Position numbers and translations under genes: made by a program
Part shown: positions 1 to 36,568 of the stretch, one piece after another
Position numbering within the stretch: the first letter of the stretch is position 1
Layout of the letters: each line of letters begins with the position of its first letter
NCBI RefSeq assembly: GCF_009193185.1
Contig: NZ_VUKF01000046.1
Location: 1 to 36,568 of the forward strand
Direction of reading: 5' to 3'
DNA: 36,568 nt
From: Georgenia thermotolerans
GTDB lineage: Bacteria > Actinomycetota > Actinomycetes > Actinomycetales > Actinomycetaceae
Notes under the pieces: generated by a model
Databases searched by the model: none
What the model saw: the letters and a program-made list of their open reading frames with translations, nothing else
Told to the model about the DNA's origin: nothing

Positions 1-1
1 G

Positions 2-733
2 CTCGGCCGGGCGCTGGGCCAGGCCGCCGCGCCGGCGGCCCGGGCGCGCTCGTCGAGGATGCGGTGGCTCCTGCGGGTGCCGGCGCGCCGCCGCGCCGCG
101 GCCGCGCTGGTCACCGCCGACGCCCTGCTGCTGGCCCGCAGCCCGCGCCACCTCGTCCAGGTGCTCGCGGCCGCGTGCCTGCCGGTGCTCGCCCTGGCCG
201 TGCCCCAGCCGGTCCCCGTGGTCACCATCGTCCTGCTCGTCGTCGGCGCCTACGTCGCGGCCCTGGCGACGGCGGACGGCGCCCGCCAGGCCCACGTCGC
301 CCCCGCGCTGGACGCCCTGCTGCCGCTGAGCCAGCGGCGCGTGCGGCTGCTGCGCCTGGCGGTGCCGACGGCGGTGCTGGTGGTGTGGTCGCTGGGGGTC
401 TTCGCGGCCCTGGGGTGGCGGTACGGGGACGCGGCGGCGTGGCTCGCGCTCGGGGTGCTCGGGGCGCCGGTGTGGGCGGCCGCGGTGGTGCGGGCGGCCT
501 ACCGGCCGCTGCCGGACTTCTCCGGCCCGCTGGTGCACACCCCCATGGGCGCGCTGCCGCCCGGGATGACGACGGTGGTCTCCAAGGGACCCGACGTCGC
601 GAGCCTCGGCGCGATCCCGGTGCTCGTCGCGTTGCTGCTGGGCGCGGTGCCGCCGGCGCTGCTCGTCGCCCAGGCGGTGCTCGCCGTCGTCGCCGTGGCC
701 GTCGCGGCGCGGCCGGGGCGGCCCGGCCGGTAG
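2..733 (+). CDS. 3' part of a polytopic membrane protein (DUF6297-like, ABC-2-type permease)
   Basis: The reading frame is open to the left edge, so this is the C-terminal part of a longer gene and the ATG at 59 is probably internal. The visible residues form several hydrophobic segments (for example LAAACLPVLALAV, VVTIVLLVVGAYVAALA and PVLVALLLGAVPPALLVAQ) separated by Arg-rich loops, as in a permease. The late stretch with TPMGALPPGM before the last membrane segment resembles the actinobacterial DUF6297 family, which usually sits beside an ABC ATPase; that assignment is from memory. The gene ends 104 bp before the convergent LLM oxidoreductase. Membrane location is secure, the family is likely, and the transported substrate is unknown. 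Confidence 0.7.
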   Translation, partial: LGRALGQAAAPAARARSSRMRWLLRVPARRRAAAALVTADALLLARSPRHLVQVLAAACLPVLALAVPQPVPVVTIVLLVVGAYVAALATADGARQAHVAPALDALLPLSQRRVRLLRLAVPTAVLVVWSLGVFAALGWRYGDAAAWLALGVLGAPVWAAAVVRAAYRPLPDFSGPLVHTPMGALPPGMTTVVSKGPDVASLGAIPVLVALLLGAVPPALLVAQAVLAVVAVAVAARPGRPGR

Positions 734-837
734 CGCCGGGGGCCGTGAGCCGGCCGGGCTCGGGGCCTCAGCCAGCCAGCGCCGAGCGCTGGTCAGCCGG
801 CTTGGCCCGCCCTCTCAGCCGGCCGTGCCCGCTGCCC
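734..837. other. Convergent intergenic spacer with degenerate TCAGCCRGCC repeats
   Basis: This spacer lies between two convergent genes. The motif TCAGCC followed by AGCC, GGCT or GGCC occurs four times with irregular spacing. Short GC-rich inverted repeats are present but I see no single convincing terminator hairpin. Confidence 0.35.
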
Positions 838-1821
<984 letters not shown>

Positions 1822-1997
1822 GGCGCTTCCTCGGGGACGACGGCGACACCGCCTTGCGGACGGCGAGATGACCTATCCCCACGGTACGGCGTGCGCCCGG
1901 CGGCCGGGATGTCGGGGGCGTCACGCCGCCGGTCCGGCCGCTTGGCGCGACGGCGCCCGCGACAGGGTCCGGGGCGGGGCCCGCGTCGGCGCCTGTC

Positions 1998-2003
1998 TAC
2001 GCT
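1998..2003 (+). promoter_or_regulatory. -10 box of a leaderless rsmD promoter
   Basis: TACGCT ends 7 nt before the GTG start of rsmD, so the predicted transcription start is the G of the start codon. No Shine-Dalgarno sequence is present, which fits a leaderless mRNA as is common in Actinobacteria. Confidence 0.6.
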
Positions 2004-2009
2004 GACCCC

Positions 2010-2669
2010 GTGACCAGGATCGTCGCCGGGAGCGCCGGAGGGCGCACCCTCCAGGTGCCGCGCAACGGGACCCGCCCCACCTCCGAGCGCGTCCGCGAGG
2101 CGCTGTTCTCCCGCCTCGAGCACCTCGGGGTGGTCGGCGGGGCGCGTGTGCTCGACCTCTACGCCGGCTCCGGGGCCCTCGGCCTCGAGGCCGCCTCGCG
2201 CGGCGCGGCCCGGGTCACGCTCGTCGAGTCCGCCAAGGCCGCCGCGCAGCTGTGCCGCCGCAACGCCGGCGCGCTCGGGCTGGGCGACCGCGTCGACGTC
2301 GTCGCCGCGAAGGTGCAGACCTACCTCGCCGGCCCGCCCCCGGCGGGCGCCGCCCCGGCCGACCTGGTGCTGCTCGACCCGCCCTACGACGTCACCGAGG
2401 AGGACCTCGCCGCCGTCCTCGCCCTCCTCGCGCCCGCCGCCGCCAGGACGGAGCCCGCCCCGGACGGTGCCCCGGCCCAGACCGCGTGGCTGGCCCCGGA
2501 CGGCGCCCCGGCCCGGACCACGTGGCTGGCCCCGGACGCCGTCGTCGTCGTCGAGCGCTCCAAGCGCAGCCCCGAGCCCACCTGGCCCGCCGGCCTGGCC
2601 CCGTTCGACGACCGCGGCTACGGCGACACCGCCGTGTGGTTCGCCGAGCCCGTCGGTGACCAGGGCTAA
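2010..2669 (+). CDS. rsmD: 16S rRNA (guanine(966)-N(2))-methyltransferase RsmD
   Basis: A 219-residue SAM-dependent methyltransferase that modifies G966 of 16S rRNA (E. coli numbering) in the assembled small subunit. The N-terminus RIVAGSAGGRTLQVP and RPTSERVREALFSRL are family hallmarks. The SAM-binding motif I is VLDLYAGSGALGLEA at about 47-61 and the catalytic motif IV is DPPY at 123-126. The GTG start has no Shine-Dalgarno but lies 7 nt after a TACGCT -10 box, so a leaderless start is likely. Between motif IV and the C-terminal strand is an Ala/Pro-rich insert encoded by a 36-bp tandem duplication (LAPDGAPA-type units), which makes the protein slightly longer than usual. coaD follows, as is typical. 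Confidence 0.95.
   Translation: MTRIVAGSAGGRTLQVPRNGTRPTSERVREALFSRLEHLGVVGGARVLDLYAGSGALGLEAASRGAARVTLVESAKAAAQLCRRNAGALGLGDRVDVVAAKVQTYLAGPPPAGAAPADLVLLDPPYDVTEEDLAAVLALLAPAAARTEPAPDGAPAQTAWLAPDGAPARTTWLAPDAVVVVERSKRSPEPTWPAGLAPFDDRGYGDTAVWFAEPVGDQG
2457..2537 (+). repeat. 36-bp tandem duplication inside rsmD
   Basis: Two nearly identical 36-bp units start at 2457 and 2493, with the first 9 bases of a third at 2529. They keep frame and encode a 12-residue unit ending in TAW or TTW, in a loop after the catalytic DPPY motif. Confidence 0.85.
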
Positions 2670-2672
2670 CGT
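2667..2672 (+). promoter_or_regulatory. -10 box upstream of coaD
   Basis: TAACGT overlaps the end of rsmD. The predicted transcription start is at 2679-2680, the A of the ATG of an 8-codon micro-ORF that runs into coaD. This suggests coaD has its own promoter in addition to read-through from rsmD. Confidence 0.5.
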
Positions 2673-2679
2673 GTGGACC

Positions 2680-2706
2680 ATGCGCACCGAGGAAGGACCG
2701 GCATGA
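2680..2706 (+). CDS. Putative leaderless 8-codon micro-ORF coupled to coaD
   Basis: The ORF encodes MRTEEGPA and stops at TGA 2704-2706, which overlaps the coaD ATG at 2703 (ATGA). Its ATG coincides with the start point predicted from the TAACGT -10 box. It also contains the GAGGAAGGA stretch that would act as the coaD Shine-Dalgarno. Translation is inferred only; such short frames are common by chance in GC-rich DNA. Confidence 0.3.
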   Translation: MRTEEGPA

Positions 2707-3197
2707 GCCTGGCCGTGTGCCCGGGCTCCTTCGACCCCATCACCTACGGGCACGTCGACGTGGTCCGCCGGGCGCGCGCCATGTTCGACGAGGTGGTCGT
2801 CGCCGTCGCGCACAACCCCGCCAAGCGGTACCTCTTCGACGCCGACCGGCGCGTCGCCCTGGCCCGCGCGGCGCTCGCCGACCTGCCCGGCGTGCGGGTC
2901 GAGCTCGTCGACGGCCTGCTCGCCCGCTACTGCCAGGACGTCGGCGCCGCGGCGATCGTCAAGGGCCTGCGCGGGGCCGCCGACTTCGACTCCGAGCAGG
3001 CGATGGCGCTGATGAACCGCCACCTGGTGGGCATCGAGACGGTCTTCGTCATGGGGGACCCCACCCTCGGGCACATCGCCTCGTCCATGGTCAAGGACGT
3101 CGCCAGCCACGGCGGCCCGATCGACGACCTCGTGCCGCCCGCCGTCGCCGCCGCGCTGCACCAGGCCCTGTCCGCACCCGCAGGAGAACAACGATGA
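2703..3197 (+). CDS. coaD: Pantetheine-phosphate adenylyltransferase
   Basis: A 164-residue nucleotidyltransferase that adds AMP from ATP to 4'-phosphopantetheine, the penultimate step of coenzyme A synthesis. The N-terminus CPGSFDPITYGH contains the T/HxGH ATP-binding motif (His17). KGLRGAADFDSE in mid-protein and SSMVKDVASHGG near the C-terminus, the counterpart of the usual ISSTxVR-type motif, complete the signature. I chose ATG 2703, not an earlier in-frame codon, because GAGGAAG lies just upstream and the family begins at this point. Its stop overlaps the start of the next gene by ATGA, so the two are translationally coupled. Confidence 0.96.
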   Translation: MSLAVCPGSFDPITYGHVDVVRRARAMFDEVVVAVAHNPAKRYLFDADRRVALARAALADLPGVRVELVDGLLARYCQDVGAAAIVKGLRGAADFDSEQAMALMNRHLVGIETVFVMGDPTLGHIASSMVKDVASHGGPIDDLVPPAVAAALHQALSAPAGEQR

Positions 3198-3703
3198 CGG
3201 CACCCACCACGCAGCAGCGCGCCGGCGACGGCGCCTCGCTGATCTCCATCCTCGACGAGCTCACCGCGATGCTCGACCGCGCCCGGGCGATGCCCATGTC
3301 GGCCTCCGTGCTGGTCAACAAGGCCGAGGCGCTCGACCTGCTCGACGCCGCGCGCGCCGTTGTGCCCGCGGAGATCCACGCCGCCGACGACATCGTCGCC
3401 GACGCCGACGCCGTCCTGCGCCGGGCCCGGGAGCAGGCCGAGCGGATCGTCGCCGACGCCGAGGCCGAGGCCGAGCGGCTCGTCGCCGGCGAGCGGGTGG
3501 TGACGCTCGCCAACGAGCGCGCCGAGCAGATCGTCGCCGAGGCCGAGGCGCAGGCGGCCAAGCTCGCCGCCGACGCCAACGACTACTGCGACCGCCAGCT
3601 CGCCCAGTTCGAGATCGACCTCGGGGCGATCACCGCCCAGGTGCGCGCCGGGCGCGAGGCGCTGGCCGCCCGCGGGGGCCGGGCGCCGCGCGAGCAGGAG
3701 TAG
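3194..3703 (+). CDS. Coiled-coil protein, DivIVA/AtpF-like
   Basis: A 169-residue soluble protein. After a short Thr/Gln-rich N-terminus come ISILDELTAMLDRARAMPMS and a long Ala/Glu/Arg helix of alternating AREQAERIVADAEAEAERL-type heptads (about residues 70-140), typical of proteins annotated as DivIVA-domain or ATP-synthase-b-like. There is no signal peptide or membrane segment. It overlaps coaD by 4 nt (ATGA), a common arrangement in Actinobacteria. A role in polar growth or cell-division scaffolding is an inference from the coiled coil; no enzyme motif is present. Confidence 0.75.
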   Translation: MTAPTTQQRAGDGASLISILDELTAMLDRARAMPMSASVLVNKAEALDLLDAARAVVPAEIHAADDIVADADAVLRRAREQAERIVADAEAEAERLVAGERVVTLANERAEQIVAEAEAQAAKLAADANDYCDRQLAQFEIDLGAITAQVRAGREALAARGGRAPREQE

Positions 3704-3733
3704 GCGTTCGCCCTGAGGCGAGCAGGAACCCGT

Positions 3734-3757
3734 CCCGCGCCGCGGCGCGGGTAGCAT
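3734..3757 (+). promoter_or_regulatory. Promoter of the DUF177-rnc-mutM unit with an 18-bp perfect palindrome
   Basis: CCCGCGCCGCGGCGCGGG (3734-3751) is a perfect 18-bp palindrome that directly abuts a TAGCAT -10 box (3752-3757). The predicted start is near 3764, giving a leader of about 87 nt. The palindrome could be an operator in the spacer region, or just the tail of a terminator for the upstream gene. Confidence 0.4.
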
Positions 3758-3850
3758 CGAAGGCCGGTCCCGACCCGGCCGCGCGCGGCCGGCGACCCGC
3801 CCGACGGGCGTCCCGCACCCCGGGCCACCCCACCCACCCAAGGAGCCTTG

Positions 3851-4417
3851 ATGGACCCGCGATCCCCCCTGGTGATCAGCACGCACGACCTCGGCCGCCG
3901 GCCCGGGGCGCTGCGCGAGCTGGCCAGCACCGTGCCCGCCCCGGCGGACATGGGCACCGAGGTCATCGGGGCGCCCGCCGGCAGCGACATGGACCTGGAC
4001 CTGCGCCTGGAGGCGGTGTCCGACGGCGTCCTCGTCACCGGCACCGTCGGCGTCGTCCTCCGCGGGGAGTGCTCGCGCTGCCTGCGCGAGCTCGACGACG
4101 AGCTCAGCGTGGCCGTCTCCGAGCTGTACTACTACCAGGGCAAGCGCGCCGAGCTGGCCGCCGAGGGCGACGAGGAGGCCGAGGACGTGCCCGAGCTCGC
4201 CGGGGAGCTGCTCGACCTCGAGCCGACCCTGCGCGACGCCGTCGTGCTGGCCCTGCCCTTCCGGCCGCTGTGCCGCCCCGACTGCCCGGGCCTGTGCCCC
4301 GAGTGCGGCATCCGGCTCGACGACGCCGAGCCCGGCCACCACCACGAGCAGCTCGACCCGCGCTGGTCCGCCCTCGGCTCGCTGTTCCCCGACACGGAGA
4401 AGCAGGCGGAGCAGTGA
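3851..4417 (+). CDS. DUF177 (YceD-like) metal-binding protein
   Basis: A 188-residue protein of the DUF177/YceD family, linked to large-subunit rRNA biogenesis and found before rpmF or rnc. Two Cys groups are visible: CSRC at 74-77 and C141, C145, C149, C152 in [13 protein letters not shown], consistent with a zinc site. The middle is acidic ([36 protein letters not shown] as a pattern). ATG 3851 is preferred over the overlapping TTG at 3848 because AGGAG at 3841-3845 is properly spaced only for the ATG. The usual downstream neighbour rpmF (L32) is absent; only a 10-codon micro-ORF separates this gene from rnc. Confidence 0.9.
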
Positions 4418-4446
4418 CCGCGGGCACGACGGGAGCGGCGGCATGA
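4414..4446 (+). CDS. Putative 10-codon bridging micro-ORF between DUF177 and rnc
   Basis: This GTG-initiated ORF encodes [10 protein letters not shown]. Its GTG overlaps the DUF177 stop (GTGA) and its TGA overlaps the rnc ATG (ATGA), so ribosomes could pass from one gene to the next by two consecutive re-initiation steps. It sits where rpmF is expected. Translation is not demonstrated. Confidence 0.25.
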
Positions 4447-5258
4447 GCAAGAAGAAGCGCGGTCAGGTCGCCGAGGCGCCGGCCCGGCAGGACGTCGAGG
4501 CGCTGCTGCAGGCCCTGGGCACGACGATCGACCCCGAGCTGCTGGTCCTCGCCCTGACCCACCGCTCCTTCGCCCACGAGGCCGGCGGCATCCCTACCAA
4601 CGAGCGGCTGGAGTTCCTCGGCGACTCCGTCCTCGGCGTCATCGTCACCGAGTACCTCTACCGTCACCACCCCGGCGTGCCCGAGGGCGACCTCGCCCGC
4701 ATGCGCGCGGCGACGGTGAGCCAGCGGGCGCTGGCCGAGGTGGCCCGCGACCTCGCGCTGGGGGAGTTCATCCTCCTCGGCCGCGGCGAGCTCGTCACCG
4801 GCGGGCGGGAGAAGGACTCCATCCTCTCCGACACCGTCGAGGCCCTCATCGGCGCCACCTACCTGTGCCACGGCCTCGAGCACACCCGCGCCGTCGTCGA
4901 GCGCCTCGTCGGCCACCTGCTCACCCAGGCCGAGCGGCTCGGGGCCGGGCTGGACTGGAAGACCTCCCTGCAGGAGCTCGCCGCCGCGCGCGGCCTGGGC
5001 AGCCCCAGCTACGTCGTCACCGGCACCGGGCCCGACCACGCCCGCACGTTCACCGCCGTCGTCGAGCTCGCCGGCGCCGAGGCCGGGTCCGGCGTGGGCA
5101 GCTCGAAGAAGCTGGCCGAGCAGAACGCCGCCGAGGACGCCTACGCCCGGCTCGAGGCCGCCGGCGTCGAGGCCGCGGACGACGCGACCGCCGACGACGC
5201 GACCGGCGACGACGCGGCTGCCGACGACGTGGACGGCCCGGCCGCCGCCCAGGCCTGA
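4443..5258 (+). CDS. rnc: Ribonuclease III
   Basis: A 271-residue double-strand-specific endoribonuclease that processes rRNA precursors and structured mRNAs. The signature [13 protein letters not shown] (53-65) carries the catalytic acidic residues, with Asp61; the second acidic cluster is SDTVEALIG with Asp130 and Glu133. A dsRNA-binding domain starts near 177 ([16 protein letters not shown] to [13 protein letters not shown]). The C-terminus continues into an unusual acidic tail of four [20 protein letters not shown] pentads encoded by 15-bp repeats (about 5178-5234), beyond the usual family end. mutM starts 8 bp after the stop, so they form one unit. Confidence 0.96.
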
Positions 5259-5266
5259 CCGCGCCG

Positions 5267-6295
5267 ATGCCGGAGCTGCCCGAGGTCGAGACCGTCCGCC
5301 GCGGCCTGGCCGCCCGCGTCGTCGGGCGCACCATCGCGGACGTCGAGGTGCTGCACCCGCGCGGGGTGCGCCGTCAGCCGGGGGGAGCGGCCGAGCTGGT
5401 CGCCCGCACCCGGGGCCGCACGGTCACCGCCGCGGTGCGCCGCGGCAAGTACCTCTGGCTCACCCTCGGCGACGGCGCCGCCGACGCCCCGCACGAGGCC
5501 CTGCTCGCCCATCTCGGCATGAGCGGCCAGCTGCTCGTCCAGGAGCCCGAGGAGGCACGGCGCGACGTCGCCGAGGACCTCGGCGGCGGCCCCGCGGAGG
5601 CGTTCCTCGCCCCGCCAGGGGAGCGCCCGGCCGACCTGACCGCCCTGCGCCCGCCCACCCTGGTGCGCACCGTCCCGGCCACCACCGCCCACCTGCGCGT
5701 GCGGCTGCGCTTCGCCGACGGCGGGCAGCTGTGGTTCGTCGACCAGCGCACCTTCGGTCACCTCATGGCGGTCGACACCGTGCCCACCGACGACGGCGCC
5801 CCCGGCGGTCAGGGGTCCGACGCGCCGGTGCTGCCGGCGCCCGTGGCGCACATCGCCCGCGACGTGCTCGACCCGGCGCTGGACCGGCCCGCGCTCGTGC
5901 GCCGCCTCCGTGCCCGGCGCACCGAGGTCAAGCGGGCGCTGCTGGACCAGTCCCTGGTCTCCGGGATCGGGAACATCTACGCCGACGAGGCGCTGTGGCG
6001 CGCGCGGCTGCACGGCACCCGCCGCACCGACCGGCTCCGGCCGGGCACCGTCCGCGAGCTGCTCGACGCCGCCGCGCACGTGATGGGGGAGGCCCTCGCC
6101 GTCGGCGGGACGAGCTTCGACGCCCTGTACGTCGACGTCGAGGGCGCCGCCGGCTACTTCGCCCGCTCCCTGGCGGTCTACGGCCGCGCGGGCCGGCCGT
6201 GCCCGCGCTGCGGGGCGCCGGTGCGGCGCGAGGAGTTCATGAACCGCGGGTCGTTCTCCTGCCCGCGCTGCCAGCGCCGGCCCGCCGCGCGCTGA
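5267..6295 (+). CDS. mutM: Formamidopyrimidine-DNA glycosylase (Fpg/MutM)
   Basis: A 342-residue bifunctional base-excision repair enzyme that removes 8-oxoguanine and formamidopyrimidines and nicks the abasic site. The mature N-terminal catalytic Pro-Glu is present in [14 protein letters not shown], the conserved Lys is in RRGKYLWL (Lys61), and the helix-two-turn-helix reads [19 protein letters not shown]. The C-terminal zinc finger has CPRC and CPRC separated by about 16 residues with the [11 protein letters not shown] end. The protein is longer than the usual 270-290 residues because of an insert at about 88-135 in the N-terminal domain and another near 165-185. It follows rnc by 8 bp. Confidence 0.96.
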
Positions 6296-6334
6296 CCGGC
6301 GAGCGGCCGATGACGGCACCGGCCGGGCGCCGTC

Positions 6335-6440
6335 GTCGGAGCAGGGGCCACCGGGCGGACGCCCCTCGTCGGAGCAGGGGCCACCGGGCGGACGCCCCTC
6401 GTCGGAGCAGGCGCCACCGGGCGGACGCCCTCGTCGGAGA
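6335..6440 (+). repeat. 33-bp tandem repeat, three copies
   Basis: Units begin at 6335, 6368 and 6401, followed by the first 8 bases of a fourth at 6433. The first two are identical; the third has one substitution and lacks one C. Each unit contains GGGGCCACCGGGCGGACGCC or a near match. The repeat is intergenic, and there are no spacers, so it is not a CRISPR array. Confidence 0.9.
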
Positions 6441-6455
6441 AGGTGCCGACGTGCG

Positions 6456-6527
6456 GACACCGACGTCCCGGAAACGCCGGAATCGCCGGAATGGTCCCAC
6501 CCGCGCCCCCTGCGCCTTCGATAGGCT
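6456..6527 (+). promoter_or_regulatory. Promoter of the response regulator with two DosR-box-like sites
   Basis: TAGGCT (6522-6527) ends 7 nt before the GTG at 6534, indicating a leaderless transcript. A GTCCC half-site (6494-6498) falls in a 14-bp window centred at 6491.5, which is -42.5 from that start; its left half does not match. A further site, GACACCGACGTCCC (6456-6469), matches GGGAC-N4-GTCCC at 8 of 10 half-site positions and is centred near -71.5. Autoregulation is inferred from these sites. Confidence 0.45.
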
Positions 6528-6533
6528 CGGCTC

Positions 6534-7187
6534 GTGCCGTACGAACAGCAGACCGGACGCGACATCCGCGTCATGATCATCGATGACCACGAGATCGTCC
6601 GGCGGGGGATCGCCGAGATCGTCGACCGCGCCGACGGGCTCACCGTCGTCGCCGAGGCCGGCTCCGTGGCCGAGGCCGTGCGCCGCGGAGAGCTGGTGCG
6701 CCCCGACGTCATCCTCGTCGACCTCCAGCTGCCCGACGGCACCGGCATCGACATCATCACCACCCTGCGCGAGAAGATCCCGGACGCCCGCTCCGTCGTC
6801 CTGACCTCCTTCGACGACGACGACGCCCTGGCCGCCGCGCTCAACGCCGGCGCCAAGGCCTACCTGCTCAAGACCGTCCGCGGCGCCGAGATCGCCGACG
6901 TCGTCAAGGCAGTGGCCGCCGGCCGCACCCTGCTCGACGAGCGCACCGTCACCCGCCGGCGCGCCGACCACGACGACCCGACGGCGGACCTGACCCCCTC
7001 CGAGCGCAAGGTCCTCGAGCTCATCGGCGACGGGCTGTCCAACCGCGAGATCGGCGAGCGCCTGGGCGTGGCCGAGAAGACGGTGAAGAACCACATCACG
7101 GCGCTGCTGAGCAAGATGGGGCTGCAGCGGCGCACCCAGGTCGCGGCCTGGGTGGCCGGCCAGCGCGCCGCCGGCTGGCGCCAGTAG
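6534..7187 (+). CDS. DosR/DevR-like NarL-family response regulator
   Basis: A 217-residue two-component regulator. The receiver has the acidic pair Asp17-Asp18 in IIDDHEIVRRG, phospho-acceptor Asp63 in LVDLQLPDGTG, Thr91 and Lys113. A LuxR-type helix-turn-helix follows (LTPSERKVLELIGDGLSN). The recognition helix AEKTVKN has Lys182, Lys185 and Asn186, matching the DNA-contact residues Lys179, Lys182 and Asn183 of M. tuberculosis DosR; EAGSVAEA, LPDGxGI and GRTLLDxR are also shared. Length equals DosR. The GTG start is leaderless (TAGGCT 7 nt upstream). It converges on the cyd operon, whose last gene is the likely partner kinase. Regulation of cydA is inferred from the DosR-like box there. Confidence 0.93.
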   Translation: MPYEQQTGRDIRVMIIDDHEIVRRGIAEIVDRADGLTVVAEAGSVAEAVRRGELVRPDVILVDLQLPDGTGIDIITTLREKIPDARSVVLTSFDDDDALAAALNAGAKAYLLKTVRGAEIADVVKAVAAGRTLLDERTVTRRRADHDDPTADLTPSERKVLELIGDGLSNREIGERLGVAEKTVKNHITALLSKMGLQRRTQVAAWVAGQRAAGWRQ

Positions 7188-7222
7188 CGGCGCGAGCACG
7201 GCCCGCCCCCGGGTGAGCGCCG

Positions 7223-9190
7223 TCAGCTCAGCGGCACCTGCCAGCTCATGAGGCTGCCCTGGCCGCGCTCGTTGGCGCCCAGGGCGAAGGTGCCGCCGTG
7301 GCGGCGGGCCCGGGCGGCCAGGTTCGACAGGCCCGAGCTGCGGGTGACGGACGGGTCGACGCCGGTGCCGTCGTCCTCCACGTCCACGAGCACCCGCCCG
7401 GTCGGCCCGTTGCCGAGCACGCTCACGCGCACCTGCACCGAGGACGCCTTGGCGTGGCGGGCGGCGTTGGACATGCCCTCGCGCACCACGGCGACGACGT
7501 CGTCGGCGATGTCGGCGTCCACGCGGTTGTCGACGGCGTCGACGAGGTCGCTGTCGTCGTCGTCGCCGGCGATGACCACGCCGTCGACGTCGATGACGAG
7601 CGAGGGCGCGTAGCCCAGCGCGGTGCGGGCCAGCGAGGCCTCCCGGCGCAGGCGCTCGACGAGGACGATGGCGGTGTCGGGCTGGCGAAGCGAGTGGACG
7701 ATGGCGCGGATCTGCTTGACGGACTCGTCGACGCTGCCCAGCGACCGCTCGAGGAGGTCGGCCAGGGCCGCCTCGCCCCGCTCCGCCATGTGGGCGCGGG
7801 CGGACTCGAGCTGCATGCCGGTGGCGAAGAGCTGCTGGATGGCCAGGTCGTGCAGGTCCCGGCCGATGCGGGCGCGCTCGTCGAGGAGGGAGGCGACGTC
7901 CTGGGCGTGGCGGGCGGCGGCGAGCTCGAGGGCGAGGGCCGCCTGACCGGCGACCGACTCCGCCATGGCGAGGTCCGACTGCTCGAACTCCGGGGCGCCG
8001 ATCTCGCGCAGGAGCAGGATGACGCCCCGGCCCTCCCCGCGCAGCATCATCGGGGCGTACAGCGCCGGGCCGAAGCGGGCGAGCTCGCGCAGCCGGAGGG
8101 TGCGCAGGCGGGTGAGGGAGTCGACGATCATGCCGGCGCCCTCCTTGAGCACCGTCATGGCGCGCCCGTCCGGCGGGAAGACCAGCCCGAGCAGGTCGAG
8201 CGAGCCGGCGCCGTCGACGATCTCGCACGCCCAGGTGTCGCCCACGGAGGGCAGGACGATGAGCGCGGTGTCGGCCTCGGCGACCTCGCGCAGCCGCGCG
8301 GCGATCATCTCGAGGGCCTCTTCCTCCTCGGTGCCCTCGAGCAGGGTGGTGGTGATGTCCTGGCTCACGGCGATCCACCGCTCGCGGTTGCGGGCCTCGG
8401 TGTACAGGCGCGAGTTCTCGATCGACACCGCCGCCGCCTCGGCCAGGCTCATCATGTCGACGGCGTCGTGCTGGGAGAAGCCGCCGGGCTTCTCGGAGAG
8501 GTAGAGGCGGCCGAAGACCTGGTCGCGCACCTTCACCGGCACGCCGAGGAAGGAGTACATCGGCGGGTGGCCGGGCGGGAAGCCGCCGAAGTCCGGGTGC
8601 TGGGTGAGGTCGTCGAGCAGCAGGGGACCGTCCACCGGGATGGCGCCGAGCACGCCCTGCCCGCGGGGCGGGTGGCCGAGGATCGCGACCTCCTCCTCGC
8701 TCACGCCGACCTGGACGAACGCGGTGGTGTTGCCGCGGCTGTCGAGCACCCCCAGGGCGGCGTAGCGGGCGCCGGTGAGGCGGGCGGCGCGATCGACGAA
8801 GTTGCGCAGCGCGTCGGTGGTGTCCAGGTGCGAGGCGACGTTGATGGCCGCGCCGAGCAGGGACGAGGTGTCCGTGGCGATGGTGCGGCGGGCGCCGTCG
8901 ACGTGGGGGCCGGCGGTCATGGCGTGCGGGTTGACGAGACGGGGGCGGGCCGGGGCGTAGTCCCGGGTGTCGTCGTCGTCAAGGCTGGTGGGGGACCCGT
9001 GCGGGTCCATGCGGCCCACCCCGCCCGTGGCGCGCGTGCCGTCGCCGTGCGCGGGTGTCGCGCCGTGCGCGGGTGTCGCGCCGTGCCCGGCCGTCGCGCC
9101 GTGCCCGGCCGTCGCGCCGTCGCCGGACCCCGCACCCTGGGTCATGCCGTGGGGGAACGGGCATCCGCCGCGCTGGCCCTCGTCCTTCAT
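7223..9190 (-). CDS. DosS/DevS-like GAF-GAF sensor histidine kinase, last gene of the cyd operon
   Basis: A 655-residue cytoplasmic kinase. Residues 1-100 are low complexity with a Cys-Pro (CPFPHGM, Cys10) and GATAGH/GATPAH repeats. GAF-1 (about 105-265) resembles DosS GAF-A: GHPPRGQGVLG and FPPGHPPMYSFLGVPV, where His208 aligns with the proximal heme ligand His149 of DosS. GAF-2 spans about 270-430. The dimerisation/phospho-acceptor helix is ARIGRDLHDLAIQQLFATG (His447), followed by an HATPase_c domain with VREGMSNAARHAKA, DDGTG and SGLSNLAARA. The ATG overlaps the cydC stop by ATGA, so it is co-translated with the oxidase assembly genes. Heme binding and O2/redox/NO sensing are inferred. 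An internal start is possible. Confidence 0.92.
   Translation of the reverse strand: MKDEGQRGGCPFPHGMTQGAGSGDGATAGHGATAGHGATPAHGATPAHGDGTRATGGVGRMDPHGSPTSLDDDDTRDYAPARPRLVNPHAMTAGPHVDGARRTIATDTSSLLGAAINVASHLDTTDALRNFVDRAARLTGARYAALGVLDSRGNTTAFVQVGVSEEEVAILGHPPRGQGVLGAIPVDGPLLLDDLTQHPDFGGFPPGHPPMYSFLGVPVKVRDQVFGRLYLSEKPGGFSQHDAVDMMSLAEAAAVSIENSRLYTEARNRERWIAVSQDITTTLLEGTEEEEALEMIAARLREVAEADTALIVLPSVGDTWACEIVDGAGSLDLLGLVFPPDGRAMTVLKEGAGMIVDSLTRLRTLRLRELARFGPALYAPMMLRGEGRGVILLLREIGAPEFEQSDLAMAESVAGQAALALELAAARHAQDVASLLDERARIGRDLHDLAIQQLFATGMQLESARAHMAERGEAALADLLERSLGSVDESVKQIRAIVHSLRQPDTAIVLVERLRREASLARTALGYAPSLVIDVDGVVIAGDDDDSDLVDAVDNRVDADIADDVVAVVREGMSNAARHAKASSVQVRVSVLGNGPTGRVLVDVEDDGTGVDPSVTRSSGLSNLAARARRHGGTFALGANERGQGSLMSWQVPLS
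9044..9115 (-). repeat. 18-bp tandem repeat encoding GATAGH/GATPAH units
   Basis: Four 18-bp copies start at 9044, 9062, 9080 and 9098; the first two are identical to each other, as are the last two. They encode a His-containing six-residue repeat in the N-terminal tail of the sensor kinase. Confidence 0.9.
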
Positions 9191-11199
9191 CGTCGCACTT
9201 CCTGCTCTGCGGCCCACCGGTAGGCGGGCATCGTGGCCAGGAGCTCGCGGTGCGGGCCCCGTGCCAGCACGGTAGCCGGTGCGCGGGCCGGGCCGCGTGC
9301 GACGCCGTCGTCCACCTCCTCGGGCCTGCCGAGCACGATCACCTCGTCGGCGGCGTCCAGCGCCGCCAGCCGGTGGGTGACGAGGACGACGCCGCGCGCC
9401 GGCCCGGACCCGCCGTGCCGGCCGGCGCGCAGCAGGTCGGTGACGAGCCGGTCGGCGGTGGCGGGGTCGAGGTGCTCGCCGGGCTCGTCGAGCAGCAGCA
9501 GGGGCGCCGGGCTCGCCAGCGCGCGGGCCAGCAGGAGGCGGCGCCGCTCGCCGCCGGAGAGGGTCGTGGCGTCCGTCCCGAGCATGGTGTCCAGCCCCTG
9601 GGGCAGGCCGGCGAGCCAGTCGCCCAGCCCGGCGCGGGCGAGCAGGTCGGCGGCCTCCGCCTCGGTCACGCTGCCGCGGGCCACCCGCAGGTTCTCCAGC
9701 ACCGTGGTCGCGAAGACGTGCGCGTCCTCGGCGGTCAGCACCACCTGCTCGCTGACGACGCGCCGGTCGGTGCCCCACAGCGGCGCGCCGTCGAGGGTGG
9801 CGGCGCCGCCGCGCGGGGGCAGCAGCCCGGCCAGGGTCAGCAGCAGCGTGGTCTTGCCGATGCCGCTGGGGCCGACGACGGCGACCGCCCGGCCCGCGGC
9901 GAGGTCGAGGTCGAGGTCGAGGCCGGCGGCGACCACGGGACCGCCGGGCCAGCCGACCGCGAGGTTCCGGGCGGACAGGTGCGGGTGCCTCGCGGCGCCG
10001 GTGGCGTCGGGGGTCGTCCCCGCACCGGGGACGTCGGGTGCCGTCCTGGCGCTCTCGCGGTCGGGGAACGGCAGGGATGTCCTCGCCCGCTCCGGTGCAT
10101 CAGTTGACGTCTCGTGCCCCACGTGACCTCTCGTGACCGAGTTGACGTCTCGCGACCCAGTTGACGTCTCGCCGGCGGGGGCGGGGGCGGCGGCGTCGAG
10201 GAGCTCCATGATCCGCAGCGCCGAGCCGCCCGAGCGGACGAGCTGGATCGCGGCCGGGCCGAGCAGCGCCGTGCCCTCGAACGCCGCCAGCGGGGTCAGC
10301 ACCACGACGGCGAGCTCGACCGGCGCCAGCGTCCCCGCCGTGGTGGCCGGGATGCCGAGCACGAGCGCCCCGAGGACGGCGACGCCCATGGCCAGGTTGT
10401 CCACCCCGGCGGCCAGCGCGGCCGGGCGGGCGGCGGCGTCCTTGGCGCGGGCGAGCGTCGCCTCGGTGCGGCCCAGGTGGCTGAGCAGCCGGCCGAGCCG
10501 GCCGGAGACGGTCAGCTCCGCGGCGCCGTCGACCATCGTCTGCGCCGTGGCGGACAGGTCCGCCCGGGCGAGCAGCTGGGCGCGCTCGGACAGTCGCGCC
10601 GCCCGCATGGTCAGCCACGGGCCCGCGAGCCCGGCGACCAGCAGGCACACCGCCAGCAGCGCGCCGATGCCGGGGTGCAGCCAGCCGACCAGGGCCACCG
10701 TGCCCACCCCGACCACCGCGGCGACGGCGGCGGGGAGCAGGGCCCGGACGACGACGTCTCCGACCGCGTCGACGTCGGCGCCGGTGCGCGCGAGCAGGTC
10801 CCCGCGCCGCAGCCCGGCGACGGCGTCGACCGGCCCGTCGGCGAGGGCCTGGTACACGTGCTGGCGCAGCGACGCCATGCCGCGCAGGGCGACCTCGTGG
10901 GAGGCGAGGCGCTCGAGGTAGCGCATGAGCGCCCGGGAGATGCCGAAGGTGCGCACCGCCACCGAGGCGACGCCCAGCTCGAGGATCGGGGGCATCTGCG
11001 AGGCGCGGGCGATGAGCCAGGCGGCCGTCGCGCTCAGCGCGACCGCGCTGCCCAGGCCCGCGCTGCCGGCCAGCACCGCCCACAGCAGGCGGACGCGGTC
11101 GAGGTCGAGCAGGGCGACGGCGCGGCGCAGCGCCCGCCGCTCGGCGGCGGGCAGCACGCCGGCGGGGGAGGGAACGGCGGGGGCGGCGGTCGTGGTCAC
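9187..11199 (-). CDS. cydC: Heterodimeric ABC exporter subunit CydC (cytochrome bd assembly)
   Basis: A 670-residue half-transporter needed, with CydD, to assemble cytochrome bd; reported substrates of the pair are thiols and heme. The membrane domain occupies about 20-310 (GLGSAVALSATAAWLIARAS, RTFGISRALMRYLERLASHE), and the ATPase domain about 395-650 has Walker A GPSGIGKTT, signature LSGGERRRLLLARAL and Walker B LLLLDEPGEHLD. The GTG start at 11199 overlaps the cydD stop (GTGA) and its stop overlaps the kinase ATG (ATGA). The linker of about 70 residues between domains is long, and part of it is encoded by a 19-bp repeat whose length is not a multiple of three. It is most like CydC because of the AAWLIARAS motif and its position after CydD. 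Confidence 0.94.
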   Translation of the reverse strand: MTTTAAPAVPSPAGVLPAAERRALRRAVALLDLDRVRLLWAVLAGSAGLGSAVALSATAAWLIARASQMPPILELGVASVAVRTFGISRALMRYLERLASHEVALRGMASLRQHVYQALADGPVDAVAGLRRGDLLARTGADVDAVGDVVVRALLPAAVAAVVGVGTVALVGWLHPGIGALLAVCLLVAGLAGPWLTMRAARLSERAQLLARADLSATAQTMVDGAAELTVSGRLGRLLSHLGRTEATLARAKDAAARPAALAAGVDNLAMGVAVLGALVLGIPATTAGTLAPVELAVVVLTPLAAFEGTALLGPAAIQLVRSGGSALRIMELLDAAAPAPAGETSTGSRDVNSVTRGHVGHETSTDAPERARTSLPFPDRESARTAPDVPGAGTTPDATGAARHPHLSARNLAVGWPGGPVVAAGLDLDLDLAAGRAVAVVGPSGIGKTTLLLTLAGLLPPRGGAATLDGAPLWGTDRRVVSEQVVLTAEDAHVFATTVLENLRVARGSVTEAEAADLLARAGLGDWLAGLPQGLDTMLGTDATTLSGGERRRLLLARALASPAPLLLLDEPGEHLDPATADRLVTDLLRAGRHGGSGPARGVVLVTHRLAALDAADEVIVLGRPEEVDDGVARGPARAPATVLARGPHRELLATMPAYRWAAEQEVRR
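10103..10171 (-). repeat. 19-bp direct repeat array inside cydC
   Basis: On the plus strand the core GTTGACGTCTCG recurs at 10103, 10141 and 10160, with a diverged copy (CGTGACCTCTCG) at 10122, giving a strict 19-bp period. Because 19 is not divisible by 3, each unit is read in a different frame; the whole array stays in frame because three periods equal 57 bp. It encodes the segment around GSRDVNSVTRGHVGHETSTD in the linker. Confidence 0.9.
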
Positions 11200-12929
11200 C
11201 GGGCCACCTCCTCGGCTACCGCCGCCTCCGGGGCGGCGGCCTCCAGGGCGGCCACCTCGGCGTCGGTGGCGGCGCGCGAGCGGACCTCCACCACGTCGTC
11301 GGCCAGCGCCACGACCGCCTCGCGGTGGGCGATGACGAGCACGGTGCGCCCGGCGGCGCGCAGGGCGGCGAGGGTGTCGAGCACCTGCCGCTCGGCGGCG
11401 GCGTCCAGGTGCGCGGTGGGCTCGTCGAGGACCACCAGCGGCTCCGTGCCGAGCAGGGTGCGGGTCAGGGCCAGGCGCTGGCGCTGGCCGACGGACAGCC
11501 CCGCCCCGCCGTGGCCCAGGACGGCGTCCCACCCGGCGGGCAGCGCGGCGAGCACCCGGTCGAAGCCGGTGGCCGCGGCGGCCGCCTCCGCCGGGGCGTC
11601 GACCGGGGCGTCGGCGGCCCCGAGCACGTTCTCGCGCACCGTGCCGGGCAGGATGATCGGGCGCTGGGGCACCCAGGCGACCTGGGCGCGGTAGGCCGCG
11701 GGGTCGACGTCGGCGAGGTCCACCGGCGCGCCGTCGGCCGGCTCGAGGCGCACCGCGCCGGCGTCGGGGCGCAGCAGCCCCAGCACGACGGCGGCCGCGG
11801 TGGTCTTGCCCGCCCCCGACGGGCCGACCAGGGCCACCAGCCGGCCCGGCCGGATGCGGGCGTCCAGGCGCGAGGGCGCCCAGGTGGCCCGGCCCGGCGC
11901 GGCGACGCTCACGCCGTCGAGCACGACCGTGGTGCGGCGCAGCTCGGGGGCGGGGGCGCTCCCGGCGGGCGGGACCGGACGCTCGAGGACGGCGAAGGCC
12001 TGCTCGGCGGCGGCCACCCCGTCGGCGGAGGCGTGGAACTGCGAGCCGACCTCGCGCAGCGGCTTGTAGATCTCCGGGGCGAGCATGAGCACGGCCAGCC
12101 CGGTGGTCAGGTCCAGGTCGCCGGCCACGAGCCGGGTGCCGATGACCACGGCGACCAGCGCGACGGAGATGGAGGCGAGGAACTCCAGCACCGCGCCGGA
12201 GAGGAACGCCACGCGCAGGGTCGCCATGGTGGTGGCGGCGTAGGCGCGGCCGAGCTCGCCCACCCGCCGGCCCGGGCCGCGCTCGCGGCCCAGCGCCTTG
12301 AGGGTGCTCAGCCCGGCGAGCAGGTCGAGCAGCTGGGCGCCCAGGCGGGTCATGACCTCGAGCTTCTCGGCGGCGTACTTCTGGGTGAGCAGCCCGATGA
12401 GCCACATGAACACCGGGATGAGGGGGATCGTGGCGGCGATGATCAGCGCCGAGACGAGGTCGAGGCCGAGCACCACGGCCAGCGCGGCGGGCGTGACGGT
12501 CGCGGCGAGCAGCAGCTGGGGCAGGTAGCGCACGAAGTACGGCTCGAGGTCGTCCAGGCCGCGGGTGGCCAGGGTGACCACCTGCTGGCCGTGGCCCGCG
12601 GCCAGCCAGCGCGGGCCCTGGGCGACGGCGGCGGTGAGCACCTGCGCGCGCAGGTCCGCCACGACGTCGCGCGCCGCCCGGTGCGCGAAGGCCTCCTGGA
12701 CCACCAGCACCACGAACCGGCCCGCCACCACCGCGGCGAGGGCGCCGACCAGGCCCGCCACGTCCGCCCAGCCGGCCCGGCCGTCGACGACCGGGGCGAC
12801 GGCGTGGGAGACCAGCAGCGCCTGGGCGACCACCAAGGCGGCCGTGACGAACCCGGTGGCGGCCGTCAGGGCGATGTAGCGGCGGGCGGCGCGGGCGTGG
12901 CGGAGGAGGCGGGGGTCGAGCGGCTTCAC
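11196..12929 (-). CDS. cydD: Heterodimeric ABC exporter subunit CydD
   Basis: A 577-residue half-transporter, partner of CydC in cytochrome bd biogenesis. The membrane domain (about 15-300) includes RALLVSHAVAPVV-like TM1 and the conserved LPQLLLAATVTPAAL, IPLIPVFMWLIG and GLSTLKALGRE stretches typical of CydD. The ATPase domain has Walker A GPSGAGKTT, Q-loop WVPQRP, signature LSVGQRQRLALTRTLL and Walker B PLVVLDEPTAHLD. Start is GTG at 12929, only 4 nt after the cydB stop. The CydC start overlaps its stop by GTGA. Separate cydD and cydC genes, instead of the cydCD fusion seen in some Actinobacteria, are notable. Confidence 0.95.
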   Translation of the reverse strand: MKPLDPRLLRHARAARRYIALTAATGFVTAALVVAQALLVSHAVAPVVDGRAGWADVAGLVGALAAVVAGRFVVLVVQEAFAHRAARDVVADLRAQVLTAAVAQGPRWLAAGHGQQVVTLATRGLDDLEPYFVRYLPQLLLAATVTPAALAVVLGLDLVSALIIAATIPLIPVFMWLIGLLTQKYAAEKLEVMTRLGAQLLDLLAGLSTLKALGRERGPGRRVGELGRAYAATTMATLRVAFLSGAVLEFLASISVALVAVVIGTRLVAGDLDLTTGLAVLMLAPEIYKPLREVGSQFHASADGVAAAEQAFAVLERPVPPAGSAPAPELRRTTVVLDGVSVAAPGRATWAPSRLDARIRPGRLVALVGPSGAGKTTAAAVVLGLLRPDAGAVRLEPADGAPVDLADVDPAAYRAQVAWVPQRPIILPGTVRENVLGAADAPVDAPAEAAAAATGFDRVLAALPAGWDAVLGHGGAGLSVGQRQRLALTRTLLGTEPLVVLDEPTAHLDAAAERQVLDTLAALRAAGRTVLVIAHREAVVALADDVVEVRSRAATDAEVAALEAAAPEAAVAEEVAR

Positions 12930-12933
12930 CTGA

Positions 12934-13992
12934 TCAGTGTGCGGTGGGCTCGAGCGGCCGGCCCTCGGTGGGCAGCAGGCCCTCGTGATCCCCGATCTGG
13001 TCGGTGGTGATGCGCTTGCGGAACACCCAGTACGTCCAGCCCTGGTAGGCGAGCACGACCGGGACGAGGAGCAGCGCGACCACGCTCATCACCTGCAGCG
13101 TCGCCGTCGAGGAGGCGGCGGCGTCGATCGAGAGGGAGTAGGCGGGGTCGATCGAGGACGGCATGACGTTGGGGTACATCACCCCGAAGATGAGCACGAC
13201 GGCGGCCACGATCGCCACGGCGTTGAGGGTGAAGGCCCAGCCCTCCCGCCGGGCGCGGGTGGCCACGACGACGCCGACCAGCGCCAGCGCCGCGACGGCC
13301 AGCGGCACCCAGGTCAGGGTGTGCGCGGAGAAGGCCAGCTGCGCCCACACCGCCCAGATGCCGGCGACCACGAGGGAGGCCACCGAGAGCCGCGCGGCCA
13401 GCTTCCCGGCGCGCTCGCGCACCTCCCCGCCGGTCTTCAGGGCGACGAACACCGCGCCGTGGGTGAGGAAGACGACCGCGGTCATCACCCCGCCGAGCAG
13501 CGTGAACGGGGTGAGCAGGGAGAAGAACCCGCCCACGAGCTGGTGGCGCCCGTCGATGACCTCGATCTCGGTGCCCTGGACGAGGTTGGCGAAGGCCACG
13601 CCCCACAGCACCGCGGGCACCCACGACCCGACCGTGTGGGCCCAGTCCCAGCGGTTGCGCCACGCCGGGTCGTTGATCTTCGCGCGCCACTCGATCGCGC
13701 ACACCCGCACGATGAGCGCGAGCAGGATGAGCAGCAGGGGCAGGTAGAAGCCCGAGAACATCGTGGCGTACCACTCGGGGAAGGCGGCGAAGGTGGCGCC
13801 CCCGGCGGTGAGCAGCCAGACCTCGTTGCCGTCCCACACCGGGCCGATGGTGCGCAGCAGGACCCGGCGCTCCTTCTCGTTGCGGGCGAAGGGCTTGATC
13901 AGCATCCCGACGCCGAAGTCGAAGCCCTCGAGGACGAGGTACCCGGTCCACAGCACGGTGATGAGGAGGAACCACAGCAGGGGGAGATCCAT
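12934..13992 (-). CDS. cydB: Cytochrome bd ubiquinol oxidase subunit II
   Basis: A 352-residue integral membrane subunit that pairs with CydA in the bd-type quinol oxidase. The N-terminus LWFLLITVLWTGYLVLEGFDFG and the GPVWDGNEVWLLTAGGATFAAFPEWYA block are classic CydB signatures, followed by further TM helices and a cytoplasmic tail. The ATG at 13992 follows GGAGAA by a normal distance. It lies 21 nt after cydA and 4 nt before cydD in one operon. The length is shorter than in E. coli but usual for Actinobacteria. Confidence 0.96.
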   Translation of the reverse strand: MDLPLLWFLLITVLWTGYLVLEGFDFGVGMLIKPFARNEKERRVLLRTIGPVWDGNEVWLLTAGGATFAAFPEWYATMFSGFYLPLLLILLALIVRVCAIEWRAKINDPAWRNRWDWAHTVGSWVPAVLWGVAFANLVQGTEIEVIDGRHQLVGGFFSLLTPFTLLGGVMTAVVFLTHGAVFVALKTGGEVRERAGKLAARLSVASLVVAGIWAVWAQLAFSAHTLTWVPLAVAALALVGVVVATRARREGWAFTLNAVAIVAAVVLIFGVMYPNVMPSSIDPAYSLSIDAAASSTATLQVMSVVALLLVPVVLAYQGWTYWVFRKRITTDQIGDHEGLLPTEGRPLEPTAH

Positions 13993-14013
13993 GGGGAGTT
14001 CTCCAAGTCTCGG

Positions 14014-15522
14014 TCAGTAGGCGAAGGACAGGGTGGGCTCGAGCTCGCGCGGGCCGCCGGTGTCCGTGGGGCCGGCGGGGGCGACGTCCTCGGGCAGCGG
14101 TTCGATGCCCTCCCGGACGTAGCGGCGGATGAGCAGGAACCACACCACGCCCAGCGCGGCGTAGAGCAGCGTGAAGATGACGAGGGAGGTGATCACCGAG
14201 CCGGCCGAGACGACGGTGGAGACGCCGTCCTGCGTGAGCAGGTAGACCTGGTCCACCGGGTTGGCGGGGTTGGGGTGGACCACCCAGGGCTGGCGGCCCA
14301 TCTCGGTGAAGATCCAGCCGAAGGAGGAGGCGAGGAACGGCATCGGCAGGGCGACCAGGCACAGCCGGGAGAACCACACCGAGTCCGTGACACGGCCCCT
14401 GCGCAGCAGCCACAGCCCGGCCAGGGCCAGGGCGGCGGAGAAGGCGGCCAGCCCGATCATGAGCCGGAAGCTCCAGTAGGTCACGGCCAGGTTGGGGACG
14501 TAGTCCACGTCGGTGCCGAACTGGTCGGCGTAGCGCTCGGTGTACTCGCGCTGGACGTCGTTGACGCCGGGCAGGTAGCTCTCCGGCCCGGAGAAGTGGC
14601 CGGTGCCGAGGAACGACGTCACCCCCGGGATCTGGATGAGGTGGCGCACGCCCTCGCAGGAGTTGGACAGGTCCCCGATGGTCAGCAGGGAGAACGCGGC
14701 GCCCTCCTCGCCCTCGCACAACGCCTCGGCCGCGGACATCTTGGCGGGCTGCTGCTCGTACATGAGCTTGCCCTGGAAGTCCCCGGAGATCCCCACCCCG
14801 ACGCCGGCGATGAGCATCGTGATCAGGCCGACGTAGGCGCCGCGGCGCCACACCTGCCGGGCCTCGTTCTCGCGCCCGGCGCGCACCGAGCGCACGATCC
14901 ACCAGCCGCAGATGCCGGCGACGAAGGTGCCGCCGACCAGGAACGCGGCGGTCACGGTGTGGGAGTAGGCGGCGATGAGGGTGTTGTTGGTCATCACCTC
15001 GAGGAAGCCGCGCACGCCGTCGAGCTCGGCGCGGCCGGTGGCGGGGTTGTACACCGCGCCGACCGGGTGCTGCATCCAGGAGTTCGCCGCCAGGATCCAG
15101 TAGGCCGAGAGGTTCGTGCCGATCGCCACGAGCCAGATGCAGGCGCTGTGCAGCCACTTGGGCAGCTTGCCCTCGCCGAAGATCCACAGGCCCAGGAACG
15201 TGGACTCGAGGAAGAACGCGGCGAGGGCCTCGATGGCCAGCGGGGCGCCGAAGATGTCGCCCACGAACCGGGAGTACTCCGACCAGTTCATGCCGAACTG
15301 GAACTCCTGGACGATGCCGGTGGCCACGCCCAGGGCGAAGTTGATGAGCAGGACCTTGCCGAAGAACTTCGTCAGCCGGTGCCAGCGCTCGTTGCCCGTG
15401 CGGACCCAGGCGGTGTGCATGATCGCCACCAGGGGGGACAGGCCGATCGTGAGCGGCACGAGGATGAAGTGGTAGACGGTCGTGATGCCGAACTGCCACC
15501 GAGCGAGGTCGAGGGATTCCAC
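14014..15522 (-). CDS. cydA: Cytochrome bd ubiquinol oxidase subunit I
   Basis: A 502-residue heme-carrying subunit of the high-affinity terminal oxidase. The heme ligands are His18 in TTVYHFILVPLTIG, His188 in AAYSHTVTAAF, and Met355 with Arg353 in WSFRLMIG; Glu98 and Glu106 of the proton channel are present, as are the Q-loop GDFQGKLMYEQQPAKMSAAE and GRQPW. I chose GTG at 15522, preceded by GAAGGG, because CydA proteins begin just before the LDLARWQFG segment; a longer upstream frame exists but has no family similarity. It is the first gene of cydA-cydB-cydD-cydC-kinase. A DosR-type palindrome lies at about -42.5 from the predicted start of transcription. Confidence 0.96.
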   Translation of the reverse strand: MESLDLARWQFGITTVYHFILVPLTIGLSPLVAIMHTAWVRTGNERWHRLTKFFGKVLLINFALGVATGIVQEFQFGMNWSEYSRFVGDIFGAPLAIEALAAFFLESTFLGLWIFGEGKLPKWLHSACIWLVAIGTNLSAYWILAANSWMQHPVGAVYNPATGRAELDGVRGFLEVMTNNTLIAAYSHTVTAAFLVGGTFVAGICGWWIVRSVRAGRENEARQVWRRGAYVGLITMLIAGVGVGISGDFQGKLMYEQQPAKMSAAEALCEGEEGAAFSLLTIGDLSNSCEGVRHLIQIPGVTSFLGTGHFSGPESYLPGVNDVQREYTERYADQFGTDVDYVPNLAVTYWSFRLMIGLAAFSAALALAGLWLLRRGRVTDSVWFSRLCLVALPMPFLASSFGWIFTEMGRQPWVVHPNPANPVDQVYLLTQDGVSTVVSAGSVITSLVIFTLLYAALGVVWFLLIRRYVREGIEPLPEDVAPAGPTDTGGPRELEPTLSFAY

Positions 15523-15582
15523 CTGGGCGCCCTTCGTGACTAGATGCGTGCGGGCAGCCGAAAGCCCGGCTGTTGTGCTGCC

Positions 15583-15588
15583 AACGTA
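15583..15588 (-). promoter_or_regulatory. -10 box of the cydABDC-kinase operon
   Basis: On the minus strand TACGTT reads from 15588 to 15583, giving a predicted start near 15576 and a leader of about 54 nt. There is no good -35 hexamer at the usual spacing; the DosR-like palindrome occupies that area, as expected for an activator-dependent promoter. Confidence 0.55.
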
Positions 15589-15610
15589 AGAGCGGGGGCT
15601 CGGGGCGGGG

Positions 15611-15626
15611 CGGGACCAACGTCCCG
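15611..15626. promoter_or_regulatory. DosR-box-like palindrome CGGGAC-N4-GTCCCG upstream of cydA
   Basis: The sequence CGGGACCAACGTCCCG is a perfect inverted repeat of 6-bp arms with a 4-bp spacer. It matches the core and spacing of the published mycobacterial DosR consensus TTSGGGACTWWAGTCCCSAA, though not the WW spacer or the outer TT/AA. Its centre (15618.5) is 42.5 bp upstream of the predicted cydA start at 15576, the usual position for an activator touching RNA polymerase. Confidence 0.7.
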
Positions 15627-15687
15627 CAAGATGACGGCCCGTCACGATCGCTGGCGCGTCCGCAGGGCCGGGCGCGGGGCACTGTGA

Positions 15688-15693
15688 GATACT
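15688..15693 (+). promoter_or_regulatory. Extended -10 box of rne
   Basis: GATACT preceded by TGA (extended -10 type TGN) gives a predicted start near 15700, divergent from cydA. It is the best promoter candidate before rne. Confidence 0.4.
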
Positions 15694-15699
15694 TCTTCC

Positions 15700-15994
15700 G
15701 GCCGGAGGGCAGTACCACACCCCGTTCTCCGGTCCGACGACGTCGCGACCGCACCGGTCCTGGCTCACCTCGCGCCGCCCCGCCTCACGGCGGGTGCGCT
15801 GCAGCAGGGGTCAGGGTGCCCGTGGCCGAGCAGCCATGAGGGCAGGTCGGCAGAGCGACCGTCGCCGGCGTCAGGTCCGCGCTTCACGGCGCGCCGGGCG
15901 TACCACATGGACTTCCGTCCGCCTCGTGCGGACGACTGAACCGCCCGCGGGCGCCGTGGGTGTGGGCGGTGGCCGGGGGCTAGGGGAGTACCCC
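15700..15994 (+). other. Probable 5' leader of rne, about 295 nt
   Basis: No gene with family-like features is seen here. The stretch runs from the predicted start to the rne GTG and contains several GC-rich inverted repeats. Long rne leaders are sites of autoregulation in other bacteria; the same role here is inference. Confidence 0.4.
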
Positions 15995-18900
15995 GTGAAC
16001 GACGAGACGATCGACTCCGGCGCGGAGACCGCAGCGGAAGAACAGAAGCCGGCGCGCCGCACCCGCTCGCGCCGCGCGACCAGCCCGGCGACGGCGCCCC
16101 AGGCGTCCGAGGGCACGGCCGCGACCTCCGGCGGCTCGGCGGGCCAGGACGCGCCGGCCGAGGCCGCGCCGAAGGCGGAGACAAAGGCGAAGGCCGGGAC
16201 GACGGCGAAGGCGGAGGCCGCGCCCGAGGTGGCCGAGCCCACCAAGGCGGACGCCGCCGAGCCCGCCCCCAAGAAGCGGGCCACCCGCACCCGTAAGGCG
16301 CCGGCGAAGAAGGCGCCGGCCGCGGAGACCGAGCAGGCTCCGGCGACGGGCGCCGGCGAGGCCGCGGCGGGCCAGGAGGCCCCCGCCCCGGACGCGGCGG
16401 CCCCGGAGGTCGCGGCGCAGGACGCCGGCGCCCAGGCGCCGGACCAGGAGGCCGCGGCGGAGACCCCGGCCCAGGAGGCCCCCGCGAAGAGGAAGGCGCC
16501 CGCCCGGCGCACCGGCACCCGCCGCGCCACCTCCAAGAAGACCGCACCGGCCGCCGAGACGGCCGCCGCTGAGGACGGCGGCGCACCGGCCGAGACGGCC
16601 GCCGCTGAGGACGGCGGCGCACCGGCCGAGATCGCCGCCTCCACCGAGGCCGCCGGCGCACCGGCCGAGACGGTGGCCTTCGCCGAGGCCGGCGCCGACA
16701 CGGCGCCCGCCGGCGCGGCGAGCGAGACCCCGGCCGCCGGCGCCGCCGGGAGCGAGGCCGCGGCCGAGGAGAAGCCCGCGCCGAAGAAGACCCGCGCCCG
16801 GCGCGCCACCAAGAAGTCCATCGAGGAGCAGGTGGCCGGCCCCGTCGGCGGCACCGGCAAGGAGATCCCCGGTCCGGCGCTCGCCGGCGACACCGGCGCG
16901 CTCGAGGCCGAGGACACCACCACCACCGCCGCCGAGGAGAGCGCCCCTGTGGCCCCCGCGCGCGAGCTGCAGGGTCCGGCGCTCGGCGAGGACACCACCG
17001 GCCTGACGGTCGAGGACACCACGCCCGGCGCCGGCGAGGTGGAGCAGGCCCCGAAGCGGCCCGCCCGCCGCAGCCGCCGCGCCACCGCCCCCGCGCGGTC
17101 CCCCGAGCAGAAGCTCGACGTCCTGGCCGAGCTCGGCGTCCGCCCCGCGGCCGAGGCCGCCGAGCCGGAGGGCGAGGCCGAGGAGGAGCCGACCGACGAG
17201 GAGCTCGCCGAGGCCGCCTTCGAGGACGTCGCGGTCGCCGGCGCCGAGCAGCCCCAGGCGCCGGAGGAGGAGTCCGGGCCGCGACTGCCCGCCACGGCCC
17301 TGCTGTTCCAGGCTCCCGACGCCACCAAGGCACGCAAGCGCCGTCGTGCCCAGGCACCCGCCGGCGCGCCCGCCCCCGCCGACGAGGCGGCCGAGCCGAC
17401 CGAGCCCGAGGAGCTCGAGGAGCAGCCGGGCGAGACCGGCGAGGCCGAGGAGGAGCACGGCGGCGGGCGCCGTCGTCGCCGTCGCGGTGGCCGGGGTCGC
17501 CGCAACCGCAACCAGCACGAGGCCGGCGAGGAGGCCGCGGAGGAGGAGTCCGCCGCCACCCCGGTCGAGGCCGAGGAGGAGAGCGCCGAGGAGGCCGACG
17601 CCACCGAGGCCGAGACCGAGGCCGAGACCGAGGGCGAGGAGGGCACGTCGAGCTCGCGCCGCCGTCGCCGTCGCCGCACCCGCACCCGCACCGCGGAGGC
17701 CGAGGCCGGCGGGCGCAGCGCCCGCGACGAGGTCACGGCCCTCAAGGGCTCCACCCGGCTGGAGGCCAAGCGCCAGCGCCGCCGCGAGGGCCGGGAGGCC
17801 GGGCGCCGTCGTCCGACGATCACCGAGTCCGAGTTCCTGGCCCGCCGCGAGGCGGTCAAGCGCTCGATGGTGGTGCGTGAGAAGGACGGCCTCAACCAGA
17901 TCGGGGTGCTCGAGGACGGGATCCTCGTCGAGCACTACGTCGCCCGGCACACCCAGACCTCGATGGTCGGCAACGTCTACCTCGGCCGCGTGCAGAACGT
18001 GCTGCCCTCGATGGAGGCGGCGTTCGTCGACCTCGGCAAGGGCCGCAACGCCGTCCTCTACGCCGGCGAGGTGAACTGGGACGCCGCCGGCATGGAGGGT
18101 CAGCCGCGGCGCATCGAGCAGGCGCTGAAGTCCGGGGACTCGGTGCTCGTCCAGGTCACGAAGGACCCGATCGGGCACAAGGGCGCCCGGCTGACCTCCC
18201 AGATCACCCTGGCCGGGCGGCACCTGGTGCTGGTGCCGTCGGGGGCCATGACCGGTATCTCGCGCAAGCTGCCGGAGAACGAGCGCGCGCGGCTGAAGAA
18301 GCTCCTCAAGCAGATCGTGCCCGACGGCGCGGGCGTCATCGTGCGCACCGCCGCCGAGGGGGCCACCGAGGAGCAGCTGCGCGCCGACGTCGAGCGGCTC
18401 ACCAAGCAGTGGGCGGACATCGAGGCCAAGGCCAAGAGCGCCAAGAGCGCGCCGGTGCTGCTCAAGGGCGAGCCCGAGCTCGCCGTGCGGGTGGTGCGCG
18501 ACGTGTTCAACGAGGACTTCGAGAACCTCGTCGTCTCCGGCGACACCGCGTGGCAGACGATCTCGCAGTACGTCCGCGAGCTCTCGCCGGACCTGGCCGA
18601 CCGACTGCACCACTGGACGGACCGCAAGGACGTCTTCAGCGAGTACCGGGTCGACGAGCAGCTCGCCAAGGCCATGGACCGCAAGGTCTGGCTGCCCTCG
18701 GGCGGGTCGCTCATCATCGATCGCACCGAGGCGATGACCGTCATCGACGTCAACACCGGCAAGTTCACCGGCTCGGGCGGCACCCTCGAGGAGACGGTCA
18801 CCCGGAACAACCTCGAGGCGGCGGAGGAGGTCGTCCGCCAGCTCCGGCTGCGCGACATCGGCGGCATCATCGTCATCGACTTCATCGACATGGTGCTCGA

Positions 18901-19768
18901 GTCCAACCGCGACCTGGTCATGCGGCGGCTGCTCGAGTGCCTGGGCCGGGACCGCACCCGCCACCAGGTGGCCGAGGTGACCTCGCTCGGCCTGGTGCAG
19001 ATGACCCGCAAGCGGGTGGGGCAGGGCCTCGTCGAGGCGTTCTCCACCCCGTGCGAGTGCTGCAACGGGCGCGGGTTCATCGTCCACGAGGAGCCGGTGG
19101 AGAAGTCCGGCTCGGGCGACGGCCACGCGCACGGCGAGGAGTCCGGTTCCGGCTCCCGGCGCCGGGGACGGCGCGGCGGCCAGCCCGCCCCGGAGCCCGT
19201 CGCCGAGCCCGAGGCGCCGGCCGTGGAGGATGAGGCGGCGGTGGCCGCGCGGGAGGCCGTCAAGGCCACGCTCGCCACGATCGCCGCCGCGGCCGCGAAC
19301 GCCCACCAGGAGAGCCACGGCGCCAAGAAGGCGCCCGCCGACACCTCGTCAGCCCCGGCCGGAGTTCCGGCACCGACGGGCGGCTCTGACGAGCCCGCGA
19401 CGGCGCCGGAGGAGGCGGCCGAGGCCGCTCCGGGGGCCGAGTCTGCTGCCGTGGCGTCTGCCTCCTCTGCGCCCGCTGCGCCGGTGAAGACCGGCGTGAT
19501 CGGCGCGCAGGCTGCCGTGCCGCCCGCCGGTGAGGAGACGACGTCGCAGGTCGCGCAGGCGGACGTGACGGGGGAGGACCTGGCCGACGAGGGGCAGGGC
19601 GACGTGGTGGTCGAGCCTCCCGCCCTCGCGGCGCCCGTTCCGTCCACGGTCGAGACGATCGCGGAGCCGGCACCGAAGCGCCGCCGCAGCCGCCGTGCGG
19701 TCTCCAGCGGCGTGGTGACACCGGGGGAGACGAAGATCATCACGCTCGACCTGCCCGAGAAGAAGTAG
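15995..19768 (+). CDS. rne: Ribonuclease E/G with long disordered N- and C-terminal regions
   Basis: A 1257-residue endoribonuclease central to mRNA decay and rRNA processing. The first ~620 residues are Ala/Pro/Glu with basic clusters ([42 protein letters not shown]), a disordered RNA-binding and scaffold region. The catalytic part runs from about 627 (REKDGLNQIGVLEDGILVEH) with the S1 segment MVGNVYLGRVQNVLPSMEAA, metal ligands Asp918 (IDVNTGKF) and Asp962 (VIDFIDM), and the zinc-link CECC. A second Ala/Glu-rich tail of about 210 residues ends in KRRRSRRAVSSG. The actinobacterial layout with the long N-terminal extension is normal. GTG 15995 follows AGGGGAG by 6 nt. rplU, its usual neighbour, is 10 kb away. 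Confidence 0.95.
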   Translation: MNDETIDSGAETAAEEQKPARRTRSRRATSPATAPQASEGTAATSGGSAGQDAPAEAAPKAETKAKAGTTAKAEAAPEVAEPTKADAAEPAPKKRATRTRKAPAKKAPAAETEQAPATGAGEAAAGQEAPAPDAAAPEVAAQDAGAQAPDQEAAAETPAQEAPAKRKAPARRTGTRRATSKKTAPAAETAAAEDGGAPAETAAAEDGGAPAEIAASTEAAGAPAETVAFAEAGADTAPAGAASETPAAGAAGSEAAAEEKPAPKKTRARRATKKSIEEQVAGPVGGTGKEIPGPALAGDTGALEAEDTTTTAAEESAPVAPARELQGPALGEDTTGLTVEDTTPGAGEVEQAPKRPARRSRRATAPARSPEQKLDVLAELGVRPAAEAAEPEGEAEEEPTDEELAEAAFEDVAVAGAEQPQAPEEESGPRLPATALLFQAPDATKARKRRRAQAPAGAPAPADEAAEPTEPEELEEQPGETGEAEEEHGGGRRRRRRGGRGRRNRNQHEAGEEAAEEESAATPVEAEEESAEEADATEAETEAETEGEEGTSSSRRRRRRRTRTRTAEAEAGGRSARDEVTALKGSTRLEAKRQRRREGREAGRRRPTITESEFLARREAVKRSMVVREKDGLNQIGVLEDGILVEHYVARHTQTSMVGNVYLGRVQNVLPSMEAAFVDLGKGRNAVLYAGEVNWDAAGMEGQPRRIEQALKSGDSVLVQVTKDPIGHKGARLTSQITLAGRHLVLVPSGAMTGISRKLPENERARLKKLLKQIVPDGAGVIVRTAAEGATEEQLRADVERLTKQWADIEAKAKSAKSAPVLLKGEPELAVRVVRDVFNEDFENLVVSGDTAWQTISQYVRELSPDLADRLHHWTDRKDVFSEYRVDEQLAKAMDRKVWLPSGGSLIIDRTEAMTVIDVNTGKFTGSGGTLEETVTRNNLEAAEEVVRQLRLRDIGGIIVIDFIDMVLESNRDLVMRRLLECLGRDRTRHQVAEVTSLGLVQMTRKRVGQGLVEAFSTPCECCNGRGFIVHEEPVEKSGSGDGHAHGEESGSGSRRRGRRGGQPAPEPVAEPEAPAVEDEAAVAAREAVKATLATIAAAAANAHQESHGAKKAPADTSSAPAGVPAPTGGSDEPATAPEEAAEAAPGAESAAVASASSAPAAPVKTGVIGAQAAVPPAGEETTSQVAQADVTGEDLADEGQGDVVVEPPALAAPVPSTVETIAEPAPKRRRSRRAVSSGVVTPGETKIITLDLPEKK
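16556..16627 (+). repeat. Perfect 36-bp tandem duplication inside rne
   Basis: Two identical 36-bp units (16556-16591 and 16592-16627) encode ETAAAEDGGAPA twice in the N-terminal disordered region; a diverged third unit follows. A second, looser repeat occurs near residues 290-350, where GPAL-x-x-DT and EDTT recur. Confidence 0.9.
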
Positions 19769-19775
19769 GCAGCAA

Positions 19776-19825
19776 CCGACGGCGGAGGGCCGGCACCCAT
19801 TCGGGTGTCGGCCCTCCGCCGTCGG
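19776..19825 (+). terminator. Strong rne terminator hairpin
   Basis: A 23-bp stem (19776-19798 with 19803-19825) with a single G-T mismatch and the 4-nt loop ATTC begins 7 nt after the rne stop. There is no T-tract, as in the hairpin-only terminators often seen in Actinobacteria. Confidence 0.88.
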
Positions 19826-19894
19826 GCACCCCACTCCTGAGGGGTTCTCGTCCACAGTTTCGCGATTTCCTAGCCGCTCGCCCATGGCGCCCAT

Positions 19895-19900
19895 TACGTT
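19895..19900 (+). promoter_or_regulatory. -10 box of the leaderless DUF6318 lipoprotein gene
   Basis: TACGTT ends 7 nt before the ATG at 19907. No Shine-Dalgarno is visible, so a leaderless transcript is likely. Confidence 0.55.
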
Positions 19901-19906
19901 CGCCGC

Positions 19907-20509
19907 ATGGCTCTGGGGGTGGAGCGTGGGGCGTTGGCCGGTGGGGTCGGACTGCTGGCCGGCGCGGCGCTGCTCGCCGGGTGCACGGCCGACGCGGACC
20001 CGCAGCGCACGCCCGAGCCTCAGCCGACGACCACGGTGTCCTCAGCGTCTCCCACAGCGACGGAGCGGCCCGAGGTTGAGAAGCCCACACGGCCTGAGGC
20101 GATGCGCCGGGACGACGTCGCCGGCGCAGAGGCGGCTGCGCAGTACTTCCTGCAGCTGTACCCCTACGTGTACGCCACCGGTGACCTCGCTGAGTGGAAG
20201 CAAATGTCACACCCAGAGTGTGGCTTTTGTAACGGTATTGCCCAGAAGGTCGCGGATATTCATGGTGAAGGCGGTTCTGCCTCCGGTGGGGAGATGACCA
20301 TACGGGAAATCTCAAGTAAGGAGCAGGGAGCGCTCTTCCGCGTTGACATCGTCGCAGATGAGGGGCCGTCGATTCAGACTTCCTCTAACGGTGTTGTCAC
20401 GAATAGTCCGGGAGGTCCGTCTCTCCTGATATTCGCCCTCGCAATGAACGACGGCGGGGGATGGGTAGTACGTGCGGTCCAAGTGGAGGAGCCAGGATTC
20501 AATGGGTAA
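19907..20509 (+). CDS. DUF6318-family lipoprotein
   Basis: A 200-residue exported lipoprotein. A hydrophobic signal peptide ends in the lipobox LLAGC with Cys26, then comes a Thr/Pro/Ser-rich linker (about 30-60). The DUF6318-like domain follows, with AAAQYFLQLYPYVYATGDL and the Cys pair in HPECGFC; the family name is from memory of that motif. It is probably a membrane-anchored surface protein of unknown role. ATG 19907 is chosen from the leaderless -10 box. The gene overlaps the PKD-protein gene by 8 nt. From about position 20160 the GC content drops sharply compared with its first third, suggesting a mosaic gene. Confidence 0.8.
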   Translation: MALGVERGALAGGVGLLAGAALLAGCTADADPQRTPEPQPTTTVSSASPTATERPEVEKPTRPEAMRRDDVAGAEAAAQYFLQLYPYVYATGDLAEWKQMSHPECGFCNGIAQKVADIHGEGGSASGGEMTIREISSKEQGALFRVDIVADEGPSIQTSSNGVVTNSPGGPSLLIFALAMNDGGGWVVRAVQVEEPGFNG

Positions 20510-20900
20510 GGAATCGCTCTTCCTACTCTTTGTGGTGGTAAACGTATTGCTTGTGCTCGGAGCCAGTCAGGCGGTGGGATCGCCTCCTCCGCGGGTGCAG
20601 GGGGAGACTGATGACGATGCCGTGGCGATAATCGCCGATGAACTAAAGAGATCACCTCGCGGGGGAATGGGAGGTGGCTCTGGCAAGCGGCCTGCAGTTG
20701 ACTGGGCGAGCATTTTCGAGAACGCAGCTTGTGGGCAGTATGTCCGAGTCGGTCCGCATTCCTATCGGTACAAGCCCTGCGAGAACGAGATCGCCCCCAA
20801 CTTTCCGGACATTACGGCTGCGCCCCCACCGGGCGATCCGGCAGAGGAGACGGCGCCTATTGTTGTGACCGCTCAGGACATTCAGCGCCTCCCGATCGCG
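20160..20900 (+). other. Lower-GC tract spanning the lipoprotein/PKD gene junction
   Basis: Counting two lines gives 31 G/C of 60 (20221-20280) and 32 of 60 (20521-20580), against roughly three-quarters or more in neighbouring DNA. Rare AT-ending codons such as CTA, AGA, AAA and ATA are clustered here. The tract begins inside the lipoprotein gene and ends inside the PKD gene. Confidence 0.8.
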
Positions 20901-21299
20901 CCTGGCGGCCTGACCGTGCAGCCCGATCAGGGCTGGGTGCTGGTCAACATCGACACCATCGTCTGGACCGAGGCGGCGGCACAGACCTTCAGCACGGTCG
21001 TGCTCGACACGCCCGTGGACGTCCGCGTGCGGCCTGCCGATTTCACCTGGGACTTCGGTGACGGGTCGGCCCCCGTCAGGACCACCGACCCCGGCGCGCC
21101 GTTCCCGAACCATACGGTGAGCCATGGCTACACCGGGGCCGCGGACGGCCGGCAGGTGACCGTGACGACCCGGTGGGCGGGCGAGTTCCAGGTCGCCGGC
21201 TCGGGGGTGTGGCAGCCGGTGCAGGGCTTCGCCGTCACCACCGAGAGCTCCGCGCCGTTCGAGGTCCGCACCGCGACGACCGCGCTGACCCGCGACTGA
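20502..21299 (+). CDS. Exported PKD-domain protein
   Basis: A 265-residue secreted or membrane-anchored protein. The N-terminal hydrophobic segment LFLLFVVVNVLLVLGASQAVG is a signal peptide or anchor. The C-terminal third has the PKD-like pattern DFTWDFGDGSAPVRTTDPGAPFP, HTVSHGYT and VTVTTRWAGEFQV. The middle is unrecognised. I prefer ATG 20502, which follows GGAGGAG, over the upstream GTG at 20472; the start overlaps the lipoprotein stop, so the two are coupled. The first half is low in GC and the PKD half is high. Function is unknown; PKD domains mediate protein or carbohydrate contacts outside the cell. Confidence 0.78.
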   Translation: MGKESLFLLFVVVNVLLVLGASQAVGSPPPRVQGETDDDAVAIIADELKRSPRGGMGGGSGKRPAVDWASIFENAACGQYVRVGPHSYRYKPCENEIAPNFPDITAAPPPGDPAEETAPIVVTAQDIQRLPIAPGGLTVQPDQGWVLVNIDTIVWTEAAAQTFSTVVLDTPVDVRVRPADFTWDFGDGSAPVRTTDPGAPFPNHTVSHGYTGAADGRQVTVTTRWAGEFQVAGSGVWQPVQGFAVTTESSAPFEVRTATTALTRD

Positions 21300-21353
21300 G
21301 GGCCGACGGCGCGGCGGGGGAGGCGCCCCGAGTACGCACCCGGCATACGCAAA

Positions 21354-21387
21354 GCGCCCCTCACCGGATAGCTCCGGTGAGGGGCGC
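21354..21387. terminator. Bidirectional terminator between PKD gene and the dehydrogenase
   Basis: A perfect 15-bp stem (21354-21368 with 21373-21387) with loop TAGC lies between two convergent genes and is preceded by AAA on the plus strand, which reads as UUU for minus-strand transcription. Confidence 0.9.
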
Positions 21388-21400
21388 CAGGCTGTGAGCG

Positions 21401-22443
21401 TCACGACAGCTGGATCATGACCTTCGACGAGCCCGTGCTGCGGTCGGCGGCGAGCTCGAAGCCGCGGGCGGCGTCCGCGAGCTCCACCTCGTGGGTCATG
21501 AGCGGCGAGACGTCGACGCCGTCGGCCATCAGACGCAGCGCGTCGGAGATCTCGTCGACGAAGCGGTAGGACCCGCGGTAGTCGATCTCGCGCGTGACCA
21601 GGTTGCCCAGCGCGGCCGACACCTCGCCGGCCGGGAGGTTGCCCACCTGGACGATGACGCCGCCGCGGCGCACCGCGGCGATGACCCCGCCCAGCGCCTT
21701 CGGGGCGCCCGAGGCCTCGAAGGCGACCTCGACGTCCTGCGGCAGCGCGTCGCCCTCGGCCGGGTTGACCGTGTGCTCGGCGCCCATCTGTCGGGCGATC
21801 TCCAGGGCGGCGGGGACAGGTCCGAGGCGTAGATGGTGCCGGCGCCCTTCGCCCGCGCCGCGGCGACCACGAGCGCCCCGATCGGGCCGGACCCGTTCAC
21901 CAGGACGGAGCGGCCCGTCAGGTCCCCGGCCCGCGCCACCGCGTGAAGCGCGACGCCAAAGGGCTCGGCGAGGGCCGCCTCCTTGGTGGAGACCCCCTCC
22001 GGGATGACGCGCAGCTGGTCCGGCCGCACGGTGCGCAGCCGGGCGAACCCGCCGTGCTCGTGCGGGCTGAACGCCGCGGAGCCGAAGTACCGGACCTCGG
22101 GCCAGAGGTTCGTGCGCTCGGCGAGGTCGGCGGGCACCGTGTGGTCCCCGACCGGCGTCGCCGGATGGATGGTCACGCGGGTGCCCTCCCGGACGCCGAG
22201 CCGCTCGGCCTCCGCGGCCGCACCCGGGCCGATGCCGACGACGTGCCCGGCCACCTCGTGCCCGAGGATCAGCGGGTCCTTGAGCACCGCGGTGCCCGAG
22301 GCGCCGTGCTTCCAGTACGACACGTCCGAGCCGCAGATCCCGCCCCACTCCATCGCGACGAGGACGTCGTCCGGCCCGGTGACCGGGTCGGGCACCTCCT
22401 CCACGCGCAGGTCGTCCTTGCCGTGCACCACGACAGCCTTCAT
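21401..22443 (-). pseudogene. idnD: L-idonate 5-dehydrogenase-like zinc alcohol dehydrogenase, frameshifted
   Basis: A medium-chain dehydrogenase interrupted by a one-base deletion near 21810-21815. The first part (ATG 22443) has WGGICGSDVSYWKHG (Cys37), LILGHEVAGHV (His62, Glu63), VRYFGSAAFSPHEHGGFARL and VLVNGSGPIGALVV; the frame then breaks after YASDLSP, and the rest (PAALEIARQMGAEHTVNPAE to KVMIQLS) continues in another frame. The FGSAxxxPHxxGGF stretch is very close to E. coli IdnD, which oxidises L-idonate to 5-ketogluconate. The loop that holds four structural-zinc Cys in IdnD has none here. Either a sequencing error or a real pseudogene; it sits 32 nt behind the Nramp-like gene, after AAAGGAA. 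Confidence 0.85.
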
Positions 22444-22475
22444 GACCGGTTCCTTTCTCGCGTTGGTGGTTCGTC

Positions 22476-23903
22476 TCAGCCGATCGAGATGCCGAGGAGG
22501 TCGAGCAGCGAGAGGAGTCCGACGGCGAAGACGGCGATCGAGGAGATGACGAGGTAGAGGGTGAAGCCGTGGCCGTCCTTGACCCGCGGGTCGGTCTGCT
22601 TGCGGCCGAGGTACCAGACCGCGGCGACGATGGCCATGAGGTAGACGGCGTTGCCGATGCCGGCGAGGACGATCATCAGGACGGGGGACTGCACGAACAG
22701 GTAGAACACGCCCCACACGACCGGCAGCAGCACCATGAGCGCGCGCAGCCACTTGTTGCGGACCGTCAGGTCGTTCCAGTCGAACGCGCCGAAGAGGGCG
22801 AGGGTGTTGGAGACCTGGCGGGCGAAGCCCGGGACGTTGGCGAGGATCGTCTTGATCAGGGCGGCGGCGGCGCCGACGAGGAAGATGACCTTGGTCCAGT
22901 CGCCCGCGACGTCGGTGAACATGCGGGAGAGGACCTCGAGGACCTCGGTGCCCTGGGGGACCAGCCCCTGCGGGTGCAAGACGGCGGCGCCCAGGATGAA
23001 GAAGGCGGCGGTCGAGACGGTGTAGATGATCCAGGACAGGAAGGCGTCCTTCTTCATGACCGAGATCCAGCCGCGGGCGCGGTCGACCCATGCCTGGGAG
23101 CCGTCGTTGGGGCCGGTGAAGCGGGCGTAGCCCTTCTCGACCACCCAGTAGCTGTAGGCGGTGATCTCGCCGCCGCCGACGCCCGTCATGCCGAACATGG
23201 CCAGCGCCACGCCCATGGTGCCGACCTGGATCTTGAACTGCATGCCCTCGGCGATGTCGGTCGCGGTCCACGCGAAGGGGGTGAACTGCAGGCCGATGAC
23301 CATGGCGATGACGCCCAGGGTGACCAGCGCGACCAGCACCGTGGACACCTTCTCGATGACGCCGTACCGGTTGGTCAGGTGCACCGCGACGGCGAGCACC
23401 ACGATGACCGTGACCCAGGTGGCGATGGAGACGAGGGAGAACGGGTCGCCGCCGACGGGCATGACCATGCTCAGCGCCAGCGCGCCGGTGCCGAGGACCC
23501 CGCCCTGCCCCACGACGATCTGCAGGATCATCAGCAGGCCGATGTAGGAGATCCAGCCGCGGCCGGCGATCTTCGGGGTCACGTCGTTGTAGCCGGTGAC
23601 GGAGGTCTTCCCCGTCGAGATGGACCAGCGGGCCAGCTCGATCTGCACGGCGACCTTGACGAAGGTGGAGACGAGCACGAGCCACAGCAGGAGGAAGCCG
23701 ACCTCGGCGCCCAGCGCGGTCGCGGTGATGAGCTCGCCGGAGCCGACGACGGCGGCGCTCGTGACGAAGCCCGGACCGAAGAACTTCCAGCTCGCCCGCC
23801 ACCCGCGCGGGGGCTCGAGGATGTCCGCCGGGTCGAGCTTGTAGGGGTCGCGCGCCGGCGCGGACGCGGATTCCGCGCCGGGGGTGCCTGTCGTCACTGA
23901 CAT
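22476..23903 (-). CDS. Nramp-family transporter without canonical metal-binding motifs
   Basis: A 475-residue membrane protein with about 11 transmembrane segments and the Nramp/LeuT-like fold. The TM1 motif DPGN of true metal transporters is replaced by FFGPGFVTSAAVVGSGEL (Gly43-Pro44-Gly45), and the TM6 MPH motif by FGMTGVGGGEITAYSYW. This puts it with divergent Nramp-related proteins, so Mn/Fe transport is doubtful. The ATG at 23903 follows AGAGGA. The idnD-like gene follows by 32 nt, which suggests one operon and perhaps a sugar-acid or organic substrate; that is inference. It is divergent from the sugar ABC transporter. Confidence 0.85.
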   Translation of the reverse strand: MSVTTGTPGAESASAPARDPYKLDPADILEPPRGWRASWKFFGPGFVTSAAVVGSGELITATALGAEVGFLLLWLVLVSTFVKVAVQIELARWSISTGKTSVTGYNDVTPKIAGRGWISYIGLLMILQIVVGQGGVLGTGALALSMVMPVGGDPFSLVSIATWVTVIVVLAVAVHLTNRYGVIEKVSTVLVALVTLGVIAMVIGLQFTPFAWTATDIAEGMQFKIQVGTMGVALAMFGMTGVGGGEITAYSYWVVEKGYARFTGPNDGSQAWVDRARGWISVMKKDAFLSWIIYTVSTAAFFILGAAVLHPQGLVPQGTEVLEVLSRMFTDVAGDWTKVIFLVGAAAALIKTILANVPGFARQVSNTLALFGAFDWNDLTVRNKWLRALMVLLPVVWGVFYLFVQSPVLMIVLAGIGNAVYLMAIVAAVWYLGRKQTDPRVKDGHGFTLYLVISSIAVFAVGLLSLLDLLGISIG

Positions 23904-24234
23904 CGCTGGTGGTCCTCTCGGGGGTGAACGCCGGGGACCGGGCGGCGACGCGCGTCGTCGCTGGCCAGGTCCCGGGCGATGGAAGGAAGGGGGGCGGCGG
24001 TGGCCGTTGAGACCGCCATCACTCAAAAAGCAGACTAAACATCGCGATTCCTCTGACCGTAAAAGATGCCGTTTGTTGCCACGGAGGCAGCGAGGGGGCG
24101 CGCCGGCGATCGGGACGGGCCGGCCCGCAGCCGCGGAGGAGGCCCCACGCCGGTCCAGATCCGGGCGCCTGGCACGGGGAGGGTGGATGCTCCGACAGAA
24201 TGAGTGCCTTGGCACCAGACAGGAGAACCGCATC
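23904..24234. promoter_or_regulatory. Divergent promoter region between the Nramp-like and sugar ABC genes
   Basis: This 331-bp region has an AT-rich core (about 24015-24075) unlike its surroundings. On the minus strand TAGTCT is a -10 candidate for the Nramp-like gene. The core contains ATCGCGAT, a perfect 8-bp palindrome, a possible operator. On the plus strand GATGCT (24186-24191) is a weak -10 candidate for the binding-protein gene. Confidence 0.4.
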
Positions 24235-24238
24235 ATGA
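24200..24238 (+). CDS. Putative 12-codon micro-ORF ending in the ABC binding-protein start
   Basis: The ORF encodes MSALAPDRRTAS and its TGA overlaps the ATG of the binding-protein gene (ATGA). Its start is 8-9 nt after a weak GATGCT box. It includes the AGGAGAA Shine-Dalgarno of the next gene. Translation is inferred. Confidence 0.25.
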   Translation: MSALAPDRRTAS

Positions 24239-25617
24239 GCAGATCCGTGCGTCCCAAGCGCGTCGCCACCGGCGTCGCCGTGCTCGCGACCGCCGCGCTC
24301 GCGCTGGCGGCATGCACCCCGGGATCGAACACGGCCTCGGACCAGACCAGCACCGGTCGGTCGCCCAGCGAGGTGGTTACCGACATCTCGAAGGTCGGCG
24401 ACCAGACCCTCACCGTGTGGGACCAGGAGGTCCGCGGCGGCCAGAACGAGCAGATGGAGCGGCTCAACGCCGCGTTCGAGGAGAAGTACCCGAACATCAC
24501 CATCAAGCGCGTCAAGCAGTCCACCGACGACCTCAACACCACCCTGCGGCTGGCCCTGACCGGCAACGACGCCCCCGACGTCACCCAGGCCAACAACTCC
24601 CGCTCCCAGATGGGGCAGTACGTCGCCGCGGGCCAGCTCGTCTCGCTCGACCCCTACGCCGAGGCGTACGGGTGGAAGGACCGCTTCTCGCCCAGCGTCC
24701 TGCAGTACACGAGCTTCAGCCCCGACGGGAAGACCTGGGGCGAGGGCTCGGTCTACGGCCTGCCGCAGGTGGGGGAGATCGTCGGGGTCTTCTACTCCAA
24801 GAGCAAGCTCGCCGAGCTCGGCCTGGAGGTGCCCCAGACCTGGGCGGACTTCGAGGGGCAGCTGCAGAAGATCAAGGACGCCGGGCAGACGCCGCTGCTG
24901 CTCGGCAACATCGAGCAGTGGCCGGCGCTGCACGTGTTCGGGCCCATCCAGGGCGCCACGGTGCCCGCCGACCAGGTCCGCACCCTCGGCTTCGGCAACA
25001 AGGGCGCGAGCTGGACGTCGCCGGAGAACGTCAAGGCCGCGACGACGATCCAGGACTGGGCCAAGAAGGGCTACTTCAACGAGGGCTTCAACGGCACCGA
25101 CTACGACGCCGCCTGGAAGTCGCTGACCGAGGGCAAGGGCGTCTACCTCATGGGCGGGTCCTGGCTGGCCGCCGACCTGCAGGCCGCCATGGGCGACGAC
25201 GTCGGCTTCTTCGCGCCGCCGCCCGTCGAGGCCGGCCAGGGCCCGGTGACCACCGGCGGGACGGGCATCCCGTTCTCGGTCACCTCCAAGGCCAAGGACC
25301 CCGACGTCGCCGCGGCCTACGTCAACTTCATCACCAGCGACGACGCCATGAAGGTGCTCGCCGAGACCGGCAACATGCCCGTGGTCAACACCGCCGCTCA
25401 CACCCCGCCGTCGGGCGTGCAGGCGGACGTCTTCCAGGCCTACGGTGACGCCACCGAGAAGGGGCAGCTGCTGCCCTACCTCGACAACGCCACCCCGACG
25501 ATGAACACCACCATCGGGCAGGCCCTGCAGTCCCTCATGGCCGGGCAGTCCACCCCGCAGCAGTTCACCGAGACCGTCGAAAAGGACTATGCGGACTTCG
25601 TCGCCTCCAACGGCTGA
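24235..25617 (+). CDS. Sugar ABC transporter substrate-binding lipoprotein (CUT1)
   Basis: A 460-residue exported lipoprotein. The signal peptide ends in the lipobox LAAC with Cys27, followed by a Ser/Thr linker. The mature protein has the family-1 solute-binding pattern: TVWDQEVRGGQNEQMERLNAAFEEKYP, APDVTQANNSRSQMGQYV, GSVYGLPQVGEIVGVFYSK and GGSWLAADLQAAMGDDVGFF. It would deliver a mono- or oligosaccharide to the two permeases downstream; the exact sugar cannot be told. AGGAGAA lies 8 nt before the ATG. Two permeases follow in the same operon. No ATPase is encoded, as in systems that share an MsiK-type ATPase. Confidence 0.93.
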   Translation: MSRSVRPKRVATGVAVLATAALALAACTPGSNTASDQTSTGRSPSEVVTDISKVGDQTLTVWDQEVRGGQNEQMERLNAAFEEKYPNITIKRVKQSTDDLNTTLRLALTGNDAPDVTQANNSRSQMGQYVAAGQLVSLDPYAEAYGWKDRFSPSVLQYTSFSPDGKTWGEGSVYGLPQVGEIVGVFYSKSKLAELGLEVPQTWADFEGQLQKIKDAGQTPLLLGNIEQWPALHVFGPIQGATVPADQVRTLGFGNKGASWTSPENVKAATTIQDWAKKGYFNEGFNGTDYDAAWKSLTEGKGVYLMGGSWLAADLQAAMGDDVGFFAPPPVEAGQGPVTTGGTGIPFSVTSKAKDPDVAAAYVNFITSDDAMKVLAETGNMPVVNTAAHTPPSGVQADVFQAYGDATEKGQLLPYLDNATPTMNTTIGQALQSLMAGQSTPQQFTETVEKDYADFVASNG

Positions 25618-26530
25618 CGTGCGGGGGCGGGGCGCCGCGGTGCGCCCCGCCCCGCCGGCGCGCCGGCGCAGCCGGTACGGCCTCACCCCGTACGCCTTCC
25701 TGCTGCCCGGCCTCGCCGTCTACGCGCTGTTCCTGCTCTACCCCCTGGGCCGGGCGGTGCAGATCTCCCTGTACGACTGGGACGGCCTGACGCTGGCGAC
25801 GTTCGTCGGGCTGGACAACTACGCCCAGGTCGTCGCCGACCCTCAGCTGCGGGCCGCCTTCGGCCACGCCCTCGTGCTGATCTTCTTCTTCGCCGTCCTG
25901 CCCCTGGCCCTCGGGCTGGTGCTGGCCGCCGTCCTCACCCGCGGGCGGGTGCGCGGCCTGGGCTTCTTCCGCACGGTGGTGTTCCTGCCGCAGGTCATCG
26001 CCATGGTGGTCGTGGCGGTGGCCTGGCGGCAGATCTACGCCCCCGACGGCCTGCTCAACAACGTGCTGCGCGCCGTCGGCCTGGACGGGTGGACGCGCAC
26101 CTGGCTCGGGGACTTCACCCTGACGCTGCCCGCGGTGGGCCTCATCGGCACCTGGGTCTCGACGGGCCTGGTCACCGTGCTGCTCATGGCCGGGATGGCG
26201 CGGGTGCCGGGGGAGCTGTACGAGGCGGCGACGCTCGACGGCGCCGGGGCGGTGCGCCAGTTCTTCGCCATCACCCTGCCGTCGGTGCGCGCGGAGATCG
26301 TCGTGGCCCTGACCCTGACGATCATCGCGGCGCTGAAGACCTTCGACCTCGTCTACGTGACCACCTCGGGCGGGCCGGGCAACACGACGACGGTGCCCAG
26401 CTTCGAGGTCTACCGCCGGGCCTTCGAGCTCGGCCAGGTCGGCAGCGCGGCGGCGGTCGCCGTCGTCCTCACCGTCCTCATCTTCGCCATCAACCTCGCC
26501 GTCACCCGCATCGGGGAGCGGGAGCGATGA
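25589..26530 (+). CDS. Sugar ABC transporter permease (MalF-like, CUT1)
   Basis: A 313-residue membrane protein with six transmembrane segments; TM1 is TPYAFLLPGLAVYALFLLYPL. The EAA loop that contacts the ATPase is YEAATLDGAGAVRQFFAITLP. The ATG at 25589 overlaps the binding-protein gene by 29 nt and has AAAGGA 2 nt upstream, closer than usual; GTG 25619, two nt past the stop of that gene, is an alternative start without a clear ribosome-binding site. The second permease starts inside its stop (ATGA). It forms the channel with that partner. Confidence 0.93.
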   Translation: MRTSSPPTADVRGRGAAVRPAPPARRRSRYGLTPYAFLLPGLAVYALFLLYPLGRAVQISLYDWDGLTLATFVGLDNYAQVVADPQLRAAFGHALVLIFFFAVLPLALGLVLAAVLTRGRVRGLGFFRTVVFLPQVIAMVVVAVAWRQIYAPDGLLNNVLRAVGLDGWTRTWLGDFTLTLPAVGLIGTWVSTGLVTVLLMAGMARVPGELYEAATLDGAGAVRQFFAITLPSVRAEIVVALTLTIIAALKTFDLVYVTTSGGPGNTTTVPSFEVYRRAFELGQVGSAAAVAVVLTVLIFAINLAVTRIGERER

Positions 26531-27345
26531 GGATCTCCGCGACCGAGCGGGCGGCGAACTACGCCATCCTGCTGCTCTTCGCCGTCGTCGCCCTGACGCC
26601 GGTGCTCACCATCCTGCACACCGCGCTGGGCCCCGAGACGCCGCAGGACGCGGCGACCGGCGCCCCGGTGCACCTGGAGAACTTCGGCCGCGCCTGGCAG
26701 CAGGGGCACTTCGGCCAGTACATGTTCAACTCGCTGGTCGTGGCCGTCGTCGTGGTGGTGCTCGCGACCATCTGCTCGATCATGACCGGCTACGCGCTGG
26801 GCGCGTTCGAGTTCCGCGGCGCCCAGGCGATCTTCTACCTGTTCCTCCTCGGCCTCATGGTGCCGACCGAGGCGATCGTCGTGCCGCTGTTCTTCGACTT
26901 CCAGGCGGTGGGCCTGACGAACACCGTCTGGGCGATCGCGCTGCCGCAGGTGGCCCAGTCGGTCGCGTTCGGCACCTTCTGGATGCGGGCGTACTTCCGC
27001 GGCGCCAACCGCTCGATCATCGAGGCGGCCCGCCTCGACGGCGCCGGCCACCACCGGGTGCTGTGGCAGGTGCTCGTGCCGGTCGCCCGCCCGGCGGTGG
27101 TCACCCTGGTGCTGCTGACGTTCATGTGGACGTGGAACGAGTTCCTCATCCCGCTCGTGATGTCGCCCAACGCCCAGCTGCGCACCGCCCCGCTCGGGCT
27201 CGCGCTCTTCCAGGGCCAGTACGTCCAGGGCACGACGCTGCTGGCGGCCGGCGCGGTGCTGGTGGCGCTGCCGGTGGTGATCCTCTACCTCTTCCTCCAG
27301 CGGCACTTCATCCTGGGCATGCTCGAGGGCGCCGTCCGGGAGTGA
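26527..27345 (+). CDS. Sugar ABC transporter permease (MalG-like, CUT1)
   Basis: A 272-residue six-helix membrane protein, partner of the upstream permease. The EAA motif reads IIEAARLDGAGHHRVLWQVLVP, followed by TFMWTWNEFLIPLV and LYLFLQRHFILGMLEGAVRE, the classic MalG-type C-terminus. Start ATG overlaps the preceding stop by ATGA, indicating translational coupling. No ATPase gene follows; 131 bp downstream begins a separate promoter for the aldo/keto reductase. Confidence 0.94.
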   Translation: MRISATERAANYAILLLFAVVALTPVLTILHTALGPETPQDAATGAPVHLENFGRAWQQGHFGQYMFNSLVVAVVVVVLATICSIMTGYALGAFEFRGAQAIFYLFLLGLMVPTEAIVVPLFFDFQAVGLTNTVWAIALPQVAQSVAFGTFWMRAYFRGANRSIIEAARLDGAGHHRVLWQVLVPVARPAVVTLVLLTFMWTWNEFLIPLVMSPNAQLRTAPLGLALFQGQYVQGTTLLAAGAVLVALPVVILYLFLQRHFILGMLEGAVRE

Positions 27346-27442
27346 GACGGCGCCGAGGGGCAGCGGCAGGCGTCGGCCGCCAGATCGGGGGTGGGGCCGT
27401 CGGCGGATCCTTGCCGTCACACGATTACGGACGCCTCAAAGG

Positions 27443-27448
27443 TAAGAT
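27443..27448 (+). promoter_or_regulatory. -10 box upstream of the aldo/keto reductase unit
   Basis: TAAGAT gives a predicted start near 27455, in an AT-richer patch. No convincing -35 hexamer is spaced correctly. The mRNA would carry the AGGAGG-preceded micro-ORF and then the reductase. Confidence 0.45.
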
Positions 27449-27476
27449 GTTTCACTGGCAATAGCGCCAGGAGGAC

Positions 27477-27545
27477 ATGCGCCGACGTGTCCAGAGCGTC
27501 CCCTGCCCGGGGGAACGCCCGCCGCCCGAAAGGTGTCGCTCATGA
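27477..27545 (+). CDS. Putative 22-codon leader ORF coupled to the aldo/keto reductase
   Basis: The ORF starts at ATG 27477, just after the strong Shine-Dalgarno AGGAGG, and ends in TGA 27543-27545, which overlaps the reductase ATG at 27542. The peptide begins MRRRVQSVPCPGE and ends PERCRS, with two Cys (10 and 20) and several Arg and Pro. A leader peptide is possible; no database match can be claimed. Confidence 0.4.
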   Translation: MRRRVQSVPCPGERPPPERCRS

Positions 27546-28432
27546 CCGTCCAGGTACCCACCATCCCGCTGAGCTCCGGAGCGCAGATCCCCCAGGTGGG
27601 CTTCGGCACCTTCCAGGTCGACCCCGAGATCACCCGGGAGGTGGTGGCGGACGCCATCCGCAGCGGCTACCGAAGCATCGACACGGCCGCGCGCTACCTC
27701 AACGAGGCCGGCGTCGGTCATGCCGTCGCCGACTCGGGTCTCCCGCGCGAGGACCTTTTCGTCGCCACCAAGCTCGCCAACCCGGACCAGGGGTACGACT
27801 CGACGCTGCGCGCGTTCGACGGCTCCCTCGCGGAGCTGGCGCTGAGCTACGTCGATCTCTACCTCATCCACTGGCCGTGCCCGGCGCGCGGGGAGTTCGC
27901 GAACACCTGGCGGGCGATGGAGCTCCTCAGGTCCCAGGGACGGGTGCGCTCCATCGGCGTGTCCAACTTCCTCCGGCACCACCTCGAGGAGCTCGTCGCG
28001 GTCTCGCGGACCGTTCCGGCGATCAACCAGGTCGAGCTGCACCCCTACCTGCAGCAGCACGAGCTCCGGGAGTTCCACGCCGCCCACGGCATCGTCACCG
28101 AGGCGTGGAGCCCGCTGGCGCAGGGCGCCGTGCTCGCCGACCCGGTCATCGTCGGCATCGCGGAGCGGCTCGGGCGCACGCCCGCGCAGGTGGTGCTGCG
28201 CTGGCACGTGCAGCTCGGCAACGTCGTGATTCCCAAGTCGGTGACGCCGCGGCGGCAGCTCGAGAACATCGCGCTCTTCGACTTCGAGCTCGAGGACGCC
28301 GACATGGCAGCCATCGCCTCGCTCGACCGCGGCGAGGACGGGCGCACCGGTTTCCACCCGGACCGCTTCAACGGCTTCCCCGCCGATTTCGAGGCTGCCA
28401 CGCCAAACTGGAACATCCCCGCCTCGAAGTAG
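27542..28432 (+). CDS. Aldo/keto reductase, 2,5-diketo-D-gluconate reductase type
   Basis: A 296-residue NADPH-dependent reductase of the AKR superfamily. The catalytic tetrad is Asp47 (SIDTAARY), Tyr52, Lys77 (VATKL) and His110 (LIHWPCP); cofactor motifs SIGVSNF and VIPKSV are present. The sequence closely resembles Corynebacterium 2,5-diketogluconate reductase (IELHP/VELHP, QxELHPYLQQ), so sugar-acid or small keto substrates are likely, and an idnD-like gene is nearby. I prefer ATG 27542, 8 nt after GAAAGG, over the GTG at 27533. It has its own promoter. Confidence 0.93.
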   Translation: MTVQVPTIPLSSGAQIPQVGFGTFQVDPEITREVVADAIRSGYRSIDTAARYLNEAGVGHAVADSGLPREDLFVATKLANPDQGYDSTLRAFDGSLAELALSYVDLYLIHWPCPARGEFANTWRAMELLRSQGRVRSIGVSNFLRHHLEELVAVSRTVPAINQVELHPYLQQHELREFHAAHGIVTEAWSPLAQGAVLADPVIVGIAERLGRTPAQVVLRWHVQLGNVVIPKSVTPRRQLENIALFDFELEDADMAAIASLDRGEDGRTGFHPDRFNGFPADFEAATPNWNIPASK

Positions 28433-28466
28433 CACCCGCGAACTGCGTCTACGAGCTCACCACGCG

Positions 28467-28472
28467 TACCGT
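28467..28472 (+). promoter_or_regulatory. -10 box of the NAD(P)-binding protein gene
   Basis: TACCGT ends 8 nt before the ATG at 28480, and there is no Shine-Dalgarno; a leaderless or near-leaderless transcript is likely. Confidence 0.5.
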
Positions 28473-28479
28473 CGCAGGC

Positions 28480-29136
28480 ATGAGAGTCGTCATCGCCGGA
28501 GGCCACGGCAAGATCGCCCGCATCCTCGAGCGCCAGCTCGCCGACCGCGGGGACGAGGTCATTGCCCTGATCCGCAACCCCGACCACGCCGACGACGTGC
28601 GGGCGGCCGGGGCCGAGCCGGTCGTCTTCGACCTCGAGCAGGACAGCGCCGCCGAGCTCGCGGAGATCATCGCGGGCGCCGACGCCGTCGTCTTCGCCGC
28701 CGGCGCCGGCCCGGGCAGCGGGGCCGCCCGCAAGGACACCGTCGACCGCGGGGGTGCGGTGCTCCTGGCCGACGCCGCCGAGCTCGCCGAGGTCCGGCGC
28801 TACGTCATGGTCTCCTCCATGGGCGCGGGCCGGGGCGGCGCGGGCATCGAGGACGAGGTCTTCGCCGCCTACCAGGACGCCAAGAAGGCCGCCGACGAGG
28901 ACCTCATGCGCCGCGACCTGGACTGGACGATCGTGCGGCCCGGGGCGCTGACCGACGAGCCCGGCACCGGCGAGGTCACCATGGGCGCCGAGACCGGGCG
29001 TGGCAGCATCCCGCGCGAGGACGTCGCCCGGGTCATCTGCGCGGCCCTCGACGACCCCGCCACCGCCGGCCTCGTCACCGAGGTCATCTCGGGTCCGACC
29101 CGGGTGGCGGTCGCCCTGGCGGAGCTGACCGACTGA
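28480..29136 (+). CDS. NAD(P)-binding protein of the atypical SDR family (SDR_a5-like)
   Basis: A 218-residue cytoplasmic Rossmann-fold protein. The cofactor motif is VVIAGGHGKIARILE (GGxGxxA type), followed by ALIRNPDHADDV, DAVVFAAGAGPGSG, RYVMVSSMGAG and the WTIVRPGALTDEPG motif. It resembles NmrA-like/YwnB-type oxidoreductases or regulators; catalytic activity is unproven. The end overlaps the convergent unknown gene by 53 bp. Confidence 0.88.
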   Translation: MRVVIAGGHGKIARILERQLADRGDEVIALIRNPDHADDVRAAGAEPVVFDLEQDSAAELAEIIAGADAVVFAAGAGPGSGAARKDTVDRGGAVLLADAAELAEVRRYVMVSSMGAGRGGAGIEDEVFAAYQDAKKAADEDLMRRDLDWTIVRPGALTDEPGTGEVTMGAETGRGSIPREDVARVICAALDDPATAGLVTEVISGPTRVAVALAELTD

Positions 29137-29581
29137 CCGGCGGGCCCGGCCCGGCCGCCAGCCGGGCCTCCGCCCGGGCCAGCGCCGCCCGCGCTGCCAG
29201 CACCGGGTAGGCCATGCCGTCCACCAGGCCGGTGCGCTCCAGCCAGCCCAGCAGCTCGGCGACGAGGAGCAGCTGGACCCGGGCCGCGCGCGCGGGCAGG
29301 AGCCAGGCGGGGTCGAGGAAGCCGGGCAGGGCGGCGACGAGGACGGCCGGGCCGGTCACCCGGGCGACCGCGCCGGCCGGGTCCACCTCCCGCTCGGCGG
29401 CGACCAGCACCCGGTCGTCCGGGCCGAGCCAGCGCTCGGCCTCGGTGTCGAGGTAGGTCTCGAGGTGACGGCGCACGAACGCGGCCGTGTCGCGCACACC
29501 CGGGCGGCGCAGCACCCGGTCGTGCGCGAAGAAGCCGCTGATCGCCGCCGCGGCGGAGACGGGAACGGTGGTGGGCTCCAT
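29084..29581 (-). CDS. Hypothetical protein, unrecognised
   Basis: A 165-residue predicted cytoplasmic protein with no motif I recognise. It contains AAISGFFAHDRVLRRPGVRD, FVRRHLETYLDTEAERWLGPDDRVLVA, then hydrophobic/Ala-rich helices (VQLLLVAELLGWLERTGLVDGMAYPVLAARAAL) and a Pro-rich tail that overlaps the convergent gene. The ATG at 29581 has no Shine-Dalgarno; CAGTCT ends 7 nt before it, which fits a leaderless start and is why I chose it over an earlier ATG. Coding potential looks real because the frame is open and uses typical codons. Confidence 0.55.
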   Translation of the reverse strand: MEPTTVPVSAAAAISGFFAHDRVLRRPGVRDTAAFVRRHLETYLDTEAERWLGPDDRVLVAAEREVDPAGAVARVTGPAVLVAALPGFLDPAWLLPARAARVQLLLVAELLGWLERTGLVDGMAYPVLAARAALARAEARLAAGPGPPVSRSAPPGRPPPGSDPR

Positions 29582-29708
29582 GGCCGGAGACTGCCACCGA
29601 CCACTGACACCGGCGCCCACCCGCTACCCTGGGGGGCGAGACACCGGGATACCGAGCCGCTGTGCCGGATCCCACACCGTCCGGAGCGGCCCGCCGGGCC
29701 GGAGACAT

Positions 29709-29737
29709 TTGCCCCGGGGCGCGCCAGACCGTAACCT
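29709..29737 (+). promoter_or_regulatory. Promoter of rplU-rpmA
   Basis: TTGCCC (29709-29714) and TAACCT (29732-29737) are separated by 17 bp, the ideal spacing for a vegetative sigma factor. The predicted start near 29744 leaves a leader of about 105 nt before rplU, long enough to hold a control element. Confidence 0.65.
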
Positions 29738-29849
29738 AGAGCGTCGGTGCGCCGCAGAGCGGTGCGCCGGACCCCAAGTCTTGCGCGTCCCCCCGATCGC
29801 CGTGCGGCCGGGCGCGGGTGCGTGATCAACAAGAGCCGAAACGACAGAG

Positions 29850-30170
29850 ATGAGCAGCAACGTGGTGTACGCGATCGTCAAGGCCGGCGGCCGTCAGGAG
29901 AAGGTGTCCGTCGGCGACGTCGTCGTCGTCGACAAGCTGACCGGTGAGGTCGGCGAGACCGTCGAGCTCGAGCCGATCATGCTCGTCGACGGTGACAAGG
30001 TCACCACGGCCGCCGGCGACCTGGACAAGGTCAAGGTGACTGCCGAGATCGTGCGGGCCGAGAAGGGCCCGAAGATCTCGATCGTGAAGTACAAGAACAA
30101 GACCGGCTACCGCAAGCGCCAGGGCTACCGCTCCAAGCTGACCCGCCTCAAGGTCACCGGCATCAAGTAA
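29850..30170 (+). CDS. rplU: 50S ribosomal protein L21
   Basis: A 106-residue ribosomal protein. [48 protein letters not shown]-type residues and the C-terminal TRLKVTGIK identify L21. The ATG at 29850 gives a short extension; GTG at 29862 or 29865 would give the usual MVYAIV beginning and cannot be excluded. rpmA follows 57 bp later. Normally this gene follows rne directly; here a 10-kb accessory segment separates them. Confidence 0.96.
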
Positions 30171-30227
30171 GTTGCGGCCCGCACGGGCCCGTTCCTGACA
30201 GAAGACGAGAACGAAAGCAGGTTCGAG

Positions 30228-30485
30228 ATGGCACACAAGAAGGGCGCCAGCTCCTCCCGGAACGGCCGCGACTCCAACGCCCAGCGCCTCGGCGTGAAGC
30301 GCTTCGGCGGCCAGGTCGTCAAGGCGGGCGAGATCATCGTGCGCCAGCGCGGCACCCACTTCCACCCCGGCCTCAACGTCGGCCGCGGCAAGGACGACAC
30401 CCTGTTCGCCCTCGAGGCCGGCGCCGTCGCCTTCGGCACCCGCCGCGGGCGCAAGGTCGTCGACGTGGTTCTGGCCGAGGCCTGA
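30228..30485 (+). CDS. rpmA: 50S ribosomal protein L27
   Basis: An 85-residue ribosomal protein near the peptidyl-transferase centre. [28 protein letters not shown] and [21 protein letters not shown] are diagnostic. The start MAHKKGAS needs no N-terminal processing. A strong hairpin follows the gene. Confidence 0.98.
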
Positions 30486-30505
30486 TCCACCAGCGAACGC
30501 AGCCA

Positions 30506-30538
30506 CAGGGGCGGACGGCGTGATGCCGTCCGCCCCTG
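30506..30538 (+). terminator. Terminator hairpin after rpmA
   Basis: A perfect 14-bp stem (30506-30519 with 30525-30538) with the loop GTGAT lies 20 nt after the rpmA stop. It separates rplU-rpmA from obgE, perhaps as a partial terminator. Confidence 0.85.
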
Positions 30539-30614
30539 CTGCATATCCGGGCGCCGGCGGAGCGCCCCGCAGCACCAGGTACAGCAGCAAGCAGCAAGGA
30601 AGAGGACGACGGCG

Positions 30615-32138
30615 ATGGCCACCTTCGTAGACCGCGTGGTGCTCCACGTGGCCGCCGGCGACGGCGGGAACGGGTGCGCGTCCATCCGGCGCGAGAAGTT
30701 CAAGCCCCTGGCCGGGCCCGACGGGGCGAACGGCGGCCGGGGCGGGGACGTCGTCCTCGTCGTCGACCCGCAGACCACCACGCTGCTGGCCTACCACCAC
30801 GCCCCGCACCAGCGCGCCACCTCCGGCACCCAGGGCGCGGGGGACATGCGCGCCGGGCGCAACGGCGAGGACCTGGTCCTCCCCGTGCCCGACGGCACCG
30901 TCGTCAAGTCGCTGGACGGGGAGGTGCTCGCCGACCTCGTGGGCGCCGGCACCCGCTTCGTCGCGGCCACCGGCGGCCACGGCGGGCTGGGCAACGCCGC
31001 GCTGGCCTCCCCGCGGCGCAAGGCGCCGGGCTTCGCCCTGCTCGGCGAGGAGGGCGAGCGCATCGACCTCGTCCTGGAGCTGAAGTCGGTCGCGGACGTC
31101 GCGCTCGTCGGCTTCCCCTCCGCCGGGAAGTCCTCGCTCATCGCCGCGATGTCGGCCGCCCGCCCGAAGATCGCCGACTACCCCTTCACGACCCTGGTGC
31201 CCAACCTCGGCGTCGTGCAGGCCGGGTCCGAGCGCTACACCGTCGCCGACGTGCCGGGCCTCATCCCCGGCGCCTCCGAGGGCAAGGGCCTGGGCCTGGA
31301 GTTCCTGCGCCACATCGAGCGGTGCGCGGTGATCGTGCACGTGCTCGACTGCGCCACCCTCGAGCCCGGCCGCGACCCCATCAGCGACCTCGACACCATC
31401 GAGGCCGAGCTGGCCGCCTACGCCGGCGACCTGGACATCGCCGGCGGCCGGGTGCCGCTCATGGAGCGGCCGCGCATCGTGGTGCTCAACAAGATCGACG
31501 TCCCCGAGGCCCGCGACCTGGCCGAGCTCGTCCGTCCCGACCTCGAGGCGCGCGGCATGCGCGTCTTCGAGATCTCGACGGCCTCCCACGAGGGCCTGCG
31601 GCCGCTGTCCTTCGCGCTCGCCGAGATCGTCGCGCGGGCCCGCGCCGAGGCCCCCGCCCAGGAGGCCACCCGGGTGATCCTGCGGCCCAAGGCGGTCGAC
31701 GACGCCGGCTTCACCGTGACCCCTCGCACCGGGCCGGACGGCGTCTTCTACCAGGTGCGCGGCACGAAGCCGGAGCGCTGGGTGCGTCAGACCGACTTCA
31801 ACAACGACGAGGCCGTCGGCTACCTCGCCGACCGGCTCGCCAAGGTCGGCATCGAGGAGAAGCTGTACAAGGTCGGGGCCGTCGCGGGCGACACCGTCGT
31901 CATCGGCCCGGTCGAGGGCGGCGTCGTCTTCGACTGGGAGCCGACCCTGCAGGCCGGCGCGGAGCTGCTCGGCCCGCGCGGCACCGACCTGCGCCTGGAG
32001 GAGAGCGCCCGGCCCACCCGCGCCGAGAAGCGTCGCGGCTACCGGGACCTCATGGACGCCAAGACGGCGGCCCGCGAGGAGCTGTGGACCGAGCGCGAGT
32101 CGGGCCGCTGGACCGACCCGACCGCCGAGGACGAGTAG
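30615..32138 (+). CDS. obgE: GTPase Obg
   Basis: A 507-residue ribosome-associated GTPase linked to large-subunit assembly and stress control. The N-terminal glycine-rich Obg fold (about 2-158) has [17 protein letters not shown] and GGRGGDV; the G domain has [11 protein letters not shown] (about 166-176), DVPGLIPGA (about 212) and NKID (about 292). A C-terminal OCT domain (about 345-425) and a charged tail follow, as in actinobacterial Obg. ATG follows GGAAGAGGA. proB, often downstream, is not found here. Confidence 0.96.
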
Positions 32139-32185
32139 CGCGCCCGGGGAGCGGCTCGGGCTCGCCCGGGTGCGGCCGTGCCCGG

Positions 32186-32215
32186 CTCGTTCGGGCTCGG
32201 CCGTGCCCGAACGAG
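32186..32215 (+). terminator. Terminator hairpin after obgE
   Basis: An 11-bp perfect stem (32186-32196 with 32205-32215) and an 8-nt loop lie about 47 nt after the obgE stop. No T-tract follows. Confidence 0.65.
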
Positions 32216-32245
32216 GCTCTCAGGTGGCTCCCAGGCCGCGCGTCG

Positions 32246-32294
32246 TAGGGTGGATGGCCGCGGTGGAAACGTTCTGCCGTTGCACGGCAGGAGG
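32246..32294 (+). promoter_or_regulatory. Promoter and hairpin/ribosome-binding site before the YhgE-like gene
   Basis: TAGGGT (32246-32251) is a -10 candidate with a start near 32258. CTGCCGT-TGC-ACGGCAG (32274-32290) is a perfect 7-bp hairpin with a 3-nt loop whose last base lies within the AGGAGG Shine-Dalgarno (32289-32294). It could modulate translation. Confidence 0.45.
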
Positions 32295-32297
32295 CAC

Positions 32298-33695
32298 ATG
32301 TCCCAGGACCCGCGCGCCGCAGGCGGCGCCGACGCGACCAACGAGCCGAACCCCGCGGTGACGACGCCGGACGGCGCCGCACCCGCCGGGGCGGACCAGC
32401 CCGGCGGCCCGGACACCAGGCCCGTTCCGGCGGGCGGGAGCGCCGGGCGCGGTGACGGGGCCGAGGTGGCCGACGCGGCCCCGGTGGAGGGGACGCCGGT
32501 GGAGGGGACGTCCGACCACGGTGAGGTGGCGGAGCACGCTGAGCCCACCGAGGCACGTGCGGCAGAGGGTGAGGACCGGGCGGCAGAGGCCCAGGACCGG
32601 GCGGCAGAGGGCGAGGACCGGGCGGCTGAGTCGGCCGCCGAGCGTGCGGGCGTGGGCCGGTTGGTCGCCGTCGCGCTCGTGACGACGATCGCCGCGGTGT
32701 TCGCCGTCGTCGCGCTCGTCGCGCCCTACCTGGGCACCGGGCCGCGCAATGTGCCGGTCGGCGTGGCGGGGGAGAAGTCCTCCACCGCCCAGATCGAGCA
32801 GCTGCTCACCACGCTCCAGCCCGGGGCCTTCCACGTGAAGACCTACGACGACGCCGACGCGCTGCGGGCCGCGACCCTGCACCGGGAGGTCTACGGCGGG
32901 TTCGCGGTCGACCGGTCCAGCTCCACCGCCGTCGTCGCCACCGGCGCCAGCCCGGTGCTCGGGCAGTTCCTCGGCAACATCGGCAACTCCCTGGGCGCCA
33001 CCGTCGACGACGTCGCGCCCGGCTCCGCCAAGGACAGCACCGGATACGGCCTGCACGTGGCCGCCACCGTGGCGGCCCTGGCCGCCGTCGCCGGCGCCTG
33101 CGTCCTCGCGCGGACCGGCGGGCGGCGCCTGTCCACCCAGCTGACCGGGGCGCTCGCGCTGGCGGTCGTCCTCGGCATCGGCGTGGCGGCCGCGCTGCAG
33201 CTGCTCGACTCCGTCGCGGGCGCCTTCCTCCAGGTGGCCGCGGTGACGGCGCTCGCCGTCCTGGCGGTCGAGGTCGTCGTCCTGGCGCTCGTGCGCCTGG
33301 GCGGGCTCGTGGCCGCCGGCCTGTTCACCCTGCTCATCGTGGTGCCCGGGATCGGCCTGTCGGGGCTGACCTCGGCCCCGGAGATGCTCCCGAGCCCGTT
33401 CGGCGCCATCGGCCAGCTCCTCCCGCAGGGCGCCTACGGCCGGCTCGTGCAGTCCGTCGCCTACCTCGGTGGCGGCGGGGCGCTGCGTCCGCTGCTGGTC
33501 CTGCTCGCCTGGCTGGTGCTCGGCGCCCTGCTGCTCTGGCTCGCCCGCGCGCGGGAGGCCGCCGCCGACCGGCGCCGGGGCACCGAGGCCCACATCGCCG
33601 CCCTCGAGGCGGAGGCCGTCGAGGACGACGGCGAGGCCACGACCGTCCCCGGCGAGAGCGCGACGGGAACCACGGCCCGGCCCGCGACCGCCTGA
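32298..33695 (+). CDS. YhgE/Pip-like membrane protein of the ABC-2 permease type
   Basis: A 465-residue membrane protein. Residues 1-115 are a disordered Glu/Ala/Pro-rich cytoplasmic tail with DRAAEGE/DRAAEAQ repeats. TM1 is at about 120-145 (VAVALVTTIAAVFAVVALVAPYLG), then an outside domain of about 110 residues (NVPVGVAGEKSSTAQIEQLL, YGGFAVDRSSS), then five or six TM helices (about 250-435). This layout fits the YhgE/Pip or DUF3533 group; the family call is by shape. ATG follows AGGAGG closely. Function is unknown; export or surface-secretion roles are proposed for the family. Confidence 0.72.
   Translation: MSQDPRAAGGADATNEPNPAVTTPDGAAPAGADQPGGPDTRPVPAGGSAGRGDGAEVADAAPVEGTPVEGTSDHGEVAEHAEPTEARAAEGEDRAAEAQDRAAEGEDRAAESAAERAGVGRLVAVALVTTIAAVFAVVALVAPYLGTGPRNVPVGVAGEKSSTAQIEQLLTTLQPGAFHVKTYDDADALRAATLHREVYGGFAVDRSSSTAVVATGASPVLGQFLGNIGNSLGATVDDVAPGSAKDSTGYGLHVAATVAALAAVAGACVLARTGGRRLSTQLTGALALAVVLGIGVAAALQLLDSVAGAFLQVAAVTALAVLAVEVVVLALVRLGGLVAAGLFTLLIVVPGIGLSGLTSAPEMLPSPFGAIGQLLPQGAYGRLVQSVAYLGGGGALRPLLVLLAWLVLGALLLWLARAREAAADRRRGTEAHIAALEAEAVEDDGEATTVPGESATGTTARPATA
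32574..32630 (+). repeat. 21-bp tandem repeat in the YhgE-like gene
   Basis: Units start at 32574, 32595 and 32616 (the third partial and diverged); they encode DRAAEAQ, DRAAEGE and DRAAESA, a heptad-like acidic repeat. Confidence 0.85.
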
Positions 33696-33796
33696 CACGC
33701 CGGGGCGGCGGCGGTCCCGTCTCGGCCTGCCCAGGCCTTGCCGGCGCCGCCCCGGCTCGGGCTGCCGGATGACGCCCGGGGTGCCACGGTGGAACC

Positions 33797-33997
33797 ATGA
33801 CGGAGAAGGACGAGAAGAGAAAGCCCGGTGCCGCCGATCTCACCTTCGGCGGCGCGGACGAGGAGCCCGCGCTCGAGGACGACCTCGGCCGTTCGCCGAA
33901 CGTGCACGGCGACGAGGGCGGGGGAGACCCCGCCGCCGGCGCCTACCAGGACACGCACGAGGGCAACCGCGGTCGCACCAAGCGGCTCGAGCCCTGA
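33797..33997 (+). CDS. Small acidic hypothetical protein
   Basis: A 66-residue hydrophilic protein, rich in Asp, Glu and Gly (FGGADEEPALEDDLGRSPN, DEGGGDP) with a basic C-terminus (GRTKRLEP). No domain is recognised and no membrane segment is present. The ATG has no Shine-Dalgarno; CACGGT ends 7 nt before it, which suggests a leaderless start. A GC-rich hairpin follows the stop. Codon use matches the neighbours, so it is probably a real gene. Confidence 0.6.
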   Translation: MTEKDEKRKPGAADLTFGGADEEPALEDDLGRSPNVHGDEGGGDPAAGAYQDTHEGNRGRTKRLEP

Positions 33998-34006
33998 CGC
34001 GCGCCC

Positions 34007-34031
34007 GGCGCGGCCCGGCCGGGGCCGCGCC
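34007..34031 (+). terminator. Hairpin after the small acidic gene
   Basis: A perfect 10-bp stem (34007-34016 with 34022-34031), loop GGCCG, starts 9 nt past the stop. No T-tract follows. The rest of the gap to 34090 holds only GGTCGGTCGGTCC-like repeats. Confidence 0.6.
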
Positions 34032-34089
34032 CCGCTGAACCGTCCGGCGCCCTCGGCGACGGTCGGTCGGTCCGAGGTCAGGTGGTCCC

Positions 34090-35439
34090 ATGACGGCCCT
34101 CGGCGACCTGCTCGCGGCACGGATGCAGATGGCCATGTCGCTGGGGTGGCACATCGTGCTCGCCTGCCTGGGCGTCGGCTTCCCCGCGCTGGTGCTGCTG
34201 GCCGAGTGGCGCGGGCTGCGCGCCCGGGACGAGGTCTGGACGCTCATCGCCCGCCGCTGGGCCAAGGGGCTCGCCGTCGTCTTCGCCGTCGGCGCGGTCT
34301 CGGGGACGATCCTCTCCTTCGAGATGGGGCTGCTGTGGCCCGGACTCATGGGCACCTACGGCGAGGTCATCGGGCTGCCGTTCGCCATCGAGGGCATCGC
34401 CTTCTTCATCGAGGCGATCTTCCTGGGCATCTACCTGTACGCCTGGGGCCGCCTGCCGCCCCGCGCGCACCTGCTCTCCGGCGTGCCGATCGTCATCGCC
34501 GGGGTGGCCTCGGCGTTCTTCGTGGTCACGGCCAACGCCTGGATGCAGACACCCGTCGGCTTCCGGGTGGAGGACGGACGGGTGGTCGCGGCGTCGCCGT
34601 GGCGGGCGATGTTCAACCCGGCCATGCCGCACCAGACCGTCCACATGATCGTCGCCGCCCTCATGGTCAGCGGGTTCCTCGTGGCCAGCGTCTACGCCGT
34701 GGCGCTGCTGCGCGGCCGCCGGGACGCCTACCACCGGCGGGCGTTCGGCCTGGCGTTCACCCTCGGCGCGATCGCCGCCCCCGTCCAGGTGCTCGTCGGC
34801 GACGTCGCGGCCCGCGCCGTGGCCGACCTGCAACCGGTCAAGCTCGCCGCCATGGAGGCGCTGCTGCGCAGCGAGCAGGACGCCGGCCTGCACGTGGGCG
34901 GGATCCTCAGCAACGGGGAGCTGAAGTACGCCATCACCATCCCGCACGCGCTGTCCCTGCTCGTCCACGGTGACCCGCACTCGACGGTGGCCGGGCTGGA
35001 GACGGTCTCGCCGGCCCTGTGGCCGCCGATCATGATGGTGCACTGGAGCTTCGACATCATGGTGGGGCTGGCGTTCGGGCTGCTCGGCCTGTCGCTGTGG
35101 TTCGCCGTCGCCGGGTGGCGCCGGCGCGCGCTGCCCGCCTCGCCGTGGTTCTACCGCCTCGCCGTGCTGGGCGGGCCGGCCGCCGTCCTCGCCCTGGAGT
35201 GCGGCTGGGTGGTGACCGAGGTGGGCCGCCAGCCCTGGATCGTCTACGGCTACCTCCTCACCGCCGACGCGGTGAACCCGGTGCCCGGGCTGCGCCTGGG
35301 CTTCTACGGGCTCATCCCGGTCTACGTGTTCCTCACCATCGCCGCCGTCTACGTGCTGCGCCGGCTCGCCCACGCGCCCCTCGACACCGGGGTGGCCGAG
35401 CACGTGGCGGACTACCGCTCCGTCGGCGGTAGCTCGTGA
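34090..35439 (+). CDS. Second cytochrome bd-type ubiquinol oxidase subunit I
   Basis: A 449-residue bd-oxidase heme subunit, shorter than the first CydA. Heme ligands are His21 (SLGWHIVLACLG), His185 (MPHQTVHMIV) and Met324 (WSFDIMVG); proton-path Glu101 and Glu108 are conserved, and GRQPW is present. Instead of the usual Arg two residues before the heme-ligand Met (Arg353 in the first CydA), it has Asp322. The Q-loop (GDVAARAVADLQPVKLAAMEA) is short. It could be a CioA/CydA'-type enzyme with altered affinity or inhibitor resistance. AGGTGG precedes the ATG. Subunit II follows with a GTGA overlap; no CydDC is nearby. Confidence 0.92.
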   Translation: MTALGDLLAARMQMAMSLGWHIVLACLGVGFPALVLLAEWRGLRARDEVWTLIARRWAKGLAVVFAVGAVSGTILSFEMGLLWPGLMGTYGEVIGLPFAIEGIAFFIEAIFLGIYLYAWGRLPPRAHLLSGVPIVIAGVASAFFVVTANAWMQTPVGFRVEDGRVVAASPWRAMFNPAMPHQTVHMIVAALMVSGFLVASVYAVALLRGRRDAYHRRAFGLAFTLGAIAAPVQVLVGDVAARAVADLQPVKLAAMEALLRSEQDAGLHVGGILSNGELKYAITIPHALSLLVHGDPHSTVAGLETVSPALWPPIMMVHWSFDIMVGLAFGLLGLSLWFAVAGWRRRALPASPWFYRLAVLGGPAAVLALECGWVVTEVGRQPWIVYGYLLTADAVNPVPGLRLGFYGLIPVYVFLTIAAVYVLRRLAHAPLDTGVAEHVADYRSVGGSS

Positions 35440-36470
35440 CCCTCGCCGACGTCGCCCTGGCGGTGCTGTGGCTCGCCGTCGTCGCCTACCTGCTCTTCGG
35501 CGGGGCCGACTTCGGCGCCGGCACCTGGGACCTGCTCGCCGGGCGCGGGGAGCGCGGCCGGCCCGTCCGGGAGCTCATCGAGCACATCATCGGGCCGGTG
35601 TGGGAGGCGAACCACGTCTGGCTGATCTTCGCCATCGTCATGGCGTGGACCGCCTTTCCCCTCGCGTTCGCGTCGGCGGCGGCGACGCTCATCATCCCGC
35701 TCACCCTGGTGGCGGTCGGCATCATCTTCCGCGGCTCGGCGTTCGTGTTCCGCAAGTCCGTGCCGGCGGGACGGCTGGAGGAGCTGTTCGGGGTGCTGTT
35801 CGCGGCCTCGTCCGTGCTCACGCCGTTCTTCCTCGGTGCCGTCGCCGGGGCCCTGGCGTCGGGGCACGTGCCGTACGGCACGGTGGGCGACGTGGTGGGC
35901 AGCTGGCTCACCCCGGCGAGCCTGTTCAGCGGGGTCATGGCAGTGCTGGTGTGCGCGTACCTGGCCGCCGTCTACCTCACCGGGGACGCCCGGCGTACCG
36001 GCGAGCACGCGCTCGCGGAGTACTTCCGGACCCGGGCGCTGGTGTCCGGGATCGTCACCGGCGTCGTGGCGGTGACCGGGCTGGTCGTCATCGCCCGGTA
36101 CGCCGGCGGGCTGTTCATCGGGCTCGTCGGCGTGGCGCTGCCCTTCGCCGTCGCCTCCGCCGCCGCGGGGGCCGCCAGCCTCGTGCTCCTGGCGCTGCGC
36201 CGCTACGGCGCCGTGCGGCTGACGGCGGCCGCGGCGGTGGCGCTGGTCCTGGTCGCGTGGGCCGCGGCGCAGTACCCGCACCTCCTCCAGGCGAACGTCA
36301 CGGTGCAGCAGGCGGCCGCGACCGACGCGGTGCTGGGGGCGGTGCTCGTCAGCCTCGCCGTCGGGGCGGTCCTCCTGGTCCCGTCGCTCGTGTGGCTGTA
36401 CTCGATGTTCCAGCGCGAGAGCCGGCGCCAGGGCGCGGACGTGGGAACCGGCCCCAGCGCGGACGCCTGA
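35436..36470 (+). CDS. cydB: Second cytochrome bd-type ubiquinol oxidase subunit II
   Basis: A 344-residue membrane subunit, partner of the preceding gene. The N-terminus LAVLWLAVVAYLLFGGADFGAGTWDLLAGRG and HIIGPVWEANHVWLIFAIVMAWTAFPLAFA are CydB/CioB signatures. About eight TM helices follow with a short cytoplasmic tail. GTG 35436 overlaps the subunit I stop (GTGA). It differs from the first CydB in the GADFGAGTWDLLAG block. The paralogous pair may work under another oxygen regime. Confidence 0.93.
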   Translation: MTLADVALAVLWLAVVAYLLFGGADFGAGTWDLLAGRGERGRPVRELIEHIIGPVWEANHVWLIFAIVMAWTAFPLAFASAAATLIIPLTLVAVGIIFRGSAFVFRKSVPAGRLEELFGVLFAASSVLTPFFLGAVAGALASGHVPYGTVGDVVGSWLTPASLFSGVMAVLVCAYLAAVYLTGDARRTGEHALAEYFRTRALVSGIVTGVVAVTGLVVIARYAGGLFIGLVGVALPFAVASAAAGAASLVLLALRRYGAVRLTAAAAVALVLVAWAAAQYPHLLQANVTVQQAAATDAVLGAVLVSLAVGAVLLVPSLVWLYSMFQRESRRQGADVGTGPSADA

Positions 36471-36527
36471 GCCGGCGCCCGGGCGCGGGCCCCTGACCCG
36501 GCAGCCGTCTCGGCCGCGAGGCCCGCC

Positions 36528-36568
36528 GCCCGCGCGGCCCGACGCCCGCGCGGCCCGACGCCCGCGAG
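36528..36568 (+). repeat. 16-bp tandem repeat at the right edge
   Basis: GCCCGCGCGGCCCGAC occurs twice in a row (36528-36543 and 36544-36559) and starts a third time at the window edge. The array may continue beyond the window. Confidence 0.8.

Follow-up and report, generated by a model that had tools for sequence, protein, structure and literature searches.

The window analyzed here, a 36,568-nt contig of Georgenia thermotolerans (NZ_VUKF01000046.1), carries a two-component pair resembling mycobacterial DosRS beside a cydABDC operon for cytochrome bd oxidase. This raises the questions of whether the pair controls the oxidase, what the sensor responds to, and whether the resulting circuit is closed upon itself. 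Comparison with related loci leads us to consider it probable that a DosRS-type pair activates the cytochrome bd operon, with the sensor kinase as the fifth gene of that operon.

Organization of the locus

The predicted features of the locus are as follows.

6534..7187, plus strand: regulator, a 217-aa DosR-like response regulator of the NarL family, its gene convergent with that of the kinase
7223..9190, minus strand: sensor kinase of the DosS/DosT type, 655 aa, identified by profile matches and solved-structure relatives
9187..9190, minus strand: ATGA, in which the cydC stop overlaps the start of the kinase gene
9187..11199, minus strand: cydC (TIGR02868 above cut-off)
11196..12929, minus strand: cydD (TIGR02857 above cut-off)
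12934..13992, minus strand: cydB (PF02322 and TIGR00203 above cut-off)
14014..15522, minus strand: cydA (PF01654 above cut-off), start codon GTG at 15522
15583..15588, minus strand: TACGTT, a -10 hexamer spaced 23 nt from the box
15611..15626, unstranded: predicted DosR-type box CGGGACCAACGTCCCG, GGGAC-N4-GTCCC, upstream of cydA

Family-level matches thus give the order cydA-cydB-cydD-cydC, followed by the kinase as fifth gene. The gene order and its recurrence in relatives bear out the preliminary description, which had made the kinase the last gene of the operon, and the overlap of its ATG with the cydC stop that had been noted is present as four bases, with AGGAAG shortly 5' of the kinase start. 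An overlap is also found in 76 of 88 linked loci, as counted by a rule that favored the kinase start nearest the cydC stop, and a gap of at most 20 nt in 8 more. A search of the window for Rex sites, allowing up to three mismatches, found none.

The same description had regarded the joining of such a kinase to a cyd operon as unusual. It is instead the common arrangement in the order, where the kinase lies 3' of cydA in 50 of 65 strong kinase matches. Of 80 loci that had been selected by their kinase, 75 have it in fifth place in the operon (74 by script and one, L024, by reading). We found no published description of a DosRS-type kinase inside a cyd operon. From these gene neighborhoods, a DosRS-like wiring of cyd appears to be common to many related species.

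The regulator and the sensor kinase

The regulator combines Response_reg and GerE domains, and its closest solved chain is DevR/DosR (3c3w; E = 1.5e-52). Asp63, Lys182, Lys185, and Asn186 are identical in all 97 regulator matches, and it keeps the counterparts of Lys179, Lys182, and Asn183, which we take to be the DNA contacts of DosR; its earlier designation as a DosR-like protein with conserved contact residues is therefore upheld. The genome encodes 39 matches to NarL-family regulators, from 42% identity, that of the nearest paralogue, downward.

The kinase displays the GAF-GAF-HisKA_3-HATPase architecture of DosS and DosT: an extension (residues about 1 to 110) is followed by GAF-A (about 122 to 267, with His208), GAF-B, HisKA_3 (with His447), and HATPase. 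The genome encodes no second kinase of this type, the next match having an E value of 5e-7. Among solved structures, the kinase is closest to GAF-A of Mycobacterium tuberculosis DosS and DosT (E about 1e-34). A model of its own GAF-A superimposes on these with an rmsd of 1.6 to 2.9 Å, 45 to 49% identity, and a TM-score by target of 0.83 to 0.90. His208 aligns with His149 of DosS, given as the heme ligand in the available text of PMC4082495, which confirms the expectation of a DosS-like kinase with the heme-ligand histidine. The distal Tyr and a DosT-like Gly are also present, and heme-based sensing by this kinase is likely. A CP motif in the N-terminal extension was considered as a heme motif and set aside, as only 3 of the 88 linked loci carry it.

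A conserved box before cydA

The 14-base core of CGGGACCAACGTCCCG has a single exact copy in the window. The box had been placed 42.5 bp upstream of the cydA start; this distance holds for a putative transcription start, which TACGTT at 15588-15583 would place near 15576, but not for the start codon, which lies 96 bp from the box center. By chance, about 0.002 copies of the core would be expected per 330 bp, and the bare core occurs at 17 sites in the 4.6-Mb genome versus 10 for a reversed control pattern. Hence, the site at cydA is significant because its place is conserved, not because of its rarity in the genome. The following counts across loci are raw and ignore relatedness. Among the regions upstream of cydA in related loci, 41 of 63 have a box with at most one mismatch and TANNNT at 22 to 24 nt, versus a single site elsewhere across 1.464 Mb. 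The 22 regions without this combination include those of all 15 linked loci whose kinase has lost the heme histidine. In the 52 upstream regions tested for spacing, TANNNT lies 22 to 24 nt from the box in 41, versus a mean of 1.4 and a maximum of 6 for shuffled spacers. This comparison across relatives supports the earlier proposal of a DosR-type box in an activator position before cydA.

The combination of box and -10 also goes together with the linked kinase, being present in 19 of 25 genomes with a linked kinase versus 0 of 14 without, as raw counts that ignore relatedness and for a control set reclassified after its first count. That set had comprised 20 genomes without a kinase match, 5 of which had the combination. 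When the C-terminal portion of the kinase was used as the query, four of these five (G172, G174, G160, and G029) and one genome devoid of the combination (G011) proved to have a short linked kinase; G104, where the box is present, was left out because its locus ends at a contig edge. In two of the 14 remaining controls (L141 and L152), a core with one mismatch is present but no -10, and the combination is found in none of 20 cydA genes from other orders. One genome (G067) retains the cydA box with the kinase-regulator pair about 280 kb away. From the co-occurrence of box and linked kinase, we suggest that the regulator may recognize GGGAC-N4-GTCCC.

Is the circuit self-contained?

The circuit had been called self-contained. 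We doubt this, since most regulator genes have no box, the kinase and cyd lie apart in some relatives, and there are other candidate targets. No core was found upstream of the regulator gene in the window, and only 1 of 70 loci has one there, counting cores within 300 bp that have no more than one mismatch. With 69 of 70 regulator genes lacking the box, only the kinase would sit in the loop. G. subflava (L020) still has the pair, and the orthologous cyd operon is missing. A search for CydA in this genome and those of L058 and L067 returned one protein each, with 44%, 85%, and 43% identity, respectively; 44 bp ahead of the match to the divergent gene of G. subflava there is a core with one mismatch, with no -10 by the rule used, and no core was found upstream of the other two.

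The absence of a clear excess of the bare core precludes claiming a regulon from its count. Five of the 17 genomic cores, that of the window included, have a -10 at 22 to 24 nt and are candidate targets. A sixth core, with a weaker TACAAA, precedes a pyruvate:ferredoxin oxidoreductase operon. Among six relatives having that gene, the box recurs in two (L178 and L182), each time with one mismatch and a -10; as it is absent from the other four, this operon can only be suggested as a target.

The idea that kinases which have left the cyd operon acquire a box of their own again was rejected as a rule, since this is seen in one of five cases in the order: the unlinked kinase of L067 has a box, without a -10 at the usual spacing, and those of L020, L058, L125, and L134 have none. 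Separately, a box with a -10 accompanies the unlinked kinase of L124, which lacks the heme histidine, but it lies 569 bp ahead of the match.

Loss of the heme domain

Judged from the sequences, GAF-A has been lost at least three times while the kinase, the regulator, and usually the box stayed, which is a new observation here. At least 10 linked kinases lack GAF-A entirely, and the box is present at 9 of 10 of these loci; the proteins start at or near GAF-B and keep the phosphoacceptor histidine, the linkage, and the regulator. Of the 90 loci where GAF-A was matched, 75 retain the heme histidine; in addition to the kinases without GAF-A, those of 15 linked loci from 14 distinct genomes (L071 and L203 being from the same genome) have lost it. 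With GAF-A or its heme ligand absent from so many linked orthologues, heme sensing cannot be the rule for the group, and it is not what holds the arrangement together.

The box is found at 0 of 15 linked loci without the histidine versus 45 of 59 with it (Fisher 4e-8, relatedness ignored), and a tree-aware test had too few independent pairs. We do not claim that loss of the histidine is tied to loss of the box, L127 being a counterexample, which falls outside the 15 loci because its cydA is turned round.

We tentatively put forward that the output, DosR-type control of cydABDC and the kinase, might have been kept while the input was swapped repeatedly, with GAF-B or the amount of kinase acting as the signal in such cases. 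If so, the family would have GAF-B as its core sensor. According to the available text of PMC4082495, what GAF-B does in DosS has yet to be settled, and the kinase domain of DosS is active when isolated from the rest of the protein. Natural kinases without the heme domain offer a means to ask what GAF-B does.

A proposed mechanism and its alternatives

In the mechanism that we favor, a drop in oxygen, or another heme ligand or redox change, would cause GAF-A to release autophosphorylation of the kinase. The phosphate would move to the convergently encoded DosR-like regulator, which would then bind GGGAC-N4-GTCCC about 42.5 bp before the cydA transcription start and activate cydABDC together with the kinase gene. 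As the kinase rather than the regulator would lie in the positive loop, the oxidase, its assembly transporter, and the sensor would rise together. The sequences themselves show the gene identities, the overlap, the box at a fixed spacing from a -10, its co-occurrence with a linked kinase, and conservation of the catalytic residues; from these we infer binding, activation rather than repression, the heme content and ligand, and cotranscription.

Of the alternatives, the most serious concerns the cue: the kinase could possibly sense redox state, NO/CO, heme supply, or a GAF-B ligand, with oxygen control being indirect. The ten linked loci missing GAF-A, the fifteen more missing its histidine, and the above-noted properties of GAF-B and the bare kinase domain of DosS speak for it, whereas the window kinase retains the heme His, the distal Tyr, and the DosT-like Gly. 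We regard it as improbable that another NarL-family regulator binds the cydA box, with the DosR-like neighbor acting at other sites and the linkage of the kinase having some other cause. Such regulators are numerous in the genome, and three Varibaculum loci (L032, L034, and L040) have a cyd-linked kinase with no regulator match nearby; these loci, however, also lack the box, which elsewhere tracks the linked kinase, and the presumed DosR contact residues are invariant among the regulator matches.

Activation of cyd by the DosR-like regulator is also to be weighed against repression, or mere tuning of a promoter driven by something else. Sequence does not reveal the direction of control, but the box, centered at about -41.5 to -43.5, adjoins the -10 without covering it, as in the class II activator position; we hold repression or tuning to be slightly less probable still than a different regulator. 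A kinase that is simply a passenger in the operon, with a fortuitous box, would fit the unremarkable genomic count of the bare core; the conserved combination at cydA, all but unique to that position, and a box-to-(-10) spacing far above the shuffles form a footprint that makes this very unlikely.

Comparison with known systems

The window shares with mycobacterial DosS/DosT-DosR (DevSR) the kinase architecture, the heme histidine, and the regulator family. It also shares the box and its place, as the M. tuberculosis DosR box is GGGAC-N4-GTCCC, situated at about -42.5. Unlike in mycobacteria, the kinase gene belongs to the cyd operon, that of the regulator stands apart, and cydA is a predicted target. 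Further, devR controls itself via its own box (its autoregulatory site is named in the available text of PMC5069765), whereas the regulator gene of the window has none. In M. smegmatis, cyd depends on PrrAB, as stated in the available text of PMC6898941.

OsdK-OsdR of Streptomyces coelicolor is a DosRS-like pair from a nonmycobacterial actinobacterium with the same half-site spacing as the window but a different published consensus, AGGGCCGATCGGCCCT; the main text of the paper, as available, has no term starting with "cyd" (PMC5069765). HrrSA of Corynebacterium glutamicum, likened here by description, is also a two-component system whose cue is linked to heme and which has a binding site upstream of cydABDC; unlike the system in the window, it answers heme and favors the bc1-aa3 branch through sigC, and the available text mentions no linkage of its genes to cyd (PMC7337898). 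The DosRS-type wiring proposed here would be a case outside the dormancy setting, in harmless organisms accessible to experiment, and a concrete, conserved answer to how many nonmycobacterial actinobacteria may control their high-affinity oxidase. Actinobacterial cydABDC operons have the same gene order as the window, from which they differ in the kinase that is its fifth gene.

Genes of the locus

The window covers 36,568 bases of a draft genome of 4.64 Mb, and the genes of the locus are arranged as follows.

15522 (GTG start), minus strand: cydA, followed on the same strand by cydB, cydD, cydC, and the kinase gene
9187-9190: ATGA overlap of cydC and the kinase gene
Minus strand, last after cydC: sensor kinase, 655 aa
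Plus strand, convergent with the kinase gene: response regulator, 217 aa

By its kinase, the closest named relative is Georgenia ruanii (88% identity), whose regulator and CydA are 97% and 96% identical, respectively. Two repeats are also present: a 33-bp unit in 4.4 copies between mutM and the regulator gene (6317-6458) and an 18-bp repeat inside the coding region of the kinase N-terminal extension (9025-9120). This extension starts MKDEGQRGGCPFPHGM; among the 88 loci with a linked kinase, 3 show a CP-like motif.

A DosR-type box upstream of cydA

The DosR-type core, GGGAC-N4-GTCCC, occurs in exact form only once within the window, as GGGACCAACGTCCC at 15612-15625, with 96 bp between its center and the start codon of cydA. 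The preliminary description had placed this box at -42.5 of cydA, a figure that holds for the transcription start assumed because of the candidate -10 hexamer TACGTT (15588-15583) and not for the start codon. With 17 exact sites, versus 10 for the reversed pattern, the bare core is no rarity in a genome this rich in G+C; it is its position upstream of cydA that gives it weight.

The best 80 of 224 loci encoding kinase relatives were taken from a single scan of named genomes. The 300 bases preceding cydA are available for 63 of the 80, and the window was added as the 64th. The exact core is found in 31 of these 64 upstream regions and a core with one mismatch in 22 more. Where a core with at most one mismatch lies 60 to 150 bp from the start codon (n = 52; -10 spacings of 21 to 24 nt tried), a TANNNT hexamer follows the box by 22 to 24 nt in 41 regions, versus a mean of 1.4 and a maximum of 6 for shuffled spacers. 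When both strands of these loci, 1.464 Mb in all, were scanned for the combination of box and -10 at 22 to 24 nt, 41 of the 63 upstream regions had a single site each, and one more site lay elsewhere. With this spacing, the box would be centered at about -41.5 to -43.5, a class II activator position. Twenty cydA upstream regions from other orders of the class were also examined: none has the combination, and 4 have a core within one mismatch, one of them exact (L219).

The Schaalia/Actinomyces group that lacks the heme histidine (L062, L064, L065, L071, L078, L088, and L094) has a conserved variant core, GTGAC-N4-GTCCC, at a constant position before cydA, and the -10 spacing seen elsewhere is absent there. 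Four loci from other orders of the class (L189, L190, L193, and L194) have a DosS-like kinase in the neighborhood of cydA, in variable arrangements. The cydA upstream regions of L190, L193, and L194 hold an exact core without a -10 at the usual spacing, and that of L189 holds a core with one mismatch.

Linkage of the kinase to the cyd operon

The order was sampled with 198 genomes; at an E-value threshold of 1e-60, the kinase is matched in 102 of them and CydA in 182. With the window counted, 65 kinase matches exceed 300 bits, and 50 of these are on the 3' side of cydA and on its strand, at 4.5 to 11 kb. The remainder comprise 3 at up to 16 kb in a different orientation, 9 on a different contig from cydA, 1 at a large distance, and 2 with no CydA among the matches listed. 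Regions upstream of cydA were then compared between 20 genomes that have a linked kinase and 20 that have no kinase match. A first count of the box (at most one mismatch) with a -10 at 21 to 25 nt gave 15/20 versus 5/20. A further search that used the kinase C terminus as its query recovered short linked kinases in five genomes of the unmatched set (G172, G174, G160, G029, and G011), four of which have the box. After this second search, and with G104 (box present, contig edge) excluded, the corrected count is 19/25 with a linked kinase versus 0/14 without (Fisher test, 3e-6, kinship ignored), in a sample that overlaps the named loci and is not independent of them (G137 = L038, G158 = L089, and G030 = L025).

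These comparisons point to the kinase in the cyd operon, together with DosRS-type wiring, as a widespread variant of DosRS. The preliminary description was right to bring together a DosRS-like kinase, a regulator, cydABDC, and a box at one locus, and the cross-genome footprint makes this case stronger than the sequence alone allowed; its view that the fusion with a cyd operon is unusual was mistaken, given the 50 of 65 strong matches 3' of cydA.

The heme domain and its losses

The most interesting side of the circuit is that its heme sensor appears to be expendable. The first GAF domain of the kinase (GAF-A) is 45 to 49% identical to the solved GAF-A domains of DosS and DosT, and its model superposes on them at an rmsd of 1.6 to 2.9 Å. 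His208, Tyr230, and Gly147 occupy the positions of DosS His149, Tyr171, and Glu87. According to a review, which also notes conflicting data, glycine at the last position, as in DosT, accompanies stable oxygen binding (PMC4082495).

GAF-A is matched in 90 of 98 relatives' loci, with the heme histidine retained in 75 of the 90. Of the eight loci without a match, three stretches hold no kinase and five (L119 to L123) have a kinase devoid of GAF-A, as do five further loci (L184 to L188). All 10 of these kinases begin at or near the second GAF domain and adjoin cydC, and a regulator match is present at each locus. The L188 kinase is split over two frames, perhaps by a frameshift. On a quickly built tree of 115 kinase C termini, with SH-aLRT support only and several long branches, the nine rows without GAF-A need three changes, all three forced by well-supported branches, and loss of the heme histidine needs seven, five of them forced. 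The phosphoacceptor histidine (447 in the window) is kept in 115/115. Records titled Tissierella, Xylanimonas, Sanguibacter, and Proteobacteria (L028, L062, L065, and L073) have kinases grouping within Varibaculum, Schaalia, or Cellulomonas, and these assemblies are probably contaminated or mislabeled.

Among cydA-linked loci, box and -10 are present in 45/59 with the heme histidine, in 9/10 without GAF-A, and in 0/15 with the histidine replaced, a set drawn mostly from one Actinomycetaceae group with one genome counted twice. L127, outside those 15, is a counterexample to the association of histidine loss with box loss. The claim made here is limited to GAF-A: its loss does not cost the box.

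Exceptions and other candidate targets

The proposal that the circuit is self-contained is doubtful. The kinase and regulator genes of G067 are about 280 kb distant from its cyd operon, which keeps box and -10. In Georgenia subflava (L020) the orthologous operon is absent, a stretch ahead of the kinase matches the window's cydA upstream region at 78% identity over 338 bases, and the single CydA match of the genome is just 44% identical. A one-mismatch core lies 44 bp ahead of that match (L225). In Cellulomonas fimi SB (L058 = G144) kinase and cyd are separate, with no box upstream of cydA.

Elsewhere in the window's genome (G000), box and -10 at 22 nt precede an HTH regulator gene, after which come two genes lacking Pfam matches; an HbpS-like gene; and, by eye, a small FeoA-like gene. 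An exact box with a weaker -10 precedes a pyruvate:ferredoxin oxidoreductase operon (L114, contig C32, 3001-3014), and 2 of 6 relatives have a one-mismatch box with a -10 upstream of this gene. These boxed genes are candidate targets. A further candidate is a tandem pair of exact boxes on contig C50 (L110, 3501-3555). The two are separated by 41 bp, TAGGTT lies 22 nt from the second, and both face the 3' end of an opposite-strand cobalamin adenosyltransferase gene; no plus-strand gene was found at this pair, which could drive a small or antisense RNA. On contig C28 (L111, 2271-3014), a NarL-family regulator in two frames stands directly before an exact box without the usual -10 spacing.

Proposed mechanism and comparison with known systems

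We propose that low oxygen or another heme state probably releases the kinase, whereupon the regulator would be phosphorylated, bind the box, and activate cydABDC together with the kinase gene. At 69 of 70 loci the regulator gene lacks a core of this kind, and the proposed loop would therefore pass through the kinase alone.

In Mycobacterium smegmatis, cyd expression depends on PrrAB (PMC6898941), CO induces cyd as well as the dos regulon (PMC8125079, in whose available text nothing was found on CydAB in a dosR mutant), and HrrA binds upstream of cydABDC in Corynebacterium glutamicum (PMC7337898). The main text of the OsdR regulon paper has no term beginning with "cyd" (PMC5069765), and the Actinotignum schaalii genome paper describes cydABDC, with control ascribed to ArcAB and FNR from Escherichia coli work (PMC5720513). 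No DosR-cyd or kinase-cyd link in other actinobacteria was found in listings of open papers, and an earlier report is possible. The present variant differs from the DosRS systems of mycobacteria in that the kinase gene is placed in the cyd operon.
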